NCBI GenBank assembly: GCA_017544805.1
Contig: JAFYDK010000013.1
Coordinates: 1 to 64,000, forward strand
Length of the DNA stretch: 64,000 nucleotides
Direction: 5' to 3'
From: Bacteroidales bacterium
GTDB lineage: Bacteria; Bacteroidota; Bacteroidia; Bacteroidales; UBA3824
The notes beneath the pieces are model-generated. The model was not told where the DNA came from. It saw only the letters and a program-made list of their open reading frames with translations, and made no database searches. Shown here in pieces: positions 1 to 64,000 of the stretch; the stretch's first letter is position 1, and each line of letters opens with the position of its first letter. Position numbers and translations under genes: made by a program.

Positions 1-1
1 T

Positions 2-148
2 TATGAGAAAATTAAAAATAACGATATGTTTTCCGTAATCGGTTCTATTAATGCTTTGGACAAGGGTAGAAATATTGTAATGAAAGACGGCTCTATTATC
101 ACGTTAGAACCTTCCGTTAATAATCAAAATTTCCAAAATGTTATATAA
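2..148 (+). CDS. C-terminal end of an unidentified protein (cut by window edge)
   Basis: An open frame enters from the left edge and ends at TAA (146-148), giving 48 residues that end in FQNVI. The final 11 bases overlap the start of the SpoIID-like gene, the same kind of coupling seen between the next genes, so it is probably the upstream member of the same operon. I do not recognise the family; no motif or membrane segment is visible in the fragment. Confidence 0.6.
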   Translation, partial: YEKIKNNDMFSVIGSINALDKGRNIVMKDGSIITLEPSVNNQNFQNVI

Positions 149-1415
149 AAAGTTTGAAAAACAGCCGATTATGATGGTCGGTATCGGAAGTTTCGAGGAA
201 TTGACCGTTGAGGCTTCTGATGGACAAAAACTTCGTTTTTTTATAAACGGAGAGGAGTTGGAGGATTTAAGCGGTAAAAAAAACAAAAGTTTTTACTTGA
301 ATGATCATGACGATGATGAAAGTTTTTATTGGGAAATCTCTGATGTTGAAATAGGCAAGGGTTTTCATTGGGACAGAAAAGAAAACCAGCGTTTCAAAGG
401 TGGGTTAATGTTGAAGTATAATGAAGGTAAAATATTAGTAATCAATTATATCCCTATTGAATTGTACTTGCGTTCTGTTATTTCGTCAGAGATGAATGCC
501 GGTTGTTCTATAGAATTGTTGAAAGCTCACGCCGTAATTTCACGCAGTTGGGCTTTGAATCAAATCAACAAAGTTCCTTTAACGCAAAAACCTGTTATAA
601 CCGATTCTGAAACAATTACTTGGTATGATAATGGTGTTCATAAACTTTTTGATGTTTGTGCCGATGATCATTGTCAGCGTTATCAGGGCGTAACACGTGC
701 CGTAAATCCTAACGTAAAGGCTGCAATAGAAGAAACTTACGGTGAAATTTTGGTTTATCATAACGAGATTTGCGATACGCGCTTTTCAAAATGTTGCGGT
801 GGGGCAAGCGAACTTTTTGAAACCTGCTGGCAGGACAATCATTACGATTATTTAGAAAAAATTGATGATTTCAGTGAGAATTTTACAGAGGATTTAACCG
901 TTGAAGAAAACGCTGTTAAATTTATAAAATCCTCACCGAGAGCATATTGCAATACATCTGATAAAAAACTTTTATCAAAAATTCTTAACTCTTACGACAA
1001 CGAATATTCTGATTTTTACCGTTGGAAAGTTTTTTATACTTTTGAGGAATTATCTGAAATCGTAAAAGAAAAATCCGGTGAGGATTATGGTAAAATTTTA
1101 GACTTGATTCCGCTTCAAAGGGGAACTTCAGGAAGAATTTTCCGCTTGAAAATCGTCGGCGAAAAAAGAACTAAAATTGTCGGCAAAGAGTTGGAAATAA
1201 GACGTTTACTCTCAAAAACGCATCTTTATTCTTCGGCTTTTACTATTGAGAAAAACTCTGATGGGTTCTTTCTTTACGGTGCTGGTTGGGGACACGGTGT
1301 AGGACTTTGTCAAATTGGAGCTGCTGTTATGGCGGAGCAGGGGTTCAATTATGTTGATATTTTGAAACATTATTACAAAGGTGCTGAATTATTGAAATGT
1401 TATTATGAGGACTAA
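138..1415 (+). CDS. SpoIID/LytB-domain protein, probable peptidoglycan-cleaving enzyme or activator
   Basis: 425 residues. The SpoIID signature is clear: SSEMNAGCSIELLKAHAVISR near residues 116-136, where E118 aligns with the catalytic glutamate of SpoIID lytic transglycosylases, a Cys-rich centre (SKCCGGASE, as in the zinc-binding loop of some SpoIIDs), and the C-terminal GAGWGHGVGLCQIGA near residue 381. SpoIID-type enzymes cut glycan strands stripped of stem peptides. No signal peptide is visible from this start or from the internal Met-12/13, so how it reaches the wall is unclear. It overlaps the previous gene by 11 bases and the AmpG-like gene by 11, so the three are translationally coupled. 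Family call is firm; the exact reaction is inferred. Confidence 0.85.
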   Translation: MLYKKFEKQPIMMVGIGSFEELTVEASDGQKLRFFINGEELEDLSGKKNKSFYLNDHDDDESFYWEISDVEIGKGFHWDRKENQRFKGGLMLKYNEGKILVINYIPIELYLRSVISSEMNAGCSIELLKAHAVISRSWALNQINKVPLTQKPVITDSETITWYDNGVHKLFDVCADDHCQRYQGVTRAVNPNVKAAIEETYGEILVYHNEICDTRFSKCCGGASELFETCWQDNHYDYLEKIDDFSENFTEDLTVEENAVKFIKSSPRAYCNTSDKKLLSKILNSYDNEYSDFYRWKVFYTFEELSEIVKEKSGEDYGKILDLIPLQRGTSGRIFRLKIVGEKRTKIVGKELEIRRLLSKTHLYSSAFTIEKNSDGFFLYGAGWGHGVGLCQIGAAVMAEQGFNYVDILKHYYKGAELLKCYYED

Positions 1416-2652
1416 ACCCGTAGCTTGGATTCCGCCGCTGTATTTTGCCGAGGGCTTGCCGTATATGGCGGTGAACATTTTGAGCGTGATTTTTTATAAA
1501 GTTATCGGCCTTGATAATGAGATGATTGCCTTTTATACTGGCAGTTTTTATTTGCCATGGCTTATAAAACCGCTTTGGAGTCCGCTGACGGAGATGTTTA
1601 AGACCTCAAGGTTTTGGATAATTTTTTGTCAGTTTTTCTTAGGGATAGTCTTCGGACTTGTTGCATATTTCGTGCCGGCGGAAGGAGTGGTAAAGTACAG
1701 TTTGATTTTGTTTTGGCTTGCCGCCTTTGCCTCTGCAACGCATGACATTGCCTCTGACGGTTTTTACATTAAGGCGTTGGACAAAGATGCACAAGCTTTT
1801 TGGGTCGGAATCAGAAATACTTTTTATAGAATTTCAATGATTTTTTGTCAAGGCGGATTGGTTGTTTTGGCGGGAAATCTTACCGAAAAATATAATGACG
1901 GAAAATTTGCTTGGCAGATAGTATTCGCTGTTTTTGCTTTGTTGATGGTTTTGCTTGCTGTTTATCATAGTTTTTTCTTGCCGAAGATTGAGGAAGGAAA
2001 AACAATGGAAGCTGGCGAAAAAAACTTTTTTAAACCGTTTGTAACGTTTTTTAAAAAAGATAATATCTGGCTGATAATTAGCTTTTTGCTGCTTTACAGA
2101 TTGAGCGAGGCACAACTTACTAAAATTGCACCGCTTTTTTTGTTGGATAGTATTGAAAATGGAGGTTTGGGACTTTCACAGAGCGATTTAGGAATTATAA
2201 ACGGAACGTTTGGACTTATTGCGATGGTAATCGGCGGAATTTCGGGCGGAATCGTAATCTCCAAAAAAAGTCTTGATAAGTCGTTGATACCGATGATTTT
2301 AGCTTTGAATTTGCCCGATATTTTTTATCTGTTGATGGCTTGGAGTCAGACGCAGAGTTTTTGGGGCATCTCGTTGATGGTTTTTATTGAACAATTCGGC
2401 TACGGATTCGGTTTTACGGCATACACCGTTTTTATGATGCAGGTTGCCAAAGGAGAAAATTCATCGTCGCATTATGCTGTTTGTACGGCGTTTATGGCAG
2501 CGGGAATGATGTTGCCGGGTATGGCTGGCGGCTTTTTGCAAAATTTTTTCGGTTATAAAATGTTTTTTGTTTGGGTCTTGGTTTGCGCAATTCCCTCGTT
2601 AGTTTCAGCGTTTTACTTAAAACGATTATGGCAGAAGAAAAGACTGAAATAA
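1405..2652 (+). CDS. AmpG-like MFS permease (muropeptide uptake)
   Basis: 415 residues, almost entirely hydrophobic helices consistent with a 12-segment major facilitator. The N-terminus (PPLYFAEGLPYMAVNI, then a short loop with PLWSPLTEMF) resembles AmpG permeases, which import anhydro-muropeptides for cell-wall recycling. Its start overlaps the end of the SpoIID-like gene by 11 bases and its end overlaps the AsmA-like gene by 25. The neighbouring glycan-cleaving enzyme and Mur-type ligase support a role in returning wall fragments to the cytoplasm. Other MFS substrates cannot be excluded. Confidence 0.8.
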   Translation: MRTKPVAWIPPLYFAEGLPYMAVNILSVIFYKVIGLDNEMIAFYTGSFYLPWLIKPLWSPLTEMFKTSRFWIIFCQFFLGIVFGLVAYFVPAEGVVKYSLILFWLAAFASATHDIASDGFYIKALDKDAQAFWVGIRNTFYRISMIFCQGGLVVLAGNLTEKYNDGKFAWQIVFAVFALLMVLLAVYHSFFLPKIEEGKTMEAGEKNFFKPFVTFFKKDNIWLIISFLLLYRLSEAQLTKIAPLFLLDSIENGGLGLSQSDLGIINGTFGLIAMVIGGISGGIVISKKSLDKSLIPMILALNLPDIFYLLMAWSQTQSFWGISLMVFIEQFGYGFGFTAYTVFMMQVAKGENSSSHYAVCTAFMAAGMMLPGMAGGFLQNFFGYKMFFVWVLVCAIPSLVSAFYLKRLWQKKRLK

Positions 2653-5600
2653 AAGTAGATAAAAAACCGCAAAAAAAACGCGGTAAATTAAGGCGGTGGA
2701 TAAAATTTATCGCCATTATTGCCGTGTTAATCAGTCTGTTACAATATGTCTGCTATTATTATGCTTTTCCTCTGTTGAAAGAAACTGTTTGCAAAACCAT
2801 AAATGTTTCTACTTCAGGACTTTATACAATGAATTTTGACGATTTTAAGATAAATTTTCTTACAAAAAGTCTTGAAGTAGAAAATTTCTCGCTTGTTCCC
2901 GATACGGCTGTTTATCTCAAACTTATCGATACTGCCGATTATAACAAAGCCGTTTATAATATTTCCGTCAAAAAACTTCAAGTTAAAAATATAAGTCTGT
3001 TTGCTTTTTTGCGTGATAGACTGAGAATCAATAAGATAATTCTTGATAATCCGAGAGTCAGCCTTGCTGCAAAACCTAAAAAAGAGGAAGGCAAAAAAAA
3101 GTATGATGCCGTTCATAAGGATTTGTTTCCGATTATAGAACCTTTTCTTAATGCGTTGATTATTAATTCTGTAACGATAACGGACGGATATTTTGACTTT
3201 AGCACCAAGGTCAAAAACGATAAAAGTAACATTGAGGTTGCAAAAATAGATTTGAACCTAAAAAAATTCTATCTTGACAAAGAGGCACATCAGAAGAGAG
3301 ATAAACTGTTTTTTTCACAAGTTATAGAATTAAATACCGAAAATTATAATATTATTTTAGCTGACAACGTTCATACGGTAAAAGCTGCGAAACTTTATAT
3401 AAATACTTCTGATTCATTGATTTATGCTCAAAATGCTCGTCTTTGTGCTGACGGTAAAAATTGTCAAAATACTCTTGCAAACAAATTTAATGTCTTGCTT
3501 GACAGCATCAAAATAACAGGTGCGGATTTGAGTGCGGCGTATTTTCAGAAAAATGTTAATTTAAAGACGGTTAAGATTTTTAATCCCGGTATTGAATTTT
3601 TGAAAGGCGGCGTTGTTAACAAAAAGACCCAAAAGTTTGAACAATTTTCTTCCGATTGGTTTCCTTTGATAAAGGGAATGTTGAAATCGGTTTCTGCCGA
3701 TAGTTTGAAAGTCGAAAACGCAAATCTTAAAATCGCTAAATCTTCTAAACCGCAAAAACCTGTCTATAAGGCAGATAATATTAATATACGTCTTGACGGC
3801 TTTTTGTTGGATTCTATGGCTTTTTCTAACAAGGAAAAAATTTTGTATTCAAAGGGTATTGAAATAAAACTTGCTGATTTTCAGATGGTTTTGCCGGATA
3901 ATAGACACAAATTGTTTTCTGGTGAGGTGCTTGTTAGTACCATTGATAAAACTCTTAAAGCCAAAAAGATAGTTATTCGTCCGACTTACAAAACCAATGA
4001 TTCTACGGCAAAGGAAATCAACATAAAAGTTCCGAGTGTGGAAATCATTGATTTTGATTTGATTAAGGGTTATAATCAAAAAAATTACGAAATGGGGATG
4101 GTGAAAGTTTCTTTGCCCGATATTGAAACCAAAAGTTTTATCGATACCGCTAAAACACCTGACAAAAGCAATCACCGTTTAATTGATGTTTTGTCTGATG
4201 AATTTTTTAAGATGTTGAAAATAAGAACTTTACTTATTAACAAAGGAAATATTAACATCACTTCAAAGGCAAGTATTAAGCAGGATAGTCTGACACTTTC
4301 GGGTAAACTTTCACTTAATATCAGCAATTTTATTATCAACAGAAAAACTCTTTCTGACGGGGGATTGCCTTTTATTACGACTAATGTTAATTTCAATATT
4401 CGTGACGCAGTGATGAAACTGCCGAAAAATTTTCATACCATGCGTTGCGCTGAGTTTTCTCTTAACTCTAAGAAAGACAAAGTGTTAATCGAAAAATTCT
4501 CGTTTAAGTACGATTCCGATACCATGCTTTTGTCTACGATGAAACGGTTGAAGAAAAGCTCTTCGCTTGATATTTCAATCGAAAAAGCTGAGTTCAATAA
4601 GTTTCAACTTTTGGATTTGTTTTTCAAACAAGAAATCAATTTGGAAAAACTTTTGGTACTAAAACCAAAATTTTATATCACCGTTTATCCTCAGTTAGCC
4701 GCCTTAAAAGAGGAAAGAAAACTTCTTGAAGATACGCTTCAAGAGGTTAGGGATAGTCTGCAAGATTCTGTTTATCAATTATATACTGTTTTTGATAAGA
4801 TTTTGGCGGATATGTTACCAAAAAGCATAAAATTTATTAAGACTGATACGCTTTTTTGTGATTCAAGTATTTTGAGTTTTGACTTTAGGGATACAACAAA
4901 CGGCGTTATTGCTTCTACGTCTTCGGATTTTAGGTTTTTGGCTGAGGGCTTTTATTTTAACCGCGATAGTTTTTCTAACGAAGAAAATTTTATGCTTGCC
5001 CAAAATTATGGTTTGGACATCAATAATTTTGAATTTTTGATGCCCGACAGAGCGCATTTAGTCAGAACATCTAATATAAATGTTTCAACCAAAGATAGTT
5101 GCATTAAAATAAAATCCGTTATGATTTCGGAGCGTCCGCACAGAAGATTTCCCGTTAAAAACGTTATGAATCTTTATTTGCCCGAAGTTGTAATTGATAA
5201 AATAGATTTCAAAACTTTCGGAAAAACGGGAATTTTGCCTGCCGGAAGTTTGTTTTTTGACAAAGCTGCTTTTATCCTCGCTAAAAATATTGATTTTAAG
5301 GAGGACAGTCTTAAAATGCCGCCGAAAACAGTTAGAAAGAAGAATATTCCTTTCAAAGGCGTTGCTTTTGATGAGGTTAGAAGCGAAAAATCGGGCTTTG
5401 CTTTTTATCGCGGAGGACTCAAAGATATGTTTAAAACTGAGGTTGCGAAGATGAATTTCGATATTAAACTCGAAAATTTCTCCCTTGACAGTGCTAATTT
5501 GAACAAAAATGGTTATGTCATGGATTTTGATAATCCGTTTCTTGATGTCAATAATTTTAGGTTTACGCTCAAGGATTCGTCCCAGATTTTGGTTGATAAT

Positions 5601-7079
5601 GTTAGGGAAATATCTGACAGTCTGAAAGTTAGAGGCTTTTTCTGGGGGTTCCCCGATAATCCTAAAAGGACTAAAGTAATAGGTCCTGAAATTCTTTTGA
5701 CCGATGTAAAATATCCCGATTTGATTTTTTCAAAAAAGATAATCGGTCGGTTTTTGGATATTAAAAGTCCGAGAATTGAGATTTTTCCTGGTAACAAGAA
5801 AACAGGTCTTGATAATGTTTTGTATAAAATGTTTAATACTATTGATTTTCAGGTTGATACCGTTACCTCGGATAATGTTTCGATGGATATAAATTTGCGC
5901 AACGGCAAACCGAAAGTCGAATTAAGAAACATGGATTTGAACATTTCAGAACTTAATACACAAAAATACCGTAGCCGTGATATTCCCGGCAAAACGGTTT
6001 TGGCAGGTATTACTGACCATACTTTTTACATGAAAGACAGCATTTTCCGTCTGAATTTCCCGCGTGCCGTTTTGGAGCCGAACAAAAAAACGGTTCAAAT
6101 AAAAAGTATGGATTTCCGTCCGTATACCAACCGTTATGATTTTTGTAAGGCGTTTGATGTTTCCCGCACCGCAACTTATATTTCTTGCGAAAATGCTTTA
6201 GCGAAAAATTTCGATTGGAAAACCGCAATCGAACACAAAACCCTCAACATGGATTCGCTTTATCTTAATAAACTTTCGTTTACAGCTTATATGGACAATT
6301 CTAAACCTAACGGCACGGAAATTCAGCCGACACTTCTTCAGTGGTTGGACAGAATACCGTTTTTTATTAACGTTAAGACTTCCAAAATTACGGATTCTTA
6401 TCTTGGAATTGAGCAGTTGAATCCGCTTGGTGCAGTGCCGGGAATTTTGACTTTCAATAATTTAAGCGGTTATATTTATGATCTTTCAAACGATCCGATG
6501 CAGATAGGAATAGATGATACATTAACTTTTTCGATGAAGGCGAAACTGATGAATGTTTCTGATATTTCCGGTTCGTTTCGTTATCCGAGAAATTCGCCCG
6601 TTGAGGAGTTTTATTGTAAAATCAAGGCAGATACCGTTTATTTGCCGTATCTTAATCCGTTTTTGGAAAATGCTTTGTTTGCTAAAATCAACGATGGAAT
6701 GTTGTACGGTGCTGACATCTCGTTCCGCTCCGACAACAAATCCTCCAAAGGCGTTACGAGGTTTGTTTACAGCGATTTGAAATTTGTTATCAACAAGGCT
6801 GACAGCGTTAAAGAGAAAAAACGCGGTCTTTTGTCGTTGATTGCAAATATTTTTGTTAAAAAGAAAAATACTAAAAAGCGCGGCTATATTTATGCCGAAC
6901 CCGATTATACGAGAGGTTTTTCGTCATATTGGGTAAAATCCATATTATCAGGCGTTAAGGCAACTTTTGGCTTTGAATCAAAAGAGCAAAAGGACGAAAG
7001 AAAACTCACAGAAAAAGTCCGTGATGCCATCACGCGCGGTAAGCAGAGAAAGAAACTTGAAAAAATTAATCAGGAATAA
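2628..7079 (+). CDS. Very large AsmA-like membrane-anchored protein
   Basis: 1483 residues from the ATG at 2628; a longer in-frame start at 2571 lies deeper inside the AmpG-like gene and adds only out-of-place residues. A basic N-terminus (KKPQKKRGKLRRW) is followed by one transmembrane helix at about residues 25-45, and the rest is a long periplasmic region of repeating beta-strand segments alternating with Lys/Asp-rich turns. This is the architecture of AsmA/TamB/DUF748-type bridge proteins, which are thought to carry lipids between membranes. The C-terminal 200 residues (LSFSMKAKLMNVSDISGSF and onward) look most like the AsmA C-terminal domain. The end is strongly basic. Family assignment is by shape rather than a signature motif. 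Confidence 0.65.
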   Translation: MAEEKTEIKVDKKPQKKRGKLRRWIKFIAIIAVLISLLQYVCYYYAFPLLKETVCKTINVSTSGLYTMNFDDFKINFLTKSLEVENFSLVPDTAVYLKLIDTADYNKAVYNISVKKLQVKNISLFAFLRDRLRINKIILDNPRVSLAAKPKKEEGKKKYDAVHKDLFPIIEPFLNALIINSVTITDGYFDFSTKVKNDKSNIEVAKIDLNLKKFYLDKEAHQKRDKLFFSQVIELNTENYNIILADNVHTVKAAKLYINTSDSLIYAQNARLCADGKNCQNTLANKFNVLLDSIKITGADLSAAYFQKNVNLKTVKIFNPGIEFLKGGVVNKKTQKFEQFSSDWFPLIKGMLKSVSADSLKVENANLKIAKSSKPQKPVYKADNINIRLDGFLLDSMAFSNKEKILYSKGIEIKLADFQMVLPDNRHKLFSGEVLVSTIDKTLKAKKIVIRPTYKTNDSTAKEINIKVPSVEIIDFDLIKGYNQKNYEMGMVKVSLPDIETKSFIDTAKTPDKSNHRLIDVLSDEFFKMLKIRTLLINKGNINITSKASIKQDSLTLSGKLSLNISNFIINRKTLSDGGLPFITTNVNFNIRDAVMKLPKNFHTMRCAEFSLNSKKDKVLIEKFSFKYDSDTMLLSTMKRLKKSSSLDISIEKAEFNKFQLLDLFFKQEINLEKLLVLKPKFYITVYPQLAALKEERKLLEDTLQEVRDSLQDSVYQLYTVFDKILADMLPKSIKFIKTDTLFCDSSILSFDFRDTTNGVIASTSSDFRFLAEGFYFNRDSFSNEENFMLAQNYGLDINNFEFLMPDRAHLVRTSNINVSTKDSCIKIKSVMISERPHRRFPVKNVMNLYLPEVVIDKIDFKTFGKTGILPAGSLFFDKAAFILAKNIDFKEDSLKMPPKTVRKKNIPFKGVAFDEVRSEKSGFAFYRGGLKDMFKTEVAKMNFDIKLENFSLDSANLNKNGYVMDFDNPFLDVNNFRFTLKDSSQILVDNVREISDSLKVRGFFWGFPDNPKRTKVIGPEILLTDVKYPDLIFSKKIIGRFLDIKSPRIEIFPGNKKTGLDNVLYKMFNTIDFQVDTVTSDNVSMDINLRNGKPKVELRNMDLNISELNTQKYRSRDIPGKTVLAGITDHTFYMKDSIFRLNFPRAVLEPNKKTVQIKSMDFRPYTNRYDFCKAFDVSRTATYISCENALAKNFDWKTAIEHKTLNMDSLYLNKLSFTAYMDNSKPNGTEIQPTLLQWLDRIPFFINVKTSKITDSYLGIEQLNPLGAVPGILTFNNLSGYIYDLSNDPMQIGIDDTLTFSMKAKLMNVSDISGSFRYPRNSPVEEFYCKIKADTVYLPYLNPFLENALFAKINDGMLYGADISFRSDNKSSKGVTRFVYSDLKFVINKADSVKEKKRGLLSLIANIFVKKKNTKKRGYIYAEPDYTRGFSSYWVKSILSGVKATFGFESKEQKDERKLTEKVRDAITRGKQRKKLEKINQE

Positions 7080-7082
7080 ATT

Positions 7083-8441
7083 ATGAAATATTTTTTTATC
7101 GGTATTGCCGGTGCCGGCATGAGTGCCGTTGCACAGTATTTAAAAGGTAAAGGTTCTTCAATTTCGGGTTCTGACCGTTTGTTTATGACCTCTAACGGGG
7201 ATTCTATTAAACAAAAACTCGAAAATCTTGATATAAAATGTTATCCGCAAGGCTCTGCCGTTATTGACAAAGACACTGATTTTGTGGTAGTTTCAACGGC
7301 GATTGAGGATACCGTTCCCGAATATGAATTTGCAAAGGAAAATTCTATCAAGGTAATTCACCGTTCTGACCTTTTGGCTCAGATATGTGATGAAAATTTT
7401 ACGATAGCGGTTTCCGGCACTTCGGGCAAATCGACTGTTACGGCAATGATTTTTGATATTTTGTCAAAGTGTCAAAAAGAGCCTTCTTTAATAACGGGTG
7501 CGGGGCTTATCTCGTTGCAAAACAAGGGTTTAATCGGAAACGCATACGTCGGAAAATCAAATATTTTGGTAATTGAGGTTGATGAATCGGACGGCACAAT
7601 CGTAAAATACTCTCCTCAAATCGGTCTTATTCTCAATATTGACAAAGACCACAAAGAGATTTCAGAGTTGATACCGCTTTTTGAAACTTTTAAGAGCCAT
7701 GTCAAAAAGCAATTAATTGTTAATCTTGATAACAAACTTTCAAGGCAGCTTGGCGGGGGCGGTTCGGATTTTTCGTGCTTGGATTCTTCGGCTGAAAATT
7801 ATGCTGAAAATTTTTCACAAAGTATTTCGGGAATAGTTTTTTATTCTGATAATCAGGAATTTACGCTCAATTTGCTTGGAAAGCACAACATGGAAAATGC
7901 TTTGGCTGCGATTTCTGTTGCGAGGATTTTTAACATTTCTGACAAAGAAATTTCCAAAGCTTTGTCTACTTATGAGGGCATTTATCGGCGCGGCAGAATT
8001 ATTTATAATAATGACGGAGTTTTGGTAATTGACGATTTTGCGCACAATCCAGCTAAAATATCGGCGGCCGTTTCTTCAGCTCAAGCGATAGGAGAGAGGG
8101 TGTTGGCATGGTTTCAGCCTCACGGGTTCAAACCGTCAAAACTTATGAAAGACGAATTGATTGAAAAACTTTCAAAACTTTTACGCAAAGATGACGTTAT
8201 GATATTTTCAAAGATTTTTTATGCCGGCGGTACGGCTGACAAAACTATAAGTGCTCAAGAGTTTGCTCTAGGTTTAACACAAAACGGTAAAAACTCATTG
8301 TACATTCAAGAGCGGGAGGATTTGCTTGAATATTTAAAAGAAAATGTCAGAAAAGGTGATGTCGTTTTGCTTATGGGTGCCCGTGATACCTCGTTAGGCG
8401 ATTTTGCTGAGGAGGTCAAAAATGCGGTTGCTAATCGTTAA
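7083..8441 (+). CDS. Mur ligase of the MurC/Mpl type (probable murein-peptide recycling ligase)
   Basis: 452 residues with the three Mur domains: an N-terminal Rossmann start (FIGIAGAGMSAVA, residues 5-17), the ATP loop GTSGKST (112-118), the central LNIDKDHKE, and the C-terminal DFAHNPAKI. MurC joins L-Ala to UDP-MurNAc; Mpl instead rejoins recovered tripeptide. Here the normal MurC text around the C-terminal domain is replaced by WFQPHGFKPSK and FYAGGT, seen in a MurC-like branch distinct from the essential MurC of division clusters. Placement three bases after the AsmA-like gene and with AmpG-like and SpoIID-like genes favours recycling (Mpl-type). Substrate is inferred from context. Confidence 0.8.
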   Translation: MKYFFIGIAGAGMSAVAQYLKGKGSSISGSDRLFMTSNGDSIKQKLENLDIKCYPQGSAVIDKDTDFVVVSTAIEDTVPEYEFAKENSIKVIHRSDLLAQICDENFTIAVSGTSGKSTVTAMIFDILSKCQKEPSLITGAGLISLQNKGLIGNAYVGKSNILVIEVDESDGTIVKYSPQIGLILNIDKDHKEISELIPLFETFKSHVKKQLIVNLDNKLSRQLGGGGSDFSCLDSSAENYAENFSQSISGIVFYSDNQEFTLNLLGKHNMENALAAISVARIFNISDKEISKALSTYEGIYRRGRIIYNNDGVLVIDDFAHNPAKISAAVSSAQAIGERVLAWFQPHGFKPSKLMKDELIEKLSKLLRKDDVMIFSKIFYAGGTADKTISAQEFALGLTQNGKNSLYIQEREDLLEYLKENVRKGDVVLLMGARDTSLGDFAEEVKNAVANR

Positions 8442-8448
8442 ATGGGAA

Positions 8449-8494
8449 AAAAATAACGGCGAAAGATTTTTTTTAGTCTTTCGCCGTTATTTTT
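8449..8494. terminator. Strong bidirectional rho-independent terminator
   Basis: A perfect 14-bp stem (8453-8466 with 8477-8490, core ACGGCGAAAGA) is extended by A-T pairs on both flanks, giving T runs on either strand. It separates the plus-strand wall operon from the convergent lipoprotein gene. Confidence 0.9.
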
Positions 8495-8506
8495 GTGGAT
8501 AAGAAA

Positions 8507-8914
8507 TTATTTCTTTGTGAGTGCTACGGTTTCACCGCTCGGTAAGTTCAAATCCAACTTAGTGGTGCTTGTTAATTTACCGCTGTATGATTTATTGTCA
8601 TCGCCGTTGCCGGAAAACGCACCCGTTGATTCATTGTAATCGTAATTTTCGATTTTGACTGTGATTTTTGTAGGACCGTCAGTATTTTTTGACAAACTTT
8701 TTGACTCGTAATATGTTATCGTCATATTTGTTTTGGAAGTAACTTGAAGTGTTACTGCTTGGGAATTTTTGTCATTACCCGTCCACGTAGAGGAGGCAAA
8801 ACCATCTGCCGTTAAAAATTTTGCTCCGTCATCGTCGTTGTGTTTCTTGCATGCGCTGCTGAGGACGAAAACCGTCAGCAAAAGCATTGTAAATATACCT
8901 ATGAATTTTTTCAT
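8507..8914 (-). CDS. Small lipoprotein of unknown function
   Basis: 135 residues. A lipoprotein signal ends in LSSA-C with the lipid-bearing Cys at residue 22, followed by KKHNDDDG. The mature part is rich in Thr/Ser/Lys with beta-strand-like alternation (for example TLQVTSKTNMTITYYES) and resembles small lipocalin-like or META-like single-domain lipoproteins, but I cannot assign a family. A possible -7 box (TAAATTTG) is on the minus strand at 8947-8954. The gene ends against the terminator shared with the Mur ligase. Confidence 0.75.
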   Translation of the reverse strand: MKKFIGIFTMLLLTVFVLSSACKKHNDDDGAKFLTADGFASSTWTGNDKNSQAVTLQVTSKTNMTITYYESKSLSKNTDGPTKITVKIENYDYNESTGAFSGNGDDNKSYSGKLTSTTKLDLNLPSGETVALTKK

Positions 8915-8985
8915 TTTGTTGAAGTTTTTTAGTTATTAAAAACGCCCAAATTTAGTAAATTTTTTTTGTTGCACATAAAAAAAAA

Positions 8986-10491
8986 CTATGATTTTTGTAT
9001 TTTTTTGTATGCAAACGGTATAGATTCTATTATATCAGAGGCTAAAAGTCCGCATTGGGCTAATTTTTCTGCGGCTATATCGCCTGAAAGACCGTGAAGA
9101 TATACTCCTAAAACAGCAGCCGTCTCCTCAGAATATTTTTGCGACAAAAGTCCTGTAATTATTCCCGTTAAAACATCTCCGCTACCTGCCGTTGCCATAC
9201 CCGGATTGCCTGTGGTGTTAAAAAATATTTCTCCTTGAGGAGTTGCCGTAGCCGTGTATGCTCCTTTTAGGACGATGATAATGCCTAACTCAATGGCTTT
9301 TTCCCGCAAAACTTCCAAACGTTTTACGCTGTTTTCTGTCTTGCCGAAAAGCCTTTCAAACTCTTTCGGGTGAGGTGTCAGAATTGAGTTTCGGGGAATT
9401 AATTTATGAAAATTATTTTCTGATATTATGTTTAGAGCATCAGCGTCCAAAACAAGCGGTTGTTTGGCTTTTAGCAATAATTCTTTTACGACCTTAGCTG
9501 TGAGTTTATCTTTTCCGATGCCGGGACCGATACCGATTGCAGAGAATTTTTCAATGTCAGGAAGCGTTGAAATTATTTTTTCGTTTTCGTCAATGCTGAG
9601 CATGGTTTCCGGCGTTGCGGTTTGAATAATTTCAACGAGTTTTTCACCCGTGTGGAGAGTTACAAGTCCTGAACCCGCTCTGTGGCAGGCTCTTGAAGCT
9701 AAGATTGCCGCTCCGGCTTTGCCGTAACTGCCTGATATTAAAAGTGAATGACCAAAAGTGCCTTTATGGGAAAATTTTTTGCGTTTTTTAATTTTTAATG
9801 CTATTTCCTCCTTTAAAACCAGATTATAAAAACTCTCTGTTTTTTCGCTAAAATTTTTGTCCAATCCGATGTCAATGATTTTGACCTCGCCCGTAATGTC
9901 TTCATTTTCAGGTAAAAGCATTGAAACTTGTGGAGTGTGGATTGTGAGAGTTTTCGTGGCTTTTATAATAGTGGAAGATACTTTTGCAAAGTCGGAAAGT
10001 CCTGATGGAGTGTCGATTGCGATGACTTCATTTGTCAGAGAATTGATTCTTTCTATTACTTTTGCACTCAGACCTTGAATTTCACGGTTTAGACCTGTGC
10101 CGAAAATCGCATCAATAATAATGACATTCCCTTGTGGCAAGGGAATGTCGTTTTCTGAATTTATTTCAACGGTTTTAATGCCGCTAATTTGCTTTATTTT
10201 GTTGAAATTCAAGATATTATCATCGCTGAAATGTTTGAAATCCTTTATCAGAGAACATGTAATATCATCAAAGCCGTAACCGTACAACATTCTTGCTATA
10301 CATAATCCGTCGCCGCCGTTGTTGCCCGAACCGCAAAAAATCATAAACCGGCTGCTTAAATCTCTGCCTTTTATAATTTCTTCGGTTAGTTTTTGGGCGG
10401 CTCTTTCCATCAATTCAGCTGAGGAAATACCCTGAATTTCCATTGTCGCCTTATCCAAAAGGCGCATTTGCGAAGAGTTTAGAATTTTCAT
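8986..10491 (-). CDS. nnr: Bifunctional NAD(P)H-hydrate repair enzyme (epimerase + ADP-dependent dehydratase)
   Basis: 501 residues, full length for the fused enzyme. The N-terminal YjeF/NnrE epimerase half carries CGSGNNGGDGLCIARML (from residue 53) and DAIFGTGL (near 126). The C-terminal ribokinase-like NnrD half starts around residue 235 with GSYGKAGAAILASRACHRAG and ends with the conserved NPGMATAGSGDVLTGIITGL. Together they convert damaged NADHX/NADPHX hydrates back to NAD(P)H in the cytoplasm. The start codon follows the stop of the C1 peptidase gene directly, so the two are probably cotranscribed. Confidence 0.95.
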   Translation of the reverse strand: MKILNSSQMRLLDKATMEIQGISSAELMERAAQKLTEEIIKGRDLSSRFMIFCGSGNNGGDGLCIARMLYGYGFDDITCSLIKDFKHFSDDNILNFNKIKQISGIKTVEINSENDIPLPQGNVIIIDAIFGTGLNREIQGLSAKVIERINSLTNEVIAIDTPSGLSDFAKVSSTIIKATKTLTIHTPQVSMLLPENEDITGEVKIIDIGLDKNFSEKTESFYNLVLKEEIALKIKKRKKFSHKGTFGHSLLISGSYGKAGAAILASRACHRAGSGLVTLHTGEKLVEIIQTATPETMLSIDENEKIISTLPDIEKFSAIGIGPGIGKDKLTAKVVKELLLKAKQPLVLDADALNIISENNFHKLIPRNSILTPHPKEFERLFGKTENSVKRLEVLREKAIELGIIIVLKGAYTATATPQGEIFFNTTGNPGMATAGSGDVLTGIITGLLSQKYSEETAAVLGVYLHGLSGDIAAEKLAQCGLLASDIIESIPFAYKKIQKS

Positions 10492-11667
10492 TTATTTCTT
10501 AATTCCGAGTTTCTTTGCTATGTCGGCAGGAATTGCGTCTTTATGAACCATTACGTCGATAGTTTTCATAGCGACAAACGTTTTGGTGAAATACCAAGTG
10601 CCTTTGTAAGTATTGTCAGTACCCCAAGAGTTTTTAGCCATGTAATATTCTTTGCCGTTTTGATCTTTTGCAATACCGTAAATGAGCATTCCGTGGTCGT
10701 CGGTGGTTTCCCAATTGTCATAACCTTTTTGACGGAGTTCCTGAGTTGCTTTGATTTCAGGAAGCGGTTTTGATGTCAAAAATTCACGTTTTGACCAGTC
10801 AGAGGTAAGTCCCGTCCAACGTGCTTGGTCTGAACCTGATAATTCAGTAGATTTAACATCGGGTAATTGTCCGATACCGTTGCGTGAGAAACCAAGTTCT
10901 GAAACGTCAGCACCCCAAGCCAATGTGTAACCTTTATTAACGGCGTTGTCGATGATTTTCATCATTTCGTCCATCGGAACATTGTAAGCCAAATCCCAAC
11001 GCCAGTTGTCTTGAACTTCTATTACCATTTTCTCATAAAAAGGATGATGAGTGAAAGAGGTTATCGAAACATAATCGTCCATATTAAGACCTAAACTTTC
11101 AGCGTAAGATTTAGGAGTGTATTCTTTGCCTTTGTAGGTGAATTTTTCGGGACATTTGCCCAAATATGTGTCATAAATTGATTGAAGACCTTCTTTCCAA
11201 AGCGGAGAAAGCTTTTTCGCTTCGCTTTTTGCGATAGCCTCAACGTAACTTTCAGCAATTTTATCGAGTTCGTTGTTGTTAGGAAGCGAATCACCGTAAA
11301 GAGTTCCCATCGTAGGCATTGCCTCTTGAGGAATTATGCCGTAATGTTTCCAACAATAAGCCACATCGTAAGCAAATCCGCCCGGTGAAAAAGATACGTC
11401 GCCGTGTGTTCTGACTGCTTTTTCTGCTCTGTCAATCATCGTTTTATTAACAACGAAAGCCTCTGAAAAGTCCATTTCGCCTTTGCCCAAACGCATAAGT
11501 TCGCTTTCAAAATAACTCAAGGTCGAAAAACACCAGCATGTACTGCTTCTGTTCTGATTTTTTACGCTCGAAATCGGCAATTCTTTTACAGTTTTGAATT
11601 CAAACTGAGCCATTGAAGGTAGCATCATACCAACGGCTGCTAATGTTAATGCAATTTTCTTAATCAT
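10492..11667 (-). CDS. Exported C1-family (papain fold, PepC/bleomycin-hydrolase-like) peptidase
   Basis: 391 residues with a signal peptide (about residues 1-20, ending SMAQ), so it acts outside the cytoplasm, unlike most PepC enzymes. The catalytic set is intact: Q38 and C44 in VKNQNRSSTCWCFS, H325 in DDHGMLIYG, and N346 in AKNSWGT. The order and the long insertion between Cys and His fit the aminopeptidase C/bleomycin hydrolase branch. It lies immediately upstream of nnr and likely shares its transcript; there is no obvious functional link. Confidence 0.92.
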   Translation of the reverse strand: MIKKIALTLAAVGMMLPSMAQFEFKTVKELPISSVKNQNRSSTCWCFSTLSYFESELMRLGKGEMDFSEAFVVNKTMIDRAEKAVRTHGDVSFSPGGFAYDVAYCWKHYGIIPQEAMPTMGTLYGDSLPNNNELDKIAESYVEAIAKSEAKKLSPLWKEGLQSIYDTYLGKCPEKFTYKGKEYTPKSYAESLGLNMDDYVSITSFTHHPFYEKMVIEVQDNWRWDLAYNVPMDEMMKIIDNAVNKGYTLAWGADVSELGFSRNGIGQLPDVKSTELSGSDQARWTGLTSDWSKREFLTSKPLPEIKATQELRQKGYDNWETTDDHGMLIYGIAKDQNGKEYYMAKNSWGTDNTYKGTWYFTKTFVAMKTIDVMVHKDAIPADIAKKLGIKK

Positions 11668-11691
11668 TTTTCGATTATTTTATTTGTTTTA

Positions 11692-11727
11692 AAAAAAAAT
11701 AAAGGGCGAAAATAAAATTCGCCCCTA
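11692..11727 (-). terminator. Rho-independent terminator after the coiled-coil lipoprotein gene
   Basis: A GGGCGAA/TTCGCCC stem (11704-11710 with 11718-11724) is followed on the minus strand by a run of T residues (A tract at 11692-11699 on the plus strand). It lies between the coiled-coil lipoprotein and the C1 peptidase gene. Confidence 0.85.
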
Positions 11728-11757
11728 AGATATAATTATTCGTTTTATTTGTTTTGC

Positions 11758-12630
11758 TTATTCTGCTACGATTACAAGAACTTTGCTGTTTTCCCAGAAT
11801 TTTACGGGGTCGGTAATTTCCAATTTGTCAGTAACCTTACCGTTTTGGATAAGTTTGTATGATCCTGAGGGGTGGCTGGAAAGAATTTTAGCCGATTTTA
11901 CATTCAGCGGAATAGAATTGCAAGTCCTTAAATCCGTCTTCGTGAAATAATCTTTGTCCATATTGCCGTCGATTTTCAGCGGTTTGAAAAGTCCGTCTTT
12001 TGCAACGACATTGTGGTTCATAAGTTCTTTCTTCGTGCCTACAACATAATAAACAGTGTTAAGAGCCTCGTCTTGAGCTGAAATAATTTCAGATTTTTCT
12101 TCGCTCATGCGTTGTTCCTCTTTGAGGGTAGAGTCAATTTCAGCCATTTGACTTTCCAACTGCGCAACATTGAAATTAAGCTTTTCCAACTCTGATTTCA
12201 AGGTCGTAATTTCTTGATCCTTGCTGTTTATTTGTTCTGTCAAGAGTTGAATTGTTTTTGCCATTTCTTTGTTTTTCAGACCGTTCTTTTGAAGTTTGTT
12301 GTTCAAATCGTTGATGGTCTGTTTGTTTTTTTGCATCAATTCATATATTGAAAGAATGTCATCATTGATTCTTTCCGCAGAGGTTTCATCAAATTCTTGA
12401 CCTGTTTGTGTTCTGGTGGAAATTATCTGTTCTTTTTCCTTAATTTTGTTAAGGTTTTCTTGTATGGAGTTGAAAGCTGCAAAATATTCGTCTATTTTGA
12501 CTCCTCCTGTTGTTGCAACGCTTCTTAAACTGTCGTTTTGCGCTTGAAGTCTTTGTAATTCTTCAGTGTTGCAAGACTGAAACGTTAATAATGAGCCGAA
12601 AATGGCTGCTGTTAATACTAATCTTTTCAT
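11758..12630 (-). CDS. Coiled-coil lipoprotein of unknown function
   Basis: 290 residues. A lipoprotein signal (LLTFQS-C, Cys-20) is followed by about 170 residues of heptad-like coiled coil (ELQRLQAQNDSLRSV; KNKQTINDLNNKLQKNG; LKSELEKLNFNVAQLESQM) and then a compact globular C-terminus with GTKKELMNHNVVAKDGLF and KILSSHPSGSYKLIQNGK. This layout is common among Bacteroidota envelope lipoproteins, but its partner is unknown. A -7-like box (TATTTTTG, minus strand 12655-12662) lies just upstream. Confidence 0.8.
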   Translation of the reverse strand: MKRLVLTAAIFGSLLTFQSCNTEELQRLQAQNDSLRSVATTGGVKIDEYFAAFNSIQENLNKIKEKEQIISTRTQTGQEFDETSAERINDDILSIYELMQKNKQTINDLNNKLQKNGLKNKEMAKTIQLLTEQINSKDQEITTLKSELEKLNFNVAQLESQMAEIDSTLKEEQRMSEEKSEIISAQDEALNTVYYVVGTKKELMNHNVVAKDGLFKPLKIDGNMDKDYFTKTDLRTCNSIPLNVKSAKILSSHPSGSYKLIQNGKVTDKLEITDPVKFWENSKVLVIVAE

Positions 12631-12694
12631 TTTTAAAAATTCAAGTTAAAGATCCAAAAATATAACGGTGCAAAATTACAAAAGTTTTTTGATA

Positions 12695-12725
12695 TTGCAT
12701 AATTTTGAAAAAAAAATTACCTTTG
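12695..12725 (+). promoter_or_regulatory. Bacteroidota-type promoter for rsmI
   Basis: TTG at 12695-12697 (incomplete -33 box) and TACCTTTG at 12718-12725 are separated by 20 bases, matching the TTTG/TAnnTTTG pattern. The rsmI start codon is 25 bases downstream. Confidence 0.6.
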
Positions 12726-12749
12726 TGCTTGGTTTAATACACTTAAAAA

Positions 12750-13442
12750 ATGTCAAAATTATATATCGTACCGACCCCTGTTGGCAATCTTGAGGATATG
12801 ACTTTCAGGGCTGTTAAAGTTTTAAAACAATGCAGTTTGATTCTTTGTGAGGATACCCGCACGAGTTCAGGACTTTTGAAACACTTTGAAATCAATGTTC
12901 CCGTTGCCTCGCATCATAAGTTCAACGAGCATGAAACGGCAGATTATTATGCCTCAAGGGTTTTGGCGGGCGAAGATATTGCGCTTATCTCTGATGCCGG
13001 AACACCTGCAATTTCTGATCCGGGGTTTATGTTGGTAAGAGCTTGTGTTCAAAAAGGTGTTCAGGTGGAGTGCTTGCCGGGTGCAACGGCTTTTGTGCCG
13101 GCTTTGGTGGATTCGGGTTTCGGTTGTGAAAGTTTTATTTTTAACGGTTTTTTGCCGCAGAAAAAAGGACGTCAAAAACGTCTTAAATTTTTATCCGAAT
13201 TGGATTTAACAGTGATTTTTTACGAATCGCCGTATCGTGTTACGAAACTTTTACAAGAGATAGGAGAGTATTTCGGCAAGGACAGAAAAATTTCTGTAAC
13301 GAGGGAAATATCAAAAATCTACGAAGAAACTTTGCGTGGAACCTCTGATGAACTTTTGGAGGCGTTCAAAGAGAAAGCTCCTAAAGGCGAGTTCGTTGTA
13401 GTTGTTGACAAAAAAGGCAAAAACAGTGAAACTGAAGATTGA
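12750..13442 (+). CDS. rsmI: 16S rRNA (cytidine-1402 2'-O) methyltransferase
   Basis: 230 residues, the usual size. The tetrapyrrole-methylase-fold signatures are at the N-terminus (YIVPTPVGNLEDMTFRAV, CEDTRTSSGLLKHF) and centre (LISDAGTPAISDPG). It methylates the ribose of C1402 in the ribosomal P-site using S-adenosylmethionine. The short C-terminal domain found in some RsmI proteins is absent, as is common in this phylum. The next gene starts 16 bases after its stop. Confidence 0.95.
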   Translation: MSKLYIVPTPVGNLEDMTFRAVKVLKQCSLILCEDTRTSSGLLKHFEINVPVASHHKFNEHETADYYASRVLAGEDIALISDAGTPAISDPGFMLVRACVQKGVQVECLPGATAFVPALVDSGFGCESFIFNGFLPQKKGRQKRLKFLSELDLTVIFYESPYRVTKLLQEIGEYFGKDRKISVTREISKIYEETLRGTSDELLEAFKEKAPKGEFVVVVDKKGKNSETED

Positions 13443-13458
13443 TAAGGTTTTGATAAAA

Positions 13459-14097
13459 ATGCGTTTGGCTTGTATTGTTTTAGTTCCGTTTTTTGCAGTC
13501 TTTTCTTATTATGATGTTAATGCTCAGGGGTTGTTTAAGTCCTATGAAAAACTTTCAACGCCGGAAAAGCATTGGGTTTTGACTCACCCGTTAGCGGCGA
13601 AAAAAATTTTTAAGATAAGTTCTTTGGTCAAGGATGAGGTTAAAAAACATCAAAAAGACACTCTTTTGGATGGAGATGTTGTCGGCGGAACACTTGACGC
13701 TTTTAAGCATACGCTTTGGATGGCACTTTGCGCTCAAAAAATCGGGAAGAAAAGAGCTTTGCTTTTAGGACAGGCGCATGAAGATGGCAACCGTTTGGAC
13801 TTTTTGAAAAACGGTCAGAAAAAATATATCGGTCAAGATAGTGTTTTGAGCCGTATGGATATGCTTAATAATCAAGTAGGTGCGCAAATCGGTGTTGAAT
13901 ATCCTAACCTCGGGGTAGATTCATTGACACAAATTGTTATAAAAAATATTGTAGAGGGTAATTGCTTTAAGGTTAAAAAAAATTCTAAACGTCGAAGCCT
14001 TGATAAGGACGGTAATATTATTGACGAAAATAAATATCCGGGAGTTTGGAATATTCCTAAAGTTTTAATAAATTCAAACGGATTAGGCGAAATATAA
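13459..14097 (+). CDS. Exported DUF6973-like protein
   Basis: 212 residues from the ATG at 13459; the in-frame start at 13402 lies inside rsmI and would place a charged tail before the signal peptide, so it is rejected. The signal peptide ends around DVNAQG. The mature protein holds a His/Asp/Asn-rich segment (LDAFKHTLWMALCAQKIG then AQAHEDGN near the middle) like the DUF6973 family of putative exported enzymes of unknown reaction. Its last codons form one arm of a hairpin with 14114-14126. Family call is from motif memory and moderate. Confidence 0.7.
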   Translation: MRLACIVLVPFFAVFSYYDVNAQGLFKSYEKLSTPEKHWVLTHPLAAKKIFKISSLVKDEVKKHQKDTLLDGDVVGGTLDAFKHTLWMALCAQKIGKKRALLLGQAHEDGNRLDFLKNGQKKYIGQDSVLSRMDMLNNQVGAQIGVEYPNLGVDSLTQIVIKNIVEGNCFKVKKNSKRRSLDKDGNIIDENKYPGVWNIPKVLINSNGLGEI

Positions 14098-14162
14098 TTT
14101 TTTTTTATGTTTTGCCCAATCCGTTTAAAAAAAATCGCCCCAGAAAAAAAGAAAAAGCAATT

Positions 14163-15080
14163 TTATTTTTTACTCATTTTGAACAAGAAATCTTTTTCTT
14201 CTTTTGACAGGTTGCTGTAACCTGATTTGGAAATTTTATCAAGTATTTCGTCTATTTTTTGTTGGTCAGAGGCTTTCTGTTGATTGAATTCTGCATCGCT
14301 GAAATTTTGTTGTTGAGAATATTCAGTGTCTTTGTATTTATTGTATTTGACTTTCATTTTCGGTTTGCTTTTAAAAAACGAGAACAGCGAAAACAATCCG
14401 TCTACCAACTTGTTGAAACCTTCAGTTAAATCTTTGCCTTTCTTATAGTTGGTTGCGAACAAAAAGCCAAACAATGCTCCGCCTAAATGAGCGATATGTC
14501 CGCCTGCATTAGTTCCTTGAATTTGGAAAACATCAAACACAACGTATGCAATGGCTATCCATTTGAATGTTATGGGTATAATGCCGAAAAACAAAACTTT
14601 GTAATCCGGTTGCAAAACGGCAATCAAAACAATGTATGCCGTTACCGCTGCCGAGGCTCCTAAACAAACCGAACCTGCTATTGAGTTAGAAAATATCGGG
14701 AAAATATTATAACTCAATATATAAAGCAGTGCTCCCGATAGTCCGCCTAAAATATAAACTCCTAACTGCTGACGGTTGTTAAGCATATATTCCAAAATTT
14801 GTTTTATGCAGAAGAGCCACAACATATTTGAGAAAATATGCCAAAAATCAATATGCAGAAACATGTAAGTCAGCGGAGTGTAAAATCTGAAAGCTAATTT
14901 GCTTATTGCCGCCGGCAGTGCAAAATATTTTACTGCTAAATTGTCCATGTATCCTTGCAGACCGAACAAATAAAACAAAACGCCTGCCACTGATATGAAC
15001 AAAAATACAGCGATGTTGATAATTAGTAACTTACTAATCATCGACTGTCTGAAAGCCGTCTTTATAAAACTTGTATCCAT
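14163..15080 (-). CDS. Rhomboid-family intramembrane serine protease (copy 2, with cytoplasmic tail)
   Basis: 305 residues with about six transmembrane segments. The expected rhomboid landmarks are present: HIDFWHIFSNMLWL, the serine motif CLGASAAV, and the histidine helix GGHIAHLGGALFGFLF. The serine motif reads GASA rather than GASG. After the last helix comes a roughly 90-residue polar tail rich in Gln/Lys/Asp that the neighbouring paralogue lacks. It starts nine bases after the first rhomboid gene ends, so the two are a tandem pair downstream of mutL. Substrates are unknown. Confidence 0.88.
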   Translation of the reverse strand: MDTSFIKTAFRQSMISKLLIINIAVFLFISVAGVLFYLFGLQGYMDNLAVKYFALPAAISKLAFRFYTPLTYMFLHIDFWHIFSNMLWLFCIKQILEYMLNNRQQLGVYILGGLSGALLYILSYNIFPIFSNSIAGSVCLGASAAVTAYIVLIAVLQPDYKVLFFGIIPITFKWIAIAYVVFDVFQIQGTNAGGHIAHLGGALFGFLFATNYKKGKDLTEGFNKLVDGLFSLFSFFKSKPKMKVKYNKYKDTEYSQQQNFSDAEFNQQKASDQQKIDEILDKISKSGYSNLSKEEKDFLFKMSKK

Positions 15081-15089
15081 TTTTTCTTT

Positions 15090-15875
15090 TTAAGCGTTAA
15101 AAAAATCGTTATGCGGGTTCCTTTTCCACCATAAAATCATAATTATACCGAAAAGCATACCGCCTAAATGTGCGAAATGTGCGATATTGTCGCCGCTGAA
15201 ATCATTAACACCGAAAAACAATTCGGCTGCACCGTACAAAAGTACAAAATATTTTGCTTTTATTCCAATCGGGATAAACATAAATTGTAATTTCATGTCG
15301 GGAAACATCATTCCGAAGGCTAATAACAATCCGAATACCGCTCCTGAAGCACCTACAACCGGTCTTGCCGTGAAATTTTCAGCGGCTTTGCTTACAATAT
15401 CTTTTATCGCTTGGGCGAAGTCGGGTGAATGTTGATAATTTGTTATAAAATCGTCCAAAAGTTGCATTTTGAACAAATAACTATGTTCAGCGGCAAAAGT
15501 CCTGAGTCCTTCAACCGTCGGATTTGCTATTAAAGCCTCTGCTGCCTCTTGAGCGGGAGCTATTTGATAATAGTTTACGAGCATATTAACGATTGCCGCA
15601 CCAAGTCCGCAAACGATATAATAAAACGAAAATCTTTTGCTGCCCCAGACAGATTCTATTATAGAGCCGAACTGATAAAGTGCAAACATATTGAAAAATA
15701 TATGCGTAAATCCGGAATGAACAAACATATACGTAAAAAACTGATACGGTTTGAATTGTTCACTTTTTATATAATAAAGAGCCAAAGCATCTGTGGCAGG
15801 AGGGTATGCCATGCAGATTACGAAAACTATGATATTAGTAATCAGCAAATATTTTGCACAAGGTGTTAGATTCAT
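15090..15875 (-). CDS. Rhomboid-family intramembrane serine protease (copy 1)
   Basis: 261 residues with the canonical motifs: HSGFTHIFFNMFALYQFG, the serine motif VVGASGAVFGLL, and the histidine helix NIAHFAHLGGMLFG. A loop of roughly 70 mostly polar residues (EAAEALIANPTVEGLRTFAA onward) is inserted between the third helix region and the serine motif, typical of Bacteroidota rhomboids. The start codon is next to the mutL stop, giving the order small protein, mutL, rhomboid 1, rhomboid 2 on the minus strand. Confidence 0.92.
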   Translation of the reverse strand: MNLTPCAKYLLITNIIVFVICMAYPPATDALALYYIKSEQFKPYQFFTYMFVHSGFTHIFFNMFALYQFGSIIESVWGSKRFSFYYIVCGLGAAIVNMLVNYYQIAPAQEAAEALIANPTVEGLRTFAAEHSYLFKMQLLDDFITNYQHSPDFAQAIKDIVSKAAENFTARPVVGASGAVFGLLLAFGMMFPDMKLQFMFIPIGIKAKYFVLLYGAAELFFGVNDFSGDNIAHFAHLGGMLFGIIMILWWKRNPHNDFFNA

Positions 15876-17696
15876 TTATAAAAATTTTTTTTCTATTTCG
15901 TCAATTGGTAAAATTACTACCGCAGTTTTTCCGTCCGGGGAAAAATTCGGCTCCGGCGTTGCAAAAAGCGAATCTATAAGCGAACTCATTTCTTCTGTTG
16001 AAAGTTGTCGTCCCGCTTTTATGGCTTTGCGCCTTGCAATGGATTTTGCCAAAACATCTTTTATCGATGATGACAAATCTCCGTGTCCGTCTTTGTAACT
16101 GTCAATGATGTCCGTTAAAATTTCGATGGCATCGTTTTGTTCTAAATACGTCGGAATTCCTTTTAACACAGGCTCTTGCATATCCGTAAAGTCAATGTCA
16201 AAACCGATACTCGTCAAAAAATCCCTTATGTCATAAGCCATAGTGGTTGATTGCGCATCTAATGAAAGTTTTTCGGGGTATAACAGCGATTGCGTATTGT
16301 CGGCATTGTTGTCGGCAACCTCCAAAAACTTGTTGTACAAAACTCTGTAATGCGCTCTGTATTGGTCAATTATCATCAAACCCGATTTTACGGGGCTTAC
16401 AATGTATTTCTCTTTTACTTGAAGAATTTTGTTGGACTCGTTAATGCTTTTTTGAGTCTCTAACGGTAGTTCCGCAATTTCTTCATTATTAGAGGTTTGA
16501 TACAATTTCTGCCAATTATCGAGATTGTTTTTTGCTCGGTAATCGGTGTATTGATTTTTGGATTCGTAATATTTTTTTTCGGTGCTTTCAAATGGGTTGT
16601 AAAACGGGTTGTAACTTACTTGAGGAGCCTCGGGCATCGGCGTATCTTTTGAAAAATACGGCATATCGGCAATTTGTGCATTGTCGAAATCCAGAGCCGG
16701 GGCAACGTCGTTTTTGTTGAGCGTTTCACGGATTCCCGCTTGAAGAAGTCGGAAAATATCTTGAGCGTTTTCAAAATTTATTTCCGTTTTTGTTGGGTGT
16801 ACATTAACGTCAATGGCGTGAGGGTCAATCTCAAAATACAAAAAATACGACGGTGCAGTATCGGGCAAAATCAGTTTGTCGTATGCCAACAAAACAGCTT
16901 TGTTGAAATACGGATTTTTCATGTAACGGTTGTTAACAAAAAAATACTGTTTGTCGTTACGTTTTTTAGCCGAAGATGGTTTGCCGGTAAATCCTGTGAT
17001 TTTTACGATTGAAGTGTCAATTTCGACTGGAATTAAATCCGCATTGAGATTTTTGCCGGCTATTGCAATGATTCTCTGTTTAAGACTTGCTTTGGGCAGA
17101 GAATAAATCATCTGCTCGTTGTGATAAAGCGAAAAGTCAATCATAGGATGTGTTAGCGCAACTCTCTGAAATTCTGTTATAATGTGTTGAAATTCAGTGG
17201 AATTGGCTTTTAAAAATTTGCGTCTTGCCGGAACGTTGAAAAAAAGCGATTTTACGGCAAAGTTAGTTCCTTTGGGCGTATTAATGGGAGTTTGACTTAT
17301 AAATTCCCCGCCGCTGAAAATAACTTGCGTTCCCATTTCATCGCATTCCTGACGTGTTTTGAGTTCGACCTCCGCAACCGAAGAAATCGAGGCTAAGGCT
17401 TCACCCCTAAAACCTTTCGTATAAATGCAAAAAAGGTCGTCAGTTTTGTAAATTTTACTTGTAGCATGGCGTTCAAAACTCATAAAAGCGTCTTTTTCGC
17501 TCATTCCGCAACCGTTATCGACGACCTGAATAAGCGTTCTTCCGGCATCTTTGATATTGACGGTGATTTTGTCAGCACCGGCATCTACCGAATTTTCAAC
17601 AAGTTCCTTTACGACGGAGGCAGGGCGTTGAATAACCTCACCCGCAGCAATCTGATTTGCCAATGCCTCCGGCATAAGTTTTATAATTTCCGCCAT
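15876..17696 (-). CDS. mutL: DNA mismatch repair protein MutL
   Basis: 606 residues from the ATG at 17696 (MAEIIKLMPEALANQ); the longer in-frame start at 17750 is not family-like. The GHKL ATPase motifs are intact: ELVENSVDAGA, DNGCGM and TKGFRGEALASISSV. The C-terminal domain has DQYRAHYRVLY where endonuclease-type MutL has a metal-binding DQHA-x2-E motif, and lacks the CPHGRP motif, so it probably does not nick DNA itself. It couples MutS mismatch recognition to downstream repair enzymes. The small gene just upstream is likely cotranscribed. Confidence 0.96.
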   Translation of the reverse strand: MAEIIKLMPEALANQIAAGEVIQRPASVVKELVENSVDAGADKITVNIKDAGRTLIQVVDNGCGMSEKDAFMSFERHATSKIYKTDDLFCIYTKGFRGEALASISSVAEVELKTRQECDEMGTQVIFSGGEFISQTPINTPKGTNFAVKSLFFNVPARRKFLKANSTEFQHIITEFQRVALTHPMIDFSLYHNEQMIYSLPKASLKQRIIAIAGKNLNADLIPVEIDTSIVKITGFTGKPSSAKKRNDKQYFFVNNRYMKNPYFNKAVLLAYDKLILPDTAPSYFLYFEIDPHAIDVNVHPTKTEINFENAQDIFRLLQAGIRETLNKNDVAPALDFDNAQIADMPYFSKDTPMPEAPQVSYNPFYNPFESTEKKYYESKNQYTDYRAKNNLDNWQKLYQTSNNEEIAELPLETQKSINESNKILQVKEKYIVSPVKSGLMIIDQYRAHYRVLYNKFLEVADNNADNTQSLLYPEKLSLDAQSTTMAYDIRDFLTSIGFDIDFTDMQEPVLKGIPTYLEQNDAIEILTDIIDSYKDGHGDLSSSIKDVLAKSIARRKAIKAGRQLSTEEMSSLIDSLFATPEPNFSPDGKTAVVILPIDEIEKKFL

Positions 17697-17721
17697 TTTT
17701 GTTTTTTGAGAAAAAATAAAA

Positions 17722-18009
17722 TTACATAAAACCGAAATATCTATTAACAAAATAGCAGATTAGCGACAAAATAACAACTAAAACAAAAACACGTAAATTG
17801 CTTTGTCTTAATTCTTTGTGCTGACGTTCATAACGGCGTCTGAAAGTGCCTTTTTGTATTAGTCTGACATCTTCCGTGCCTTCTTTACCGAGTTCTTTGT
17901 TGATTTCGTCTACTCTGCGGCTGATTTCGTCTTTCACGGGGTCGTAATACCTCGGAATGTATTGAAATTCATGAATTTTGTTTTCCGGAAAAAATCTTGG
18001 TAATCCCAT
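17722..18009 (-). CDS. Small conserved membrane protein upstream of mutL
   Basis: 95 residues from the ATG at 18009 (MGLPRFFPENKIHEFQYIP); an extra 12 residues from 18045 are possible but less convincing. The cytoplasmic part has a YIPRYYDPVKDEISRRVDEI segment followed by many Arg/Lys/Glu residues, and one transmembrane helix ends the protein (FVLVVILSLICYFV). Similar small proteins sit next to mutL in other Bacteroidota; the role is unknown. A -7-like box TATCTTTG lies at 18043-18050 on the minus strand. Confidence 0.75.
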   Translation of the reverse strand: MGLPRFFPENKIHEFQYIPRYYDPVKDEISRRVDEINKELGKEGTEDVRLIQKGTFRRRYERQHKELRQSNLRVFVLVVILSLICYFVNRYFGFM

Positions 18010-18105
18010 AGTGTTCCTAAATTTTAAAAAAGTTTTCAACCGCAAAGATAATTAATTTTTTTGATTGCAGCACAGCTCCCGCGCAAATCATTTTATGAAA
18101 AAAGA

Positions 18106-18642
18106 TTAAAAATTCGGGTCTGTTATGTCTTTTATTGTATCTTTGTCCATGATAACCAATACGTCATAAAATTCAAGAACTTTTTCGTCAGTGAATAGTT
18201 TTCCTTTCTCGCGCCAGAGAGAAAAGGTTGTAAAATCACCTTTTAAAACATAAATGTTGTCTTCTTTGGAATCTTTGAAGAATATATCCGCGCGGTATTT
18301 TTTGTTGTGATTATATTTGTTGTCGTTGAGTTTTAGATTTAGAACAGCTTTTTTTGTTTCTTTTGACGGTATGTGTATATAACAACTGTCTGAAAATAAG
18401 AGCTTTTCTTTGTCAGTTGTTTCGTATATCGAATATTTTGTGCAGACAAGTTCTTTTTTTGTTTTGTTCTTGATTTTCAGGAAAATATAATCTGCTGCAA
18501 CTTGTTTTAATTCAATCAGTTCAATCAGACTGTCGGCGGCTTTGGTTTCTTGTTTTTTGGAAATATTAACGGGCGTTTCGGGTATATTGTTCATACACGA
18601 AACGCTCATTATCAAAAAAAGTATTGAAATAATATTTTTCAT
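18106..18642 (-). CDS. Lipoprotein of unknown function
   Basis: 178 residues. The N-terminal signal ends IMSVS-C with Cys-16 as the lipidation site. The mature region alternates Lys/Asp with hydrophobic residues (for example YIFLKIKNKTKKELVC, KKAVLNLKLNDNKYN), consistent with an immunoglobulin-like beta sandwich, but no family signature is visible. It begins two bases after the broken trypsin-like gene ends, so both may have formed one transcript. Confidence 0.7.
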   Translation of the reverse strand: MKNIISILFLIMSVSCMNNIPETPVNISKKQETKAADSLIELIELKQVAADYIFLKIKNKTKKELVCTKYSIYETTDKEKLLFSDSCYIHIPSKETKKAVLNLKLNDNKYNHNKKYRADIFFKDSKEDNIYVLKGDFTTFSLWREKGKLFTDEKVLEFYDVLVIMDKDTIKDITDPNF

Positions 18643-18644
18643 TG

Positions 18645-18967
18645 TTAATATCGCTCTACTTCTAGACGTTTATTAATCATATATGCTTTTACGCATACAC
18701 CAAGTTTTTCACCGTTATATATAACAGACCCTCTGTTTATACCTACAGTATAACGTGTATTGGTACTTGATGTGTAAGAATAAACTAAACCACCGCTGTC
18801 TCCATGTTGTGATGTATATGTGGTGAGAATAACGTCTGATACGCTTGGCTTTTGTGGGGTGGGAATAGAAACAGAACTGAATTTCACCTTCCCTGATACT
18901 CTTCATCTGAATTACATGCCCCTAATAATGCAATAGCAGATAATGCACTAAAAAAAATTTTATTCAT
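18645..18967 (-). pseudogene. Remnant of a trypsin-like (S1) protease lipoprotein
   Basis: The ATG at 18967 opens a lipoprotein signal (MNKIFFSALSAIALLGAC, lipid Cys at residue 18) that stops after 27 residues at TGA (18884-18886). In the adjacent frame, beginning across GTG at 18887, an open stretch of 80 residues carries the S1 serine signature QHGDSGGLVYSY and a C-terminal beta strand region (YTVGINRGSVIYNG) down to 18645. A complete S1 domain is about 200 residues; the parts with the catalytic His and Asp are missing. The gene is therefore both frameshifted and internally deleted. Confidence 0.75.
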
Positions 18968-19071
18968 GTTATAAAAGTATTAAAATTTATTATTGCAAAG
19001 TAAAATATCTTTTTTTTGTAAAACAAATTTTTTTTGTGGAAAATGATTATATGTTTCATTTTTTTTATACG

Positions 19072-19206
19072 CACAGGGGTTGATGTTTCTGACGAAACAA
19101 CACCCCTGCCTAATATCCGTCGCCCTTACAGGGCTGTGTAGTCCCGTCAGGGACGGCGGCAATTAGGCAGGGGTGTTATGTTGCTTGCAACATATAAACC
19201 CTTGTG
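19072..19206. repeat. 135-bp branched palindromic element (REP/MITE-like)
   Basis: Outer arms 19072-19081 and 19197-19206 pair with one G-T pair. Inside is a perfect 16-bp inverted repeat (19099-19114 with 19162-19177; core CACCCCTGCCTAAT), a CCGTC/GACGG pair (19117-19121 with 19152-19156), two small hairpins (GCCCT-TAC-AGGGC; GTCCC-GTC-AGGGAC), and flanking hairpins at 19084-19099 (TGTTTC/GAAACA) and 19078-19093 plus 100, that is 19178-19193 (ATGTTGC/GCAACAT). Its G+C content is well above its surroundings. It occupies the only long gap in the window (18968-19309), between the protease remnant and pgeF. Confidence 0.75.
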
Positions 19207-19288
19207 TTGTGTATTATTAAAATTATTTCAACCGTTGTATGAAGTACTTAAAAGTGTACTAAAAATTATTTCATACAAAAAAAATCCG

Positions 19289-19296
19289 TATATTTG
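19289..19296 (+). promoter_or_regulatory. Probable -7 promoter box for pgeF
   Basis: TATATTTG matches the Bacteroidota TAnnTTTG element and lies 13 bases before the pgeF start codon. No good TTTG box is seen at the right distance, so only the -7 element is claimed. Confidence 0.45.
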
Positions 19297-19309
19297 CGCT
19301 TAAAAAAAA

Positions 19310-20098
19310 ATGGAAACTTTCAACAATTTAAAAGGGCTTTTAAAGTTTTCTATATTAGAGAAATTCGACAATGTTTTGGATTTTGTTACGACGCGAAAAA
19401 ATCCTTACGGTAAGGGAGATAACTTTAATATAGGATATTCCGGCGGGGAGGATTCTCAGACGCTTGAAAACCGGAAAATTCTTGCTCAGGCTCTTAAACT
19501 TGAGGAAAAGAATTTCGTGCTTCAAACGCAAATTCATTCCGATAATTATAAAATCGTCGGGTTTAAGGACGGAGGCAGTGGATTTTTAAGTAAGGAAACG
19601 GCTGTTAAGGGTACGGATATTTTAATTACTAACGAGAAAAATCTTTGCCTTATAACCCGTAGCGCGGATTGTACGCCTGTTTTGCTTTTTTCGCCTGAAA
19701 CAGAAAGCATTGCAGCCGTTCATTCTGGTAGGGAAGGCACTTTTAAGGGCGTTGCGGTTAAGGCGGCAAAACTTTTGCATGAAAATTTTAATGCGGATTA
19801 CTCTAAAATTATCGTATGTATCGGACCTTCAATAGGTTTTATGAATTACGAGGTTGATAAAAATTGTGCAGAAAAATTTGTGGAAGATTCACGTTTTTCT
19901 GCTCATACTATAAAACAAAAAGGTGAAAAATATTTTTTGGATTTAAAGACAATGATATTCGAGGATTTAATAAATTTAGGATTAAAATCTGAAAATATTG
20001 AAAAATCGGATATTTGTACTAAAAAAGAAAATCAAAATTTTTTTTCGGCGCGGTGCGGCAATCAGCAGCGTTTTTGTGCTGGAATAATGTTGAAATAG
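19310..20098 (+). CDS. pgeF: Peptidoglycan editing factor PgeF (YfiH/laccase-domain family)
   Basis: 262 residues covering the full family length. The metal-binding triad is visible: H76 in QIHSDN, C121 in SADCTPVLL and H138 in AVHSGREGT, with the later conserved CIGPSIGF. PgeF removes wrongly built muropeptide precursors, and family members also act as purine nucleoside phosphorylases/deaminases. It is a second peptidoglycan-quality gene about 11 kb from the recycling operon, but is separately transcribed from the promoter just upstream. Confidence 0.92.
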   Translation: METFNNLKGLLKFSILEKFDNVLDFVTTRKNPYGKGDNFNIGYSGGEDSQTLENRKILAQALKLEEKNFVLQTQIHSDNYKIVGFKDGGSGFLSKETAVKGTDILITNEKNLCLITRSADCTPVLLFSPETESIAAVHSGREGTFKGVAVKAAKLLHENFNADYSKIIVCIGPSIGFMNYEVDKNCAEKFVEDSRFSAHTIKQKGEKYFLDLKTMIFEDLINLGLKSENIEKSDICTKKENQNFFSARCGNQQRFCAGIMLK

Positions 20099-20123
20099 GA
20101 TAAAAAAATTAAAAGTAAAAGAG

Positions 20124-20945
20124 ATGAAATTAAGCGTATTATCTTCAGTAATGCTAATTCCTGCGTTTTTCTTAATGAGTTGTTCGCAGGGTGGTCCGAA
20201 TTTATCGGATAGCAGTAAAGCTTCAATCGGCGGTATTGCATCCGCTGATAATAATTCTGCGTCAGAGCCAATGACACGATCTCTGCCCAGAAAAAAACGT
20301 CCTAAAGCGTTTGAGAAATATAACATTTCGTTTTGGGATTCGCTCAAAACCAAAGAGCAGCACCGTTCTGCAATAAAAATGGTTGCTCTTTCACATGAAT
20401 CTAACAATGAGACTTCTGATTTTTCTCAAATGAAACCTAACGAATTAGCTTTCCGCCTTGGTGCCGTGTTTGCTAATAACAGAGCGGGCAAATATCAGGA
20501 GCGTAAGGCAATTGTTGAAAGACTTTTGCCTAATATGTCTGATTTTTCGGATACAGTTGCCTTAGAAACCATGTTTCAGAAATGCGTTATGGCTGTTGAA
20601 AAAAACAAACAGTATGGTACGGCTGCAATTATGATTTCAGGATATTATTTCGAATATTTATCGCAAATAATAGAAAACGTAAACGATAATACTCATTTGC
20701 CTAACGAACAAATTCTTTCGGAAGGCATTATAAAACTCGATTCTTTGAAAAGTTATTGTAACGAAAGTTTAATGTCGGAACCCGATATTAACATTACACT
20801 TCCTATTCAAAGAATTATTGCTGCAACCGATTCTATTAAAGCAACTTACACAGAATGTCTTACCGTTGGCGGCGAAAACAAATACGATAAACTTCACGAT
20901 AGAATTTTGGAAGCAGAGTCCAAAATTTTTGAAGACAGAAAATAA
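20124..20945 (+). CDS. Lipoprotein of unknown function
   Basis: 273 residues. The signal ends FFLMS-C (lipid Cys-20), followed by a Ser/Asn-rich linker and an Arg/Lys-rich patch (MTRSLPRKKRPKAFEKY). The remainder is predicted helical (PNELAFRLGAVFANNRAG; EQILSEGIIKLDSLKSY) and may be a helical-hairpin domain, but I do not recognise it. It starts 25 bases after pgeF and is probably its operon partner. The last 52 bases overlap the convergent nucleosidase gene. Confidence 0.75.
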   Translation: MKLSVLSSVMLIPAFFLMSCSQGGPNLSDSSKASIGGIASADNNSASEPMTRSLPRKKRPKAFEKYNISFWDSLKTKEQHRSAIKMVALSHESNNETSDFSQMKPNELAFRLGAVFANNRAGKYQERKAIVERLLPNMSDFSDTVALETMFQKCVMAVEKNKQYGTAAIMISGYYFEYLSQIIENVNDNTHLPNEQILSEGIIKLDSLKSYCNESLMSEPDINITLPIQRIIAATDSIKATYTECLTVGGENKYDKLHDRILEAESKIFEDRK

Positions 20946-21574
20946 TTCAGTTTTTCGATGGCAGGTTTTACCTGCCATTTTTTTTCTTTTTTGGGTGCAA
21001 CGTAATTTGAGCCGCAACGTATTTCCAAAAATTTTTGTTTTTCGTTGATACAAACCATTGCAAAGGCGGCAGATTCCATTGTTTCGATTTCGGCAGGAAA
21101 TTTTTCTAACATTTTTTCTACGTATTCTTTTTTCGTTATGCAGCGGCTGACAGTATTACAAATTTTCGGTGTTAAACCACTGAAAACAATATCATTATGA
21201 AAATAACCGTCAGAAAAACCGAATGAATTTTTGTCTAAAAATTCTGTTCCGATAACCGAAACGAAATCTCCTTCCGGGGTTTCAAAACCGCAATCGGAGA
21301 AAGTCGTTTTTTTTACGGAATAGAGTTGTAAAAGCTCTTCGTTTTCGTTGTAAACGCCGCAAATTCCTACGAAAATTGCCATATCATAACTTCTTTCAGA
21401 AAAAAGTTTTGTTAAATTATAAACGCTCAACCATGTGCCGACACCGCTTATAAGTATGTCCGTAGCATGGTTTAGTTCAAAAACTTTGCCTATAGAAAAA
21501 TTTTCTTCTTTCAGAATTCCCGAAAGTTCTTTTTGACAAGAGGCACAAATTAAAAGTTTTTTGTGAAGTTTCAT
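20894..21574 (-). CDS. Futalosine-hydrolase-like nucleosidase (MqnB/MTA-SAH nucleosidase superfamily)
   Basis: 226 residues of the purine nucleoside phosphorylase/nucleosidase fold. Supporting segments are ILISGVGTWLSVYNLTKLF, MAIFVGICG, the active-site METMESAAFAMVC-like stretch (IETMESAAFAMV) and the later EIRCGSNYV. The last motif and the overall length favour futalosine hydrolase of the alternative menaquinone route over MTA/SAH nucleosidase, but no other mqn gene is in the window to confirm it. Its 3' end overlaps the convergent lipoprotein by 52 bases and its 5' end carries the folE promoter on the other strand. Confidence 0.7.
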   Translation of the reverse strand: MKLHKKLLICASCQKELSGILKEENFSIGKVFELNHATDILISGVGTWLSVYNLTKLFSERSYDMAIFVGICGVYNENEELLQLYSVKKTTFSDCGFETPEGDFVSVIGTEFLDKNSFGFSDGYFHNDIVFSGLTPKICNTVSRCITKKEYVEKMLEKFPAEIETMESAAFAMVCINEKQKFLEIRCGSNYVAPKKEKKWQVKPAIEKLNYFLSSKILDSASKILS

Positions 21575-21590
21575 TTTTTACGTATTTTTG
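21560..21590 (+). promoter_or_regulatory. Bacteroidota-type promoter for folE
   Basis: TTTG at 21560-21563 and TATTTTTG at 21583-21590 are separated by 19 bases, a full match to the consensus. The -33 box lies inside the first codons of the divergent nucleosidase gene. Confidence 0.75.
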
Positions 21591-21611
21591 TGGTCTCAAA
21601 GTTAGCAAAAT

Positions 21612-22253
21612 ATGATAGAATTAACAGAAAAAGGAGCGGAAAATTCTTCCGGTACACGATACATTAAAATAGAGCGTTACAATTCCGATACTACGCTTTC
21701 TATTGCTGATAGCGTTAAGAATATGATTTCGCAAATCGGTGAAGATACCTCGCGTGATGGTCTTATTGATACGCCGATGAGGGTTTCAAAAGCGTTTCAG
21801 TTTTGTACTCAAGGTTATCAGACCGACCCGAAAAAAATTCTTGAAGGCGCACTTTTCAAAGAAGATTATTCGCAAATGGTTTTGGTGAAAAATATCGAAC
21901 TTTATTCGATGTGCGAACACCATTTGTTGCCGTTTTTCGGAAAAGCGCATGTAGCCTACATTCCTAACGGTACGATAACCGGTCTTAGCAAAATTGCGAG
22001 GGTCGTTGATGCGTATGCACGTCGGTTACAAGTTCAGGAGCGTTTAACGATGCAAATTCGTGATTGTATTCAAGAGACTCTCCATCCTTGGGGCGTTGCA
22101 GTCGTGATTGAGGCTTCTCATCTTTGTATGATGATGCGTGGCGTTCAAAAACAAAATTCCGTTACCACAACATCAGCTTTTACGGGTGCATTTCTGAAAA
22201 ATACTTCAACCCGTGAGGAGTTTTTAAGGTTGGTGAACGCAAATTTGCATTGA
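21612..22253 (+). CDS. folE: GTP cyclohydrolase I
   Basis: 213 residues. Zinc and active-site segments are complete: [40 protein letters not shown], and [17 protein letters not shown], with the C-terminal TSAFTGAF. The enzyme opens GTP to dihydroneopterin triphosphate, the first step towards folate or queuosine precursors. It has its own promoter and a terminator immediately after the stop codon, so it is a single-gene unit. Confidence 0.97.
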
Positions 22254-22264
22254 AGAAAAAAATT

Positions 22265-22300
22265 AAGGGGCTATGTTTTTTATAGTCCCTTTTCTTTTAA
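22265..22300 (+). terminator. Rho-independent terminator after folE
   Basis: AAGGGGCTAT (22265-22274) pairs with ATAGTCCCTT (22282-22291) through ten pairs including one G-T, followed by TTTCTTTT. The stop codon of the convergent DUF3109 gene lies in its loop. Confidence 0.8.
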
Positions 22301-22858
22301 ATATGCTTTTCCGACCTCGCAGAGTTCCTTATAAAAATCTTTTCCGAAGGCTTGGGTTATAGGCTCTTGTAAAAATTTATAACAAGGAATACCTATCTGG
22401 GTCCCGTTTCTCATTGCTGATTTGCAGATATGCCAGCGGTGAAATTTTATGGCTTTGAAAGGTCCTACTTTGTCGATTCTAATCGGATACAGATAACATG
22501 AAATAGGTTTGCGCCATGAAGTTTTTCCCTCTAAAAATGCTTTTTCGTAAGCGCACATTGCAATTCCGTCTTGGTGTGTAACGTATGCACATTCTGCGCC
22601 CTCTACTAATGGCGTGCCGAGGTCGCCGTCAGAGTCTATTACGCCGAAACCTTGTTTTTCAACAGCTTGGATATTTTTTTCTTCCAAATACTCTTTGGCA
22701 AAAGGAAAATCTCTTTCCAAATCGTCTAACTCTTTTTCCAAAAGCGGTGCGCCGGAATCTCCTTCTATGCAACATTCTCCTTTACAGGCTTTTATGTCGC
22801 AGACAAATTTTTGTAAAAAAATATCTTCGTCAATTAATATGTCGTTGAGAATTAACAT
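22280..22858 (-). CDS. DUF3109-family cysteine-rich protein
   Basis: 192 residues, the full family length. The N-terminus has a dense cysteine cluster (C20, C25, C29 and C30 in FVCDIKACKGECCIEGD) with further cysteines downstream (ECAYVTHQDG, AMCAYEKAF, SCYLYPIRI, HICKSA), suggesting an iron-sulfur or zinc site as in the YkgJ/UPF0153 group. No reaction has been established for the family. It is cytoplasmic, with no signal or membrane segment, and stands alone between two divergent units. Confidence 0.88.
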   Translation of the reverse strand: MLILNDILIDEDIFLQKFVCDIKACKGECCIEGDSGAPLLEKELDDLERDFPFAKEYLEEKNIQAVEKQGFGVIDSDGDLGTPLVEGAECAYVTHQDGIAMCAYEKAFLEGKTSWRKPISCYLYPIRIDKVGPFKAIKFHRWHICKSAMRNGTQIGIPCYKFLQEPITQAFGKDFYKELCEVGKAYLKEKGL

Positions 22859-22924
22859 CTTTTTTTATTTTTTTTCTTGCGGCAAAGTTAATCATTATAC
22901 TTGAAACCAAGAAAAAAAGTTTTT

Positions 22925-22956
22925 TTTGTTTACTCCTAAAAAAATTTATACTTTTG
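22925..22956 (+). promoter_or_regulatory. Bacteroidota-type promoter for accA-dnaB
   Basis: TTTG at 22925-22928 and TACTTTTG at 22949-22956 are separated by 20 bases. The transcript leader of about 45 bases holds a small GCGTT/AACGC hairpin around 22971-22988 before the accA start. Confidence 0.75.
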
Positions 22957-23008
22957 CACCACCACTAACGGCGTTTTTTTTAACGCTAAAAAAAGTTTAA
23001 AAAAAGAT

Positions 23009-23959
23009 ATGCAATTACTTGAATTTGAACAGCCTATACAGGAACTTGAAGAACAACTCTCTAAGGCGGAGGAAATCAAAAAGGCAGGTTCCGTTGATAT
23101 TGACAGCACAATTTCAGAGCTGAAACAAAAAATTGTCAATACCCGTAAAGAAATTTACGAGAACCTTACGCCTTGGCAGAGGGTTCAGGTTTCAAGACAT
23201 CCGGAAAGACCTTACACATTGGGTTATATCCGTCATATTTGCGACGAGTTTATAGAGCTTCACGGCGATAGAAATATCAAAGACGATACTGCTATGGTCG
23301 GTGGTTGGGGTATGGTTGATGGTAAATCTATTATGTTTATCGGTCAGCAGAAAGGCGAAAATACCAAATTGCGTCAATACAGAAATTTCGGTATGGCTAA
23401 TCCTGAAGGTTATCGCAAAGCCCTCAGACTTATGCGTATGGCTGAAAAATTTCAGAAACCTATTGTAACTCTTATTGATACTCCCGGCGCATACCCTGGT
23501 TCTGAGGCTGAAGAACGCGGTCAGGCTGAGGCAATCGCAAGAAACATTTATGAAATGTTCAGAATTAAAGTGCCTATCGTATGTATCGTAATCGGTGAAG
23601 GTGCATCGGGCGGTGCTATCGGTATCGGTGTGGGTGATAGAGTTTTTATGTTGGAAAACACTTGGTATTCGGTTATTGCACCGGAGAGTTGTTCAAGTAT
23701 TTTGTGGAGAAGTTGGGATTTCAAGCGTGAGGCAGCCGCAGCTTTGAAACTTACCTCTAACGATATGCTTAGCAATAAGTTAATTGACGGTGTTATAAAA
23801 GAACCTGATGGAGGCGCACACAGCAATCCTCAAGAAATGTATGCTACCGTTAAGAAAACTATACTTGATACAATCAACGAATTGGAAAAAATTCCGACTG
23901 AAGAATTATTGAAACAACGTTTGGATAAATTCTGCGCTATGGGCGTTTATAACGAATAA
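23009..23959 (+). CDS. accA: Acetyl-CoA carboxylase carboxyltransferase subunit alpha
   Basis: 316 residues. The N-terminal helical part ([20 protein letters not shown]) precedes the crotonase-fold core with the oxyanion-forming [17 protein letters not shown] and the [10 protein letters not shown] segment. It transfers CO2 from carboxybiotin to acetyl-CoA to give malonyl-CoA, the committed step of fatty acid synthesis, as a complex with AccD. It has its own consensus promoter and is followed after 14 bases by dnaB, with an AGGAGG ribosome site in the gap. Confidence 0.97.
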
Positions 23960-23973
23960 GGAGGAAACTGTTT

Positions 23974-25521
23974 ATGCCGGCAACTGCAAATGAAAATAGT
24001 CAGCCCAAAAAACGCACAGACCGTTCTTTGGTAATTCATCAAAACGACCAATACGGAAGAATACCGCCGCATGATTTGGCTTTGGAGGAATTTGTACTCG
24101 GTGCTATAATGGTGGAGGAGGGCTCGGAAATTGACGTTTTCAATATTCTTTCTCCTGATAGTTTTTATACCGATGCCCACAGAAAAATTTATGAGGCAAT
24201 TCTAAAACTTTCATCGGCACAACAGCCGATTGATATGTATACCGTCATTGAGCAGTTGTCGAAAAACGGGACACTCGAAGATGTCGGCGGTGCTTATTAT
24301 ATAGCATCACTGACAGAAAAAGTCGGTTCGGCGGCTCATCTTGAATTTCATTCAAGAATTCTTCAGCAAAAATATATTGCCCGTCAATTAATAAAAATTG
24401 CAACTGAAATCGAAGATCAATCATACGATCCGACAGCGGAAGTTGATGACATTTTGTCATATTCCGAAAAATCTATTTTCGATTTGGCTAACGGTAACAT
24501 CAAGACGCAAACCAAATCAATGTCAGATGTTTTGAAGGAATCTTTAAAACAAATTGAGGATGCGGGAAAACGTGAGGACGGCCTTTCCGGCGTGCCTTCG
24601 GGTTTTACCTCTTTGGACAAGATAACGCAGGGCTGGCAAAATTCCGATATGATTGTCGTTGCAGCACGTCCTGCGATGGGTAAAACGGCTTTCATTCTTT
24701 CAATGGCGCGTAATATGACGGTTAATTTCAAAATTCCCGTTCTTATTTTCTCCCTTGAAATGTCGGCGGTTCAGTTAGTGAACCGTTTAATAGTCAGCGA
24801 GTCAGAACTCTCTTCTGAAAAAATACGTACAGGTAAACTTGAGGATTACGAATGGACTCAATTAGACAACAAAATCAAAAATCTTCAAGACGCACCTTTA
24901 TATATAGACGATACGGCGGCAATTTCTCTTTTTGAATTGCGGTCAAAATGTATCCGTCTTAAAATGCAGCATAATATCGGAATGGTTATGATTGACTATT
25001 TGCAACTTATGTCAGGTCCGCCTGAGGTAAGAGGCAACCGTGAACAGGAAGTTTCTACTATTTCCCGCGGTATCAAACAGTTAGCAAAGGAAATTAACGT
25101 GCCGATAATTGCATTGTCACAGCTTAGCCGTAGTACGGTTTCCAGAGGTGGAGATATGCGTCCTCAGCTTAACGACCTTCGTGATTCGGGAGCTATTGAG
25201 CAGGATGCGGACATTGTTTGTTTTATTCACCGTCCCGAATATTATGGTATGCAACAAGATGCAGAGGGAAATTCTACTCAAGGTTTAGGACAGGTTATAA
25301 TCGCAAAACACAGAAACGGTGCTACTTGCGATGTTAATTTAAGGTTTAGGGCGGAGTTCGCACGGTTTGAAGAATGGGATTCTTTAGGTCTTAGTCAAGC
25401 CGGTTTGCCTGCTATTGACTCTTCAGGAAATGCTTCCGTGGAGCTAAGTTCCTCTATTGAAAGTTTGAGCGGTCTTGGTGTTCCTCCTCCTATTACGCCT
25501 ATGGGTGATGCCCCGTTTTAA
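23974..25521 (+). CDS. dnaB: Replicative DNA helicase DnaB
   Basis: 515 residues. The N-terminal interaction domain (PHDLALEEFVLGAIMVEEGS) is followed by the RecA-like motor with Walker A ARPAMGKTAF, the SLEMSAVQLVNRL helix and Walker B VMIDYLQLMSG, then QLSRSTVSRGG and DLRDSGAIEQDADIV. It unwinds DNA at the replication fork. The C-terminus carries a roughly 35-residue Ser/Pro/Gly-rich tail. No intein interrupts the gene. It is very probably cotranscribed with accA. Confidence 0.97.
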   Translation: MPATANENSQPKKRTDRSLVIHQNDQYGRIPPHDLALEEFVLGAIMVEEGSEIDVFNILSPDSFYTDAHRKIYEAILKLSSAQQPIDMYTVIEQLSKNGTLEDVGGAYYIASLTEKVGSAAHLEFHSRILQQKYIARQLIKIATEIEDQSYDPTAEVDDILSYSEKSIFDLANGNIKTQTKSMSDVLKESLKQIEDAGKREDGLSGVPSGFTSLDKITQGWQNSDMIVVAARPAMGKTAFILSMARNMTVNFKIPVLIFSLEMSAVQLVNRLIVSESELSSEKIRTGKLEDYEWTQLDNKIKNLQDAPLYIDDTAAISLFELRSKCIRLKMQHNIGMVMIDYLQLMSGPPEVRGNREQEVSTISRGIKQLAKEINVPIIALSQLSRSTVSRGGDMRPQLNDLRDSGAIEQDADIVCFIHRPEYYGMQQDAEGNSTQGLGQVIIAKHRNGATCDVNLRFRAEFARFEEWDSLGLSQAGLPAIDSSGNASVELSSSIESLSGLGVPPPITPMGDAPF

Positions 25522-25574
25522 TATGTTTCCTTATTGTTGAGGCTTGGGTAAGAGAAAAACAAGAAACAAAGACT

Positions 25575-26831
25575 ATGAACAAAATACTATTAACCATATT
25601 ATTATTTTTGTTGCCATATATGTCTTTCGGTTTAAAAATTTTGATACCGATGGACGAGGCGCAGACAAATCATTTGAAAGCCTACGGTGTTTGTTATGCT
25701 GTTTTGGAGAAAGGTGGTTCGGCACAGTGGCTTTTAAATTATCGCGGCGGAAGTTTTTTGACGGATTTTTCCGAGGACATTGCAAAAATTTGCAGGGTCA
25801 GAAACGTTAAATTTGAACAAATAGCCGATGCTGCAGCGGAGCATATCCTTTTAGAAATTTCGCAAAACGATGTTAATATGGAGCAGATAAAATTGGAAAA
25901 AGCTCCGAAAATTGCTGTTTATGCTCCTAAAACTTACAAACCTTGGGACGATGCCGTGATGCTTGTTTTAACATACGCTGAAATTCCTTACACCGTGGTT
26001 TATGATGAGGAGATTTTAACCGGTGAACTCTCAAAATACGATTGGTTACATGTTCACCATGAGGATTTTACGGGACAGTTTGGAAAATTTTATGCTATGT
26101 ACAAAAACGCTCCGTGGTACAAAAATCAAGTTACGGAATTTAACGCTTTGGCTCAGAAAATGGGTTTTAACAAGGTTTCGCAACTCAAACTTGCCGTTGC
26201 CAAAACGATGAAAGAATTTGTCGGAAACGGTGGTTTTATGTTTGCAATGTGTTCTGCAACTGACAGTTTTGACATTGCTTTGGCAGCAGAGGGGGTTGAT
26301 ATTTGTCAGCCGATGTTTGACGGTGATCCTATTGATCCGGATTGTCAGAAAAAATTGGACTTTTCCAAAACGTTTGCTTTCAAGGACTTTACTTTGGAAC
26401 TTAATCCTAACATTTACGAATATTCCGATATTGATGCAACACGAACAAGAAGAGTTACGCAGGATAACGATATTTTTACGCTTTTTGATTTTTCAGCGAA
26501 ATGGGATCCCGTTCCTACGATGTTGTGTCAAAACCATGTTTCTGTGATTGACGGTTTTATGGGGCAGACAACGGCTTATAACAAAAAAGTTTTGAAATCT
26601 TCGGTTTTGATTATGGGCGAAAACAAAGCCGCTAACGAGGCGCGTTATATTCACGGGGAATACGAAAAGGGCACGTGGACTTGGTATGCCGGACATGACC
26701 CTGAGGACTATACGCATTATGTTGGTGACAAACCTACGGATTTGGATTTGCACCCGAATTCACCGGGATTCCGTCTGATTCTCAACAACGTACTTTTCCC
26801 CGCTGCAAAAAAGAAAAAAATGAAAACCTAA
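25575..26831 (+). CDS. Exported protein of the Bacteroidota 'asparagine synthetase B-like' family
   Basis: 418 residues with an N-terminal signal peptide (MNKILLTILLFLLPYMSFG). The mature start KILIPMDEAQTNHLKAYGV is typical of a Bacteroidota family that databases often label asparagine synthetase B, although an exported protein without the Asn-synthetase ATP motif is unlikely to be that enzyme. Other features are GNGGFMFAMCSATDSFDIAL and MLVLTYAEIPYTVVYD, reminiscent of glutamine-amidotransferase-like folds. The true activity is unknown. Its stop overlaps the convergent DUF2752 gene by four bases. Confidence 0.75.
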   Translation: MNKILLTILLFLLPYMSFGLKILIPMDEAQTNHLKAYGVCYAVLEKGGSAQWLLNYRGGSFLTDFSEDIAKICRVRNVKFEQIADAAAEHILLEISQNDVNMEQIKLEKAPKIAVYAPKTYKPWDDAVMLVLTYAEIPYTVVYDEEILTGELSKYDWLHVHHEDFTGQFGKFYAMYKNAPWYKNQVTEFNALAQKMGFNKVSQLKLAVAKTMKEFVGNGGFMFAMCSATDSFDIALAAEGVDICQPMFDGDPIDPDCQKKLDFSKTFAFKDFTLELNPNIYEYSDIDATRTRRVTQDNDIFTLFDFSAKWDPVPTMLCQNHVSVIDGFMGQTTAYNKKVLKSSVLIMGENKAANEARYIHGEYEKGTWTWYAGHDPEDYTHYVGDKPTDLDLHPNSPGFRLILNNVLFPAAKKKKMKT

Positions 26832-27223
26832 AAGTCGAAAACATTTCTTAAAATCCAAAAAGCTATAATTGTAATTAACAGAAAAGAACAAGCGTAAATT
26901 CCTGTTATTTGTTTTGAAAGTTTCGGAAATTTTTCTTCGATGAATTTTATTTTTAGGATTATAAGTAAGAAAACATAACCGGTCATCAAATACAAAAGCG
27001 GATTTTGTAAAAATGATTTTTTGATTTCTCCTTTCAATAGATAATGCAACGCCCTTTGACCGCCGCAACCCGGACATTTGTAACCCGTTGCGGTATAAAA
27101 AATACATTTGGGCATTACTTTTGAATTTTCCGGATTGTTGTTATAATAAAATTTTAGGATTAGCACCATAATTATTAATGCTGCTAATCCTAAAATTATT
27201 ATGATTAATTGCTTTATTTTCAT
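26828..27223 (-). CDS. DUF2752 membrane protein
   Basis: 131 residues from the ATG at 27223; the longer frame to 27325 lies inside the upstream gene. After a first transmembrane helix comes the family signature CPGCGGQRALHYLLKGE, followed by SFLQNPLL and two or three more helices. The two paired cysteines may bind metal; function is unknown. It starts nine bases after the GYF2-CD225 gene, a pairing seen in other genomes for small membrane proteins of this type. Confidence 0.85.
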   Translation of the reverse strand: MKIKQLIIIILGLAALIIMVLILKFYYNNNPENSKVMPKCIFYTATGYKCPGCGGQRALHYLLKGEIKKSFLQNPLLYLMTGYVFLLIILKIKFIEEKFPKLSKQITGIYACSFLLITIIAFWILRNVFDF

Positions 27224-27231
27224 GAATTTTT

Positions 27232-27738
27232 TTATCGAAGGTGTGGTAACGCATTGAAAAATCCCACAACTACAACGTACGTAATCATCGCAAGAAGTCC
27301 TAAAACAGCTCCTACGATAATCCATGTTTTAGCATCTTTGTATTTTTTGCGGGATTGTTCATAATTACCTTTTGCCCATTCTATTTCAGAACGGAGAGTC
27401 ATTATGATTCCGACAATACCCGTTATGTTACAGCACAAGAAATTTGATATTACTGCCCAAACCAACAATGTTTGAAAATCAGGCGGTACTTGATAATTTT
27501 TTTCTCTACTATAATTGGAATTATTATAGTTGTTTGGCTGCGGCGGAATTATTTCGGACTGAGTATTAGTCATATTGAGATTCAATGCCTCGAAAACTTC
27601 GGGGACATTTTTGGCTTTTGTCCATTTTTCCATACCCTCTGTCCAAATATCCGTTTCGGGAGTGATATTTTTTATCAACTCCTGAAAATCTACCGGACCT
27701 TTTTGAGTGTTTCCTTCGTAATAAAAATACTGACTCAT
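27232..27738 (-). CDS. GYF_2 plus CD225/dispanin-type membrane protein
   Basis: 168 residues. The N-terminal 50 residues form a GYF_2/DUF4339 domain (QYFYYEGNTQKGPVDFQEL, TEGMEKWTKAKNVPE). After a Pro/Asn/Tyr-rich linker comes a CD225-like double helix: LVWAVISNFLCCNITGIVGI, the polar AKGNYEQSRKKYKDAKTW loop, and IIVGAVLGLLAMITYVVVV. CD225 proteins include the interferon-induced IFITM family in animals; bacterial members have no settled role. Probably cotranscribed with hom upstream and DUF2752 downstream. Confidence 0.88.
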   Translation of the reverse strand: MSQYFYYEGNTQKGPVDFQELIKNITPETDIWTEGMEKWTKAKNVPEVFEALNLNMTNTQSEIIPPQPNNYNNSNYSREKNYQVPPDFQTLLVWAVISNFLCCNITGIVGIIMTLRSEIEWAKGNYEQSRKKYKDAKTWIIVGAVLGLLAMITYVVVVGFFNALPHLR

Positions 27739-27753
27739 AAAATATTATCTTTT

Positions 27754-29049
27754 TTAGTAAAGTATCGGGAGAATTTTCGGCTCTTCCAACAAAAGTTCAG
27801 GCCTTTCTTTCTTGATGTCTTCAATTGCCGCCTCTATTGTTTTAAGGCTGCAAGTGTCCGTCTCGATTGAGAAATCAGCTGTTTCGCCCGAAAATCTGTT
27901 ATGACCGACGGTTTCGATGTTGATGCCTTGTTTTCCAATGCAAGTTGTAATAAGACCTGTTGTACCGGGGAGGTTTTTGGTCTTGAAACTTACCAAATAC
28001 GGGAACGAAATCTCTTTTGCATCGCCCAAAACGTATTGTTCTTTTTCGTTGTAAGTCTCTACCTCGCCATGTCTTGCTATGAAAACAATGTCAGAAACTA
28101 TACTCATTGCCGTTTCCGTACTCCCCGCACCTTTACCGATGAGAAAATGAGTGTCTGAATATTTGTTGTCAAGTCTTACCGCGTTTACGGCGTAGTTTAC
28201 TTTTGAAAGCGTATTGTCGTTTTTAACAGCCATTGGTCTTACGGTTGCGTAAACTTTTTTGTCTTTGAGTTTTGCAAGACAGATAAGTTTTATCGAAGCG
28301 TTGATTTCTTTTGCAAAATCCATATCGTTTTTGTTAATATCTTCGATGCCCACAACAGAAAGCTCTTGCATTGAAACTTTTAAGCCGTATGCTAATTTTA
28401 TAAGGAGTATCAATTTGTGCGAAGCATCACCGCCGTTGATGTCTAACGAGGGGTCTGCCTCTGCATAACCGTTCTCTTGTGCTAATTTCAAGGCTTGTGC
28501 AAAATCAAGGTTTTGAAGTTGCATTTGTGTTAAAATATAATTTGAAGTGCCGTTCATAATACCGCTGACACTTTCAATAATATCGCCCGTAAAACACTCT
28601 TTGATGCCTTTGATAATCGGAATTGCACCGCATACGGCAGCCTCGTAGCCTAATTGGAGCTTGTTTTGAGCGGCTTGCGCAAAAATATCCGCACCGCGCT
28701 CTGCCAAAAGGGCTTTGTTGGCTGTAACCAAATGTTTGCCGTTTTTAAGGACTCTCAAACAAGTGTTGTGTACAAAATCGCTTTTGCCGCCCATTGTTTC
28801 AACAACGACGTCGATGTCTTTATCTTGGAGTATTTTGTCTATTGTAACGGGTTGCCCCTCTGCGAGAAAATATTTTTCTTCCAAGCCAAATCTTTTGATC
28901 GCAGCTTGCGGATTGAGTTCTGCAATGTATTTAAGGGAAATTTCCCTTTGGGCGCGTGCCGATAAAAGTTCTTTTTCTTTGGTAAGTATTTGCGCTACTC
29001 CGCCGCCTACTGTACCACAACCTAAAATCGCTATATTTAAAGGTTTCAT
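27754..29049 (-). CDS. hom: Homoserine dehydrogenase
   Basis: 431 residues, the monofunctional type with a C-terminal ACT domain. The Rossmann start AILGCGTVGGGVAQILTKE, the substrate-site SGIMNGTSNYILTQM and the nearby EADPSLDINGGDASHKL are conserved. The ACT segment FKTKNLPGTTGLITTCIGKQ suggests feedback control by threonine. It reduces aspartate semialdehyde to homoserine on the way to threonine and methionine. Unlike many Bacteroidota it is not fused to aspartokinase here. Confidence 0.95.
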   Translation of the reverse strand: MKPLNIAILGCGTVGGGVAQILTKEKELLSARAQREISLKYIAELNPQAAIKRFGLEEKYFLAEGQPVTIDKILQDKDIDVVVETMGGKSDFVHNTCLRVLKNGKHLVTANKALLAERGADIFAQAAQNKLQLGYEAAVCGAIPIIKGIKECFTGDIIESVSGIMNGTSNYILTQMQLQNLDFAQALKLAQENGYAEADPSLDINGGDASHKLILLIKLAYGLKVSMQELSVVGIEDINKNDMDFAKEINASIKLICLAKLKDKKVYATVRPMAVKNDNTLSKVNYAVNAVRLDNKYSDTHFLIGKGAGSTETAMSIVSDIVFIARHGEVETYNEKEQYVLGDAKEISFPYLVSFKTKNLPGTTGLITTCIGKQGINIETVGHNRFSGETADFSIETDTCSLKTIEAAIEDIKKERPELLLEEPKILPILY

Positions 29050-29137
29050 CTAACTTATTTGATTTAAAAAATTTGGCGCAAGATAAGTTTTTTTTTTCTA
29101 TAAATAAAATTTATTTTTATAACTTAACAATTTAGTT

Positions 29138-29145
29138 TAATTTTG
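29138..29145 (+). promoter_or_regulatory. Probable -7 promoter box for aroB
   Basis: TAATTTTG fits TAnnTTTG and lies 28 bases before the aroB start codon. A clear TTTG element at the expected distance is not seen. Confidence 0.45.
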
Positions 29146-29173
29146 CCGCGGTTAGAAAAAATTATATAAGAAT

Positions 29174-30229
29174 ATGAATTTACCTCAAAATGTAGTCTGT
29201 AACTTGGACTTTCAAACGGAATTAAAAAAAGTTTTGGAAGGCTTTAACGGTAAAGTTTTTGTCTTAGTTGATGAAAATACTGAAAAGTTTTGTTTAAATA
29301 AACTTACCTTACTCGCTGAATATAAGACTAATGTAATTAAAATAAAAAGTGGCGAAGAACATAAAAACCTTAATACCCTTTCGCAAATTTGGTCACAAAT
29401 GTCGGAATGTGGCGGTGATAGAAAAAGCCTTTTTATAAATCTTGGCGGTGGTGTTATCGGTGATATGGGCGGACTTGCCGCATCACTTTTTAAACGCGGA
29501 ATCCGTTTTATTAACATTCCTACGACGCTTTTAGCTCAGGTTGATGCTTCATGTGGGGGAAAACTCGCAGTTGATTTCAACGGTTTGAAAAACGAAATTG
29601 GACTTTTTAGAAACCCTGATAAAGTGATTATCAGCACGGAATTTTTGAAAACTCTTGATGTTGAGCAGTTGAAATCCGGCATGGCTGAAATGTTGAAACA
29701 CGCACTTTTGTATAACGAGAAATATTTTTTTGAGTTGAAAGAGTTCAATCCTTTAAAACCCGATTATGCTTTGCTCAGCTCTTTGGTGGAGACCTCCGTT
29801 AAAATCAAAAACGAATTTGTAAGTTCAGACCCGACAGAAAAAGGTCTTAGAAAAATGCTTAATTTAGGTCATACAATCGGTCATGCGATAGAGAGTTATT
29901 CGTTTGAAACCTCTTCACCCTTGCTTCATGGTCAGGCTGTGGCGGCGGGATTGGTTTGTGAGCTTTATCTTAGCAACAATTATTTGGATTTTCCGCACAC
30001 AAAACTTATGGAAATCGTAAGATATATCAATGAACTTTACAAACCGTTTTTGTTCAAATTCGATACATACGAGTACTTGTATTCGCTTATGACACATGAC
30101 AAGAAAAACTCCGACGGACAAATTAATTTTTCACTTGTCAGCGATTTCGGTAAGTACAAATTCGACTGCAAATGCAAAAAAGATGATATTTTTCAAGCAC
30201 TTTCATTTTATAATCAGATTAATCTTTAA
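29174..30229 (+). CDS. aroB: 3-dehydroquinate synthase
   Basis: 351 residues. NAD-binding and active-site stretches are conserved: GGGVIGDMGGLAASLFKRG, PTTLLAQVDASCGGKLAVDF, SGMAEMLKHALL and the metal-binding LNLGHTIGHAIESY with HGQAVAAG. It cyclises DAHP to 3-dehydroquinate in the shikimate pathway for aromatic amino acids. The next gene starts eight bases downstream and is probably cotranscribed. Confidence 0.96.
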   Translation: MNLPQNVVCNLDFQTELKKVLEGFNGKVFVLVDENTEKFCLNKLTLLAEYKTNVIKIKSGEEHKNLNTLSQIWSQMSECGGDRKSLFINLGGGVIGDMGGLAASLFKRGIRFINIPTTLLAQVDASCGGKLAVDFNGLKNEIGLFRNPDKVIISTEFLKTLDVEQLKSGMAEMLKHALLYNEKYFFELKEFNPLKPDYALLSSLVETSVKIKNEFVSSDPTEKGLRKMLNLGHTIGHAIESYSFETSSPLLHGQAVAAGLVCELYLSNNYLDFPHTKLMEIVRYINELYKPFLFKFDTYEYLYSLMTHDKKNSDGQINFSLVSDFGKYKFDCKCKKDDIFQALSFYNQINL

Positions 30230-30237
30230 AGAAAAAA

Positions 30238-30699
30238 ATGTATATTGACAATACTGTGAGTATGACCAGATGGATGTTAGCTGAGATTTTAACACTCCTT
30301 TTCGGCATTGCGTTTATAATTTATTCGATGATGACCCCGGAATTAACACCGCTTGTTTTGGGTGTGTCATGTTTTGTAGTTCATGTTTTGCTGCTTGTTT
30401 ACAGCCCTTGTTATTTTCATTATAATGACGAAAAAGACCCGTTGGAAATTCGTAGCGTTACGGCTTTTCCGCTTTTTAGAAAATATCGTCAGTATGGCAT
30501 TCTGAAAAAAACTATTCAGAGTTATGAAATTACTCAAGGAATGTTCGGTTTGCAAAAATTTTTGACAATTACGATTAAAGGTCTTGACCCTCAGACAAAG
30601 AAATCTACCGTTAAAAAAATTGAAAAAATCAATATTTCCATCTTGAAAAAAACTGCTGTTGAGGATTTGGAAAGAACTTTGAAAAGGTACGTAAAATAA
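30238..30699 (+). CDS. Small membrane protein with PH-like cytoplasmic domain
   Basis: 153 residues. Two transmembrane helices form the N-terminal half (ILTLLFGIAFIIYSMM; VLGVSCFVVHVLLLVYS). The remainder is a Lys-rich beta domain (EIRSVTAFPLFRKYRQYG; FLTITIKGLDPQTKKSTV) that resembles bacterial PH-like domains, ending in a basic helix. It directly follows aroB. No functional assignment can be made. Confidence 0.7.
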   Translation: MYIDNTVSMTRWMLAEILTLLFGIAFIIYSMMTPELTPLVLGVSCFVVHVLLLVYSPCYFHYNDEKDPLEIRSVTAFPLFRKYRQYGILKKTIQSYEITQGMFGLQKFLTITIKGLDPQTKKSTVKKIEKINISILKKTAVEDLERTLKRYVK

Positions 30700-30712
30700 G
30701 GCATTATATTTG
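30678..30712 (+). promoter_or_regulatory. Possible promoter for the leucine-rich-repeat gene
   Basis: TATATTTG at 30705-30712 fits the -7 element; TTTG at 30678-30681 is 23 bases upstream, a little longer than usual. The -33 box lies in the end of the previous gene. Confidence 0.45.
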
Positions 30713-30747
30713 CTCAAAAACAGGAAAAAAACTTTTTTTTTAACGCT

Positions 30748-31797
30748 ATGAAAATGAGATTTATAATTTTGACTTTGCTGATGTTTTTTTCGGCAGAGTT
30801 TTCGTCTTTTGCACAGCTTTTAACCCTTGAGCAGTTGGCACGACAAAGGGTTTACCGTTCTGTTAAAGACGCTGAGGCTACGCCTAATACTGTTTTGGTT
30901 TTGGATTTGAGCGATTCTCAGTTGAATGATTTGGAAACGGATATTACAAAGTTTCCTAATCTTCAGGCTTTGTATCTTCAGTCAAATGATTTTGAAAGTT
31001 TGCCTGATGAAATTTTTTCGATGACAAAACTTCAAATGCTTTTTGTTGATGACAACAAATTAACGAGGATTTCTCCTAAGATAGCTAATTTGGTGAATTT
31101 GAAGATTTTATCGCTTGCCAACAATAAAATTACTTCAATTCCGCAAGAGGTCTTTTCGTTGAAAAATTTGGAAATATTGAATCTTTCTGCTAATTCTATT
31201 TCTTCTTTGGAGCCTTCTGTGAAAAATCTTTCGCGTTTGAGGGAACTGACTTTGTCTTTCAATAAATTAACTTTTGTACCAAAAGAAATCGGAAACATTT
31301 CAACGCTTGAGTCTTTGGATTTGGCTGTCAATGACATTAAAACATTTCCTGAGGAGTTTTCCGCATTGAAAAAATTATGTATTTTGCGTTTGGATAGTTG
31401 TAAAATCGGCGAGATTCCTCAAACTATACTTTCTTTGACGGGACTTGAATATTTGTCGATGTCAAATTGCGGTATTGAAGAGTTTCCAAGCGGAATTTCT
31501 TCTTTGAAAACTTTGAAAACTTTGTTGCTCAGTGATAATCAAATTTCGTTGTTTTCAGAAGAAGTTTGTAAAATGTCTGGTTTGAAAATCCTTGCTCTTG
31601 CCAATAATAAGATTTCAAGTATTCCCGGGACGATTACGAATATGACAAGTCTTTATGATATAAATCTTTGCGGAAACAAAATTTCAGAATTTCCGGCTCA
31701 GATGGAAGAAATGAACAATCTTATGATGATTGGACTTACCGGTACGGATGTTCAAATATTGAATTTTAAAATCCAATCCGAGAAAAAAGTTTATTGA
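30748..31797 (+). CDS. Exported leucine-rich-repeat protein
   Basis: 349 residues with a signal peptide (about residues 1-25, ending SSFAQ). From residue ~55 onward there are about eleven 23-residue leucine-rich repeats of the SDS22/ROQ-like bacterial type (LxxLxLxxNxIxxIPxxI; for example LKILSLANNKITSIPQEV). Such arrays form curved binding surfaces. There is no C-terminal secretion or anchor signal that I can see. Similar proteins in this phylum may be surface adhesins or enzyme inhibitors; the partner is unknown. Confidence 0.9.
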   Translation: MKMRFIILTLLMFFSAEFSSFAQLLTLEQLARQRVYRSVKDAEATPNTVLVLDLSDSQLNDLETDITKFPNLQALYLQSNDFESLPDEIFSMTKLQMLFVDDNKLTRISPKIANLVNLKILSLANNKITSIPQEVFSLKNLEILNLSANSISSLEPSVKNLSRLRELTLSFNKLTFVPKEIGNISTLESLDLAVNDIKTFPEEFSALKKLCILRLDSCKIGEIPQTILSLTGLEYLSMSNCGIEEFPSGISSLKTLKTLLLSDNQISLFSEEVCKMSGLKILALANNKISSIPGTITNMTSLYDINLCGNKISEFPAQMEEMNNLMMIGLTGTDVQILNFKIQSEKKVY

Positions 31798-31813
31798 TTT
31801 TTATCGAAAAAAA

Positions 31814-31845
31814 TTTGGATTTAAACAAAAAAGTATGTTATTTTG
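31814..31845 (+). promoter_or_regulatory. Promoter for the CheR-CheR-CheB-GAF operon
   Basis: TTTG at 31814-31817 and TATTTTG at 31839-31845 (an incomplete TAnnTTTG) are separated by 21 bases; the first CheR gene starts 29 bases later. Confidence 0.55.
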
Positions 31846-31873
31846 AAACCGTAAAAGTATTAACGTCCTAAAG

Positions 31874-32716
31874 ATGTTTGATGAAAACGATATAAAACTT
31901 TTGATTAAGGCTTTGAATGATTCGGGAGGATACGATTTTAGTAATTACTCCCTCAAGTCGTTTATGCGGCGGGTAGAAAAAGTATTATATGATAATAAAA
32001 TAGATATTTATACTTTGATAAATGCCGTTAAAATTGATAATGTTTTCTTAGAGCAGGTTGTAAGGGACGTTACCGTTAATACGACTGAAATTTTCCGCGA
32101 TCCTTCCGTTTGGCAGGCTTTGAAATATATGGTTTTGCCGAGGCTTCATGCGAGGAAGGAGATTAACATTTGGCATGCCGGCTGTAGCGTGGGAATGGAG
32201 GTTTATTCGATGGAAGTTTTGCTTTGTGAGGCGGGATTATTGGAAAATTCAAAACTTTATGCTACCGACATCAATACTGATGTTTTGCTCTCGGCAGAAA
32301 AAGGCGTTTATAGTTGTCGTAATTCTGAGGAATATTTGACAAATTTCCGTAAGGCCTTGTGTGTTAATCCTTTTAACAGGGAGGAGCAGATTAATATTCC
32401 GCCGCAAAAGTATTTTGATATACTTCCGGGTAAGGACGAGTTCAGAATGAAACCGTTTTTGCTGAAAAAAGCTAATTTCAAAAAGCATAATCTTGTATCC
32501 GAGGGAAATCCTTTCGGTATAAAATATGACATAATACTTTGCCGCAACGTTTTGATTTATTTTAATCAAAACCTTCAGAACAAATTATTTGCGCAGTTTT
32601 GGGATTATCTCTCTGATGACGGAATTTTGGTCTTGGGAATTCATGAAAGTATTTTGGGTCCGCTTACGGCAAAATACGAAAAGAAAGGTTTAATTTATCA
32701 AAAAAAGCTTATCTGA
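31874..32716 (+). CDS. CheR-type protein glutamate methyltransferase
   Basis: 280 residues with both CheR parts. The N-terminal helical domain has DFSNYSLKSFMRRVEKVL and VNTTEIFRDPSVWQAL; the methyltransferase domain has IWHAGCSVGMEVYSMEVLL (G103-C-S-V-G107 in place of the usual GCSTGEE), ATDINTDVL and CRNVLIYFN. CheR enzymes methylate receptor glutamates with S-adenosylmethionine. The Glu-Glu after the glycine loop is Met-Glu here, a mild variation. Its stop overlaps the start of the second CheR copy by one base. Confidence 0.9.
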   Translation: MFDENDIKLLIKALNDSGGYDFSNYSLKSFMRRVEKVLYDNKIDIYTLINAVKIDNVFLEQVVRDVTVNTTEIFRDPSVWQALKYMVLPRLHARKEINIWHAGCSVGMEVYSMEVLLCEAGLLENSKLYATDINTDVLLSAEKGVYSCRNSEEYLTNFRKALCVNPFNREEQINIPPQKYFDILPGKDEFRMKPFLLKKANFKKHNLVSEGNPFGIKYDIILCRNVLIYFNQNLQNKLFAQFWDYLSDDGILVLGIHESILGPLTAKYEKKGLIYQKKLI

Positions 32717-33546
32717 TGGAAGATAGTCTGATGATTTCGGAAGAGGATTTCTTGAAAATTCTCAGTACCGTCAGAACGGTGGGCGATATAGATTTTATTG
32801 ATTATGAGCCGTATTTGCTTTGTCACCGTTTTGAAAGGTTTATGCAGATGCAGGGTTATGCATCTGTTGCCTTGCTTATAGACAAGATGATGCAGGATAA
32901 GAATTTTATTGATTTCTTTCTTTACAAAATCAAGGTAGGTACGACGGAGATGTTCCGCGACCCGCAAATGTGGCTGGAATTGCAGAAAAACGTTTTTCCT
33001 AAGTTTTCCGGCGAAACGGTCTTAAAAATTTGGCTTCCTGATGTTTGCGGTGATGATGAACTTAATACTTTGTTGATACTTTTAGAGAAAAACAATCTTT
33101 TGGTAAAATCAATGATTTATGCAACTTCCTATTCTGAAAGGGTTTTGGACGATGTTAAAATGGGTACTATTGAGCCTAAAAAAATGGAAGTGAGTCTTGA
33201 TAATTACAAACAGTTTTCCTCGGATACGGAATTTTTTGCAAATTGTTTTTTCAAATCCGATAGATTTCAGTGTCTTTCTCCAAAACTGCTTGACAAAGTG
33301 ATTTATTTAAAACATAATGTCATTCACGAAGAGCCGCCCGACAACGGTTTCAATTTGATAATTTTTCGTAATAGGGCGTTGTATTACAATATGTCTTCGA
33401 GAAAGACAACTATTGAAAAACTTTACCGCAGCCTTTTGCCGGGCGGGTATTTTGCGATAGGAATAGGCGAAACGTTAAGAGGTTTGGAACAAAATACGAA
33501 ATTTGTTCCTGTTTCTAAGACGGAAAATATATTCAAAAAACCTTAA
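32716..33546 (+). CDS. Degenerate CheR paralogue (probable pseudoenzyme)
   Basis: 276 residues, collinear with the preceding CheR. The N-terminal domain is well kept (FIDYEPYLLCHRFERFMQM; KVGTTEMFRDPQMWLELQ). In the catalytic domain the SAM-binding glycine loop is replaced by IWLPDVCGDDELNTLL (residues 105-120), and the CRNVLIYF motif reads FRNRALYYN. The frame remains fully open, so it has probably kept a non-catalytic role such as binding receptor or partner. One-base overlap with the first CheR and 11 bases before CheB place it in the same transcript. Confidence 0.85.
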   Translation: MEDSLMISEEDFLKILSTVRTVGDIDFIDYEPYLLCHRFERFMQMQGYASVALLIDKMMQDKNFIDFFLYKIKVGTTEMFRDPQMWLELQKNVFPKFSGETVLKIWLPDVCGDDELNTLLILLEKNNLLVKSMIYATSYSERVLDDVKMGTIEPKKMEVSLDNYKQFSSDTEFFANCFFKSDRFQCLSPKLLDKVIYLKHNVIHEEPPDNGFNLIIFRNRALYYNMSSRKTTIEKLYRSLLPGGYFAIGIGETLRGLEQNTKFVPVSKTENIFKKP

Positions 33547-33557
33547 AGTAAATCGGA

Positions 33558-34115
33558 ATGTTAAACATTGTAATCGGCGGTTCGGCGGGAAGTTTCCCTA
33601 TTGTAACGAATATTTTGGCAAAGCTTGACAAATCTTTTCCGTTTCCGATGTTTTTGTGCCTTCATCGGCTCAAAAGTGTTAGAACGGGTTTTGTGGAAGC
33701 TTTAAGACTGAAATCTTCCGTCCCCGTGCTTGAGCCTCACGATAGGGAACCTGTTATTAACGGTCATGTTTATCTTGCCCCGGCAAATTATCACATGTAT
33801 TTGACAAAGGGCAATACAATTTCGCTTTCAACGGAGGAGGTCGTAAATCATTCGCGTCCTTCGATTGATATAACTTTTGGTTCGGCAGCTAAAAGTTTTG
33901 GCTCAAAATGTGTAGGAATACTTTTGTCGGGTGCTAACAAAGACGGAGCAATCGGTCTTAAAGCGATGAAAGATAGCGGTGCAACGATTATCGTTCAATC
34001 GCCAGAAGAGGCTCAAGTCAAAACTATGCCGATGGCGGCCTTGAAAATTACCGAACCGGATTTCGTTTTTACAAGCAGTCAGATTATAAGTTATTTACAA
34101 AAACTAAAAGAGTAA
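33558..34115 (+). CDS. Stand-alone CheB-type methylesterase domain
   Basis: 185 residues: only the catalytic domain, without the response-regulator receiver that controls CheB in classical chemotaxis. The triad positions are intact: S9 in VIGGSAGS, H36 in FLCLHRLKS and D129 in LLSGANKDGAIGL. It removes methyl groups from receptor glutamates. Lack of a receiver means its activity is not set by CheA phosphorylation. The GAF protein gene starts five bases downstream. Confidence 0.92.
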   Translation: MLNIVIGGSAGSFPIVTNILAKLDKSFPFPMFLCLHRLKSVRTGFVEALRLKSSVPVLEPHDREPVINGHVYLAPANYHMYLTKGNTISLSTEEVVNHSRPSIDITFGSAAKSFGSKCVGILLSGANKDGAIGLKAMKDSGATIIVQSPEEAQVKTMPMAALKITEPDFVFTSSQIISYLQKLKE

Positions 34116-34120
34116 TTACC

Positions 34121-34918
34121 ATGAAATTATTTGAAAAAGGAAGAAGACAAATCGGTGTATTTCTATTGGTTTACTTGGCAGTATGTATTTTTGTATGCTG
34201 TACTTCGTTTCCCTACTTGTCGCTTCAGACGATAACTATGGCGGAAGAAATCAGATATTTTTCGCTGTTTTCGATGATCGTAGCGGTTTTTGTGTTTTTT
34301 TACACGAAACAGATGTTTCTTGCCGGCGGCAAAATTGAGGATACGGTGGCCGTAAAGACTGGTCAGAATACTCAAGAAACATTACGTAAGGAGCAGGAGA
34401 GAAAAGCTAAAGAAGATAAAAAGAAAAAAGCCGAACAAGAGAAAAAAATTATCGAAGAAAAACTTTCCGGTATTTTGGACGGTCTTGATAGTAAACAAGC
34501 AACCGGCGACTTTTTCGATCAGCTTTTGATTAACTTGTCAAAATGTTTTGATATTGTTCAAGGTGTGGCTTATTTGTATGATGACGCTTCTCAAAAATTC
34601 TCTATTGCAGGAACTTACGCATATTATACCGAGCATACCGACCGTACTTTTGAAATAGGGGAGGGCATACCCGGACAGGTAGCTAAGGACAGAAAAATTT
34701 TGCAACTTGATAACGTGCCTGAAGATTACATAAAAGTAGTTTCGGGGTTAGGAAACTCTTCACCGAGACATCTTGTTGTAATTCCTATTGTTAGCAAAGA
34801 CAAAACTTTGGCTGTTATGGAGCTTGCATCTTTTTCAAAAACAGAAATCAATAGTCAGTTGTTTTTTGAACAATTCAACGAAAAACTCTCCGGCAGAGTT
34901 GAAATGCTTGATAAATAA
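34121..34918 (+). CDS. Membrane-anchored GAF-domain protein
   Basis: 265 residues. Two transmembrane helices (VFLLVYLAVCIFVCC; LFSMIVAVFVFFYTK) are followed by a Lys/Glu-rich coiled coil (KEQERKAKEDKKKKAEQEKK) and a GAF domain from about residue 125 (FFDQLLINLSKCFDIVQGVA; GEGIPGQVAKDRKILQ; PRHLVVIPIVSKDKTLAVME). There is no kinase, HAMP or methyl-accepting region, so it is a sensor or adaptor without an output domain. It is the fourth gene of the CheR-CheB operon and probably senses a ligand linked to receptor adaptation. Confidence 0.85.
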   Translation: MKLFEKGRRQIGVFLLVYLAVCIFVCCTSFPYLSLQTITMAEEIRYFSLFSMIVAVFVFFYTKQMFLAGGKIEDTVAVKTGQNTQETLRKEQERKAKEDKKKKAEQEKKIIEEKLSGILDGLDSKQATGDFFDQLLINLSKCFDIVQGVAYLYDDASQKFSIAGTYAYYTEHTDRTFEIGEGIPGQVAKDRKILQLDNVPEDYIKVVSGLGNSSPRHLVVIPIVSKDKTLAVMELASFSKTEINSQLFFEQFNEKLSGRVEMLDK

Positions 34919-34945
34919 AAAATTATAAAAGAAGATTTTTTGCGA

Positions 34946-35617
34946 ATGAAAAGGTCTGTTATTATCGTTGCGGGCGGCAAAGGTCTTAGAATGGGTACGC
35001 AAATGCCGAAACAATTTCTTTCAATCGGCGGAGTGCCTGTTTTGTGCAGGACTGTGAACCGTTTTTTGGAATTTGACCCCGATATTAAAATTTTTATTTC
35101 GTTGCCTAAAGCTTATTTTGAGGTTTGGGAGAAGATTTCTGACGGATTTTTAAGCAGCGGCGATATTACTTTGGTTGAAGGCGGACAAGAAAGATTTCAT
35201 TCGGTAAAAAATGCTTTAGATAAAGTTCCTGATGATGTTGATTTTGTGGGAGTTCATGACGGAGTAAGACCTTTTGTTTCCGTAAAAGTTATTGCTTCTG
35301 CTTATGCAGGAGCAGCGTTGAAAGGAAATGCCGTGCCGTGTATTGCTCCGCCTGAGAGTATCAGATTTTGTGAACCGGAAGGCTCAAATTATCAACTTGA
35401 CAGAACGAAAATAAAATTGATACAAACTCCTCAAGTGTTTTCATTAAAAACTTTAAGAAAAGCATATCAATCACCTTTTAATGAGTTGTTTACGGACGAC
35501 GCTTCTGTTGTTGAAAAAAGTGGTGAAAAAATTAATCTGGTAGACGGCGAGCGTCAAAACATAAAAATTACTACTTTTGAGGACTTAAATTACGCAGAAT
35601 TTTTACTGAAGAAATAA
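34946..35617 (+). CDS. ispD: 2-C-methyl-D-erythritol 4-phosphate cytidylyltransferase
   Basis: 223 residues from the ATG at 34946; an in-frame TTG two codons upstream is unlikely. The nucleotide-binding start [20 protein letters not shown] and the later [11 protein letters not shown] and [14 protein letters not shown] are conserved. It makes CDP-methylerythritol in the MEP isoprenoid pathway. It follows the GAF gene by 27 bases and overlaps tdk by one base, so it may be read through from the chemosensory operon. Confidence 0.94.
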
Positions 35618-36222
35618 TGTTTTTAGAATTACCATTGCATAGCGGAAGCATTGAAGTCGTAACAGGATCAATGTTTTCCGGCAAGACCGAAGAATTGATA
35701 CGCAGATTAAAACGTGCTAAAATAGCGGGTCAGGAGACATGTATTTTCAAACCGCTTACCGATTCCCGTTATTCTGTCAAGGATGTTGTATCGCATGACA
35801 GAAATCTTATTGAATCTGTTGCTGTGGGAGTTTCAGAGGATATTTTATCGCTTTGCAGCAATACTACGAGGGTTGTCGGTATTGACGAGGCACAATTTTT
35901 TGATATGGGACTTGTTGAGGTTTGCAAAAAATTGGCATTGCGCGGTGTCAGAGTGATTATTGCGGGTTTAGATATGGATTATTTGGGCAGACCTTTCGGA
36001 CCTATGGGCTCGTTGATGGCTATTGCTGATGATGTTACGAAAGTTCATGCAATTTGTACCCGTTGTGGCTCTTTGGCGCAGTTTTCTTTTAGGCTTTCTT
36101 CCGACAAAAAACTTGTAAGCCTCGGAGAAAAAGATACTTACGAGCCTTTGTGTAGAAATTGTTATAAAAAAGCTGTTGAAGATAAAATTTTAGTTATTAA
36201 TGAAATTACTTCCGTTAATTAG
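35617..36222 (+). CDS. tdk: Thymidine kinase (type II)
   Basis: 201 residues. The P-loop [15 protein letters not shown] is near residue 17, the Walker B-like GIDEAQFFD lies in the middle, and a zinc-binding lasso has AICTRCG and CRNCYKKAV. It phosphorylates thymidine for salvage. The start codon overlaps the ispD stop by one base, and the end overlaps yidD by 23 bases. Confidence 0.96.
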
Positions 36223-36481
36223 AAAAATTTTTCTTTTGCCGGTATATTTTTATAGGGCGGTTATTTCGCCGTGGTTGCCTGATGCTTGCCGTCATACGCC
36301 TACTTGTTCGCAATATTGTATTCAAGCGGTAATGAAGCACGGAATTTTTGTCGGTTTTTTTCTTGCCGCTTTCAGAATTTTGCGTTGCAACCCTTGGGGA
36401 ACTTCTGGTATCGACAACGTGCCCGAAAAAGGCTGTGTCAAAGAATATTTAAAAAAGTTTTTCCGATGTGAAAAGTCTTGA
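36200..36481 (+). CDS. yidD: Membrane protein insertion efficiency factor YidD
   Basis: 93 residues with an amphipathic N-terminal helix ([20 protein letters not shown]), the conserved cysteine segment [17 protein letters not shown] and RILRCNPWG near residue 68. YidD helps YidC insert inner-membrane proteins. Its start lies 23 bases inside tdk, so translation is coupled. The gene is convergent with the chemoreceptor gene 12 bases away. Confidence 0.93.
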
Positions 36482-36492
36482 TTTTTTGTGTG

Positions 36493-38361
36493 TTACATTT
36501 CTTTTGCTTTGAAATAATCGAGCATTCCCAAAAGTACTTCGGATTGATGCGACAAATTATTACTATTAGCAGAAATCTCCTCACTTAAAGCGGCAAATTG
36601 CTGAATTGAAGAGTTAAACCTTTGAACCGCCGAATTTATCTGCGCACTGCCGTTTGCTTGTTCTCTGCAAGCTGTGGCAATTTCTTGAACAAGTGATGTA
36701 GAACGTTCAATTTCAGGTAATACCGAAGAAAAAACTTCTCCTGTCTGATGCGCCATTTCAACGCCGTCTTTGCTGACTGAATCTATTTCGCGGGCTGATA
36801 CGGCACATTTTTCGGCAAGTTTCCTAACTTCGCCGGCTACAACGGCAAAACCTTTACCGTGTTCTCCGGCTCTTGCTGCCTCTACCGCAGCATTTAGGGC
36901 AAGGATATTTGTCTGAAACGCAATCTCGTCTACAACCGAAATTTTCTGCGCAATATGATTCATCGTGTTAATTGTTTTGTGAACAATTTCGGAACAATTT
37001 TTTATGGAGTTAAAATTATTCAAAGCTATTTTTTCGGTTTCGTGAGCATTATCACTATTCTTTTGGATTGATGAAGTCATCTCCTGAATTGATGACGAAA
37101 CTTCTTGAACGCTTGCTGCTTGATCGTTGGCATTATCGTTCATAACAGAACTTGTGCGGCTCATTTCCATGCTTGCGTCCGTGATAATTTTTGCTTCGTT
37201 TGTAATATTTGAAACGATATTGTTAAGATTATCAGCAAGATTACTCATCGCATTTTGAAGTAATCCTATTTCGTCGGAACTTTGGTCGTGTTTAAACTCA
37301 ACCGAAAGGTCGCCTTCAGAAAGTTTTACAGCTCTTAATAAACTATTCCCCAATGGTTTAGTTATGTGTCTGCTGATTTGGTATCCGATGAAAATAATCA
37401 AAAGCGCAACAACGAACAATGCCAAAATCAACTGGTGGCGGGCAGCAAGTAATGCGCCGTTAATCTGCGAAGAAATATCTTCAACTTTTGTTGCAATATT
37501 CATTTTCAGCGCATGACTGAGATTAATAAGTTCAGCACTAACGACCTCACTTTTAGCAAAATACTCTCCTGACTTTTGGTATGTTTTAACAAAGGTTTCT
37601 GACAATTTCAAAAAACCTTCGGATGCGGAATGAACTTTTTCAACAGTTGAACGGCTCTGAGAATCTTTGATATGTTCGCAGGCTTGAATAATAATTTTCG
37701 TATCGGAAATTATTTTGTTTCTTCCTTCTTCGGTTTTGAGCGCATTTGCTGAAACTGAAGCTTTTACCATTGCAATATATTCATCAATATCTAACGTAAG
37801 TTTATGTGCATTAAGGGCTTCTGCTTTTTGGTTCAGAGAGATGTGTTTCTTAACGTTTTGGTCTTGAATATCACGTAAAGTTTTAAGGTTGTCAAGCAAC
37901 ATATCCTTGAACTTATACATTTGGGAAAAAGTTTCTTCCCTGCTGTCCCTTGTGTCCCAAATTGCTTTCGATAATGAATAAAACTCATTAAAAAGTAATG
38001 CAGTAGATTTATAACAGTCAAATATTTCGTCTTTACTATCAGCTTTTTCAAAAATATTTCCTAAGGTGTCAAGACTCTCTTTTGAGGAACTAATAAATTT
38101 TATACCCTCTTCTTTACGTTTTTCGTTGTTGGTTTGGACGAAAGCCTGCAAAGCATTTACGGTAATATTAATATCAGTTTCGATATGGTCGGCATGGTCG
38201 AGCATGACAAGATATTCGCTGCTAAGACGTTTGGACTCCTTGTTAATTTTCATTATGCGCACCAATAATACCGCCGAAACTATCACAAAAGGGATAATTA
38301 CGCAAGTGTAACCGAGTATAAGTTTTTTTCTTACGGAAAGATTTTTGACGTTGATAATCAT
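36493..38361 (-). CDS. Methyl-accepting chemoreceptor
   Basis: 622 residues. A first transmembrane helix (about 13-33) and a second (about 312-334, LILALFVVALLIIFIGYQI) bracket a roughly 280-residue helical periplasmic sensor. A HAMP region follows, then the cytoplasmic coiled coil with the conserved tip VDEIAFQTNILALNAAVEAA and EHGKGFAVVAGEVRKLAE near residue 477. The tip would normally contact CheA and CheW. The C-terminus (LDYFKAKEM) lacks the pentapeptide that tethers CheR/CheB in enteric receptors. It is the likely substrate of the CheR/CheB operon 1.5 kb upstream; neither cheA nor cheW is in the window. Confidence 0.94.
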   Translation of the reverse strand: MIINVKNLSVRKKLILGYTCVIIPFVIVSAVLLVRIMKINKESKRLSSEYLVMLDHADHIETDINITVNALQAFVQTNNEKRKEEGIKFISSSKESLDTLGNIFEKADSKDEIFDCYKSTALLFNEFYSLSKAIWDTRDSREETFSQMYKFKDMLLDNLKTLRDIQDQNVKKHISLNQKAEALNAHKLTLDIDEYIAMVKASVSANALKTEEGRNKIISDTKIIIQACEHIKDSQSRSTVEKVHSASEGFLKLSETFVKTYQKSGEYFAKSEVVSAELINLSHALKMNIATKVEDISSQINGALLAARHQLILALFVVALLIIFIGYQISRHITKPLGNSLLRAVKLSEGDLSVEFKHDQSSDEIGLLQNAMSNLADNLNNIVSNITNEAKIITDASMEMSRTSSVMNDNANDQAASVQEVSSSIQEMTSSIQKNSDNAHETEKIALNNFNSIKNCSEIVHKTINTMNHIAQKISVVDEIAFQTNILALNAAVEAARAGEHGKGFAVVAGEVRKLAEKCAVSAREIDSVSKDGVEMAHQTGEVFSSVLPEIERSTSLVQEIATACREQANGSAQINSAVQRFNSSIQQFAALSEEISANSNNLSHQSEVLLGMLDYFKAKEM

Positions 38362-38491
38362 GAATTTTCTTAGTATAGAATTTATTGCGAAGCTACAAAA
38401 ATAAAACCATTTAATAGCAAAAATATTGTAAAATTTTCAAAAAAAATAATATATTACATTTTTCTAAAAAACTTTCGTAGTTAAATGCTTT

Positions 38492-38968
38492 TTATCCTTT
38501 TATCGGTATTGAATGTATACTTTTTATTACTCCTATTACAAACACGCTATGAAGGTTACCGATGCAATCTATGTTACCTAATTTGTCGACTATAAATTTT
38601 TGGTAATCGTTCATATCTCTGACATAAACTTTTATTTGAAAATCGTAGTCGCCGCTGGTGTTGTAACATTCTGTTATTTCGTCTATTGTCTGTACGGCAT
38701 CAAGAAAAACCTTATTGTTTTTTTGATTATGTTGTTTTAAGCGGATATTGCAGAGAACCATCATGCCGTTACCTACTTTTTCCGGGTTTACGATAGCTGT
38801 ATAGCCTTCTATGTAGCCTTCGCGTTCAAGTCTTTTTTGCCTTTCAAAAGTCGGGGAGGGCGACAAATTAACTTTTACTGCCAATTCTTTTACTGTTAAA
38901 TGCGAATCTTGTTGCAATTCCTTGAGAATTTTAATATCTGTTTCGTCTAAAGAAATATCATTTTTCAT
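38492..38968 (-). CDS. Lrp/AsnC-family transcriptional regulator
   Basis: 158 residues. The N-terminal winged-helix part (LDETDIKILKELQQDSHLT; LAVKVNLSPSPTFERQKRLE) is followed by the RAM ligand-binding domain (YNTSGDYDFQIKVYVRDM). Members sense amino acids and form octamers. It is divergent from the MetE-like gene with 156 bases between them, so that gene is a natural candidate target. Confidence 0.93.
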   Translation of the reverse strand: MKNDISLDETDIKILKELQQDSHLTVKELAVKVNLSPSPTFERQKRLEREGYIEGYTAIVNPEKVGNGMMVLCNIRLKQHNQKNNKVFLDAVQTIDEITECYNTSGDYDFQIKVYVRDMNDYQKFIVDKLGNIDCIGNLHSVFVIGVIKSIHSIPIKG

Positions 38969-39058
38969 TTTGTATTTTGCTAATTTTTCAGAATAATATT
39001 TTGCAAATATATTAATTTTTGAGGATATAAAACAAATTTTCCCGAATGTTTTCAGAAA

Positions 39059-39090
39059 TTTGTTTTGAAGCGATATGTTGTATTACTTTG
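39059..39090 (+). promoter_or_regulatory. Promoter for the MetE-like gene
   Basis: TTTG at 39059-39062 and TACTTTG at 39084-39090 (lacking the final G of TAnnTTTG) are 21 bases apart, in the divergent gap shared with the Lrp-type regulator. Confidence 0.5.
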
Positions 39091-39124
39091 CCTTATAATT
39101 CTTTAAAAAAACATATTATAAATT

Positions 39125-40240
39125 ATGATAAAAAAATACGCACCGCATAGAGCGGATATTGTTGGGAGCTTTTTGCGCCCGGAGAAATTAAAAGAAGCAA
39201 GACTCCTGTTTTCAAAAGGAGAAATTGTAGCTAATGAGCTTAAAGATTTGGAAAATAAGCTGATAGAAGAGCTGATTTTAAAACAAAAGGCTCATGGCTT
39301 AAAAGTAATCACTGATGGAGAATTTCGTCGTGCTTATTGGCATTTGGATTTTATGTGGGGTTTTAATGGTGTTAAAAAAATTGAACTTGAACATGGTTAC
39401 AAATTTCACGGCGAAGAAACTGCAAAAGGTTCAATAAAACTTGTGGGAAAAATATCCGGAGAAAATCATCCTTTTGTAGAGCATTTTAAATTTGTAAAGC
39501 AGTTTGAAACTCCCGGCGTTGTTGCAAGACAAACTATTCCTGCTCCTGCGCAATTTTTAGCAGAATTGTTCCGCGGAGATAATATTATAAATACCCGCAA
39601 TATTTATCCGGATTTGAACGAACTTGAACACGATATAGCTAAAGCTTATCAGACTGTGATGAATGATTTAAAAAAAGCCGGTTGCAAAAATATTCAGTTT
39701 GATGATTGTACATGGGGAATGATTGTTGATAAGGATTATTTGAAAACTAAATTTTCTAAAGGTTTTGTTTTTGATATTGAAGCCGAAAGAGGTCTGCGTC
39801 TTAATAATCGTGCGCTTTCAAATCGACCCGAAGATGTTACTGTCGCAACGCATATTTGTAGGGGAAACTATCATTCCACTTATGCGAGTCAAGGGCCGTA
39901 TGATGATGTTGCTCCTTATGTTTTTGCTCGGGAAAATGTTGATGCGTTGTATTTGGAGTTTGACGACGAACGCTCCGGCGGTTTTGAACCTTTGAAAGAA
40001 GTTTCGCCTGATAAATCCGTTGTATTGGGTTTAATTACTTCTAAATCACCTGTTTTGGAAAATAAAGATTTTGTGAAAGAAAGAATAGTCAAGGCCTCGG
40101 AATTTGTTCCTATCGACAGATTGTGTTTGAGTCCGCAATGCGGTTTTGCCTCGTGTGAAATCGGAAATAAACTTACCGAAGATCAACAGTGGGCAAAAAT
40201 AGATTTGGTTCAAGAGATTGCAAGTGAGGTTTGGGGATGA
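39125..40240 (+). CDS. Short MetE-like cobalamin-independent methyltransferase
   Basis: 371 residues, only the C-terminal catalytic half of MetE, as in the YxjG/YxjH group. It begins HRADIVGSFLRP and keeps the zinc ligands: His and Cys in THICRGNYHS, Glu in LYLEFDDERSGG and Cys in CLSPQCGFAS. Such short enzymes move methyl groups from folate or other donors onto homocysteine or related thiols. Divergence from an Lrp-type gene fits an amino-acid-controlled methionine gene. Confidence 0.9.
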   Translation: MIKKYAPHRADIVGSFLRPEKLKEARLLFSKGEIVANELKDLENKLIEELILKQKAHGLKVITDGEFRRAYWHLDFMWGFNGVKKIELEHGYKFHGEETAKGSIKLVGKISGENHPFVEHFKFVKQFETPGVVARQTIPAPAQFLAELFRGDNIINTRNIYPDLNELEHDIAKAYQTVMNDLKKAGCKNIQFDDCTWGMIVDKDYLKTKFSKGFVFDIEAERGLRLNNRALSNRPEDVTVATHICRGNYHSTYASQGPYDDVAPYVFARENVDALYLEFDDERSGGFEPLKEVSPDKSVVLGLITSKSPVLENKDFVKERIVKASEFVPIDRLCLSPQCGFASCEIGNKLTEDQQWAKIDLVQEIASEVWG

Positions 40241-40272
40241 AAAAAATCCGGTTTTTTAAAGCCGGATTTTTT
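40241..40272. terminator. Bidirectional terminator between the MetE-like gene and the convergent gene
   Basis: AAAAAATCCGG (40241-40251) pairs with CCGGATTTTTT (40262-40272). A and T tracts on both flanks suit termination on either strand. The stop codon of the minus-strand gene sits in the loop. Confidence 0.85.
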
Positions 40273-41335
40273 CGTTTTTTACAAATTCTTCTATTGCCTT
40301 TTCAAATGCTTTTTGACCGTTGTGAAACTGCGGGAACAAATCGTATGCGGTGTTGATGATTTCCTCAATGTGAGTGCCGAAATCGAAAACGGCATTTTTA
40401 AAATCATTAACATTAACTCCTAAACGCTTTATTAAATCGAATTGCAAATCGGAATAACCCATGACATCGGTGGCTGAAGGCGAAAATTCAAAGTCGCTGC
40501 CGTTGAGTCTTAACGTGCTGAAATCTTTTAAGTTTTTGTTTAATAAAAGCTTTTTAACGTTTTGTTCTGCTATTAAATACGCCTCTAACGGAAAATCTTC
40601 GTATACGAAACTGCATTTTAGGGTTTTTGTTTGAGAAATGTTTTCTAAATGAAATCCTTGAATAATTTCGGTTAAAGGAGTGTCCAATGTTTTATCTTCG
40701 TAGTTTGCAATATAAAAATCGTTGCAACGGGAAAAAAGATAACAGCCTTGAGGTATGTAGAGCGTTTTGTTTTTCAGCGGAGAGTTTTTTCCGTCAAATT
40801 TTTTTAGAGTGTAATTTAAAACCGTTTCTTTATTTTCGTCATAGTTTTCTTTTACGAAAGTGCATTTCGCGCCTAAATCTTTTAGCGTTTTGATTATGCT
40901 GACAACAAGTCTTGAATAATTGCAGCGGTAAGCAGGTGCGGTTTTGAGTGTAAAATCAGGGTTGAGCGAAAAATTTTCCGACGAAAAAATATCTTCTTTG
41001 AATGACGAAATTTCTCTGTAACTTTTTGTTTTAAAATGATTAAAAAAATCTCTCAAATGATTTTTCCTGATGGCGCAGCAGATGTTTTCGGAATAAAAAG
41101 TGTTAGGCGAAATTTTGTGAATCAACATTGCTGCTTTCTCTAAAGAGGAAAAATCGAAAAATAATTTTTTGTTATTTTTTTGAAATACATTTTCTGAAAT
41201 AAATCGGGATAGAATTATATTTTCTTCTATAAATATCAGATTTTCAGGAATTTCTAATTCTACTTTCTCCTCGTTGAACGATAAAATCAACGCAGAAAAC
41301 AAATCGGAAAGCGTTTTGAATTTGAATTTAAACAT
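40256..41335 (-). CDS. Unidentified protein, about 359 residues
   Basis: Chosen start is the ATG at 41335 (MFKFKFKTLSDLF); the frame continues to 41419 but that would lie inside the divergent gene and past its promoter. There is no signal peptide or membrane segment. Phe, Asn, Lys and Glu are abundant. Possible landmarks are PQGCYLFSRCNDFYIAN, LEAYLIAEQNVKKLLL, SPSATDVMGYSDLQFDLI and an acidic, aromatic C-terminal helix. I do not recognise the family. It has its own promoter interleaved with that of the Big_5 lipoprotein. Confidence 0.7.
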   Translation of the reverse strand: MFKFKFKTLSDLFSALILSFNEEKVELEIPENLIFIEENIILSRFISENVFQKNNKKLFFDFSSLEKAAMLIHKISPNTFYSENICCAIRKNHLRDFFNHFKTKSYREISSFKEDIFSSENFSLNPDFTLKTAPAYRCNYSRLVVSIIKTLKDLGAKCTFVKENYDENKETVLNYTLKKFDGKNSPLKNKTLYIPQGCYLFSRCNDFYIANYEDKTLDTPLTEIIQGFHLENISQTKTLKCSFVYEDFPLEAYLIAEQNVKKLLLNKNLKDFSTLRLNGSDFEFSPSATDVMGYSDLQFDLIKRLGVNVNDFKNAVFDFGTHIEEIINTAYDLFPQFHNGQKAFEKAIEEFVKNEKIRL

Positions 41336-41352
41336 TTTAATTTTTATTTTTG
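41321..41352 (+). promoter_or_regulatory. Promoter for the Big_5 lipoprotein gene
   Basis: TTTG at 41321-41324 and TATTTTTG at 41345-41352 are separated by 20 bases; the start codon is at 41374. The -33 box lies within the first codons of the divergent gene. Confidence 0.7.
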
Positions 41353-41353
41353 C

Positions 41354-41384
41354 CAAAAATATGAAATTAAAAGATGACTTCAAA
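41354..41384 (-). promoter_or_regulatory. Promoter for the unidentified divergent gene
   Basis: On the minus strand, TTTG (41381-41384) and TATTTTTG (41354-41361) are separated by 19 bases. The leader to the start codon at 41335 would be only about 12 bases. The two divergent -7 boxes sit one base apart. Confidence 0.65.
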
Positions 41385-44322
41385 AATAAAAAACATTTTT
41401 TTTGCATTGTGTCTTGCATTGTTTGCGATGACGCTTATATTTTCATGTGCGCAAATAGGTACGGTTTCGGGCGGTGATAAAGATACTGCCGCGCCTTACA
41501 TCAAAAAAAGCCGTCCTGATATTTATTCGGCTCAATTTGACGGCAAAAAAGTCAAAATAAAATTCAATGAATATTATTCGCTTGACAATGTGGAGCAAAA
41601 ATTTTTGATGTCTCCGCCTCAAGATAGTGTTAAGCCCAAAGTTAAAGTAAAGGGGAAGTGGCTTTTTGTTAAGTTTAAAGAGCCTTTGAAGCCGGATACG
41701 ACTTATACATTAAAGTTTTTTGACGCTGTAAAAGATTACAACGAGGGTAATGTTATTGAGGATTTTGATTTTGTATTTTCAACTGGTTCCACTGTTGATA
41801 CCTGTGCTGTTTCTGGACAGGTATTTGATGCACAAACGCTTGAAAAACAAAAAGATATGTTAGTAGGTCTTTACGGTGCACAGACAGGTTTTTTGGATTC
41901 TGTTCCGATTAAAAGAAAACCGGATTACATAACTCGTACCGATACGGCAGGACGTTTTAAGATTGATAACATTATTCCGGGCGAATATATGGTTTTCGGA
42001 CTTTCGGATATTAACGAAACGCAGCGTTTTGACCTTGAAAACGAGAAAATTGCATTTTTGAAAACTAAAGTTACGGCGAAGGCGGAAAGACTGAAAAAAA
42101 TCGATTCGCTTCCTGCGGGAACTATTCTTCACCTTGGCGAAAAAGGACACCGTATACTTGATACTATTCTTACTGATACGGTTATCATTCAGGATTTGTT
42201 GTATACAACGCCGAACAACATAAAGCTTTATAGTTTTGAGGAAGTTCATCTCGTGCAGTATATTTCTGAAAGAGCGAGAGATATGCGTTGTCGTATAAAG
42301 TTGTACTTTAATAAAACCGTCGGTGAGGACACCGTTTTGATAACCTACGTTGATGATACTCTCAAAAGTCCTCAGATGATTTATGATTACAACAAAACGA
42401 GAGATTCTTTGATTGTTTGGTTTAAGGATACAGCCGATATTAACAACGATACTTTACAAATCCGTGTTACTTTTTCAACGCTTGACAGTCTGAAACGTCC
42501 TACGCTTGAGACTGACACTTTGAGTGTGAAATTCAACGCTAAAAAATTAGCAAAGGCGGAGAAAAAAGTAGATACGGGCATTGACAGCCTTCAGTTTAGA
42601 ATTAAGAGTAATTTTAACGGAGATTTTGATATAAAAGGTTCGGTTAATATTCAAATTCCGATAATTTTGAACTCTGTTGATACTTCGCTTTTAAAACTTT
42701 ATGAGGCGGTTGATAGTTCTTTTGTCGATGATATGAGCAATAAGGTTATAAAGGCTGTTCGTTTGGATTCAGCTTTTTACCGTGTGATTTTCAAACGTCC
42801 TATTTCGGGTGATATTGTTTTTTATCCGACTGATTCTGTTGTGTCAAAAGATTGGTATATAGCGACTTATAATCCAACGCGTGATACTGTTGATATTGAG
42901 GTTACGGATTCGGCGATGATAAGAAAATCGAAGTTTCAGAACCTTTTGAAATATCATAACGAGTATTATTTGGGGCTGAAGCAAAAAATCCGTGATTCAG
43001 TACCGACGGTTATAATTCCTCAAAAAATTATTTCATACAGCCGTCCTTCGAGAGATACGATTAAAGTTTTGTTGGAAAAATCTCCTAAACGCGGTGTTGA
43101 GGTTTCGCCCATTAATTTGGAAAAATTTCCGGAAAACGGTATTGAAGTCTTTCAAGATAGGGATAGAATTACGCTTTTGTTAAGAGATACTTCGGCAGTT
43201 TTCAAAGATACGTTGGTCTTGAAATTCAATTCTTACGACCGTCAGATTTTCAACAAAAACAAAAAACTTGTTGATAAAATTTATAAAGATACGCTTTTTG
43301 CGATTTATAAAATTCCGTTCCAAAGATTGCTTTCTAACAATTCCTCTGGAGAGGATACGATTAGATTTGTTTTTGAGCGGAAACTCAAAACAATTCCGAG
43401 CCTTGGATTACCTTCTTTCCCTGAAAAAGGAAATTCATGGTATAGCGGTATTCTCTCTCAAAGTAGAGATACTTTTTGTGCCGTAATCAACGATGAGCAG
43501 ATAAAGAACTTAGATACGATTAATTATACTATCAGTTATATGTCGCTGACAAATAAAGAGGTTGATACTTTGATTTGTGATACATTGAGTTTTATTCCTC
43601 CTAAGGCAGAGGTTTCGCAAAAGAATCAAGGCGGTCGCCGTCGTAAAAGTGATGCTGGAAGGGATTCAAAACGGGAAAACGAAGAAAAACAAAAAAATAT
43701 GTATGCCGCTAACTTGCTTTTTGAAAAGCATTATGTTATGGAAAGGGATACGATGAATGCTAAAAATCTTGTTTTGAAATACGATTTTGAACCCGGCAAA
43801 CAATATGTTTTGGAAATTGATGATTCCACTTTCAATTCGATTTATAATACGCCTAACCTTTATTTGAGTTCAAAGGCAAAAATTCGTGAGCTTGATTACT
43901 ACGGCACATTAACGGTAAATCTTATGAATTTGGGAGCGATTGAAAATTATCCTGACCTCGACGAGGATTTGCCGCCTTTTGAACAACTTGACACGGCAAG
44001 GTCGCTTCGTCGTAAAATCAATCCGAAAGATACGCTTCCTATTACTGACAAACGCATTAAGCAAGGTCAAGTAATAGTATGTCTTTGCAACGATAAAGGC
44101 GAAATTATATACTCCAAAACAGCAAAAGAAGATTCTTCCGTTATGTTTGATTTTATTTTGCCGGGAGATTATGTCGTAAAAATTATTTGCGATAAAAATT
44201 TCAACGGAAAATGGGATACGGGTAAATATTTGGAAAATCTTTATCCCGAAAGGGTTTTTGAGTTTCCTAAAAAACAGACCGTTAAGTCGAAATGGGAAAC
44301 CAAATTGGATTGGAAATTTTAG
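41374..44322 (+). CDS. Large Big_5/Ig-like domain lipoprotein
   Basis: 982 residues. The lipoprotein signal ends TLIFS-C (lipid Cys about residue 25). The first domain has the Bacteroidota Big_5 pattern: GGDKDTAAPYIKKSRPDI, then KVKIKFNEYYSLDN and LKPDTTYTLKFFDAVKDYNE. The rest alternates beta-rich segments with Asp/Thr-rich loops, including a carboxypeptidase-like stretch (AGRFKIDNIIPGEYMVFGL) and a C-terminal similar one (FILPGDYVVKIICDKNFNGK). Such proteins are surface-associated and structural. The GH97 gene follows 16 bases later. Confidence 0.85.
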   Translation: MTSKIKNIFFALCLALFAMTLIFSCAQIGTVSGGDKDTAAPYIKKSRPDIYSAQFDGKKVKIKFNEYYSLDNVEQKFLMSPPQDSVKPKVKVKGKWLFVKFKEPLKPDTTYTLKFFDAVKDYNEGNVIEDFDFVFSTGSTVDTCAVSGQVFDAQTLEKQKDMLVGLYGAQTGFLDSVPIKRKPDYITRTDTAGRFKIDNIIPGEYMVFGLSDINETQRFDLENEKIAFLKTKVTAKAERLKKIDSLPAGTILHLGEKGHRILDTILTDTVIIQDLLYTTPNNIKLYSFEEVHLVQYISERARDMRCRIKLYFNKTVGEDTVLITYVDDTLKSPQMIYDYNKTRDSLIVWFKDTADINNDTLQIRVTFSTLDSLKRPTLETDTLSVKFNAKKLAKAEKKVDTGIDSLQFRIKSNFNGDFDIKGSVNIQIPIILNSVDTSLLKLYEAVDSSFVDDMSNKVIKAVRLDSAFYRVIFKRPISGDIVFYPTDSVVSKDWYIATYNPTRDTVDIEVTDSAMIRKSKFQNLLKYHNEYYLGLKQKIRDSVPTVIIPQKIISYSRPSRDTIKVLLEKSPKRGVEVSPINLEKFPENGIEVFQDRDRITLLLRDTSAVFKDTLVLKFNSYDRQIFNKNKKLVDKIYKDTLFAIYKIPFQRLLSNNSSGEDTIRFVFERKLKTIPSLGLPSFPEKGNSWYSGILSQSRDTFCAVINDEQIKNLDTINYTISYMSLTNKEVDTLICDTLSFIPPKAEVSQKNQGGRRRKSDAGRDSKRENEEKQKNMYAANLLFEKHYVMERDTMNAKNLVLKYDFEPGKQYVLEIDDSTFNSIYNTPNLYLSSKAKIRELDYYGTLTVNLMNLGAIENYPDLDEDLPPFEQLDTARSLRRKINPKDTLPITDKRIKQGQVIVCLCNDKGEIIYSKTAKEDSSVMFDFILPGDYVVKIICDKNFNGKWDTGKYLENLYPERVFEFPKKQTVKSKWETKLDWKF

Positions 44323-44338
44323 CTTAAAAAAATATTTT

Positions 44339-46216
44339 ATGAGCCGTGTTTTTGTGTTTTTGGTCTTAATGCTTTTTAGCGTGAATGTTTTTGCGCAAAA
44401 GATTATAACAGAGGCTTTTTCGCCTGATAAAAAATACAAATTAGAGGTTTTTTATCAGGATTCTCTTTTGAAATTTTCTCTGAAAGATTCAAAAACGGAT
44501 ACGGCTTTGATTGCTCCTTCTCGGCTCGGTTTTTTGTTGGATACGGTTTTGAATTGCGTAACTTCTGCTGATACGCTTGTTAGTATTAAGAAAAAGAAAT
44601 ATTCGGGATTTTTGGTTTCGGATTTTGCTGAAAGGAAAAAACAAGAAGATAAGTATTCGACTTTAATATTGAGTTTTAAGTCCTCTGATATAAAGTATTG
44701 CGTTAATTTGAGAATTTATAATCGGGCTGTTGCCGTGAGTTATTCTTTTTCTGCGAAAAAAATATATCAAATCAAAAAGGATTTTACCGAGTTTAATCTT
44801 TCTCCTTTGAATTTTTATTATTACAGAGAATACATTGTTGAAGGCGGATATTCTTTGGGCGAGGGTGATATGTTAGGTGCTATAACGCCGATTTTCATAA
44901 AAGGCAGCAATAGTGATTTTTCCGCTACAATCAATGATGCGGCAAATTACGGTAGCTCCGATAAAATGCGTGTTGATTTGCGAGGTAAAGTATTTACTTT
45001 TTTAGGAGCTTTTGTAAAAGATACTTCTTTAGTTACGCCTTGGCGTTATATTGTTTTTGGAAATACACCGACGGAAATGCTTGAAAACAAATATGTTGTT
45101 TATTCGCTGAATTTTCCTAATAAGAGAGATACTTTTGACTATTCTTGGCTGAAGGCAGGGACGGCTTTCCGTTATCCTGAAAACCAATATTCATGGGAGA
45201 GAATAAAACAATGTGTAGATTTTTGTGATAAAAATCAAATCAAATATCTTCATTTTGATGCCGGTTGGTACGGTTTCGGTTATAATCACGAGAGCGACAA
45301 GAATTCCGATCCAATGCGTCCCGTTAAGGGTTTTGACGTTAAGAAAACCGTTGATTATGCCCGTGAAAAAAATATCGGAATAGTGCTTTATGTCAATCAG
45401 ACGGCTTGGTTTATTTATAATAACGATGCTGTTTTGGACACTTTTGCGGTTTGGGGCATCAAGGGCATAAAACTTGGTTTTATGTCTTCAAGGAGTGCCC
45501 GTGCGCTTTCTGATGTTTATACAATCGTTCAAAAGGCTGCTCAGAGAAAAATTTTTGTAAACGTTCATGACGAAATGCGCCCGACGGGGACAGAGGCCGT
45601 TTTTAAAAATCTTTTTACGATGGAGGGTGTCCGTGGTAATGAACATATTGATAATACTTCGTATCATACTATGCTTCTGCCTTTTACGCGTTTTATGGCG
45701 GGTGCGGCTGATTATACGTTTTGTTATCCGGGTTATCCGAGGGAGCTTAACGGCAAAATTAACGAAATGCGGACAACAAAGGGTCATCAGATGGCTCTTT
45801 CCGTGATATTTTTTTCACCTCTGCAAAATATTTTTTGGTACGGAAAGCCGGAAATGTATCAAAAGGAAAACGAAATCGAATTTTTTAAAAATTTGCCTAC
45901 CGTTTGGGACGATTTTAAGATTATTGACGCCCAACCAGCAAATTATTTCGCTATTGCAAGACGTAGCGGTGAAAAATGGTATTTTGCCGTTGCAACAGCT
46001 TTTAACCGTGATTTTGAATTGCCTCTTGATTTTTTGGGCGAAAAGGAAAGATACACCGCTAAAATTTTTGAAGATGCTCCGAAATCTGAAGTTATGATTA
46101 AGGAGATTGAGGATTTAAGCGGTATTAACTCTTTGAATTTCAAATTAACGGCAAGCGGCGGAGCTACCGTTATTTTCGATAGTAAACCCCGCCGCTTAAA
46201 GAACAAAAAAAATTAA
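44339..46216 (+). CDS. Glycoside hydrolase family 97 enzyme (alpha-glucosidase/alpha-galactosidase type)
   Basis: 625 residues from the ATG at 44339, which gives a clean signal peptide (MSRVFVFLVLMLFSVNVFA); the longer frame at 44258 overlaps the previous gene. GH97 landmarks are the N-terminal EVFYQDSLLKFSL, IKYLHFDAGWYGFGYNHE, and FVNVHDEMRPTGTEA, then MEGVRGNE. At the position of the retaining nucleophile Asp this protein has Gly-380 (IKLGFM), while glutamates are present at E412 and E429/E435, the pattern I associate with the inverting, SusB-like branch. Exported, likely periplasmic, acting on alpha-linked sugars. Confidence 0.88.
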   Translation: MSRVFVFLVLMLFSVNVFAQKIITEAFSPDKKYKLEVFYQDSLLKFSLKDSKTDTALIAPSRLGFLLDTVLNCVTSADTLVSIKKKKYSGFLVSDFAERKKQEDKYSTLILSFKSSDIKYCVNLRIYNRAVAVSYSFSAKKIYQIKKDFTEFNLSPLNFYYYREYIVEGGYSLGEGDMLGAITPIFIKGSNSDFSATINDAANYGSSDKMRVDLRGKVFTFLGAFVKDTSLVTPWRYIVFGNTPTEMLENKYVVYSLNFPNKRDTFDYSWLKAGTAFRYPENQYSWERIKQCVDFCDKNQIKYLHFDAGWYGFGYNHESDKNSDPMRPVKGFDVKKTVDYAREKNIGIVLYVNQTAWFIYNNDAVLDTFAVWGIKGIKLGFMSSRSARALSDVYTIVQKAAQRKIFVNVHDEMRPTGTEAVFKNLFTMEGVRGNEHIDNTSYHTMLLPFTRFMAGAADYTFCYPGYPRELNGKINEMRTTKGHQMALSVIFFSPLQNIFWYGKPEMYQKENEIEFFKNLPTVWDDFKIIDAQPANYFAIARRSGEKWYFAVATAFNRDFELPLDFLGEKERYTAKIFEDAPKSEVMIKEIEDLSGINSLNFKLTASGGATVIFDSKPRRLKNKKN

Positions 46217-46452
46217 ATTTCTGTTATGCTTACCGCCTTAAAACCGTCTTGGTTTTTGGCTTTGTCAAATGCGCTGACAAATTCGCCTTTTACGGTGGCA
46301 TTATCTTTTATTCCGCTTTCTGCCAATAATTTAGCCGGAATGAAAATCGCAGCTCCGTTAAAATTTACAAAACCGTAACCGTTTTCTGAAACGATTAATT
46401 TTCCGGCAAAAGGAAATGCTTCTTCCTTTTCGTTATGTTTCTTTTTTTTCAT
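46213..46452 (-). CDS. Small OB-fold (cold-shock/RNase R N-domain-like) protein
   Basis: 79 residues. A basic N-terminus (MKKKKHNEKEE) is followed by GKLIVSENGYGFVNFNGAAI, FIPAKLLAES and ATVKGEFVSAFD, closely resembling the small RNA-binding OB domain at the N-terminus of RNase R/II. No nuclease domain is attached, so it may be a free-standing nucleic-acid-binding protein. Its stop overlaps that of the convergent GH97 gene by four bases. Confidence 0.7.
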   Translation of the reverse strand: MKKKKHNEKEEAFPFAGKLIVSENGYGFVNFNGAAIFIPAKLLAESGIKDNATVKGEFVSAFDKAKNQDGFKAVSITEI

Positions 46453-46476
46453 CTGATTGTTTTAAAAAGTTTTTTT

Positions 46477-48153
46477 TTAATAATGGAATGAACTACCCGT
46501 TAAAAATTCCCTTAAAATTGACGTCGGGGGAATTTCGTTGTCGGGAAATTCTTTGAAATATGATAAAAATTTTATAAGTCTTTGTGCTTCAGCGTATTCA
46601 GGCGCACGCTCCGAAACATTTTGCAACAAGGGTTCTGCATAAACCTTTATAACGCCTAATTCATACGGCAGTGCGGAGTTGAACATAACGTCAGCCTCTT
46701 CCTGAAACGGGAAAATGTTTTTGTTTTCGCCACGTCTTACGCTCGGCCAACGTTTTATCGTGTCCTCAGCCGAATAATGTCTGTAACGGAAATCCCTAAT
46801 TATACGCCTTAAAAGTCTGTTGTCGGTGGTCGGAATACGGTTGTGAGAGTCGATTCCGATAGGCGTTAAAGCCGAAACATAGATTTTGAATTTTTTGTCA
46901 GCGGGAATCATCTGACTCAATGTCGGATTTAGACCATGAATACCTTCAACGACGAAAACAGTTTTTTCGTCTGCCGTCATCGTTTCACCTTTGTATTCGC
47001 GTTTCCCCGTCTGAAAATTATATGTCGGCATTTTAACGGTTTCTCCGTTCATCATCGCCAAAATATCTTCGTTAAATTGTTTATAATCAACGGCTTCGAG
47101 AGCTTCAAAGTCGTATTCGCCTTTTTCGTCCCTTGGCGTATTTTCTCTATTAACGAAATAATTATCCAAAGATATTTGAACAGGTTTCAATCCCGCAACC
47201 CTTAACTGAATGCACAAACGTTTTGAGGTCGTGGTTTTGCCCGAAGACGAAGGACCGGCGATTAAAACCAATTTTACATTGCCTTTTTGTTTGATTAAAT
47301 CGGCGATTTGAGCGATTTTTTTCTCGTGCAATGCCTCGGCTACTTTTATGATTTCGCCGGAATAACCCTCTTTAACGGCTTTGTTAAGGGTATTAACAGT
47401 GGAGATTCCCAAAAGTTTGCCCCAAGATTTGTATTCGCGGAAAACTTCAAAAAGTTTGTCCTGTTTTTCAAGCGGAAGAATTTCCATGGTCTTGAAATTT
47501 GTGGGAAATCTTAACAGCAATCCGTCATAATACGGTATTAAATCAAAGACACTCAGATATTTAGTCGAAGGAACAAGATACGAGGTATAATAATCCTGAA
47601 AACCGTCAATCGAATAAACTGACGAGAAAAATCTGCCTCTGTCCTCAAAAAGTTTCACCCTTTCTTCCATGCCTTGGGCTTTGAAAATTTCAGCGGCTTT
47701 GGTTGATAGGATTTCTTTTCTTTCAATCGGCAGGTCTACTTTAACGAGTTGAATCATACGGGCTTTTACCTTTGCTACTAATTCTTCATCGGGTTTTACC
47801 TCGTGTCCATCTTGATCGGAAATTTCGCAGTAGAAGCCTTTACTGATACTATGATCAATGATGACTTTGAGAGTAGGAGCTATGTCATGAAAAGCTTTTA
47901 CCAACAAAAAGCACAAAGAACGCTGATACATTTTTTGACCTTCAGCAGATTCGATGTCAAAAAATTTTATGACTTTGGGTTTGAAAATCGAATAATCAAG
48001 TTCTTTGATTTTGTTGTTAACAAAGGCTCCGATTAAGGGTTTGTCGAGCGTAATATTCTGATCCTCTGCAATATCTTTCAACACTGTACCAACGGGATAC
48101 TGTTTGGTAACATCGGTGTTGATGCAGTATATGTCCAAAAGTTTTTTATCCAT
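46477..48153 (-). CDS. Uridine-kinase-like nucleoside kinase with N-terminal threonyl-tRNA-synthetase-like region
   Basis: 558 residues. The N-terminal half (YCINTDVTKQYPVGTVLKDI; FYCEISDQDGHEVKPDEELV) resembles the TGS and second-additional domains of threonyl-tRNA synthetase. The C-terminal kinase has the P-loop AGPSSSGKTTTSKRLCIQL near residue 295, then SLDNYFVNRENTPRDEKG and VVEGIHGLNP. This fused architecture is a known Bacteroidota and Firmicutes type. It likely phosphorylates uridine/cytidine or another nucleoside; the exact substrate is not set by the sequence. Confidence 0.9.
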   Translation of the reverse strand: MDKKLLDIYCINTDVTKQYPVGTVLKDIAEDQNITLDKPLIGAFVNNKIKELDYSIFKPKVIKFFDIESAEGQKMYQRSLCFLLVKAFHDIAPTLKVIIDHSISKGFYCEISDQDGHEVKPDEELVAKVKARMIQLVKVDLPIERKEILSTKAAEIFKAQGMEERVKLFEDRGRFFSSVYSIDGFQDYYTSYLVPSTKYLSVFDLIPYYDGLLLRFPTNFKTMEILPLEKQDKLFEVFREYKSWGKLLGISTVNTLNKAVKEGYSGEIIKVAEALHEKKIAQIADLIKQKGNVKLVLIAGPSSSGKTTTSKRLCIQLRVAGLKPVQISLDNYFVNRENTPRDEKGEYDFEALEAVDYKQFNEDILAMMNGETVKMPTYNFQTGKREYKGETMTADEKTVFVVEGIHGLNPTLSQMIPADKKFKIYVSALTPIGIDSHNRIPTTDNRLLRRIIRDFRYRHYSAEDTIKRWPSVRRGENKNIFPFQEEADVMFNSALPYELGVIKVYAEPLLQNVSERAPEYAEAQRLIKFLSYFKEFPDNEIPPTSILREFLTGSSFHY

Positions 48154-48215
48154 ATAGTTTTTGTTTTTAGTTTTTTAAAAGTAGTGATTTTTAGCGGATT
48201 TTAAAAGTTAATTTT

Positions 48216-48926
48216 TTATAAAACGGTTTTCTTAAAAAATATCTCTCTGTAATATTTGATTCCGTTTTTGTTGATATTTTTTAGGAATGTTTTGCTCATC
48301 GGGTAAAACTGCCAAAGCGAAACCAAAGCGGCTATCATAGCGCAAATTACCGTTACGAGAATATCAAGCGAATTTATTACGAGTTCGTGAGTTGCTACAA
48401 CGCCGACCCATTTTAGAAATTGACGGATAAAAGTCATAACGGCAAGTCTGAAAGGCGATTTCGTGAAAATCAGACTTATGGATTTTCTGATAATAAAACT
48501 GCCTGCCGTTTTGAGTTTGTTTTTGACGCTGCCGTTCAAATCAAACATTGCCTCGGTCTGAAGCCATAACAAAAACTTTCCGTTGGTTTTTTCTATTGTT
48601 TGGTTTGTCCTTAAATCTTTTTCTTGATAAATGTACATAACTTTCTGTTGTACAATATTTAAGAAAATCTGAAATTGTAAAAAGTCCAAAACTGCTAACG
48701 TTATCGAAATATATACTTGTAGCGGCAAAGTTGCCAAAAAAGTAAGTACGACGGAAACAAAAGTGCAAAAGTTAATGATTTTTTTGCATTTTTTCCGTTT
48801 TTCTTCTGTTGATAAATTTTCAAAATTATTCCCCTTTGTAAATTTTTCATAATCTACACAAGAGATTTTCAACTTGAAAATTAGGATTAAAAACTCGTTG
48901 TATATGTCTAAAATTTTTTTCAGCAT
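48216..48926 (-). CDS. Unidentified membrane protein
   Basis: 236 residues from the ATG at 48926 (MLKKILDIYNEF); the extra seven residues from 48947 are possible. Hydrophobic segments occur at FCTFVSVVLTFLATLPLQVY with the following helix, and at NSLDILVTVICAMIAALVSL; between them is a basic amphipathic part. No motif is recognised. It is transcribed ahead of the nucleoside kinase gene with a 62-base gap and faces away from the glycosyltransferase pair. Confidence 0.65.
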   Translation of the reverse strand: MLKKILDIYNEFLILIFKLKISCVDYEKFTKGNNFENLSTEEKRKKCKKIINFCTFVSVVLTFLATLPLQVYISITLAVLDFLQFQIFLNIVQQKVMYIYQEKDLRTNQTIEKTNGKFLLWLQTEAMFDLNGSVKNKLKTAGSFIIRKSISLIFTKSPFRLAVMTFIRQFLKWVGVVATHELVINSLDILVTVICAMIAALVSLWQFYPMSKTFLKNINKNGIKYYREIFFKKTVL

Positions 48927-48977
48927 AATCCGCGGTAAAAATAACAAAATTCGTGCAAATAGCGCAATATTTTTTTT

Positions 48978-48985
48978 TAACTTTG
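48978..48985 (+). promoter_or_regulatory. Probable -7 promoter box for the glycosyltransferase pair
   Basis: TAACTTTG fits TAnnTTTG exactly and lies 24 bases before the first glycosyltransferase start codon. No matching TTTG element is clear. Confidence 0.45.
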
Positions 48986-49009
48986 CACTGAAAATTTTTT
49001 AAGAAAAAA

Positions 49010-49921
49010 ATGTTTGCACCCGTTGTAATCTTTGCCTTTCAAAGGCCGGAACATTTGGAAAAACTCGTGAAAAGTCTTCTTTTGAACAAGGAGGCTTCTC
49101 AAACAGATTTGATACTTTTTTGTGATGGTAAAAAATCTGAGAGTCAAATGGTTAATATCGAAAAAATAAAAGATTTTTCAAATAGAATTTCGGGGTTTAA
49201 ATCCGTGAAAAACGTTTTCCGCCCTGAAAATTTCGGTCTTGCAAAAAATATTATCAGCGGGCTCAACGAGGTTTTTTCGGAATATTCTTCCGTGATAGTT
49301 TTGGAAGAGGATTTAATCGTGACGCAGAATTTTTTGAATTATATGAATTCGGCGTTGAATTTTTATAAAGACAAAAACGTTTTTTCTGTTGCCGGTTATA
49401 CGCCTAATGTTGAACTTCCTGAAAATTACGATTTTACAACTTTCCCGATATTAAGAAACTGCTCTTGGGGGTGGGCAACATGGAAGGATCGTTGGCAGAA
49501 GGTTGATTTTGAAGTCTCTGATTTTAAGGAATTTATCCGTGATAAAAATCAGCGTGAAAGCTTTAATGCTTCGGGTTCGGATTTAACGATGATGCTCTTG
49601 AAACAACAACTCGGAATAATTAATTCTTGGTCTATAAGATTCTGTTATTCAGGCTTTAAGGCGGGAATGCCGACAATTTATCCAAAGAAATCTTTTGTTA
49701 TCAACAACGGTGCTGACGGTTCGGGGACAAATGTCGGTTCAACAGAGAAATACGATACTGAAATTTTTGAAAACGTTACAGATTTTAATTTTTCATCAGA
49801 TTTGTCAATAAACGAAAAAATTCTACATTCTTTTAAGAAAGCATACGATTGTTCGCTTTTTAGACGTATTATAAATTATTGGAAACTAAATCGTTACTTA
49901 AAATCATGTTCGCTTACGTAA
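49010..49921 (+). CDS. GT-A-fold glycosyltransferase
   Basis: 303 residues. The start VVIFAFQRPEHLEKLVKSLL is typical of GT2/GNT-I-like transferases, and the acidic VLEEDLIVTQNFLNYMNSA around residue 98 fits the metal- and nucleotide-sugar-binding DxD-type motif (here EED). SWGWATWKDRWQKVDFE is another conserved acceptor-site feature of this branch. It is cytoplasmic. The gene overlaps the next glycosyltransferase by 16 bases, so they probably add successive sugars to the same glycan. Confidence 0.88.
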   Translation: MFAPVVIFAFQRPEHLEKLVKSLLLNKEASQTDLILFCDGKKSESQMVNIEKIKDFSNRISGFKSVKNVFRPENFGLAKNIISGLNEVFSEYSSVIVLEEDLIVTQNFLNYMNSALNFYKDKNVFSVAGYTPNVELPENYDFTTFPILRNCSWGWATWKDRWQKVDFEVSDFKEFIRDKNQRESFNASGSDLTMMLLKQQLGIINSWSIRFCYSGFKAGMPTIYPKKSFVINNGADGSGTNVGSTEKYDTEIFENVTDFNFSSDLSINEKILHSFKKAYDCSLFRRIINYWKLNRYLKSCSLT

Positions 49922-50751
49922 TTCTTCATTACCGCACTTTGGAAATTACAAAACAATGCGTGGAAAAGCTTATGAAACTTTTTCCGGAAAGCAAAATCGT
50001 TGTCGTTGATAATTTTAGCAATGACGGCAGTTTTGAGGTTTTGAGTACACTTTACAATGGTTTTGAAAATTTTCATATTATTCAAAATAATCAAAATCTC
50101 GGTTTTGCAAAAGGTAACAATTCGGGTTATAGTTTCGTTAAAAGTAATTATAACGCTGATTTTGTGGTCGTTATGAATAATGATGTTTTTATTAACGATG
50201 AAAATTTCGAGAGCAGAATTTCAGATTTTTATTCTAAACATCATTTTGCTGTTATCGGTCCTGACATTTTAACGCCGGAAAATAAGCATCAAAATCCTTT
50301 GTTGAAAGAATCGTTTTCTTCTTTTAGACTTTTTAAACAAGTGGTTATTGACAGTTTCCGTTTAATGTTTTTGAAAATCGGTTTGTTTGAAAAGAAAATT
50401 CTGAAAACTTATTCTAAATCAAGTTGTTCATATAAGAAAACGGATTTTTTGCCGCAAATTTATGAAAACTGTGTTTTGCACGGTTCATGCGTTATTTTTA
50501 CTAAAAAATGGATTGAAAATGAGAGTTTTGTGTTTTTGCCCCTGACTTTTCTTTACGGTGAGGAATTCCTTTTGGCGGATTATGCTCGAAACAAAGGTTA
50601 TGAAACGGGAATTTGTCCTTTTGCCCAAGTTCTTCATCTTGGGGGAAAATCCACTTTGCTTGACTTTAACGACAAGCAAAAGCAGATTTTTAAAACCAAG
50701 ATGACCATTAAAGCATTTCTTTTGATTATAAAACAAAGATTTATTTGTTGA
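49906..50751 (+). CDS. Family 2 glycosyltransferase (rhamnosyltransferase-like)
   Basis: 281 residues from the ATG at 49906, inside the end of the previous gene; the frame from 49879 adds nine residues that do not fit the family. The GT2 start [37 protein letters not shown] and [14 protein letters not shown] (donor-site DxD) are followed by a glycine-rich [12 protein letters not shown] and [12 protein letters not shown]. It ends with a basic tail ([13 protein letters not shown]). Its last 11 bases overlap the convergent ribBA gene. Confidence 0.9.
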
Positions 50752-51940
50752 TATGCAAAAGATGTCCCATGCGGTCGCGTTTTGTCAGCATATAACGCTT
50801 ATTGTATTGATTTGTAGGAAATTCAATCGGAACGTTTTCTACGATTTCCAAACCGAAAGACTCCAAGCCGACACGTTTAACAGGGTTGTTTGTTAAAAGA
50901 CGTATTTTCTTAACGCCCAATTTTCTTAAAATTTCAGCACCGACACCGTAATCTCTTTCATCGGGGTCAAAACCGAGGTGAATGTTAGCATCAACGGTAT
51001 CAAAACCTTCTTCTTGAAGTTTGTAGGCTTTGATTTTGTTGAAAAGTCCTATGCCTCTGCCTTCTTGATTCATATAAAGCAAAACGCCTTTTCCGGCTTT
51101 GTTGATTTCTTCCATTGCTTTGTGAAGTTGATCTCCGCAGTCGCAGCGGAAACTGCCGAAAATATCTCCAGTTGCACATGACGAATGAACTCTTACCAAA
51201 ACGGGTTCGTCCTCCTCCCATGTGCCTTTTACCAATGCTGAATGTTCCAAACCGTTGTTAAGCTGACGGAAAACCGTCATTTTGAAATCACCGTATTTTG
51301 TCGGCATCATAACCTCGGGACTGCGCTCTACGGTTGTTTCAGTCTTCAAACGGTACGCTATTAAATCCGCTATTGAAACTATTTTCATATCGAATTTTTT
51401 TGCTACCTCTTCCAATTGAGGAAGTCTTGCCATTGTACCGTCTGGATTGAGTATTTCAATTAATGCCGCAACGGGTGAAAGTCCTGCCAGACGTGCAAAA
51501 TCAACGGCTGCTTCAGTATGTCCGGCGCGTTTTAGAACACCTTTGTCTTGTGCATAAAGCGGATTGATGTGTCCCGGTCTTGCAAAACTTTCAGGCACGG
51601 AGTCTTTGTCGGCTAATGCCTTAATCGTAGCCGTTCTGTCATGAACAGAAACTCCTGTTGTGCAGCCTTCTATTTTATCGACCGTAACGGTAAATGGCGT
51701 TCCGAGTATTGACGTATTGTCTTCTACTTGTGCCGGAAGTTTCAACTCTTTTGCACGGCTTATCGTAATAGGAGCGCACAAAACACCGCGCCCGTTTTGA
51801 AGCATAAAATTAATTTTCTCTTGAGTGATAGTTTCTGCTGCCGTGATAAAATCGCCTTCGTTTTCACGGTCTTCATCATCTACAACAATGATAATTTTGC
51901 CTTGCGCAAAATCTTTTATTGCATCTTCTATTCTGTCCAT
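50741..51940 (-). CDS. ribBA: Bifunctional 3,4-dihydroxy-2-butanone-4-phosphate synthase / GTP cyclohydrolase II
   Basis: 399 residues. The RibB half (about 1-200) has [30 protein letters not shown] and [11 protein letters not shown]-like [16 protein letters not shown]. The RibA half has the zinc-binding [16 protein letters not shown] with CDCGDQ and [16 protein letters not shown]. It makes both branch precursors of riboflavin from ribulose 5-phosphate and GTP. It starts 19 bases after the LptF/G-type gene, at the end of the glycine-lipid operon. Confidence 0.96.
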
Positions 51941-51959
51941 ACTATTTTAATGATGTGTG

Positions 51960-53909
51960 TTAATTTTTTTCAACTTGTTCCGTAGCGGTTTTTTCCACAG
52001 CTTGCTTTTTCTTTTTAATGGAGGTTGCCGCCAAAATTATTGATACGGAACATATTATCACGGCAAGTATTGCAAATTTGCTCTTGAATTTGTATTTCTT
52101 GTTTAGAATAATTACTATACCTGCCAAAATTAATCCTATTATGCCGAACCCTATTGCAGCTTTTTTCATCGGTGAAAACGACAGACCAAAGGCTATGCCG
52201 CCCGCAACGTATGCAAAAACTTGAAGCGAATTTCTTACGGGATAATCTTTTTGACTGCCGTAAGTGTCTGAGAAACGTTTTAAACCCGAGAAAAATCCTC
52301 CGATTTTCTTGAAAAATGCTGCCCAAGCCTCTTTGTTGAAAATTTGAGCATCAACAGTGGCTTTGTACGTTAAGAAAATTCCTAACGGTAATATTATAAA
52401 CGAACTCAACCACATTCCTTGCCAAGGCTCCCAAACGCCTTCTCTTGCCATTTTCATTCCTGCGGTCGAAATCATATAATAAATCAAAAACACAAGAACC
52501 GAAACCACTATCGGAAGTCCGAATCCGCCTTTCCTGATAATAGCTCCTAAAGGCGCACCGATGAAAAAGAATATCAGACAAGCAAACGATAACGTAAATT
52601 TTTGGTGCCATGCGTTTCTGAATTTTGCAATTAAACGTTTCCTTGAAATAAAGTCCTCTTCGTTCCTTGTTATAAGTGATTGAGCTTCTGTTGCATATTC
52701 TTTGGTTTTGTTGATGACGTTTTGCTTGTCTTGTTCGCTCATGTTAGCGTAAATGGAATCCAAATCAACCGGTATTTTCAAATCCTTGGTATCTACGGAA
52801 TACACCAAATTGCGCATTGAATCTTTGTTAATGGCGATTTTTAACTTTATGATGGAATCCTCGTACTTGTAGGCAGAGTCCTGTTTAGCATATTCCTCCG
52901 CAGAAAGCTCGTCAGGATTCAAAAAATCATGGCTTTGAGACTGAATGCGAGGTTTATTAACACGGGTTCTTAAAATGCTGTCCTTAAATTCTTTGTCGCG
53001 GTGTGTTGCTCTTTTAAGATAATAATGTGATGTCAGGTTTTCTGACATATCCTCTGTTCTGCGGTTATAGATGTTTTGAAGCGAGTCGGTACTCCTTGTC
53101 AGACGGAAAATGTCCTGAACTTGATAGGAATTTCTGAAAAGACTTTCGTCGCTGCGGTTAAAATCAAAACCCGAAAGGTTGAAAAGAAACGTCTGCTTTT
53201 TAAAAACGTCCTTGCGGAAAGGATATTTCTTTTCAGTGCCGTTGGTGCGGTTGTCCATTTCGTCGTAACTGATGCCGTTATAAAGCGTTACAAGCATATA
53301 TCTGCCGTCTGCAGTCATCGTCATCGAACCCGAATCGGCTACCGTTACGCTTTTGCAGCCTTTATCTTTGGTATGGTCGTAAACAATAAAATCATACATC
53401 ATGTTGGTTTTCGGATTCTTCTTCGAGACCCTGATGCTGAAATTCTGAATGTCATTGTTGAAAATGCCGGGCTTGATGTTCATCTCCGGCCGTTGAGACT
53501 GAATACTGTAAATCAACGCCCTAAATTTTAAATTGGCATACGGAATTATATCGTTAGCAATAAAAAACGCTCCTATACTGATAATTAGCGTCAGAATTAT
53601 AAGCGGAGTCATTGTTCTTTGAAGCGAAATTCCAGAGGCTTTGATTGCCGTTAATTCAAATTTTTCGCCCAAATTGCCGAAAGTCATAATCGAGGCTAAT
53701 AAGATTGCAAGCGGCAGTGCCATCGGTATAAGACTTATTGAGGCTAATCCCAAAAACTCTGCTATGACAGAACTTTCAAGTCCTTTGCCGACCAAATCGT
53801 CAATGTATTTCCAAAGAAATTGCATAAGGAGCACAAATAGCGAAATAAAAAATGTCGCTATTAACGGTCCGAAATACGATTTGAGCAAAAAAATGTCTAA
53901 TTTTTTCAT
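51960..53909 (-). CDS. LptF/LptG-family permease (lipopolysaccharide export)
   Basis: 649 residues. The N-terminal helices (FLLKSYFGPLIATFFISLFV; LPLAILLASIMTFGNLGEKF; ELTAIKASGISLQRTM) and the C-terminal helix group (CLIFFFIGAPLGAIIRKGGF) are typical of YjgP/YjgQ permeases, which with LptB pull LPS out of the inner membrane. Between them a long periplasmic jellyroll region (about 130-430) is larger than in enterics, as usual in Bacteroidota. An additional ~100-residue helical C-terminus follows. It overlaps glsB by four bases. Confidence 0.92.
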   Translation of the reverse strand: MKKLDIFLLKSYFGPLIATFFISLFVLLMQFLWKYIDDLVGKGLESSVIAEFLGLASISLIPMALPLAILLASIMTFGNLGEKFELTAIKASGISLQRTMTPLIILTLIISIGAFFIANDIIPYANLKFRALIYSIQSQRPEMNIKPGIFNNDIQNFSIRVSKKNPKTNMMYDFIVYDHTKDKGCKSVTVADSGSMTMTADGRYMLVTLYNGISYDEMDNRTNGTEKKYPFRKDVFKKQTFLFNLSGFDFNRSDESLFRNSYQVQDIFRLTRSTDSLQNIYNRRTEDMSENLTSHYYLKRATHRDKEFKDSILRTRVNKPRIQSQSHDFLNPDELSAEEYAKQDSAYKYEDSIIKLKIAINKDSMRNLVYSVDTKDLKIPVDLDSIYANMSEQDKQNVINKTKEYATEAQSLITRNEEDFISRKRLIAKFRNAWHQKFTLSFACLIFFFIGAPLGAIIRKGGFGLPIVVSVLVFLIYYMISTAGMKMAREGVWEPWQGMWLSSFIILPLGIFLTYKATVDAQIFNKEAWAAFFKKIGGFFSGLKRFSDTYGSQKDYPVRNSLQVFAYVAGGIAFGLSFSPMKKAAIGFGIIGLILAGIVIILNKKYKFKSKFAILAVIICSVSIILAATSIKKKKQAVEKTATEQVEKN

Positions 53910-54841
53910 ATTTTAGAATAAGTATCCAAATGCCTTGCTTTTTTTTCGGGGAAAACATCTTCTACGTTGATAAGTATTCCTGTTTCTTCAACGCCGCCAA
54001 AATACGGATTTACTGCTGTTCCGAAAACTTTCATCGTAGAAGAAAGGTTCATGTAAGCGTTTACCAACGGCGGAATGTTCTCTCCTAAAGAACGAACTAA
54101 CTGATTGAGTATCTTGAAGTCCTGTTTGAAATTTTCTCCCGAAAAAGTCTTTTTGATAATTTCAAAATCTATGTTCCTTTTTATAGGATTTTCGGTGTAA
54201 ACAAGTCCTTCCTTGTCCTTAAAATATAAATCCAAAAAGCCTAAAATATAATCTCTTGCCTCTTGATTGAAAGAAGGATACATTGTAACTTTTCCGAAAA
54301 AATATTTTATATGGTCTTCCCTTTCTCGGTAAATAGCACCAAGACCGTCCCAAAGATTGTCCAATGCAAAAATGGCAAGCCTTGAGTTTTGTTTGCTCTG
54401 AAACTTCGGCTGAATGAAACTCCTGCCAAGTTCTATGGTTTTGGGCATATACTCTTTAATAAACTTGTCTGAAAACTTAAAAATTTCAGCTGTCGAGAGT
54501 TCTGGCTGTCCGTTTGGACGGAACTCAACGTTGCAACTCAAATCTTTGAAACGGTAGCCTCCGAGTATTTCTTGGTTTTCCTCGTTCCAAACAATCAACT
54601 GCTGATACGGAAACTCACAAGTATCAGCCTCGTCAATGTCAGTTTTTTTGCCGACTCCGCCGCCTGAATCCCTAAATGAAATTTCTCTCAATCTGCCTAC
54701 TTCCTGCATAAGGTACGGCGAATTATGTGAGTCGAAAACATAAACTTTGTTGCCTCCGTAATTTGTGGGGCGTAAAAATTTATCTTCCGTAAGTTCCTTT
54801 TTTAGAAAGTTTTTTTCTATCGGTGCAATTATATCTTCCAT
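53906..54841 (-). CDS. glsB: Glycine N-acyltransferase of glycine-lipid synthesis (GNAT type)
   Basis: 311 residues. Central segments EILGGYRFKDLSCNVEF, ELGRSFIQPKFQSKQNS and ALDNLWDGLGAIYRERED fit the OlsB/haemolysin-like acyl-ACP N-acyltransferase family to which Bacteroides GlsB belongs. GlsB adds a 3-hydroxy fatty acid to the amino group of glycine, giving commendamide. The O-acyltransferase glsA lies directly upstream and the LptF/G gene overlaps by four bases (ATGA), so lipid synthesis and LPS export are cotranscribed. Confidence 0.85.
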   Translation of the reverse strand: MEDIIAPIEKNFLKKELTEDKFLRPTNYGGNKVYVFDSHNSPYLMQEVGRLREISFRDSGGGVGKKTDIDEADTCEFPYQQLIVWNEENQEILGGYRFKDLSCNVEFRPNGQPELSTAEIFKFSDKFIKEYMPKTIELGRSFIQPKFQSKQNSRLAIFALDNLWDGLGAIYREREDHIKYFFGKVTMYPSFNQEARDYILGFLDLYFKDKEGLVYTENPIKRNIDFEIIKKTFSGENFKQDFKILNQLVRSLGENIPPLVNAYMNLSSTMKVFGTAVNPYFGGVEETGILINVEDVFPEKKARHLDTYSKI

Positions 54842-54851
54842 CTCTCTTGTT

Positions 54852-55682
54852 TTATCTTTTTATGCTTGGGGCCAAAGCGTAAGTTCTTTCTCTAACAAGA
54901 TTTACTCTATCTTGCGGAGTTTTCTCTTTTGCTAATTCCTCAGCCCTAACGGGTGTGCCAAAGTACAAATTTATCGGTTTGTCGTGATATTTAAATACTT
55001 CTGAGGGCAACAAAATCAATTCGTAATTGAATTTTATGCCGATTTTCTTTCTGATTAATGCAGTATTATAAAAAAAACTGCTGTTTAACGCATCAACAAA
55101 AACTGGTACTATGGGCAAAGAGTATTTTACGGATTTTTCAATAAAATTCTTTTTCCATTGTAAATCCTGAATCTTCCCGTCAATCTTCCTTGAAACCAAA
55201 CCCGCAGGAAAAATACAGATATTCTCTTTTGAAGAATATAAGTTTTCAATGTTTTCAAAAATCTCCGGCGTATTGTGTCCGTAAACATTAACACCGCAAA
55301 AAACCTCTTTTAAGTTTTCGATGTTCAACAAAAGCTCGTTTACTATGCCTTTGGTCTTGCCGAAATGCTTGCTCACGGCACTTATTACCGCCAAACCGTC
55401 AATGCCGCCCAGGGGATGATTGGCTACAAAAACCATTTTGCCTTGGTTTTTTATGTTTTCCAAACCGTGACAGAGAATTTCTACATTGAAATCTTTGAAT
55501 ACTGCATCTATAAAATCAACGCCGTGAAAGCCTCCGTACAAATTCAAAAGGCGGTTGATTTTGTTTTGACAAATAATTTTTTCCAATGCGGAAACCGCAA
55601 AATGCGGCAACCTATTATAAAGTTTCGGATTCTTGTTCTTTATAATAGTTTCAATGTCAATGATTTTTCTATATTTTTCCAA
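54852..55682 (-). CDS. glsA: PlsC-type O-acyltransferase of glycine-lipid synthesis
   Basis: 276 residues. The acyltransferase motif is NHPLGGIDGLA (in VFVANHPLGGIDGLAVI), the Bacteroidota GlsA variant of the PlsC NHxxxxD motif; INVxxFPAG-type text appears as ICIFPAGLVSRK, and VPVFVDALNS follows. GlsA esterifies the hydroxyl of the N-acylglycine made by GlsB to yield diacyl glycine lipids of the outer membrane. It begins the transcript glsA-glsB-lptF/G-ribBA. Confidence 0.85.
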   Translation of the reverse strand: MEKYRKIIDIETIIKNKNPKLYNRLPHFAVSALEKIICQNKINRLLNLYGGFHGVDFIDAVFKDFNVEILCHGLENIKNQGKMVFVANHPLGGIDGLAVISAVSKHFGKTKGIVNELLLNIENLKEVFCGVNVYGHNTPEIFENIENLYSSKENICIFPAGLVSRKIDGKIQDLQWKKNFIEKSVKYSLPIVPVFVDALNSSFFYNTALIRKKIGIKFNYELILLPSEVFKYHDKPINLYFGTPVRAEELAKEKTPQDRVNLVRERTYALAPSIKR

Positions 55683-55712
55683 TCTGCGTTCGGATTTCTA
55701 TTTTTTAGACTA

Positions 55713-55745
55713 CAAAGGTAAAAATTTTTTTTTGAATGTATCAAA
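55713..55745 (-). promoter_or_regulatory. Bacteroidota-type promoter for the glsA-glsB-lptF/G-ribBA operon
   Basis: On the minus strand, TTTG (55742-55745) and TACCTTTG (55713-55720) are separated by 21 bases, and the start codon of glsA is 31 bases after the -7 box. Confidence 0.7.
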
Positions 55746-55762
55746 CAATTTTTCTTAACAAG

Positions 55763-55783
55763 ATAAAAAAATGGATTCTCCAT
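55763..55783 (-). terminator. Second, smaller terminator hairpin after leuB
   Basis: ATGGA (55771-55775) pairs with TCCAT (55779-55783) around a 3-base loop; on the minus strand a T run (55765-55770) follows. It backs up the larger hairpin at 55787-55828. Confidence 0.55.
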
Positions 55784-55786
55784 GAT

Positions 55787-55828
55787 AAAAAAACGGACTG
55801 CCGCTTTGAAAAAAAACGTCAGCCCGCA
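55787..55828 (-). terminator. Rho-independent terminator after leuB
   Basis: CGGACTGCCG (55794-55803) pairs with CGTCAGCCCG (55817-55826) with one wobble and one mismatch; the minus strand continues into seven T residues. It lies 33 bases after the leuB stop codon. Confidence 0.75.
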
Positions 55829-55860
55829 TAAAAAAACAAAGTAATGTTATGGGAAAGTTT

Positions 55861-56928
55861 TTATTTCGTGTTAAGAATAGCCTTTTCGATATAATCGCCG
55901 ACTTCTTTCGTGCCGTATGCTTTACCTTCAGCGATGTCTTCTGTGCGGATACCGTCAAGGAGAGCTTTGTTTACGGCATCAGTAACGATTTGAGCCTCTT
56001 CTTTCAAACCGAATCCTGTTTCCAAAAGCATAGCAGCCGAAAGAATTGCAGCCATCGGGTTAGCGATGTTTTTGCCTGCCGCTTGAGGATATGAGCCGTG
56101 AATAGGTTCAAAGAGTGATGTGTAAACACCGATTGACGCACTCGGCATCAAGCCCATACTTCCGGTGATAACAGAAGCCTCGTCCGTTAAAATGTCGCCG
56201 AAAGTGTTTTCTGTTACCATAACGTCGAAATCTTTCGGTGTCGTAACAATTCTCATTGAGGCATTATCTACAAACATATATGAAGTTTCTACTTCGGGAT
56301 AATCTTTACTGATTCTCTGAGCTGTTTCCCTCCATAGTCTTGAAGATGCCAAAACGTTTGCCTTATCAACAACTAAAAGTTTTTTTCTGCGTTTCAAAGA
56401 AAGTTCGTAAGCGCATTTCAAAATTCTTTCAATCTCATAAACCGAATAAAGGTTTGTATCGAAAGCTGATTTGCCGTCTTCCGTGCGGCCTTTCATGCCG
56501 AAATACATTCCGCCGGTAAGTTCCCTTACTACAACGAAATCTGCACCGTCAACGATTTCTTTTTTTATCGGTGATTTGTGGATAAGGGCAGGAAAAGTAT
56601 AAATAGGACGGATATTAGCAAAAAGTTCAAGGCGTTTTCTGATAGCTAAAAGTCCTTGTTCGGGACGAACTTTTGCGTTCGGGTCGTTATCGTATTTAGG
56701 AGAACCGAATGCACCGAAAAGTACTGCATCAGATTTTTTACAAATATCAACCGTTTCATCGGGCATCGGATTGCCGCAGGCGTCAATCGCTGCTGCTCCG
56801 CCCAATACCGGAACGTATGTGAATTTATGACCTCTGATTTTTTCTATTGCCTGAAGTGCTTTTTGCGCTTCAGCAATTACCTCGGGACCTATGCCGTCGC
56901 CAGGTAACACTGCTATTTGTTTGTTCAT
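55861..56928 (-). CDS. leuB: 3-isopropylmalate dehydrogenase
   Basis: 355 residues. The isocitrate/isopropylmalate dehydrogenase start [20 protein letters not shown], the substrate-binding [28 protein letters not shown] and [17 protein letters not shown], and the C-terminal [20 protein letters not shown] are intact. It oxidises and decarboxylates 3-isopropylmalate with NAD in leucine synthesis. Its promoter is the left copy of a 43-bp direct repeat whose other copy drives the module-3 lipoprotein. No other leu gene is in the window. Confidence 0.96.
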
Positions 56929-56952
56929 TTTCGTATTAGAATTTGAAATATT

Positions 56953-56995
56953 ATTTTGCGCAAATTTAATTATAAAAATCTATTTTTCAAAGTTT
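56953..56995. repeat. 43-bp direct repeat, left copy (contains the leuB promoter)
   Basis: Perfectly identical to 59014-59056 over 43 bases, while flanking bases differ. The two copies bracket module 3 (2.0 kb between them). Confidence 0.95.
56961..56991 (-). promoter_or_regulatory. leuB promoter
   Basis: On the minus strand, TTTG (56988-56991), a 19-base spacer and TAAATTTG (56961-56968) match the Bacteroidota consensus exactly, 32 bases before the leuB start codon. Confidence 0.8.
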
Positions 56996-56997
56996 TT

Positions 56998-57750
56998 TTA
57001 TTCGCAAATTATTCTGGGTGGTTTTATTTCCGGACAAGGTGATTGTTCTCCGCATTGGTATTGAGAAAACCAATCAGCCAAAAAGTCTTGCGCCCATGGT
57101 CCGTATTCTGAGTCAAAAGTTAAAAATTCCTCGACTTTATCAGTTTTTGATGTTATTTTGTACATTTTATTAATGGCGTGATATATTATATATATATTCC
57201 CGTCGTAACCGTAAAACATATCGTTATATACAAAATATAATGATTTACTATTATAATTAGAATATAGTATATTAATATTTTCGTAATCGGGAGTACCGTT
57301 AATAATATTAACAGACATGACTTCTATTAAATTTCTGAGATCTTTTGTTTCTGTTTTACAGAAGTAGTATATTTTACTATTATCACGGGAAATTATGGAA
57401 TTAAGGATGTATGTATATGCAACCTCTTGGCGTGCATGAAGTATTAGTTCACTTTTCCTTACAAAATTACCTGTTTGCCTGTCAAAATCGCCGTAGCAAA
57501 CAATACTGTCGTATAGAAAATTAGCAGTATAATGTTTACAATCGCTTGATAAATGTATTTTTATATCGTGATTATTGGGATTGTTAATTTTTCTGTCAAT
57601 ATTAATAATCTCCTTAAACTCAACGCCTGAATTTGTTATCAGATATTTGTATATAATATCACTATCGTAAAATATCAGCCAAATATCGTTGCAATTGGAA
57701 TGATGCACTAAAATCCGATCAAATAAGAAAAAATTCTTTTCATTATTCAA
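56998..57750 (-). CDS. Second part of frameshifted beta-propeller-like protein B3
   Basis: 250 residues open from an internal ATG at 57750, but the gene really begins at 58163. Adding one A to the A10 tract at 57780-57789 (minus strand) joins the two frames into one 388-residue protein; KKK then reads on as IVEKVHSLNEL into NNEKNFF. The joined product aligns along its length with B2 (DIWLIFYDSDIIYKYLITNS against DKLWFITQENNKQFFTSYLI). It ends in a Cys/Pro-rich tail (QYQCGEQSPCPEIKPP) like that of B1. Whether this half is translated is unknown. Confidence 0.75.
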   Translation of the reverse strand: MNNEKNFFLFDRILVHHSNCNDIWLIFYDSDIIYKYLITNSGVEFKEIINIDRKINNPNNHDIKIHLSSDCKHYTANFLYDSIVCYGDFDRQTGNFVRKSELILHARQEVAYTYILNSIISRDNSKIYYFCKTETKDLRNLIEVMSVNIINGTPDYENINILYSNYNSKSLYFVYNDMFYGYDGNIYIIYHAINKMYKITSKTDKVEEFLTFDSEYGPWAQDFLADWFSQYQCGEQSPCPEIKPPRIICE

Positions 57751-57776
57751 TTCGTTTAATGAATGAACTTTTTCAA

Positions 57777-58163
57777 CTATTTTTTTTTTATTATATCAAT
57801 TAGTACATATTGTTTACCTCTAAATAAATAAACCATTTTATTATCTATAGGTGAAGGTACGAAAAATGTATTGTTGTGATCTTTAAATATATTATTTAGA
57901 TCTTCTATTTGTTCATTATTTCCGTCGTATAATATATCAAATTTTTCTATCAATTGAATTTTTCCGTCGGAATCAGTGTATAAGTGAGAACAGAATATGT
58001 CATCTTTTGCTTCGGGTTTTACAGGTTTTTTATTAAAATCAATAATATAATTACCTATACTCCAAATCGAAACGTGTTTGGATTGTGCAAATGTATATTG
58101 AAAAAAAATATTGAGGATTATAAAAATCCCCAATATTTTAAATATTAATCTTCTTCTTCCCAT
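57777..58163 (-). CDS. First part of frameshifted beta-propeller-like protein B3
   Basis: 128 residues with a signal peptide (ending QYTFAQ) and the family start SIWSIGNYIIDFNK, followed by DGKIQLIEKFDILYDGN and FFVPSPIDNKMVYLFRGKQY, which match B2 (DKDGNIIFQSENN; FVALDPINHNRYYIFYSD). The frame ends at TAG directly after an A10 tract, too early for a complete propeller. The start codon overlaps the end of the A3 lipoprotein gene by 19 bases. As it stands the product would be a short secreted fragment. Confidence 0.8.
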   Translation of the reverse strand: MGRRRLIFKILGIFIILNIFFQYTFAQSKHVSIWSIGNYIIDFNKKPVKPEAKDDIFCSHLYTDSDGKIQLIEKFDILYDGNNEQIEDLNNIFKDHNNTFFVPSPIDNKMVYLFRGKQYVLIDIIKKK

Positions 58164-58987
58164 TGTTCTAAAGTTAAGGTTCTCATTAAACGTATTCTAC
58201 AAAGTTCATTGGGATTATTTGATATATATAATGTCATTTTCCAATCCCTATTATCAATGCCAGGTAACATTACGGACATACCATATTTTTCTGTATTTTC
58301 ATGTTTATACACGTCTGCGTCAATCCACATTCTTTTAGTCAGAGTTTCTTCTCCTTCCATTTTTTGACAATAATTATAAAAATCTAAGTCCTTTTTGAAC
58401 ATATTGAATTGTAATTCATAATCTGCATCTGCGGGATCTGTATACATTGAATACAAATCATTAAAATCTTTTTCTGTAGGCAATCTAAATCCTTTTGCTT
58501 TCATATTATCGGGCAATCTGTAATGTCTTATATTAGTTTTAGATTTAGCAATTGGAAAATCCTCCGGCTTCATTTTATTTAAATCAACATCCCATTTGTA
58601 GAAATAGCCGTATTTCGTACCTTCCGGATCAAGTCCGCATATCGTATATCCATTTATGCAATTACTATGTAAATATTCAACAAACCATTCTTGAATAATT
58701 TTCGTATCAGCACTCATTAATTTTAGGGTTTTATATGTACATCCTCCTTTTCCATTACGGTCATAAAAAAAAACAGAACTTTCTTCGGCATAATGCATTT
58801 TTTTAGATACACATTTCCTTGTTGTGTCAAAGTTTAAGTATCTGACAATACTATCACAAGATGTTGTGGATTCGATACTATTATTAAATAAATTTGTTTC
58901 TGTGTCAATTTCTCTTTGACACGCAGTACCATACAGCATCGCAGATATAAATATTGCGAATGCTAAAAAAATACAAGTTTTTTTCAT
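58145..58987 (-). CDS. FISUMP-like lipoprotein A3
   Basis: 280 residues. The lipoprotein signal ends LYGTA-C (lipid Cys-23). The mature part has the fib_succ_major (FISUMP) pattern: GYFYKWDVDLNKMKPEDFP, then KGFRLPTEKDFNDLYSMYT, and a C-terminal CRIRLMRTL, which in paralogues reads SVRYVF. FISUMP domains occur in many exported proteins of Bacteroidota and Fibrobacter; their role is not settled. It is the first gene of module 3, driven by a promoter identical to that of leuB, and overlaps B3 by 19 bases. Confidence 0.85.
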   Translation of the reverse strand: MKKTCIFLAFAIFISAMLYGTACQREIDTETNLFNNSIESTTSCDSIVRYLNFDTTRKCVSKKMHYAEESSVFFYDRNGKGGCTYKTLKLMSADTKIIQEWFVEYLHSNCINGYTICGLDPEGTKYGYFYKWDVDLNKMKPEDFPIAKSKTNIRHYRLPDNMKAKGFRLPTEKDFNDLYSMYTDPADADYELQFNMFKKDLDFYNYCQKMEGEETLTKRMWIDADVYKHENTEKYGMSVMLPGIDNRDWKMTLYISNNPNELCRIRLMRTLTLEQWEEED

Positions 58988-59013
58988 TATATTTGGGTAT
59001 TAAATTAATAATA

Positions 59014-59056
59014 ATTTTGCGCAAATTTAATTATAAAAATCTATTTTTCAAAGTTT
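59014..59056. repeat. 43-bp direct repeat, right copy (promoter of A3)
   Basis: Identical to 56953-56995. It lies between the B2 stop codon (14 bases away) and the A3 start codon. Confidence 0.95.
59022..59052 (-). promoter_or_regulatory. Promoter of the A3-B3 module
   Basis: TTTG (59049-59052), a 19-base spacer and TAAATTTG (59022-59029) on the minus strand; the same bases as the leuB promoter, 34 bases before the A3 start codon. Confidence 0.78.
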
Positions 59057-59069
59057 AAATTAGAAAAAG

Positions 59070-60443
59070 TTAATCCTTTTCGTACAACTTTGGCTGACGG
59101 ATTGTGTTGCGGATTGTAATCTCTTTTTCTAAACTTTTGGTTTCTTCGTCTGAAAAAACGATATCAAGTTTTACCTTATAAGTTCCGTCTTTTTGATATG
59201 TATGCTTAGGATTTTTATCATTAGAAAATGTCCCGTCTCCGAAATCCCACTTTAAACTCTTATAGTTGTATCCTCGGTAGTAAAAATTAGTTCCTATACA
59301 CCCTTCTGTTTGGTATAGAAAATTAGGAGACATGCGCAGAAAACGCGGAAATATTGATATTCCATTAAACTTTTTGGGAACTTCCAGCGCATTAAAATGA
59401 AAAATAGGATTCTCTGAATCACAATTTTCTATTTTAGAAATATATCTGTTATCCTCTCCGCAAAGTAAATAAATATTACCGTTTGAAGATAACTTCATAT
59501 CTGCAATAGCAATATCATTCCAATTTGCAGGTATTTCCTTTTCATATATTTTTTTGCACAAAATTTTCCCTTCTAATAGTTCAGAAGCATTATAACGAAA
59601 AACAGATATTTTGTTTATCCCGTTTTCTTTCGTTTTGAGGGCTGTAAACAAATATTTTCCTGAAGGAGAAAACTCAAAAACATTACACTTTACATCAATA
59701 GGTAATTCAATATAATCGCTTAAAATGCCGGAGATATTATCAAACCCGTAACTTACAATTTTACGATTTTGGAGTATAAAAATTCTATCAAATTCCGGTG
59801 ATATGCGCAAAAACGTTGTCGGAGTAAAAATATGATTTTCATTATAGGGTGATTCAACCTCTCTTATGATTTCACCGTCAGAAATTAAATAACTTGTAAA
59901 GAATTGTTTATTATTTTCTTGTGTAATGAACCACAATTTATCAAACTCATTATTCGGCATAATGCAAAGAAAGTAGTGAGAATTTATACCATTCTTTTGG
60001 GTAATATTTTTGATTTTTTTCTCCTCAACGGAAATAATACCGTCTTTATATGTTACTATATTGTAACTTAAAATAAGACTATTTCCATGAACGGTACTAC
60101 TATTAAGGTCGGAATAAAAAATATAATAGCGGTTGTGATTTATAGGATCTAATGCAACAAATGAATTTGCCCTAAAATAATTATTTTCAGACTGAAAAAT
60201 AATATTTCCGTCTTTATCATAAATTAATCCCGCCAATCCGTAAAAAATAATATTTCCGTCTTTGTCAGAAACTGAATATCTCCCAAAATTCCCAATAACA
60301 GACGGTATATTAATTTGATGAAATTTTTCATTCTCCGAATCAAATATTAAATTGTTGTTCCCTATCGTCCAATTATTAAATTCCTTTTGGGCATAAGAAC
60401 AAATAGATAACAACAATAAGACTATAGAAAACAACAATTTCAT
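59070..60443 (-). CDS. Secreted beta-propeller plus PKD-domain protein B2
   Basis: 457 residues with a signal peptide (ending SICSYAQ). The N-terminal NNWTIGNNNLIFDSENEKF and SVSDKDGNIIFYGLAGLIYD belong to the propeller-like region found at the start of many Bacteroidota PKD proteins; later blades are FEFSPSGKYLFTAL and ADMKLSSNGNIYLLCGED. The C-terminus adds a PKD domain (SLKWDFGDGTFSNDKNPKHT; GTYKVKLDIVF) absent from B1 and B3. It is the only complete long B protein, eight bases after A2. No type IX secretion tail is visible. Confidence 0.88.
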   Translation of the reverse strand: MKLLFSIVLLLLSICSYAQKEFNNWTIGNNNLIFDSENEKFHQINIPSVIGNFGRYSVSDKDGNIIFYGLAGLIYDKDGNIIFQSENNYFRANSFVALDPINHNRYYIFYSDLNSSTVHGNSLILSYNIVTYKDGIISVEEKKIKNITQKNGINSHYFLCIMPNNEFDKLWFITQENNKQFFTSYLISDGEIIREVESPYNENHIFTPTTFLRISPEFDRIFILQNRKIVSYGFDNISGILSDYIELPIDVKCNVFEFSPSGKYLFTALKTKENGINKISVFRYNASELLEGKILCKKIYEKEIPANWNDIAIADMKLSSNGNIYLLCGEDNRYISKIENCDSENPIFHFNALEVPKKFNGISIFPRFLRMSPNFLYQTEGCIGTNFYYRGYNYKSLKWDFGDGTFSNDKNPKHTYQKDGTYKVKLDIVFSDEETKSLEKEITIRNTIRQPKLYEKD

Positions 60444-60451
60444 ATTAAGTT

Positions 60452-61425
60452 CTATTTTACACGTATATATATAGGGTCAAAAACATAACGAACAGAAAAA
60501 CCATAACTTTTGGAATAACTGCCGAAATATGCTCTGTAATCATATATTTCTTCAGTATCAAACCATACATATCTCCGCTGGATTATGAAAGGAGAATTGC
60601 CGGTTTTGTTTGTCTTACCTGCAGTCCAAAAAGTTCCTCTATTATTTAAATCCGCATAAATACCGTTTATATAATAATCCGATGGTTTTTCTGAATATGC
60701 AGTATTTCTCCAACCACCCAATGTATGATATGTAGATTCATCATCACTGCAACCATCTTCAATACCTGCAATAAAGGCATCAAAATAAAATTCATCTGAG
60801 AATTCTCTATTGTACGTTAAATCATACGCTCTTTCATCAACATAATTAGGAAATTCACCCGTAATTTCAAGAATGTCTAAAAAATCTCGAAGTTCCGGTA
60901 ATCTTCCGGAAACAGAAAATTTTTTACCGGGATATACCTCCGTTATAGAATCTGATTTATACATAGGAACTCTCATTTTTATTTTGCTGCTAAGTTTATC
61001 GGCTGTTTCCCAATTATATAATCTGCCATAAACGGGTACGTTTTTTTCATCATCAGCAAACACCCAGCAACCGTCATTAGATTTTATACTCAAATTTTCC
61101 AACATTATATAGAAAAAACCTTTAGATGCTTTTCTATTAACTTTCATAACCAAATACTTAATAGATTTGTCATTAACATAATACGCCGTATCGGTTTCTA
61201 TGAAATCAGATAAATCAAAATCATACCCTTTAGACAGCTTCTTGTTCTGATTTTTACGAATGTAAAACTTCCATTCCATACGTTTTCCGTTAATTGTCAA
61301 AATGGAATCTGTTGATTGCTCAATAACCGATTGAGATATAGTTTCAGTCTCTTTTTCGCAAGAGTAAAGCGTGAAAGCGGCAACATAACTATTGCGGCTT
61401 TCAAAAGTATAAAATACTTTTTCAT
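60452..61425 (-). pseudogene. FISUMP-like lipoprotein A2, frameshifted in its signal peptide
   Basis: The start at 61425 (MKKYFILLKAAIVM) matches A1, but one A is missing from the GGCAAACAT stretch kept in A1 (here GGCAACAT near 61379-61386), so the frame ends after 42 residues. From about 61300 the FISUMP frame is open to 60452 (282 residues: RLYNWETADKLSSKIKMRVP, SGRLPELRDFLDIL, YGFSVRYVF). Restoring one base gives a 324-residue lipoprotein. Without it the protein would lack its signal unless a downstream start is used. Sequencing error is possible but not needed. Confidence 0.75.
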
Positions 61426-61510
61426 ATTATTAGTTATTTAATTAAAAATTCCGCTGTAAATATAATATGAAAAAAAATACAAAACAATAACCCTTTCGGG
61501 TAGTTTTTTT
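61265..61510. repeat. 246-bp direct repeat, copy at the 5' end of A2
   Basis: Aligned to 63375-63621 with four substitutions and one single-base indel (the A2 frameshift). It covers, on the minus strand, a small ACCC-GAAA-GGGT hairpin, the promoter region, start codon and about the first 53 codons. Sequence outside the block is clearly divergent. Confidence 0.92.
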
Positions 61511-61514
61511 TGTT

Positions 61515-62594
61515 TTAATCACAAACTTTAATTGATGGAGTCTTCATTTTGCAATATATCGCCATGTCATGAAATAATTGGTTCGGGCAATAACATTTCA
61601 TATTAGAATATTTGGAAGGAGGTATTTCTAATATTTTTTCCATATATACAATTTTATTATTTTCGGGATTTTTTATGCAATCAACTTTACCGTTATCTCT
61701 AATCAAATAAATATTACCATCTGCAGCTAATTTCATAGTTAAAAGATTATATTCGTAGTCATACGCAAACTCTTTTACAACTTCTGGGGAATTGTCTTTT
61801 TTAGAAACATCATATCTCAAAACCGTTGAACCGTTAAAAATAATCAAATATTTCCCCGATTCAGATACTGCAAAATCATAAACATTAGAACAAACAAGAC
61901 CACAGTTTATTAAATTAATATTCTCAAAATCAAAATTAAATTTAAAAACCTGTTTTTCTCTCAAATAATAATAATTTTCGTAACTATCTCTGCATAAGTG
62001 ATTATACTCTGTAAGCGAAATAGTTATTCCTGCATCACACACACCCCTTAAAATCATTTTGTCACCTTTTATTTCATAAATTTCTGCTTCACTGGTTTCA
62101 TAGAAAAATGATAAAACAAAAACTCTTTTGTTTTTATAATCAGGGATTGCCCAAATATTACTGATTCTCTTTTTTACAGAAATCTCACTTTTGCTCAAAA
62201 CGTAATTATCCTTATTAGATATATCAAAAATGATATGATATAATTTTGTGTCTTTTGATTCATAAAAACTATAAAAATAATGAAAAATATTCATATCTAA
62301 TATATCTTGCACCAAAATACCCGAACCGAAACGATATTTGTTATTCAAAAGGCAATTCATTTCCGCATCATATATTTTCCGCATTGAGCCGAACAAAATT
62401 AATTCTTCATTTCGATCACAAATACAAAAACCTCCTAAAGCAATATCAAAATTTTCAGGGAGTTGTAAAACTCCCTGAAAACCTATTTTATTAAACTTTA
62501 ATATATAATTTCTCGTAGGCCACCACTCAGCACCATATTGCGCATAGGATTTACTAAACACAAAAAGCAAGACGGCGAGTGAAAAAGTTTTCAT
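61515..62594 (-). CDS. Secreted beta-propeller-like protein B1
   Basis: 359 residues with a signal peptide (ending SKSYAQ). The start EWWPTRNYILKFNKIGFQG and CDRNEELILFGSMRKIYDAE correspond to the propeller start of B2; blade-like segments continue (DFAVSESGKYLIIFNGSTVL; LTMKLAADGNIYLIRDNG). It has no PKD domain and ends in a cysteine-containing tail (CYCPNQLFHDMAIYCKM). It starts nine bases after A1 and is intact. Confidence 0.85.
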   Translation of the reverse strand: MKTFSLAVLLFVFSKSYAQYGAEWWPTRNYILKFNKIGFQGVLQLPENFDIALGGFCICDRNEELILFGSMRKIYDAEMNCLLNNKYRFGSGILVQDILDMNIFHYFYSFYESKDTKLYHIIFDISNKDNYVLSKSEISVKKRISNIWAIPDYKNKRVFVLSFFYETSEAEIYEIKGDKMILRGVCDAGITISLTEYNHLCRDSYENYYYLREKQVFKFNFDFENINLINCGLVCSNVYDFAVSESGKYLIIFNGSTVLRYDVSKKDNSPEVVKEFAYDYEYNLLTMKLAADGNIYLIRDNGKVDCIKNPENNKIVYMEKILEIPPSKYSNMKCYCPNQLFHDMAIYCKMKTPSIKVCD

Positions 62595-62603
62595 AATAAA
62601 TAA

Positions 62604-63536
62604 TTAATTTTTTTTCTTATTTACATAACGTGGCTCAAAAACACAACGAATTGTATGTCCGAATGAATTTGCGGCCAGAGAATTTATAAATGCAGAATAA
62701 TTCAAAACATCAGTTTCAGTATGAGTTTCTTTTGCAAAACGGAATTCATAATGAGCTTTTTTAATGAAATCGACCCCGTCATCCATCCAATAATATCCTG
62801 CTTTATTAAGCCCTGTATAACCTCCGCCTCCTAATCTATTGCCACTCAATACCGAATGTCCTTTCGATAAATCGCCATCCGCATCCTCAACACCAAATAC
62901 GAAAGTGTCAAAATAGAATGAACCCCATTTTTCATAATCAGATTCTGCATGATATCCACATGTTGGTAAATTTCCGATAGTTTCTGCCTCAATAATATCC
63001 AAAACATCTTCAGTATTCAATAACCGTCCAGGAGTCCCAACACTCTTTGCTATAACATTACCGTCAGTATCATATACGGGTAATTTCATATTTATTTTTT
63101 TTGCTAACGCATGCCCCGAATTCCATGTATACATACGTCCATATTTGGATACATAACTTTCATCATTTTTGTAAGCCCAACATGCGGTGTCTAATTCTAT
63201 ATCAAGATTTTCTATCATAATATAAAAATACCTTTCTGAATTTCTTCTCCGTACTTTCATTGTTGTATAACGCTTAGAAGGATCTTGCGTGTAATAGGCA
63301 GTTCCAAATTCTAAGCCTAAGTCTGACGTATTCATGTGAAATCCTTTTGAAAGTTTATTTCCATTTTTCAAATTAAACTTCCATTCCATACGTTTCCCGT
63401 TAATTGTCAAAATGGAATCTGTTGATTGCTCAATAACCGATTGAGATACAGTTTCAGTCTCTTTTTCGCAAGAGTAAAGCGTGAAAGCGGCAAACATAAC
63501 TATTGCGGCTTTCAAAAGTATAAAATACTTTTTCAT
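62604..63536 (-). CDS. FISUMP-like lipoprotein A1
   Basis: 310 residues and the intact reference for this set. The signal ends TLYS-C (lipid Cys-23), followed by EKETETVSQSVIEQSTDS. The FISUMP pattern is YGRMYTWNSGHALAKKINMK, GTPGRLLNTEDVLDIIEAET and a C-terminal SFGHTIRCVFEPRYV. Its first 53 or so codons and upstream region are shared nearly identically with A2. It opens module 1 and is directly followed by B1. Confidence 0.88.
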   Translation of the reverse strand: MKKYFILLKAAIVMFAAFTLYSCEKETETVSQSVIEQSTDSILTINGKRMEWKFNLKNGNKLSKGFHMNTSDLGLEFGTAYYTQDPSKRYTTMKVRRRNSERYFYIMIENLDIELDTACWAYKNDESYVSKYGRMYTWNSGHALAKKINMKLPVYDTDGNVIAKSVGTPGRLLNTEDVLDIIEAETIGNLPTCGYHAESDYEKWGSFYFDTFVFGVEDADGDLSKGHSVLSGNRLGGGGYTGLNKAGYYWMDDGVDFIKKAHYEFRFAKETHTETDVLNYSAFINSLAANSFGHTIRCVFEPRYVNKKKN

Positions 63537-63621
63537 ATTATTAGTTATTTAATTAAAAATTTCGCTGTAAATATAATATGAAAAAAAATACAAAACAATA
63601 CCCCTTTCGGGTAGTTTTTTT
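63375..63621. repeat. 247-bp direct repeat, copy at the 5' end of A1
   Basis: Partner of 61265-61510; it retains the extra A that keeps the A1 signal peptide in frame. The hairpin TACCC-GAAAG-GGGTA at its upstream end lies just after the folate-enzyme gene and may terminate it. Confidence 0.92.
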
Positions 63622-63647
63622 AGTAAAAATTCAAAGTTTTTTATGGC

Positions 63648-64000
63648 TTAAAAAACAACATCGCTCATTTTTTCGTCGTGGGATTCCATCGGGAGAGCTT
63701 CTAAAAACTGAAACGGAAAACAAATTCCGATTTTTTTTGCGTGAGGAATCTTTTTTAAAAACTTGTCGTAATAGCCTTTCCCCCGTCCTAAACGGTTAAA
63801 ATTCTTGTCAAAAGCCATTCCCGGAATTATTGCAAGGTCTATTTTATAATAATCCTCCTCAAAAAAATCCTCTCCCGATGGCTCTAAAATGTTAAAAGCC
63901 CCTTTCTTTAAAGAATTTTCATCTTCGTAAACTTTTAGAACCATATCTTCTTTCGTAACTTTAGGCAACAAAATCATTTTACCAGAGAGTTTTCCTTTTA
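63648..64000 (-). CDS. 5-formyltetrahydrofolate cyclo-ligase (N-terminus beyond window)
   Basis: The open frame continues past the right edge (KGKLSGKM before the first internal Met), so the N-terminal third is missing. The family signature IPGMAFDKNFNRLGRGKGYY is present, followed by DKFLKKIPHAKKIGICF. The enzyme converts 5-formyl-THF to 5,10-methenyl-THF with ATP. It is upstream of module 1 on the same strand, separated by 111 bases containing a hairpin. Confidence 0.93.
   Translation of the reverse strand, partial: KGKLSGKMILLPKVTKEDMVLKVYEDENSLKKGAFNILEPSGEDFFEEDYYKIDLAIIPGMAFDKNFNRLGRGKGYYDKFLKKIPHAKKIGICFPFQFLEALPMESHDEKMSDVVF

Follow-up and report, generated by a model that had tools for sequence, protein, structure and literature searches.

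The window analysed here is a 64,000-nt stretch of DNA from a rumen-type Bacteroidales bacterium (genome G000, a 3.05-Mb assembly). Towards one end it carries leuB and three modules, all on the minus strand, each module pairing a FISUMP-like lipoprotein gene (A) with a beta-propeller gene (B). Module 1 consists of A1 (62604..63536) and B1 (61515..62594), and module 2 of A2 (60452..61427) and B2 (59070..60443), the latter encoding a beta-propeller plus PKD protein. A2 has an open frame only at 60452-61300; a 1-nt deletion in its signal-peptide region, at ~61380, relative both to A1 and to the sister species G016, breaks the 5' end of the gene. Module 3 consists of A3 (58145..58987; 280 aa) and B3 (56998..58163), which overlap by 19 nt, and lies upstream of leuB (55861..56928), the gene for 3-isopropylmalate dehydrogenase (Pfam Iso_dh, E 7e-125). 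B3 was at first read as one frame and is in fact two, 57777-58163 and 56998-57750, with a frameshift at a run of ten A residues on the minus strand (57780-57789). This run is identical in G016, and one extra A would fuse both frames; it could be a slippage site, a phase-variation site or the mark of an old pseudogene. A terminator-like hairpin lies at the A3/B3 boundary (58105-58139), within the start of B3. The stretch from B3 to leuB yielded no terminator-like site, and transcripts from the A3 promoter may therefore continue into leuB.

The A proteins are lipoprotein-like, and their FISUMP matches are weak but recurrent. Since the best scores fall below the curated cut-offs (29.9 bits vs 41.65 for TIGR02145; 25.6 vs 33.9 for PF09603), we call them FISUMP-like only. 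The B proteins are beta-propellers, some with PKD domains. In profile searches they match collagenase PKD domains as well as an archaeal surface-layer protein, 1l0q, which is also the top fold match of the predicted B2 model (pLDDT 77). The predicted A3 model was poor (pLDDT 46) and was left out of the analysis. Judged from these features, the proteins are most likely cell-surface binding proteins. PADLOC returned no match for A1, B1, B2 or A3, and we rejected the idea that the modules are a defence system. Only two clear full-length A matches beyond the genus were found in an order-wide search (G183 and G052). The best relatives of A3 are 31% identical and lie in other genomes, and module 3 has no known donor copy. 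Module 3 holds A3 and B3 only, neither with a family match to an integrase or transposase, and none was seen among the neighbours, which were judged by eye.

Module 3 sits between two copies of a 43-bp direct repeat. The right copy (56953..56995, minus strand) precedes leuB and starts 2 nt past the stop codon of B3; the left copy (59014..59056, minus strand) precedes A3 and starts 13 nt past the stop codon of B2. As the original prediction held, the copies are identical (43/43; 45/46 when extended to 56950-56995 and 59011-59056) and their flanks are unlike. BLAST does extend a weak 69-bp, 88% alignment of both copies to the start codons; beyond the 43 bp, the likeness of the A3 and leuB 5' UTRs is no better than chance when set against other upstream regions, and we rejected homology there. 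A search of the window and the whole assembly, allowing up to 3 mismatches, found these two copies only, which rules out a dispersed repeat; shuffled sequences gave no match. On the minus strand both copies read AAACTTTG-AAAAATAGATTTTTATAAT-TAAATTTGCGCAAAA, that is, TTTG-N19-TAAATTTG. Bacteroidota promoters are recognised by a TTTG some 19 nt ahead of a TAnnTTTG box in front of a gene, and this arrangement is present in both copies, 26 nt before the ATG of A3 and 24 nt before that of leuB. Both copies are thus predicted Bacteroidota-type promoters, one ahead of each gene, in agreement with what had been proposed.

We then asked whose promoter this is. We compared the repeat with 1,463 distinct TAnnTTTG sites from the genus loci, both strands included. 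With its own two copies set aside, it is matched best by the leuB promoter in G001 (30/43 positions), which bears out the claimed leuB identity of the repeat. We therefore treat the leuB copy as ancestral and the A3 copy as derived from it, a polarity that has one informative relative, G001, behind it. In the remaining relatives examined, leuB is preceded by a single, more diverged region, and the upstream neighbours are different.

The sister species G016 is colinear with G000 and 95.4% identical over window positions 1-61513; both genomes are draft assemblies in 130-140 contigs each. Gene order in G016 is the same (B2, A3, B3, leuB), and in this one available relative module 3 likewise has both flanking repeats. 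Its A3 copy is identical to that of the window and its leuB copy has one substitution, so the two are 42/43 alike. None of the genomes searched has B2, one promoter copy and leuB in succession, the exact empty site for module 3; relatives carry other genes upstream of leuB. Removal of module 3 by recombination between the 43-bp copies would be possible. The lower length limit for RecA recombination is near 43 bp, and loss by this route would therefore be rare; no loss of module 3 was seen.

The only large difference between G000 and G016 in the window is module 1, which has no counterpart in G016. It lies between 250-bp repeats that are 98% alike (right copy, 61265..61513; left copy, 63375..63624; both minus strand) and that contain the intergenic region and approximately the first 50 codons of A2, the right copy being the intergenic region with the A2 5' end. 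The right copy starts 1 nt past the B1 stop codon. At the corresponding site G016 has a single repeat copy and no module. The two copies are 2% apart and each is about 6% from the G016 copy, which fits insertion in the G000 lineage after the split and suggests that module 1 was gained in G000 rather than lost in G016, although gene conversion between the copies could mimic this pattern.

To place these two cases in context, we surveyed 30 A-B pairs (~24 distinct loci) in the genus alongside 366 other gene units from the same loci, scoring flanking direct repeats of at least 40 bp and 85% identity. Such repeats flank 9 of the 30 pairs and 3 of the 366 controls (Fisher p ~2e-6, or ~2e-4 without both window loci), the controls being mostly core genes, so that other recently gained genes might show an equal signature. 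Six of the ~24 loci are independent and repeat-flanked, with repeats of 43-250 bp: the leuB locus of G000 and G016 (43 bp); an FCL gene locus, that of module 1 (250 bp); a uvrC locus (58 bp; contigs G000:C95 and G016:C70); an AraC-like gene locus (184 bp; G001:C83); a gene Y locus (~120 bp; G002:C18); and an nqrF-like gene locus (67 + 42 bp, decayed; G001:C182). The names uvrC, nqrF and FCL were assigned by sequence inspection. At the gene Y locus the duplication covers the promoter of the downstream gene Y together with its first 18 nt. This piece is single-copy in G012, G011 and G008; Y comes directly after gene X in G012 and G008, and G011 has two small genes in between. The AraC-locus repeat takes in 26 nt of the divergent AraC-like gene, and the nqrF-locus repeat holds the 3' end of the nqrF-like gene. 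At the leuB, Y, AraC and nqrF loci the repeat consists of local target DNA. The FCL and uvrC repeats resemble terminator-plus-promoter spacers and could belong to the modules themselves. No flanking repeat was found for the other 21 of the 30 pairs.

Several further arrangements were seen among these loci. In G000:C67 (L171), a B-A-B array at 15302-19014 answers to a single B in G016:C94 (L172), and the only large indel between the two contigs is a B-A unit with 1.34-kb repeats. The modules of G004:C7 (L240) and G009:C79 (L241) carry a third gene of 247 aa and have further A gene remnants nearby; next to the G009:C48 module lies a comparable gene of 244 aa, with a match to LuxR-type HTH and a weak one to PAS. 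At G004:C2 (L235), parts of the repeat belong to a dispersed palindromic element (249 bp), found many times in G004 and G014 and less often in G009. This locus was omitted from the independent loci for that reason, and we also dropped its layout as proof of a circular intermediate. The same G004:C2 module is 99.2% identical over 2.4 kb to that of G009:C21 (L236), with flanks mostly 74-91% identical, and looks like a sign of recent transfer between species. The high-similarity tract extends beyond the module by a few hundred bases on each side, into both neighbours, so that transfer by homologous recombination via the flanks is the straightforward interpretation.

Taken together, these observations make it probable that A-B modules are accessory cassettes that enter by insertion with long target duplication, and that module 3 was inserted in this way ahead of leuB in the common ancestor of G000 and G016. 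The target DNA, which is often a promoter region, would then lie on either side of the new genes; with the leuB promoter duplicated, A3-B3 would have been given a ready-made promoter and leuB would have retained its own. Long direct repeats lie right beside the inserted genes (43/43 at module 3, 250 bp at module 1, and six of the ~24 loci in all). Relatives with one copy and no insert were found for module 1 (G016) and for the gene Y locus (G012 and G008, and G011 with its two other small genes), but none for module 3. The repeat is target sequence and not a fixed insert end, as indicated by the leuB promoter of G001 and by the parts of neighbouring genes at other loci. The signature could equally come from template switching back upstream of the point of departure, from filling of a long staggered break or from single-crossover integration of a circle, and survivor bias may add to it, since a promoter duplication would spare the resident gene and supply the newcomer. 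From the sequence we infer three things: module 3 came in by insertion, the two copies of the promoter are both active, and recombination between them could excise the module. The original prediction that module 3 entered with duplication of the leuB promoter is therefore upheld by the G001 polarity, the G016 layout and the recurrence of the signature, with single-copy states, at other A-B modules; its companion claim, that the module can leave in the same manner, is compatible with the sequence only, module 3 being present in both species compared. Insertion would also require decay or another entry route for the 21 pairs that have no repeat.

The layout could instead have arisen by tandem duplication in place of a unit of A, B and promoter, after which the gene bodies diverged and the promoters were kept alike by selection or gene conversion. 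The modules do lie head to tail, A1 and A2 are 36% alike with a 98% identical 5' part, and the B-A-B array of G000:C67 with its 1.34-kb repeats is comparable; for modules 1 and 2 such an origin is possible. For module 3 we consider it unlikely. A3 matches A2 only marginally (24%, E 0.035) and A1 not at all below E 0.2, its closest relatives being in other genomes, and B3 is ~21-23% like B1 and B2, yet the promoters agree at 43/43 positions. Moreover, the repeat belongs to the leuB promoter, not to that of module 2, and repeats elsewhere contain pieces of unrelated neighbours.

In another scenario, module 3 came in with no duplication, and gene conversion or another small copying event later overwrote its promoter with that of leuB. 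In its favour, the repeat ends fall roughly at the limits of the promoter, and the identity is confined to it. Conversion of 43 bp between unlike regions would require starting homology, however, and the layout recurs where the repeat exceeds a promoter alone, taking in the nqrF-like 3' end or the starts of genes; we regard overwriting as quite improbable. An assembly artefact, with a short repeat joining unrelated contigs, is suggested by the fragmented state of the drafts and by a repeat length, 43 bp, of k-mer size. We give it hardly any credence: the layout recurs in G016, a separate genome at ~95% identity in which one repeat copy has diverged, and repeats elsewhere reach 250 bp and carry substitutions.

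If insertion with long target duplication is the correct reading, newly arrived surface-protein genes could be placed under a housekeeping promoter at no cost to the resident gene, and the pattern would help explain why A-B gene sets differ between close species. The survey would also provide a set of comparable loci, some with single-copy states, for a little-studied kind of insertion in gut bacteria. A stronger proposal is that the FISUMP-propeller pairs of this Bacteroidales family are a dedicated class of mobile cassettes for surface proteins. They would travel from locus to locus and from species to species by a specific mechanism in which 43-250 bp of target, often a promoter, is duplicated, so that the cassette gains a working promoter and the neighbour is undamaged. 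This is conceivable, but on balance we doubt it.

Several known systems resemble these modules in part. Integrative elements with att sites share with module 3 a pair of direct repeats, some tens of bases long, around the insert, one of the two being target sequence; unlike these elements, the A-B modules have no identified integrase, recombinase or transposase, and the sequence and length of the repeat (43-250 bp) vary by locus. Fib_succ_major proteins count among the variable proteins of diversity-generating retroelements (PMC4159848), and the A proteins match this family (FISUMP/Fib_succ_major; TIGR02145, PF09603) weakly, below the curated cut-offs. No reverse transcriptase match was found in G016, and the one in G000 is on another contig, so such diversification of the A genes is not indicated. 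Transposed genes in Arabidopsis and Drosophila, like the A-B modules, have target DNA repeated directly on both sides, where the orthologous empty site carries it once, and a circle-integration model has been put forward for them (PMC2869330); those are eukaryotic cases with the donor site known in several, whereas the A-B modules have no known donor. The closest resemblance is to insertion with long target duplication in Helicobacter pylori (Nobusato, Uchiyama, Ohashi and Kobayashi, 2000, Gene 259:99, as cited in PMC1643837, PMC3154945 and PMC4978471). As these later papers describe it, that system shares transposase-free genes, a target duplicated as a long flanking direct repeat and a single-copy state in related genomes. 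By the same accounts its cargo is mostly restriction-modification genes, whereas the Bacteroidales modules carry a lipoprotein gene with a beta-propeller gene, and what they duplicate is often a promoter region. This kind of event has already been described in other bacteria; in the present case the cargo is surface proteins, and the wider pattern is of more interest than the single repeat pair upstream of leuB.

Follow-up and report, generated by a model that had tools for sequence, protein, structure and literature searches.

The genomes of Bacteroidota encode paralogous lectin-like lipoproteins whose role is unknown and whose complement differs between strains. Several described systems come close to what such sets look like at the DNA level. 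According to the accessible part of their description, the esaG and tipC immunity genes of type VII secretion form strings of tandem paralogues that are not identical but share highly similar blocks, some at gene ends and in intergenic DNA, and homologous recombination at these blocks expands, deletes and chimerises genes (PMC9484751). In the Mycoplasma vsp and vpma lipoprotein families, the 5' untranslated and signal-peptide coding regions are conserved across a variable family, and switching is a site-specific inversion of the Xer1 type that joins a silent gene to a single promoter (PMC2268961, available portion). Two other reports, again as far as their accessible text goes, concern the domain PF09603 (Fib_succ_major, FISUMP): 'Candidatus Ornithobacterium hominis' has up to 17 such genes per genome, in a complement that varies between samples (PMC6421346), and the targets of diversity-generating retroelements include proteins with DUF1566 or Fib_succ_major domains, the structure 2Y3C being named TvpA in a figure legend (PMC4159848).

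The locus described here lies at the end of the window, that is, the whole stretch of 64,000 nucleotides that was analysed. Lipoprotein genes, called A, alternate there with genes of secreted proteins, called B: on the minus strand, the order is 5-formyltetrahydrofolate cyclo-ligase (5-FCL), A1, B1, A2, B2, A3, B3, leuB (Table 1). A1 and A2 start with a shared 5' leader, the cassette. In what follows, G000 is the genome of the window and G005 a sister genome, the only close relative in the collections searched.

Table 1. Features at the end of the window (positions of the window; differences to G005 refer to the sister genome)
Feature	Position	Strand	Description
5-FCL, 3' part in window	63648..63977	-	conserved upstream neighbour; family named from the G005 copy
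Cassette copy 1 (A1)	63375..63624	-	from repeat search and alignment; terminator-like hairpin, AT-rich promoter/5'UTR, ATG, signal peptide, lipobox Cys, linker to MEWKF
A1	62604..63536	-	lipoprotein of 310 aa; body from about residue 73, predicted C-type-lectin-like fold
B1	61515..62594	-	secreted protein of 359 aa, propeller family, no PKD match
Cassette copy 2 (A2)	61265..61513	-	4 substitutions and 1 deletion relative to copy 1
A2	60452..61425	-	FISUMP-like lipoprotein gene with frameshifted leader; intact version of 324 aa in G005
Low-divergence tract to G005 (A2 body and B2)	59239..61267	-	ends at the cassette junction; patch of 15 differences at 60746-60812
B2	59070..60443	-	secreted protein of 457 aa, beta-propeller and PKD
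Second direct repeat, upstream of A3	58991..59056	-	69 bp, 88% to the copy upstream of leuB
A3	58145..58987	-	divergent FISUMP-like lipoprotein
B3	56998..58163	-	frameshift divides it into 57777-58163 and 56998-57750; same split in G005
Partner of the second direct repeat, upstream of leuB	56927..56995	-	A3-B3 thus bracketed too
leuB	55861..56928	-	conserved downstream neighbour

The A-B modules resemble esaG and tipC in that similarity blocks between tandem paralogues offer a route for recombination. However, as described in the available text, those are small single immunity genes beside a toxin, whereas A and B make up a secreted module of two genes that recurs at several scattered loci, its homology block being an export leader; no toxin was identified at the A-B loci. 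With vsp and vpma, as presented in the accessible portion, they share a constant 5' leader in a variable lipoprotein family, but every A copy comes with a leader of its own, the 250 bp repeats are direct rather than inverted, and inspection of the neighbouring genes by eye picked out no recombinase, so that phase-variable inversion, of the vpma kind or like promoter inversion in Bacteroides, was set aside. The gene sets of 'Ca. Ornithobacterium hominis' belong to the same distant family as A; partner gene, leader cassette and recombination anatomy are absent from the accessible description. The targets of diversity-generating retroelements have domains of a related family, but we also rejected this reading, and the A genes would instead vary by swapping whole bodies: there is no template repeat for A1 or A2 in G000 (a genome about 91% complete) and no reverse transcriptase beside the A genes, the only one found in G000 being, by eye, of the group II intron type, on contig C36, which carries none of the A genes found. 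In the accessible parts of the literature on FISUMP-type families, surface-lipoprotein recombination and lectin or propeller proteins, we found no description of the A-B pair.

An earlier note on this DNA claimed that the 5' parts of A1 and A2 are near-identical over some 246 bases, with four substitutions and one indel. A repeat search of the window returns two direct repeats that cover both copies of the cassette, and their alignment confirms the four substitutions and one single-base indel; only the length had to be corrected, to 249/250 bp. The remaining coding parts, said to be clearly different, are indeed so: between the A1 and A2 bodies there are 368 mismatches in 751 aligned bases, against 5 in the 247 cassette columns counted (one of the five at the very edge; Fisher p ~6e-51), and similarity is thus far from equal along the two genes. 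The upper end of the cassette is directly past the stop codon of B1 for the A2 copy, and just downstream of the 5-FCL gene for the A1 copy. A DNA search of G000 gives no other full copy, and three further matches of just 37-44 bp. A search of the window for the hairpin element ACTACCCGAAAGGG, with at most one mismatch allowed, gives two occurrences and no more. Compared with shuffled sequences, the start of the leader folds as RNA with little or moderate advantage (z of -1.0, -2.3 and -1.4), so the hairpin is called terminator-like only; no Rfam family was found in 56000-64000.

The indel, a base missing near 61381, puts the signal peptide of A2 out of frame: the frame of its ATG meets a stop after 42 codons, and the frame of its body opens inside the mature part, without a leader. 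As assembled, an intact export leader is present in A1 only. The proposal that a common expression and export cassette is kept while the exposed part varies thus survives in part: a constant leader, apparently homogenised by recombination, stands before different bodies, but since the leader of A2 is broken, the cassette is not simply kept for function.

The sister genome G005 is 95.6-96.6% identical to G000 at the locus (about 96%). The gene order is the same in G005, except that a single A gene stands before B2, with one cassette, no A1 body and no B1, followed by B2-A3-B3 in synteny. The alignments of the two flanks have, in G005, exactly the cassette in common, and no relative of B1 was found elsewhere in that genome. 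The single A gene joins an intact leader to the A2 body: this is the arrangement foreseen by the earlier note, in which recombination between the copies would remove B1 and swap the A body.

The two genomes also reveal a sharp step in divergence. Between G000 A2 and G005 there are no differences over 455 bp (60813 to 61267), then 20 inside the cassette. The step, at 61268, falls within 3 bp of the leader/body boundary where the homology of A1 and A2 ends, in agreement with the conversion breakpoint that had been suggested near 61265. The A2 body and B2 show, outside one patch, 6 differences in 1507 bp, whereas the cassette and the adjacent end of 5-FCL have diverged by ~7%. Since the cassette has diverged like the 5-FCL side, and the A2 body is conserved like B2, these data argue for a recombination breakpoint at the leader/body junction. 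At 16 sites of the cassette, the two G000 copies share a base that G005 lacks, compared to 3 and 2 sites for the other two groupings, which, with an A2 body identical to G005 over 455 bp, points to concerted evolution in addition to the breakpoint. How this came about can be read in three ways: A1-B1 may have been lost from G005, or gained by G000, or A2-B2 may have come into G005 from outside and been joined to the leader already there. With one close relative at hand, the likeness of the A1 and A2 leaders is likewise open to conversion, duplication or module import.

Each of the three remaining A-B loci of G000 has a changed form in G005. On contig C67, the order B-A-B of G000, with B copies 89% identical, corresponds to a single B in G005. 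This B agrees with the right-hand copy of G000 at most of 149 informative sites and has patches of the left-hand one, and thus reads as a mosaic, not as a clean hybrid of one crossover. At C95, G005 retains the leader and the C-terminal end of A, with an in-frame internal deletion to 69 aa, and the A gene of G000 has a stop near its C-terminus; at C52, only remnants are left in G005. Two other genomes, G006 and G008, have a common A-B islet that is 99.2% identical, with flanks at 84-87%, and the high identity extends some 200 bp into both neighbouring genes: to judge from its sequence, this tract is the mark of homologous exchange between species. A second pair of A genes, on contigs C7 of G008 and C79 of G006, has leaders 97% identical and bodies 62% identical at the protein level; in the leader DNA, there are 2 differences in 120 bp (two bins of 60 bp), and both sides are clearly more divergent.

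Direct repeats on the scale of a module, defined as at least 50 bp, at least 85% identity and a spacing of 1-3.5 kb, were found at 10 of 18 A-B loci and at none of 23 control stretches (Fisher p 4e-5), with a threshold that was fixed after a first look at the repeats. The controls, 20 from contigs of the same genomes and 3 from the window, were hand-picked, not random. The count leaves out L043, which is the same locus as L021, and L096, which has B only, and it includes three pairs that, judged by DNA match, occupy one chromosomal position in two genomes (L082/L083, L087/L095 and L088/L089), so that the 18 loci are not all independent. The other 8 loci have no such repeats. Those seen include the 250 bp leader, the 69 bp block before A3 and leuB, 58 bp around the C95 module and the 3' ends of B genes in G013. 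Their kind thus differs by locus (leaders, B 3' ends, and one that resembles a small inserted element), and one mechanism need not explain all loci.

The nature of the swapped parts is suggested by domain matches and models. A1, A2 and A3 match FISUMP or Fib_succ_major (PF09603, TIGR02145) weakly, below the curated cut-offs: A2 scores 25.6 bits for a Pfam cut-off of 33.9 and 29.9 for an NCBIfam cut-off of 41.65, and A1 scores 20.6 against the latter. We therefore call the A proteins FISUMP-like and do not file them as members of the family; PF09603 matches at E <=0.01 in 9 of the 19 members of the A family alignment. A structure model of A1, built from these 19 members, has a mean pLDDT of 77, with much of the body above 90. 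The fold becomes confident from about residue 70, and the leader ends at about residue 54: the cassette stops before the folded domain. In structural alignment, the best match is the Treponema variable protein TvpA (2y3c, Z 8.6), which we take to be the product of a diversity-generating retroelement, followed by Legionella Lcl (8.3), several C-type lectins (8.1-5.3) and a Bacteroides fimbrial protein (5.2), a list consistent at its top, but with Z scores only near the level where chance arrangements appear. Foldseek matches of the model, mostly adenovirus knobs with TM ~0.13, were discarded as noise. No sequence relative of A was found in the PDB at E <=1, nor any relative of A1 in named genomes and viral contigs. 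We predict that A is a lipoprotein with a C-type-lectin-like fold, distantly of the FISUMP kind.

For B2, the PKD_4 profile scores 43.1 bits, above its cut-off of 27, and the best match in a structure search is 1l0q, a YVTN propeller with PKD, at E 4e-15. B is, by these matches, a secreted beta-propeller protein, with a PKD domain in B2. Acidic residues follow the lipobox cysteine in most of the 19 members of the A alignment; such residues are a signal for the surface export of lipoproteins. From the lipobox, the acidic residues behind it and the fold, we infer that A and B are surface exposed and ligand-binding. Identity as a defence system was considered and dropped, A1, B1, B2 and A3 having no match in PADLOC.

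We propose, with a probability of roughly 0.7, that the leader acts as a homology anchor at which homologous recombination removes, converts or exchanges A-B modules. Neighbouring modules would share a leader, as A1 and A2 do, and because the leaders are nearly identical and end just before the folded domain, homologous recombination inside them, presumably of the RecA type, would have three possible results. It could homogenise the leaders by conversion; it could delete one A body along with its B and place the next body behind the upstream promoter; or it could exchange or import A-B bodies between strains, the resident leader staying in place. The new body would be expressed and anchored by the resident leader, and the variation of bodies would be what selection acts on. 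What esaG-like recombination between tandem paralogues leads one to expect is found at this locus, namely blocks of homology and a module gained or lost between G000 and G005 with the breakpoint at the end of the block, albeit with one relative only, and C67 adds its mosaic.

The tandem arrangement of the modules, the clear recent tandem remnant in G006 C79 (91-93%) and a body tree in which A1 and A2 as sisters are neither supported nor rejected (AU p 0.20) would also fit a scenario without conversion, in which an entire A-B module was recently duplicated in tandem and diversifying selection then drove its bodies apart very fast. We consider this very improbable, though the least so of the rivals: the bodies are at 34% protein identity and the leader at 87% (A1 against A2 of G005), B1 and B2 at about 21%, the leader itself accepts replacements between species, and the 6 differences in the A2 body and B2 do not show bodies evolving at the required speed. 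Those same replacements weigh against functional constraint, by which promoter, leader peptide and lipobox would be alike by selection rather than recombination. It comes last in our estimate, close to negligible, even if the cassette holds exactly the parts needed for expression and export, and a DGKRMEWK-like motif is kept in several other A leaders. Of the 9 codons changed between G005 and the A1 leader, 7 are replacements and 2 silent, in a segment that is ~7% different; with replacements predominating in this way between species, the likeness of A1 and A2 is not accounted for by constraint. Moreover, the A2 leader no longer encodes the peptide and is still 98% identical, and the other A leaders of G000 have no such DNA identity.

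A site-specific or mobile cassette system (invertible promoter, integron-like, small mobile element), with the repeats as its sites, could also move the modules, and ranks just behind whole-module duplication as a very unlikely reading. Between loci, the repeats do not match strongly, inspection by eye of the ORFs listed around the 18 loci turned up no recombinase, and the tract exchanged between G006 and G008 enters neighbouring genes, as in homologous recombination; on the other side are a small hairpin-like stretch within the repeats that bound the A1-B1 and C95 modules, and an insert of 242 bp with direct repeats of 33 bp beside a module in G008. Assembly artefacts follow in this order, above constraint only, and we judge them remote. 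The contig of G005, apparently assembled from a metagenome, might have collapsed across the repeat, or that of G000, a genome in 140 contigs, might be misjoined there, 250 bp being longer than a typical short read. But differences distributed along the block distinguish the two G000 copies, the G005 cassette is a third, distinct sequence, no B1-like sequence exists elsewhere in G005, and the losses at C67, C95 and C52, one of which leaves an in-frame remnant, are unlike a collapse of copies 89% identical.

The homology-anchor reading can be carried further, to a picture that we offer as speculation, unlikely as a whole. The A-B pairs would make up a recognition system with exchangeable parts, distributed among several islets on the chromosomes of a single uncultured Bacteroidales genus, with the leader as a reusable docking site. 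Broken copies, such as A2 with its frameshifted leader and the A gene of C95 with its late stop, would be a reserve, in which a silent lectin-like body could be activated by crossing-over or conversion with the intact leader of a neighbour; the single A of G005 would be one such product.

If leaders are anchors, a short export leader would double as the likely site of recombination, and whole binding domains with their partner could be lost or imported with expression and export unchanged. An uncharacterised two-gene family would thereby be linked to surface diversification, and the leader/body junctions offer a simple, testable marker for the turnover of repertoires in ruminant metagenomes.

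The genus is an uncultured Bacteroidales group whose nearest leuB records are mostly ruminant MAGs. A-type genes occur in 8 of its 18 genomes, and a search at the family level found no genome with A-type genes beyond those 18. Among the leuB relatives in named genomes, 80 loci were kept and 13 mapped (L097-L109), 10 of the 13 being also compared at the DNA level; of the 13, only L097, which is probably the G005 locus, has A-B genes beside leuB. Counted by eye on the map, 19 of the 20 A genes in the 18 mapped A-B loci have a B gene directly behind them; in L094, the two are separated by a single lipoprotein gene. A LuxR-type regulator adjoins some of the A-B modules.

The module A3-B3 is flanked by a direct repeat of its own: since one copy of this 69 bp repeat lies before A3 and the other before leuB, its conserved downstream neighbour, the module is bracketed like A1-B1. 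The sister genome G005 also carries this A3/leuB repeat. Inside the module, a frameshift splits B3 (56998-58163), and the split is identical in G005; because it is common to both genomes, the lesion is probably real and older, rather than a slip of one assembly.

Direct repeat around A3-B3 (window positions) and regulators at other mapped A-B loci (locus coordinates)
Feature	Position	Context
Direct repeat, 69 bp, 88%	56927-56995	just 5' of leuB
	58991-59056	just 5' of A3
LuxR-type regulator	L082 4742-5485	adjoins A-B module, within repeat-bracketed unit
LuxR-type regulator	L085 10171-10923	adjoins A-B module
LuxR-type regulator	L020 3865-4602	adjoins A-B module

The comparison of L082 with L083, one chromosomal position in genomes G008 and G006, reveals that the A-B-regulator block is flipped relative to the left flank. 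At L020, on contig C52, a series of small genes (4716-7258) adjoins the A-B module; Pfam places one of these genes in the SiaC family.

One A gene of G008 is preceded by an insert of 242 bp (L088 8261-8502). The insert comes with 33 bp direct repeats and is absent from G006. On contig C95 of G000, the genome of the window, a repeat of about 150-170 bp (L018 7062-7236) has dozens of matches throughout G005, in both orientations, and so resembles a REPIN or MITE family.
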